A stretch of 9,955 bases of DNA from Pseudomonadota bacterium (lineage in GTDB: Bacteria > Pseudomonadota > Alphaproteobacteria > Acetobacterales > Acetobacteraceae), in NCBI GenBank assembly GCA_021828605.1, contig JAJZEG010000086.1, forward strand, positions 1 to 9,955, in the 5' to 3' direction. Each line of letters begins with the position of its first letter. The first letter of the stretch is position 1. A model generated the notes under the pieces. The model did not search any database. It was not told where the DNA came from and saw nothing but the letters and a program-made list of their open reading frames with translations. Both the position numbers and the translations under genes were made by a program. Positions 1 through 9,955 of this stretch are shown piece by piece.

Positions 1-343
1 AATCCATCGAGAGAAAGCGCATCGATTGGTTGCGCAGCAGGGCGCCGGGGAGCAGCTGGGCTTCGGTGAGGATTTGAAAGCCGTTGCAGACACCGAGCAC
101 GTAGCCGCCGCGCGCGGCGTGGTCGGCGATGGCGCGCATGATCGGCGATTGGGCGGCCATGGCGCCCGCGCGCAGATAATCGCCATAGGAAAAGCCGCCG
201 GGGATCACCACCAGATCGAGGGCGGGGAGGCTGGTTTCGCGGTGCCAGATCAGCGTGGGCTTGTGGCCGAGGCTGGATTCCAGCGCGATGGCGATGTCGC
301 GCTCGCGATTGATGCCGGGGAACAGAATAATGCCTGCTTGCAT
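1..343 (-). CDS. purQ: Phosphoribosylformylglycinamidine synthase subunit PurQ, 5' part (runs off the left edge)
   Basis: PurQ is the glutaminase subunit of FGAM synthase. It frees ammonia from glutamine for the fourth step of purine synthesis, together with PurL and PurS, in the cytoplasm. About 114 codons are present, roughly half of the usual 220-230. The protein opens [16 protein letters not shown], followed by the [14 protein letters not shown] block and the nucleophile elbow GVCNGFQ, whose Cys is the catalytic residue of class I glutamine amidotransferases. The catalytic His and Glu would lie beyond the edge. The ATG at 343 has GGAG about seven bases upstream on the minus strand. It is divergent from the permease, and the 158-bp gap between them is too short to hold purS, which often precedes purQ. 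The family assignment is very sure. Confidence 0.95.
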
Positions 344-400
344 GGTAACGCTCCGATTCCTGCGCGTCTTGCCCGGCAATGGCGGCGGGCGCAACTCATA

Positions 401-432
401 GCTGGTGTGAGGGGGGGCTGGTGTGAGGGGGG
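401..432. repeat. Perfect 16-bp tandem duplication in the purQ/permease divergent spacer
   Basis: Bases 401-416 (GCTGGTGTGAGGGGGG) are repeated without change at 417-432. Each unit ends in six G. The repeat lies between purQ and the permease, about 70 bp before the permease start. I do not recognise it as a known operator. Confidence 0.9.
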
Positions 433-501
433 TTGGTTTTTTGATTGGCAGGGCGGCGGGCATGAATTAGGGTTGTTTTAATATCATAATGGGGGGCGAT
501 T

Positions 502-1911
502 ATGGGCGTTGTGACATCCGAGCATCGGCTGGAGCGTGGGGCGCTGGGGTTGGGGCAGATTGTGGCCTCGACTTTGGCGAATATTGCGCCCGCCATGAGC
601 TTTTTCTTTGGGTTCGGGTTGATTGTCAGTGGGGCCGGGGTGGCGGCGCCGTTGACGATTTTGGTGGCGATGGTGGTAATTTTGTTTTTGACCAACACGC
701 TGGCGGAATTTTCGCGCTATCGGCCTTCGACCGGGAGTTTTGTGACCTTTATTGGCATGGCGTTCGGGCCGGTGGCGGGGGCGGCGGCCTCGGTTTTTGT
801 GGTGTTTGGTTATTTGGTGGCGGCGGCGTCGGTGGTCGCGATTGCCGGTGGCTGGGCGCATGACACGCTGCACTTATTTTTGGGCATCGATGTGCCGTGG
901 CAGGTCTTGAGCGTGCTGGCGACGGTGATTGTCGGGTTTTTGGTGTCGCGCGGGGTGGCGTTATCGACCACCTGGGCGGCGGTGTTTTTCTATTTCGAGT
1001 TGGCGTTGTTGCTGGTGGGGGCGGTGGTGATGCTGGTGGTTAATCGGCATCATTTGACCCTGGCGCCGTTTGAATGGAGCCATTTATCGGGCGGGTTGAA
1101 GGGGATTGGGCTTGGGTTCCCGATTGCGATTTATTTGTTCATCGGGTGGGAAAACTCGGCGACATTGGCGGAGGAGACCCGCGATGCGCGGCGCAATATT
1201 CCGCGCGCGTTGATTATTGGCACGCTGGCGATTGGGTTGCTTTATACCGTGCTGGCTTATGCGACCGAGATTGCGTTTCACACGAACGCGGCGGCGATTG
1301 GTAAATCGGCGATTCCGTTTGTGGATGCGTTCAAGATGTCGGCGGCGGGATTGTTGATTATTGTGTATTTGGCGGGGATGACCAGTATTTTTTCCTCGCT
1401 ATTGGGGCTGACCAATAGTCAGGCGCGGATTTTGTTCAATTCGGGGCGGGAGGGGTTATTGCCGGGGTTTTTCGGCAAGATCGATCCGAAGCATCGCACG
1501 CCGTCGGTCGCGATGTGGTGTTATGTGGTGGTTTCGTTGCTGATTGTGCTGGTGTTCGGGATGGGGGTGAAGCCGGTGGATTTGTTTGACGAAACTGGCT
1601 CGATGGGCACGATTCCGGTGATTATCACCTATTTGGTGACGAATTTGGCGCTGCCGGTTTACATGCTGCGCTATCATCGCGACGCGTTCAACCCGGTGCG
1701 TCATGCGGTTATTCCGCTGGCGGGGACTGGGTTGATGCTGTGGCCGCTTTGGGGCCTGGTGCAGCCGGGGCAGCCGGCGCCGTATAATTTGTTTCCGTAT
1801 ATCGCGCTGGGGGTGTTGGTGCTGTCGATTATTTATGGCGCGGTGTTGGCGCGGCGGGATCCGCAGTTGGGGGAGAAGATTGGGGCTTATGTGGCGGATG
1901 AGGGGGTTTGA
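502..1911 (+). CDS. APC-superfamily amino-acid permease
   Basis: This is an inner-membrane secondary transporter of the amino acid-polyamine-organocation superfamily, likely importing an amino acid or amine with protons. The 469 residues are almost wholly hydrophobic, with about twelve membrane segments, the usual number and length for the family. The N-terminal region (about residues 18-50) has the small-residue-rich first helix STLANIAPAMSFFFGFG. Around residues 213-232 is the family signature FIGWENSATLAEETRDARR, with Glu217 and the EET motif. After it, INIPRA-like text (NIPRALIIGTL) opens the next helix. The ATG at 502 has a GGGGGG ribosome-binding tract five bases upstream. The substrate cannot be read from sequence. 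It is a single-gene unit, divergent from purQ and followed by a hairpin region before the TadG-like gene. Confidence 0.9.
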   Translation: MGVVTSEHRLERGALGLGQIVASTLANIAPAMSFFFGFGLIVSGAGVAAPLTILVAMVVILFLTNTLAEFSRYRPSTGSFVTFIGMAFGPVAGAAASVFVVFGYLVAAASVVAIAGGWAHDTLHLFLGIDVPWQVLSVLATVIVGFLVSRGVALSTTWAAVFFYFELALLLVGAVVMLVVNRHHLTLAPFEWSHLSGGLKGIGLGFPIAIYLFIGWENSATLAEETRDARRNIPRALIIGTLAIGLLYTVLAYATEIAFHTNAAAIGKSAIPFVDAFKMSAAGLLIIVYLAGMTSIFSSLLGLTNSQARILFNSGREGLLPGFFGKIDPKHRTPSVAMWCYVVVSLLIVLVFGMGVKPVDLFDETGSMGTIPVIITYLVTNLALPVYMLRYHRDAFNPVRHAVIPLAGTGLMLWPLWGLVQPGQPAPYNLFPYIALGVLVLSIIYGAVLARRDPQLGEKIGAYVADEGV

Positions 1912-1920
1912 GGTGTTTTG

Positions 1921-1969
1921 TCGGCGGCCTGGATGAAACGGGCCGCCGATTGGTGCCAATTTGGTTTTT
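1921..1969 (+). terminator. Probable terminator after the permease
   Basis: A perfect 9-bp stem (1921-1929 with 1941-1949, loop 11) begins ten bases after the permease stop. A second small hairpin, ATTGG-TG-CCAAT (1949-1960), and then TTGG and five T (1965-1969) follow. The T-run follows the second stem rather than the first, so efficiency is uncertain. Confidence 0.55.
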
Positions 1970-1991
1970 ATGGATCAGATTTTGATATTTA

Positions 1992-2020
1992 TTGATATAT
2001 TAAGAATAGGTCCATATAAT
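1992..2020 (+). promoter_or_regulatory. Sigma-70-type promoter of the TadG-like gene
   Basis: A -35 box TTGATA (1992-1997) and a perfect -10 box TATAAT (2015-2020) are separated by exactly 17 bases, in an AT-rich stretch that stands out from the GC-rich surroundings. Transcription would start near 2027, giving a leader of about 34 bases before the ATG at 2061. Confidence 0.75.
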
Positions 2021-2060
2021 CGGTAGAAAGGTGGATCGATAAGGCAAAGCGAGCAAAATC

Positions 2061-3317
2061 ATGGGCAGCGTGCGCGATTGGTGCAATTTGTTGGTTGGCC
2101 TGCGGCGTGATCGGCGTGCAGCGATTAGCATTATAATGGCGCTGTCGGCGGTGGCGATCCTGGGATTTAGCGGGATGGTCGTTGATTTGGGCTTTTGGTA
2201 TGGCACGCGCGGCGGATTGCAGGCGGCGGCGGATGCGGGTGCTATGGCAGCGGCGCGCAGTCTGCCCTATGCCAGTTCACAAAACAGCGCTTATTTGCAG
2301 GCGGTGGCGCAAAATGCGGCGAACCAGGCTTCATCGACCCTGAAAACACCGCCGACTGTTACGGTTCAGGTTTCGGGAGCGGGCACGAGCCGGGTGGTGA
2401 CGGTAACGGCAATGGCGCCAGAGCAGTTATTTTTTTCGGAAATTGTGGGGTATCGGGGTGGTAATATTTACGCCTCGGCGTCGGCGAGTGAATCGGGGAC
2501 GGTTTCGGCGTGCATTGTTGGGTTGGCGGCAAATAATCCTGATGCGGTGCTGATCAATGACACGGCGAGTACGATTAATTCGCCGAATTGTGCGGTTTAT
2601 TCGAATGGTGGGCTGTATAATAAGAACGGCACGGTGACGACGCAGGTGGTTGGCGCTGTTGGCGCGGTGGGAGGCAGTTTCGCGGCTTCGACCGACATTA
2701 TTCAAAATGGCTCGATTTTGCCTGATCCTTACGCTAATTTGGCGGCGCCGATCCTGCCGAGCGTGGCGGCGGCGGCGGTTACGACGAATGGTGTGACGAC
2801 CTATCAACCGGGTTTATATACGGGCACGTTGAGTATTGGCAGAAACTCGACTGATCAGTTTGCACCCGGCATTTATTATATTGCCAATGGCAATTTGCGG
2901 ATTAATGGCGGCGCCTCGGTTTCGGGTTCCGGGGTTACATTTTACTTCGGAGGTGCGTTGCCAGGGACCATTGATTGGAATGGTAACAGTAATTCGGTTA
3001 ATTTGTCGGCGCCGACGAGCGGGGCTTATTCCGGCATATTGATTTATCAGAGTCCGCTTGCGGCACTTGGATCGACTATTGCGTCGATCTCGGGCAATTC
3101 GACGTTTAATTTGGCGGGGGCGATGTATTTCCCGCAGACGGGAATTTATTTTAACGGCAATTCGACAACCGGGCCAACGACTGTGCAAATTCAGCCGGGG
3201 GTGGGCGTTAATGTTGTTGCGCAGACGGTTGAGGTGGGGGGTAATGCGACGATTGATACGGGTGACCCGGTTGGGACTGGGGCGAATGTTGGTGGGTCGC
3301 CGTTTTTGAGTAGTTAG
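2061..3317 (+). CDS. TadG-like pilus-assembly / surface protein
   Basis: This 418-residue envelope protein is of the type usually labelled TadG-like or Flp pilus-assembly. A basic N-terminus (RRDRRAA, residues 15-21) leads into one membrane helix (about 21-41), followed by LQAAADAGAMAAARSL (about 54-69), the alpha-helical hallmark of TadG N-terminal regions. The exported remainder is Gly/Ser/Asn-rich. It has a conserved-looking Cys pair (in SACIVG and SPNCAVY) and beta-strand repeats such as GGASVSGSGVTFYFGG, APTSGAYSGILIYQ and GAMYFPQTGIYF, which recur in this family. No von Willebrand A domain is visible, unlike long TadG proteins. The start lacks a strong Shine-Dalgarno, but the promoter upstream and the intact N-terminal helix support it. 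Its stop lies six bases from the stop of the opposing pilin gene. The molecular role is inferred. Confidence 0.8.
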   Translation: MGSVRDWCNLLVGLRRDRRAAISIIMALSAVAILGFSGMVVDLGFWYGTRGGLQAAADAGAMAAARSLPYASSQNSAYLQAVAQNAANQASSTLKTPPTVTVQVSGAGTSRVVTVTAMAPEQLFFSEIVGYRGGNIYASASASESGTVSACIVGLAANNPDAVLINDTASTINSPNCAVYSNGGLYNKNGTVTTQVVGAVGAVGGSFAASTDIIQNGSILPDPYANLAAPILPSVAAAAVTTNGVTTYQPGLYTGTLSIGRNSTDQFAPGIYYIANGNLRINGGASVSGSGVTFYFGGALPGTIDWNGNSNSVNLSAPTSGAYSGILIYQSPLAALGSTIASISGNSTFNLAGAMYFPQTGIYFNGNSTTGPTTVQIQPGVGVNVVAQTVEVGGNATIDTGDPVGTGANVGGSPFLSS

Positions 3318-3323
3318 AGGGGA

Positions 3324-3788
3324 TTACTGGACGGTGATGGTGCCGGTGATTTGGTACCGATAATCGTTACCAAACACGGGTAGGGGAACCGGCATTTTTA
3401 TGATGGCCGTCACATTATAGGTTACATTGGTTTGTGGCGTTCCGCTCGAACAGGTGCCGTTGGTGGCGGGCGTGCTTGATCCGTCCGATTGCAGGCAAGT
3501 GGTGGTGGCCGCGGGAGCCTCGGCGAGTGAAAAGGGTTCCAGGGCTGATTTGTTATCGAGGTTGATGACGTTGCCGATGCTGATGGAATTGTTGGATTGG
3601 GTTGGGTTTGCCCAGGCGAACAGGTAGATTGATTGGATCACTTGATTGGCCTGATAGCGGACGATGAGGAGAAAGAGTGAATCAAGGCAACCTGCGGTCA
3701 GGGGAAACAGAAACAGTGACACCACCAGAGCCAGTTCGACGCTAACCGATCCACGCCGGGAGCCAGGTTTGAGGTGCCATAAGCGCAT
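3324..3788 (-). CDS. TadE/TadF-like minor pilin (pseudopilin)
   Basis: This 154-residue protein has a type IV pilin-like N-terminus. A short basic leader ends in Gly13, followed by SVSVE with Glu18 at the +5 position, then a hydrophobic helix (about 19-42). That is the pattern cut by prepilin peptidase in TadE/TadF pseudopilins. The C-terminal part is Ser/Thr/Asn-rich, has two Cys (in TTCLQ and GTCSS) likely to form a disulfide outside the membrane, and ends in beta-strand-like text. The ATG at 3788 has GGAAG upstream on the minus strand. It is the second gene of a two-gene unit, 63 bases after the TadE-like gene, and it converges on the TadG-like gene with six bases between stops. The tad ATPase, platform and secretin genes are not in the window. 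Confidence 0.78.
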   Translation of the reverse strand: MRLWHLKPGSRRGSVSVELALVVSLFLFPLTAGCLDSLFLLIVRYQANQVIQSIYLFAWANPTQSNNSISIGNVINLDNKSALEPFSLAEAPAATTTCLQSDGSSTPATNGTCSSGTPQTNVTYNVTAIIKMPVPLPVFGNDYRYQITGTITVQ

Positions 3789-3815
3789 TAAATTTCGCTT
3801 CCATGCGTTATCGAT

Positions 3816-3832
3816 GGGGCCGGTGCGGCCCC
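3816..3832 (-). promoter_or_regulatory. GC-rich hairpin between the two minor-pilin genes
   Basis: GGGGCCG, GTG, CGGCCCC form a perfect 7-bp stem with a 3-base loop, within the 63-base gap between the pilin genes. No T-run follows on the minus strand. It is therefore more likely an mRNA-stability or attenuation element than a complete terminator. Confidence 0.5.
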
Positions 3833-3851
3833 GCCTAGGATGATTCTGGTG

Positions 3852-4367
3852 TTATGAAGCGGGGGCAAGCATCACCTGATCGGTGGCGGTGGCGCTAATC
3901 GGGAAGCCGTTGCCGAACAAAAAGCCGCCAATCAATGGCACCCAATTATAGTTTGCCGATACCTGCACCCACCCACCTGCGAGGCTGACAGTGGTGGAGG
4001 CCGGGCTGCAAACGGCACTCATTGAGCCGCCCCATGACATAGCGATGCTGGGCATTTGGGTTTGCGGGATGCCGGGCGTTGCGGCGCTTGTGAAAATAGA
4101 TTGAATATGGGGCTGAGTGGGACACACGGTGGCGTTGCCGACCACCGTGGGCGCGGCGGCCAACCCGTTTGAGGTTTCCACGCTGGCGGCACGGGCGGCC
4201 ACGATGACTCCCTGATTGAGGGCATAATCGGCGAGCCCTAGATATCCCAGATTGATCAAGCCAAACATAAACAAAAACAGCAGCGGGGCGCCGACGGCAA
4301 ATTCCAGCGCCGCGACGCCGCGTTGATCGATCCGCCAAGGTAGAAACTGGTTAAGACGTTGTTTCAT
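3852..4367 (-). CDS. TadE-like minor pilin (pseudopilin)
   Basis: This protein has 171 residues from the start chosen here. The basic leader MKQRLNQFLPWRIDQRG ends in Gly17, followed by VAALE with Glu22 at +5 and a long hydrophobic helix (about 23-48). This is the canonical TadE arrangement for prepilin-peptidase processing, and RGVAALEFAVGAPLL matches the TadE signature closely. The remainder is exported, with Cys residues in ATVCP and SAVCS. The frame is open to an ATG at 4421, which would add 18 residues. I prefer 4367 because the leader then has normal length and the added residues are AT-rich and carry no signal feature. Neither start has a good Shine-Dalgarno. It is the first gene of the pilin pair, and an AT-rich upstream region probably holds its promoter. 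Confidence 0.8.
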   Translation of the reverse strand: MKQRLNQFLPWRIDQRGVAALEFAVGAPLLFLFMFGLINLGYLGLADYALNQGVIVAARAASVETSNGLAAAPTVVGNATVCPTQPHIQSIFTSAATPGIPQTQMPSIAMSWGGSMSAVCSPASTTVSLAGGWVQVSANYNWVPLIGGFLFGNGFPISATATDQVMLAPAS

Positions 4368-4582
4368 GGTCAAAAATCCGATATTGTATCGTTTTTTTAG
4401 AATATACATGATCATATTCATAATGGTAGATCTATTTGAATTATGACGGATTATTTATACAGTGCGTAATTATATTACTAATGCTGTTTTAGTTAGAACA
4501 GTTTTGTTGATAAATGCTGGTTAATAGTGGGAGGCGGGATTGTTAAATGATTGAGGCGACGGGCTCGGGGTTGGCTTTTTAT

Positions 4583-4787
4583 TTCGATGATGCTCGCTCG
4601 TTTGGCGAAAAGCTCATCAAGATGTCGGTGTGCTCGGTTATAGGCTTTTGCTGGCGATGGGCGCGCTGGTGAGCCAGGGCGGGTCTGTGTGGGTGGGTCG
4701 GTCAACGGTTGGATCGCCGAGGGTTAGCAAATCATTGAGGGGGTAGCGCGAGCGGGGGATGGGTTCGGCTATGAGGAGGGCTTGATC
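4583..4787 (-). pseudogene. Remnant of a second chpSB-type toxin-antitoxin module
   Basis: On the minus strand, codons 4787-4641 read without gaps against the last 49 codons of the intact antitoxin gene at 6679-6419. By my hand alignment 28 of 49 residues are identical, including EPIPR, DPT, WLTSAP and the same stop position (4640-4638). No start codon or AbrB-type N-terminus precedes it, and an in-frame stop lies upstream. Just after it, in another frame, 4624-4583 reads HLDELFAKRASIIE, matching the last residues of the intact toxin (IMDEVRAKLAAIIE, 8 of 14). About 95 toxin codons between these parts are missing, and one extra A destroys the toxin stop. No functional product is expected. The flanks (4422-4582 and 4788-4891) hold AT-rich sequence in which I see no gene. 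Confidence 0.75.
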
Positions 4788-4891
4788 GGGGAAAGTGGTT
4801 GGTGTGTCGCTTTTGGTTGATTAATATCGTGTTTCCTGATAGATAACTGTAAATTATTTGTGTTTTCAATGATTTTTTGCCGGGAGCGCGT

Positions 4892-5179
4892 ATGCCGTTA
4901 TTTGAGGAACATTTGACTGCGTTTCGCGAATTACGCGCTTTGGCGCAACCTCAGGGGCCTGTGGGGATGGCGCCATTAGAATGGGCGGCGAGTGTGGGGT
5001 ACCATGCCGAACCCGGAAGACTCAGTAACGCTCAATTAGATCGTGGTCAGGTACGGGAATATTGTCGGCTCGAAAATGGTAATACGATTTTGGATTGCTT
5101 CGTAACGGTCATGGCCTGGGGCGGCAGAGCATTGAAATTGCCGGACCGCCAACGCGCATATAACGCTAGGGGATGTTAG
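4892..5179 (+). CDS. Small hypothetical protein, probably truncated by a frameshift
   Basis: This is a 95-residue ORF. I chose the ATG at 4892 because GGGAG lies five bases upstream; a TTG at 4877 in the same frame has no better signal. The N-terminal half is rich in charged and aromatic residues (FEEHLTAFRELRALAQ), and a hydrophobic stretch LDCFVTVMAWGG occurs near residues 67-78. The frame stops at 5177-5179. If one G of the GGGG run at 5169-5172 is removed, reading continues through DVRLRYLANLDEKKHEVLE to a stop at 5292-5294, giving about 133 residues. The VMAWGG motif loosely recalls the OGG-fold 8-oxoguanine glycosylase-like proteins of bacteria, but I can see no catalytic Lys/Asp, so I do not assign a function. 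Confidence 0.45.
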   Translation: MPLFEEHLTAFRELRALAQPQGPVGMAPLEWAASVGYHAEPGRLSNAQLDRGQVREYCRLENGNTILDCFVTVMAWGGRALKLPDRQRAYNARGC

Positions 5180-5384
5180 GTTAAGATATTTAGCGAATTT
5201 GGACGAGAAAAAGCACGAGGTGCTTGAAACTAATGGGCTTGCGTCACAGATCAGTTCGCTGGAGCCCGTTAGTCCGTCTGATCCGCTTTGTTGAGAATGC
5301 GTTATATCGCGAAACCTCGGCTTGGGAGCAGGGCGGGAATGGAGCTGGTATTTTTTATGGTCGTTGTTTCATAGGAGTTTATAG

Positions 5385-5816
5385 ATGCCGACAGACGAAG
5401 AAATTATGGAAGCCGGATTAGCTTTTGTTCGGGATCACTTCGAAAATGAGGGGTATATACTCGAAGATTATATTGATGAAGAAAGTAAATCTGAATATTA
5501 TATCAAAATGGAAGGTTGGGGTAAAATTCCTGATGGACCCGAATTCATTGCACGCAAAGATAAATGGCAGCGTTACTATGTATTAGTAAGGTCAACTGAG
5601 GAAGATAATTTTAATCGTTTAAGACTTGACGCTGAACAAGTGCAGGCTCGTAAGAAAAAAGGCGATATGTTTCTCTTGTGTTTAGTATCAAAATCACCTC
5701 ATAATTGTTGTCTATACGGTATAATTTCTGGTAATCAATTGAAAAAACGTATTATAGACATGGAAGAGCCGCAATACTACGATCTTACAGCATTACCAGA
5801 AAAATATAATCTGTAA
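5385..5816 (+). CDS. AT-rich orphan gene of unknown function
   Basis: This is a 143-residue, probably cytoplasmic protein with no signal peptide or membrane segment. The start is supported by AGGAG seven bases upstream of the ATG. It is acidic at the N-terminus (MPTDEEIMEAGLAFVRDHFE) and mixed-charge later. By direct count, 5401-5640 is about 36% GC, far below the neighbouring genes, and codons ending in A or T dominate, so recent acquisition is likely. The segment RYYVLVRSTEED followed by LDAEQVQARKKKGDMFLLCL resembles in outline the strand-helix-strand part of DUF3883-like restriction-nuclease folds (EVKST followed by a helix and then YLLYLV). The catalytic Glu and Lys would be replaced by Leu and Arg. 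That resemblance is weak and by eye only. Confidence 0.7.
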   Translation: MPTDEEIMEAGLAFVRDHFENEGYILEDYIDEESKSEYYIKMEGWGKIPDGPEFIARKDKWQRYYVLVRSTEEDNFNRLRLDAEQVQARKKKGDMFLLCLVSKSPHNCCLYGIISGNQLKKRIIDMEEPQYYDLTALPEKYNL

Positions 5817-5886
5817 CCCACTGGCATCGACCTATGTTCTTCATGTAACTGGCTGCCTTAGTTTCCCAAACCGACGTAAAGCGTGG

Positions 5887-5923
5887 AAAAAAGCCGGTCC
5901 GGCTTCCCGGATCGGCTGATTTT
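5887..5923 (-). terminator. Terminator of the displaced glnA end, likely working in both directions
   Basis: AGCCGGTCCGG (5892-5902) pairs with CCGGATCGGCT (5907-5917) over 10 of 11 positions with a 4-base loop. Six A before it (5887-5892) give a T-run on the minus strand. GATTTTT after it gives a T-run on the plus strand. It can therefore end the minus-strand toxin-antitoxin transcript and the plus-strand gene that stops at 5816. Confidence 0.75.
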
Positions 5924-5940
5924 TGGTTAGCTGGAGCAGA

Positions 5941-6069
5941 AAATTACGCGGAGTCATACATCTCGAACTCGACCGGGTGGGGGTGTGTTCGAAGCGGTAG
6001 ACTTCGCCCCATCTCAGCTCGATGTAGCTTTCGATTTGTTCTTTGCTGAACACGTCACCGGCGAGGAGG
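5941..6069. repeat. Direct repeat of the glnA 3' end, outer copy
   Basis: This is the outer partner of 6863-6992, in the same orientation, about 94% identical by hand count with one single-base gap. Homology stops abruptly at GGCGAGGAGG on the glnA-internal side. The chpSB operon occupies the space between the two copies. Confidence 0.85.
5944..6069 (-). pseudogene. Displaced duplicate of the glnA 3' end
   Basis: On the minus strand this reads [19 protein letters not shown], then [10 protein letters not shown]. This is the C-terminus of GlnA with Lys-Trp-Ser changed to Arg-Trp-Gly. One G is missing from the run at 5979-5983 (five, against six in the intact gene at 6901-6906), so the frame is lost. 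If restored, it would end FEMYDSA and a TAA stop. Against 6863-6992 I count about eight differences over about 130 bases. The mixture of silent changes and a different terminator suggests a copy from a related strain or an old displaced end rather than a fresh duplication. It lies 17 bases from the toxin stop. Confidence 0.85.
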
Positions 6070-6086
6070 GATGAGTGAAAGTCGAT

Positions 6087-6419
6087 TTATTCGATGATGG
6101 CGGCGAGTTTTGCGCGAACTTCATCCATGATGAAGGTCGGGAGTTGTTCGAGCTTACGGCCGTGGCGAGAGGCGATGTCGAGCGCGCGGGGTTGGTCGCA
6201 GCGGACAATTCCTGTGGTTTGGGTGCCCGCACCGGTGAGGGAGACGGTGAAGCCGGCGATGCGGGCAAAATTACCGCCGCTGGTGATGGGGAGCACGATC
6301 GGGGTTTTGGTCAGGCGGTTGAAGGGGCCTGGTGAGATGATGAGGACCGGGCGTTTGCCTTGTTGTTCGTGACCGATGCTGGGATCGAGGGTCACGAGAT
6401 AGATATCGCCGCGCTCCAT
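6087..6419 (-). CDS. chpB: ChpB/PemK (MazF-family) endoribonuclease toxin
   Basis: This 110-residue toxin belongs to the MazF/PemK/ChpB family, which cuts mRNA at short sequence motifs to stop growth when the antitoxin is lost. It opens MERGDIYLVTLDPSIGHEQ. Next come the GKRPVLIIS strand with the family Arg-Pro (Arg23), PITSGGNFAR (Thr46-Ser47), and TTGIVRCDQPRALD with the GRKLE block. All core motifs are present, so it is probably active. The frame is open further up to 6458, but the ATG at 6419 shares its A with the antitoxin stop (TAATG), the usual coupling in these operons. The gene downstream is only the displaced glnA fragment, whose hairpin at 5887-5917 supplies a terminator. Confidence 0.92.
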   Translation of the reverse strand: MERGDIYLVTLDPSIGHEQQGKRPVLIISPGPFNRLTKTPIVLPITSGGNFARIAGFTVSLTGAGTQTTGIVRCDQPRALDIASRHGRKLEQLPTFIMDEVRAKLAAIIE

Positions 6420-6679
6420 TACAGCACTTCGCTGCCAACCGGCGCGCTGGTGAGCCAAAGCTGATCTGTGCTGCTGGGCAGGTCGGCGGTGGGGTCGCAG
6501 AGGGCCAGCAATTCATCGAGCGTGTAGTGCAAGCGGGGGATGGGTTCGACCACCAGACGGCCCTGATCGACCGCGAGACCGATTTTTGCGCCCGCTTGAA
6601 GATGCAGCAAATCGAGCAAGGCGGGCGGAACGGCGAGCATGACCGAGCCGCCGACTTTGCGCAGGTTGGTGGTGTGCAT
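6419..6679 (-). CDS. chpS: ChpS/PemI (MazE-family) antitoxin
   Basis: This 86-residue antitoxin binds and blocks the ChpB toxin and usually represses its own operon. The N-terminal half (about 1-50: TNLRKVGGSVMLAVPPALLDLL, then LAVDQGRLVVEP) is a MazE/AbrB-type swapped-hairpin DNA-binding domain. The C-terminal half, with YTLDELLALCD (about 53-63) and WLTSAPVGSEVL, is the ChpS-type toxin-binding tail. The ATG at 6679 has GGAG seven bases upstream on the minus strand. Its stop overlaps the toxin start by one base. The promoter and an operator-like inverted repeat lie just upstream. It resembles E. coli ChpS more than MazE because of the DELLAxCD motif. Confidence 0.9.
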   Translation of the reverse strand: MHTTNLRKVGGSVMLAVPPALLDLLHLQAGAKIGLAVDQGRLVVEPIPRLHYTLDELLALCDPTADLPSSTDQLWLTSAPVGSEVL

Positions 6680-6693
6680 GGGGGTGCTCCGAA

Positions 6694-6715
6694 ATATTAT
6701 ATATAAGTATAATAT
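6694..6715. promoter_or_regulatory. Operator-like inverted repeat upstream of chpS
   Basis: ATATTATA, six bases, TATAATAT form a perfect 8-bp inverted repeat that overlaps the -10 box and lies 15 bases before the antitoxin start. Its position fits autorepression by the antitoxin's AbrB-like domain, which is usual for this family. Confidence 0.65.
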
Positions 6716-6734
6716 GAATTTGGGGGTTAGGCAA
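6706..6734 (-). promoter_or_regulatory. Sigma-70-type promoter of chpSB
   Basis: On the minus strand a -35 box TTGCCT (6734-6729) and a -10 box TATACT (6711-6706) are 17 bases apart. Transcription would begin about 20 bases before the chpS start. The -10 lies within the inverted repeat at 6694-6715. Confidence 0.65.
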
Positions 6735-6821
6735 GGGGTGGGAGACTTGAGCCTGATCGTTTGGAATTGACGCGCGATGCGCGCGGCAATGACAAGCGTT
6801 GCTCAGCCTCGCACTCTAACG

Positions 6822-6852
6822 AAAAACCGGCCCAGTTTTACCTGGGCCGGTT
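6822..6852 (-). terminator. Rho-independent terminator of glnA
   Basis: AACCGGCCCAG (6825-6835) and CTGGGCCGGTT (6842-6852) form a perfect 11-bp stem with a 6-base loop. The AAAAA at 6822-6826 becomes a T-run on the minus strand. It begins 13 bases past the glnA stop. Confidence 0.9.
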
Positions 6853-6862
6853 GGTCGGTGCG

Positions 6863-6992
6863 AAATCACGCGGAGTAATACATTTCGAACTCGACCGGGT
6901 GGGGGGTGTGTTCGAAGCGGTACACTTCGCTCCATTTCAGCTCGATGTAGCTCTCGATTTGTTCTTTGCTGAACACGTCACCGGCGAGGAGG
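6863..6992. repeat. Direct repeat of the glnA 3' end, intact copy
   Basis: This is the in-gene partner of 5941-6069. It covers the last 43 codons of glnA, the stop and three bases beyond. Confidence 0.85.
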
Positions 6993-8296
6993 AAGTCGTG
7001 GTCGGCGGCGAGGGCGCCGAGGGCTTCGCGGAGGCTGCCGCAGACGGTGGGGATGCCTTTGAGCTCCTCGGGGGGGAGATCGTAGAGATCCTTGTCCATC
7101 GGGTCGCCCGGATGGATTTTGTTTTTGATCCCGTCGATCCCGGCCATCGCGATGGCGGAATAAGCGAGGTACGGGTTCGCGGTGGGGTCCGGGAAGCGGA
7201 CTTCGACGCGCTTGGCTTTGGGGTTGGTGGTGTAGGGGATGCGGCAGGAGGCCGAGCGGTTGCGCGCGGAGTAGGCGAGCAGGACCGGGGCTTCGAAGCC
7301 GGGGATCAGGCGTTTGTAGCTGTTGGTGCTCGGGTTGGTGAAAGCGTTGATCGCTTTGGCATGTTTGATGATGCCGCCGATGAAATAGAGGCAGAGTTCC
7401 GAGAGATCCGCATAGCCATTGCCGGCGAACAGCGGCTTGCCGTTTTTCCAGATCGATTGGTGGGTGTGCATGCCTGAGCCGTTATCGCCATAGATCGGCT
7501 TGGGCATGAAGGTCGCGGTTTTGCCGTAGGAATGGGCGACGTTATGGACGCAATATTTGTAGATTTGCATCTGGTCGGCCATTTTGGTCAGCGTGTTGAA
7601 GCGGGTGCCCAACTCGTGCTGGCTTTGCGCGACTTCGTGATGGTGCTTTTCAATCGGCAGGCCCATTTCGCCCATGGTGGCGAGCATTTCGGCGCGCAAA
7701 TCGCTGTCGGCATCGACCGGCGGGACCGGGAAATACCCACCTTTGACGCCCGGGCGGTGGCCCATATTGCCTTCCGGGTAGTCCTTCAGCGAGGCGCCGG
7801 GGCCTTCCATACTATCGACCTGATAGGTGCCGAAATTGCCGCCGGTGCCAAAGCGGACACTGTCGAAAATGAAGAACTCGGCTTCGGCGCCGACGACGAT
7901 GCTATCGCCGATGCCGGTTGATTTCAGGTAGGATTCGACGCGCTTGGCGGTGCCGCGCGGATCGCGGGCATAGCCCATACCGGTCGAGGGTTCGATAATG
8001 TCGCAAAACAGGATCATGCTCGGCTTGGCGGCGAACGGGTCCATGACTGCGGTTTCGGGGTCGGGCATCAGAATCATGTCAGACTCATTGATGGCTTTCC
8101 AACCCGCGATCGAGGAGCCATCGAACATGATGCCGTCACGGAACGCATCGGCGTCCATGGTGGAAATATGCTGGGCGGTGTGCTGCCATTTGCCGCGCGG
8201 ATCGGTGAAGCGGAGATCGACATATTCCACGCCGTTCTCTTTGATCATGTCCAACGCTTTGCTGATTGCATCGCCGGTTGCGGGCTTTTTCGCCAT
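6866..8296 (-). CDS. glnA: Glutamine synthetase type I
   Basis: This enzyme joins ammonia to glutamate with ATP and is the main ammonia-assimilation step; it acts as a cytoplasmic dodecamer. It has 476 residues, the normal GSI length. Visible motifs are [10 protein letters not shown] (latch region, about 57-66), [11 protein letters not shown] with metal ligands Glu138 and Glu140, [28 protein letters not shown] with the ATP/metal His, [13 protein letters not shown], and NRSASCRIP. Tyr405 in LYDLPPEE is the adenylylation site, so it is probably controlled by GlnE and PII. The ATG at 8296 has GGGAGAG upstream. It lies 107 bases after glnB, probably in one operon, and ends in a strong terminator. 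Its last 43 codons are duplicated outside the gene, with the toxin-antitoxin operon between the copies. Confidence 0.98.
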
Positions 8297-8320
8297 TCAA
8301 ACTCTCCCTGAGGGTCGTGA

Positions 8321-8347
8321 AGCGGCGCCGCCCTGTGCGACGCCGCT
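8321..8347 (-). promoter_or_regulatory. Hairpin in the glnB-glnA spacer
   Basis: AGCGGCG (8321-8327) and CGCCGCT (8341-8347) form a perfect 7-bp stem with a 13-base loop, in the 107-base gap. No T-run follows, so a processing or stability element is more likely than a terminator. I saw no convincing separate glnA promoter here. Confidence 0.4.
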
Positions 8348-8403
8348 GTGATCGGGTTAAGGCACGATTCCGAGTTGGCCGGAAGGTGCGGGTTGATGTT
8401 GCC

Positions 8404-8790
<387 letters not shown>

Positions 8791-8881
8791 TCAAAATTTC
8801 TCTCCGCCAACCCGCGATTGGGCAGAAAGGGTTGCTCGCCGTTGGTCTCGAACCGAGAATAGCAGTCCGCCCCGAATATAA

Positions 8882-8898
8882 AGCATAGGTCGTGCCAA
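8882..8898 (-). promoter_or_regulatory. Sigma-54 (RpoN) promoter of glnB-glnA
   Basis: On the minus strand the sequence is TTGGCACGACCTATGCT. It matches the RpoN consensus YTGGCACGRNNNTTGCW at all but one defined base. The invariant GG (8896-8895) and GC (8884-8883) are exactly ten bases apart. Transcription would start near 8871, giving a leader of about 130 bases. NtrC-activated sigma-54 control is the established mode for many glnBA operons. I could not find clear NtrC sites. Confidence 0.82.
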
Positions 8899-8984
8899 GA
8901 CCATGGGGACGGGGCGTGAGCGGGGTTTTTTAATTGAGGGGTGGCGGGATCGGCGCGAAAACGGGCAGAGACTGCCTAGTAAAT

Positions 8985-9002
8985 GATCAGCGCTTGCTGA
9001 TC
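8985..9002. promoter_or_regulatory. Inverted repeat in the glnB/aminotransferase divergent spacer
   Basis: GATCAGC, GCTT, GCTGATC form a perfect 7-bp inverted repeat with a 4-base spacer. It lies 77 bases before the aminotransferase ATG and about 90 bases upstream of the sigma-54 element, so it could serve either gene. It does not match the NtrC consensus. The rest of the 336-bp spacer (8743-9078) holds the sigma-54 promoter and no gene that I can see. Confidence 0.5.
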
Positions 9003-9078
9003 CGGCAGGTTAGTGACATCTGGCGCGCGGGGATAATTTGCGCTGAGATAAAGTGATCGGCGAGAGTGGAGCGAAATC

Positions 9079-9955
9079 ATGCGTGAGATGAACAGGCTGT
9101 TGGCCGCGACCGGGACGACGATTTTTACCGTGATGTCGGCGTTGGCGACGCAGCATGACGCGATTAATCTGGGGCAGGGATTTCCCGATGAGGACGGGCC
9201 GGCGTTGGTCGTGGGTGCGGCGGCGAGGGCGTTGCAGGATGCGAGCCTGGGGCCTGCGCGCAATCAATATCCGCCGCTGACCGGGCTCCCCGCGCTGCGC
9301 GGCGCGGTGGCGGCGGCGAACCGGCGGTTTTATCAGTTGGAGATTGATCCCGAGCGCGAGGTGGTGGTGACCTCGGGGGCGACCGAGGCGATTACCGCTT
9401 GTTTGATGGCGCTGATCAATCCGGGCGATGAGGTGGTGCTGATCGAGCCCTGTTATGATGTGTATGTCCCGGTGGTGAAATTGCTGGGTGGGGTGCCCAG
9501 ACTGGTGCGCCTGGCACCGCCCGCGTGGGAATTGCCGCGCGCGGCGTTGGCGGCGGCGTTTTCGGCGCGCACTAAATTGTTGCTGCTCAATTCGCCGATG
9601 AACCCGACCGGGAAAGTGTTTTCGGAGGCGGAGTTGGATTTCATTGCGGAATTATGCGTGCGCCATGATGCCTATGCGGTGTGCGATGAGGTTTATGAGC
9701 ATCTGGTGTTTGACGGCGCGCGGCATGTTCCGCTGATGACAAGACCTGGGATGCGCGAGCGCTGCGCGCGGATTGGCAGTGCGGGCAAGACCTTCAGCCT
9801 GACCGGCTGGAAGGTGGGGTATGTGAGTGCGCCCGCAGCGATGGCGGCGGTGATTGCGCGGGCGCATCAGAACCTGACCTTCACCACGCCGCCGCATTTG
9901 CAGCGCGCGGTGGCGGTGGGGCTGGCGCAGGATCAGGATTATTTCGAGGCGATTG
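9079..9955 (+). CDS. PLP-dependent class I/II aminotransferase (KAT / methionine aminotransferase type), 5' part
   Basis: This cytoplasmic fold-type I transaminase moves amino groups between an amino acid and a 2-oxo acid. 292 codons are present, about three quarters of the usual 385. LGQGFPDEDGP opens the substrate region, and YPPLTGLPALR and TSGATEAI form the cofactor phosphate area. NSPMNPTGK carries Asn175, VCDEVYEHL carries Asp203 and Tyr206, and SAGKTFSLTGWKVGY carries the Schiff-base Lys237. GWK in place of the GxR seen in aspartate aminotransferases is typical of the kynurenine/glutamine and YbdL-like methionine aminotransferases; the exact substrate is not readable. The ATG at 9079 has GGAG seven bases upstream. 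It is divergent from glnB. Confidence 0.93.
   Translation, partial: MREMNRLLAATGTTIFTVMSALATQHDAINLGQGFPDEDGPALVVGAAARALQDASLGPARNQYPPLTGLPALRGAVAAANRRFYQLEIDPEREVVVTSGATEAITACLMALINPGDEVVLIEPCYDVYVPVVKLLGGVPRLVRLAPPAWELPRAALAAAFSARTKLLLLNSPMNPTGKVFSEAELDFIAELCVRHDAYAVCDEVYEHLVFDGARHVPLMTRPGMRERCARIGSAGKTFSLTGWKVGYVSAPAAMAAVIARAHQNLTFTTPPHLQRAVAVGLAQDQDYFEAI

Follow-up and report, generated by a model that had tools for sequence, protein, structure and literature searches.

How does a toxin–antitoxin operon come to lie between two copies of the end of the same housekeeping gene? The question is raised by a window of 9,955 nucleotides (the whole stretch of DNA that we analysed, from a member of the Acetobacteraceae), and it belongs to an older one, which is how toxin–antitoxin pairs enter chromosomes without a transposase. 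The answers so far have been plasmids, prophages and integron cassettes; for restriction-modification genes there is another, insertion with long target duplication. In the window, glnA (6866..8296, minus strand) is an intact frame of 476 amino acids (TIGR00653, 656.8 bits against a cut-off of 429), and a second, outer copy of its last 127 nt, stop codon included (6866-6992), lies at 5944..6069 on the minus strand; this copy has the same orientation, is 126 nt long and differs by seven substitutions and one deleted base. Over 125 aligned positions, the first shared base not being counted, 118 are identical, and the one C absent from the outer copy puts that copy out of frame. No difference falls in the first 39 nt of the shared block; all eight lie in the remainder. 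At 6069 and 6992 the homology stops: upstream of the block the two copies agree at 4 of 10, 7 of 20 and 12 of 30 bases, as unrelated sequences would, and the outer fragment has no extension past it. A 70-amino-acid open reading frame across the outer copy matched one GlnA fragment in a protein search (88% over 36%). The initial annotation of this DNA had described just such a duplication, with about eight differences, an inner copy completing a working glnA and an outer copy that is frameshifted and has another terminator, and all of this is borne out. A terminator-like hairpin, T1, follows the inner end (6825..6852, minus strand), and a separate and different one, T2, follows the outer copy, where it is found on both strands (plus 5892-5917, minus 5898-5911); the region holds three such sites against 1.3 expected in shuffles. 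Nor does the outer fragment continue into a full second glnA, an arrangement that would have spoken against the annotation's view of the locus.

What lies between the two ends, as had been proposed, is chpSB, with chpB ending 17 nt from the outer block. This spacer (6070..6086, minus strand) is the novel junction of the locus, and a junction 25-mer was absent from the viral contigs searched, in which ChpS had one relative, at 58%. Both genes are intact open frames, co-directional on the minus strand and with the antitoxin gene upstream: chpS (6419..6679) encodes an antitoxin of 86 amino acids (Kis/PemI/MazE-like), chpB (6087..6419) a toxin of 110 amino acids (Kid/PemK mRNA-interferase family), and the chpB ATG overlaps the chpS stop by one base. 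ChpB, for which the queries spanned 6087-6422 and were thus one codon longer at the start than the 110-amino-acid frame, carries a PemK_toxin domain (PF02452, 100.6 bits, cut-off 23.1, E 7.1e-29) and has Kid as its best relative of known structure (chain 1m1f, E 1.3e-44); against the ChpB equivalog NF007320 it scores 110.8 bits, below the curated cut-off of 129. ChpS matched no Pfam family, and the NCBIfam models for ChpS and MazE match it below their curated cut-offs (NF052488, 61 bits; NF008463, 40 bits). From these matches we predict that chpSB functions as an mRNA interferase of the Kid/PemK type together with a Kis-like antitoxin. It resembles the Kis/Kid (PemIK) and ChpSB type II systems in its 110-amino-acid toxin, its antitoxin-first order and its one-base overlap, and differs from them in its place behind glnA and in falling below the NCBIfam equivalog cut-offs for ChpB, ChpS and MazEF. 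Upstream of chpS a promoter-like site (6706..6734, minus strand) was recognised by consensus match, at 9 of 12 positions, and is the sole site found against 0.3 expected.

Between T1 and chpS there is also an imperfect palindrome of 67 bp (6746..6812; fold z -2.1), which has a 93% identical copy at a different locus of the nearest relative (G386, L124 1501-1567) and is present in one of 13 congeners. An Rfam scan of the window, palindrome included, gave no family at gathering scores. We considered whether the palindrome might be an integron attC site and rejected the idea, because its ends, judged by eye against the core-site consensus, do not fit.

Might the operon have arrived on a circle? 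Toxins of the ChpB type are common on plasmids, PemK-like matches being found in at least 5000 of 72,556 plasmid records (the best among the matches listed, from Xanthomonas, has 80% identity). A Campbell-type integration, in which circular DNA carrying a glnA end and chpSB entered by a single crossover, would directly yield the direct repeat that we see. Such a circle would, however, be about 923 bp long and lack replication genes, and its entry would leave unexplained the remains of an older operon at the same place, which we describe next, so that we give this route very little credence.

The picture of an operon trapped between two gene ends proved to be incomplete, because roughly 1.1 kb past the outer glnA copy lies a wrecked relative of chpSB in the same orientation as the intact operon. 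This relic (4583..4800, minus strand) retains the closing portion of chpS together with the two ends of chpB, whose interior is absent: an ungapped block of 169 nt (4620-4788, the end of chpS and the start of chpB) is 73% identical to 6401-6569, and the end of chpB recurs at 4583-4618 with 72% identity. Its local alignment score is 202, and the best of 200 dinucleotide shuffles reached 112. Whom does the relic resemble most? Its identity to the chpSB of the window is 73.4% over all 169 positions, against 61.8% of 157 aligned positions for G191 and 61.9% of 160 for G159, while three further genomes gave short local matches only (G222, 72.9% of 48; G170, 69.4% of 62; G195, 63.2% of 68). Relic and window chpS share an extra codon that G191, G159 and G222 do not have. 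G191 and G159 share a base that differs from the window at 32 sites, and of these the relic sides with the window at 19, with G191 and G159 at nine and with neither at four. Judging by these comparisons, the relic and the intact chpSB belong to one sub-lineage. In the genomes analysed here PemK-like toxins are rare, which makes it improbable that two related ones landed independently within 1.8 kb of each other; DNA relatives of chpSB (E <= 1.5e-13) occur in at least 17 of 397 family genomes, the number being a minimum since scoring was confined to one or two candidates in each genome, and protein relatives (E <= 1e-20) in 6 of 385 genomes of the class. With the old relic beyond the outer end, the operon between two ends becomes a recurring unit, glnA end plus chpSB, which is present twice, with the outer version dead.

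Read along the minus strand, the locus is therefore ordered as glnA end, T1, 67-bp element, chpSB, outer glnA end, T2, an AT-rich insert and the chpSB relic, and the distance from the glnA stop to the matching position in chpS is 297 nt in the inner unit and 1156 nt in the outer. GC content, elsewhere about 0.6, is down to 0.36 within the insert, whose recognisable contents lie on the plus strand, opposite to glnA and chpSB: a fragment with a weak OGG-like domain match (4892..5179; 20.2 bits, cut-off 27) and an orphan open reading frame of 143 amino acids, orf143 (5385..5816). The OGG-like fragment lies ahead of orf143 and is apparently truncated. For orf143, plasmids and phages yielded no relatives and the protein search only its own cluster; it is encoded on five contigs, of which the 9,955-base contig of the window is the longest.

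Two glnA ends and two operons, alike in order and orientation and with the outer members broken, naturally suggest an in-situ tandem duplication, and this is an idea that we have taken seriously. Unequal crossing-over would have doubled a segment of glnA end, terminator and chpSB, after which the outer unit decayed and gene conversion homogenised the ends. Besides the shared layout, the common sub-lineage of relic and operon agrees with this, as does a tree of 53 sequences that groups the inner and outer coding ends as sisters (with a UFBoot of 87 for the split). A duplication without gene conversion, however, predicts even divergence along the unit, whereas the operons differ at 45 of 169 positions (27%) and the glnA ends at 7 of 125 (6%; Fisher p 1.9e-6). 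The two ends have a pS of 0.13 (3 of 22.8 sites), compared with 0.278 over the whole gene and 0.336 in the end stretch between the glnA of the window and that of G386, and the 27% separating the operons is about the raw synonymous glnA divergence of that pair. The terminators differ as well, and the sequence behind the inner stop is nearer to that of other species than to the outer copy: past the stop codon, inner and outer compare at z 3.2 and inner with G386 and G268 at z 7.6 and 7.9, all post-stop z values being inflated because the hairpins share their form. The outer post-stop sequence compares with the same two genomes at z 5.1 and 5.5, and its best match is the more distant G349 (z 7.2); the slices from G349 and G159 start up to 3 bases off the stop, which has no bearing on the figures given for G386, G268 and the inner and outer copies. 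Finally, the window repeats listed include no 67-bp element in the outer unit. Unequal divergence together with such strong post-stop differences means that a simple tandem duplication, with no gene conversion, does not explain the locus, and we reject it; the fuller version, with gene conversion added, we consider unlikely.

We favour another explanation, which we regard as probable by a narrow measure: that recombination with the corresponding locus of a relative inserted a segment carrying chpSB behind glnA and displaced the resident end and its old operon downstream. We infer this event from one contig. Donor and resident would both have carried chpSB behind glnA. On the glnA side the crossover would have been homologous, leaving glnA intact and giving it a new terminator; on the other side, an illegitimate joint would have linked a position 17 nt past chpB with one lying about 126 nt short of the resident gene's end, which would create the direct repeat. 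A joint of this non-homologous kind is needed because donor DNA was, on this account, added and the resident kept. The displaced glnA end would then have lost one base, the old chpSB would have decayed, and the AT-rich insert with its OGG-like fragment and orf143 would have come to separate it from the outer glnA end. The coding ends would be alike because they are mostly the resident's own on both sides, and the sequences past them unlike because they derive from two lineages, so that one event, with the exchange inside the coding end of glnA, would account at once for low divergence in the ends and high divergence in the operons and behind the stops. Sister coding ends combined with an inner post-stop sequence near G386 and G268 are as expected from a crossover inside glnA. 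It could be, instead, that gene conversion has kept the glnA ends alike. A block scan along glnA gave no clear breakpoint, and the 126-bp comparison holds few informative sites; the outer copy has GGC, GTC and TAA in common with G386 and G268, where the inner copy does not, and on the question of which end is the resident one the site and post-stop evidence seems to point both ways.

What do the relatives say? Among 397 family genomes, a sample drawn from a larger group, the nearest glnA genes are those of G386 (93%), G268 (92%) and G159 (88%). The glnA end has a single match in 12 of 13 congeners (the genus of G386) and none in the thirteenth, G374, and chpSB was found behind glnA in none of the 13, the G386 contig ending about 1 kb after glnA and G374 offering no match at all. 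G159 has two chpSB-like stretches, both elsewhere than behind glnA, and glnA was near none of 33 loci with chpSB matches (weak matches and two larger re-extracts included, mostly with flanks of 1.5 kb). A pre-event strain or a donor type, with glnA, chpSB and a single end, was not seen in the genomes examined, which are of other species. We also scanned downstream of glnA for same-strand repeats of at least 30 bp, taking 119 loci from relatives (10 of them second extracts), dropping five with less than 800 nt downstream and detecting the window's own repeat as a control; the 114 testable loci, with a median downstream length of 9974 nt (only about 1.5 kb in those from the glnA search of the 397 family genomes), contained no duplicated glnA end.

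This result bears directly on the possibility, raised in the initial annotation, that an integrative element entered glnA and rebuilt its 3' end. Integrative elements and CIMEs that sit at gene 3' ends are known for inserts that rebuild the end, and the functional glnA end restored here is like them in that respect; the identical first 39 nt with all eight differences beyond would also suit an att core at the inner edge. A site-specific element, or a CIME-like remnant, would by now have lost its integrase, since no recombinase was found among the window proteins scanned (a subset of the open reading frames), and it would sit oddly with the absence of site duplications from all 114 loci. We find no support for this reading and think it most improbable. 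The annotation had rated a recombination bringing glnA end and chpSB from a relative as an equally good account; that account does fit the data and indeed fits better, because divergence is low only in the glnA coding anchor and high behind the stops and in the operons.

Could the locus simply be an assembly chimera, in which two co-existing strains, one with and one without chpSB, were joined at the glnA end? The arrangement is seen in a single contig of 9955 bases, and the two ends differ in the way that alleles might. Against this, a chimera would require two sequences to be joined after chpB at a place where they agree at 4 of 10 bases and have no homology in common, and an assembler should make no join without shared words. 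A ChpB 99% identical to that of the window is encoded, moreover, on another contig of 1460 bases (a match of the proteins alone). An artefact of this sort strikes us as very unlikely.

The recombination that we favour has instructive precedents, and the nearest is insertion with long target duplication, a form described for restriction-modification genes in the passages of PMC3031569 and PMC1643837 that deal with it, and going back to Nobusato et al. 2000 as described or cited in PMC1643837, PMC2654758 and PMC3031569. As outlined there, the likeness lies in an addiction-type operon between long direct target repeats (here of 126 nt), in relatives with a single target (here other species with differing downstream genes) and in the want of any recombinase found at the locus. 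The differences are that the cargo here is a PemIK-like toxin–antitoxin pair and not a restriction-modification system, that it is a housekeeping gene whose end serves as the target, and that an older related operon lies past the repeat. A second parallel is provided by the effector-immunity arrays of the Vibrio cholerae type VI secretion system, for which the relevant section of PMC5361080 invokes homology-facilitated illegitimate recombination: there too, a new module is added at an upstream homologous anchor, and a displaced 3' end and an old partner gene are left downstream, as are the outer glnA end and the chpSB relic here. The anchor in our locus is glnA, which is outside the toxin, the modules look like intracellular toxin–antitoxin pairs, the old module is dead, and no donor or intermediate arrangement was found in the 13 congeners; in all these respects our locus is unlike the arrays as that section presents them. 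Orphan Rhs 3'-region arrays are named beside them in the same section (PMC5361080). These are similar in their strings of displaced 3' ends with old cargo included. In orphan Rhs arrays the displaced 3' end is the toxin gene's own, unlike the glnA end found here.

What we have, then, is a toxin–antitoxin pair in a footprint known from restriction-modification genes, anchored on a housekeeping gene and followed by the dead remains of a predecessor from its own sub-lineage, and a narrow search of the literature met no toxin–antitoxin pair with a gene-end duplication. It is tempting to go further and to suppose that the glnA 3' end is a reusable anchor for serial turnover, each addiction unit bringing its own glnA tail and terminator, keeping glnA intact and displacing the previous unit to die, so that a dated stack would build up with no dedicated recombinase; this is a speculative proposal, and we would be somewhat surprised to see it hold. 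Should the arrangement at this locus itself be confirmed, the succession of toxin–antitoxin units would become testable: the state of decay of a unit's gene tail could serve to date it, and a search for the pattern of gene, toxin–antitoxin pair and broken gene tail could be made for further anchors. Were the two glnA ends to recombine and the unit to be lost, cells would run short of antitoxin, an effect that may stabilise the insertion.

The wider neighbourhood deserves a word too. The variable interval that follows glnA is bounded at its other end by a GATase_5 gene fragment (1..405, minus strand; 91% identical in G268), which we take to be purQ-like. G268 keeps glnA and the purQ-like gene, and the 5 kb between them hold genes unrelated to those of the window (DUF347, cytochrome c, MCRA family and isochorismatase-like). 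The interval is wholly different in the two (L155 3345-8395 against 405-6846 in the window), and is possibly a hot spot of exchange. An amino-acid permease gene of the window (502-1911) has two matches in G386, both at 83% (C64 4963-6364 and C157 1766-3156), one of which shares its contig with the purQ-like match.

Are direct repeats then a general feature of such operons? The closest chpSB by DNA, that of G191 (73%), is flanked by 26-bp direct repeats of 96% identity (L126 1407-1432 and 2129-2154), one of which begins 3 nt past the chpB stop, and the 3.2-Mb genome, searched with up to 2 mismatches allowed, has just two occurrences of their 22-bp core, which is suggestive of an entry of similar kind. 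In a test of 25 toxin–antitoxin loci, the window included and four loci with an arm below 600 nt kept, only the window (196 bits) and the G191 locus (43.7 bits) exceeded the controls, namely 600 cross-locus pairs with a maximum of 37.4 bits and one pair at or above 35; the third-best locus reached 26.5 bits, and the other 23 show nothing above control. With 2 of 25 loci above control, we reject direct repeats around toxin–antitoxin pairs as a general rule. A further pair of direct repeats, 36 bp long and 94% identical, was noticed in G159 contig C8 (L111 2199-2234 and 3172-3207), where it adjoins chpSB and encloses what looks, by eye, like a vapBC pair (2382-3169).
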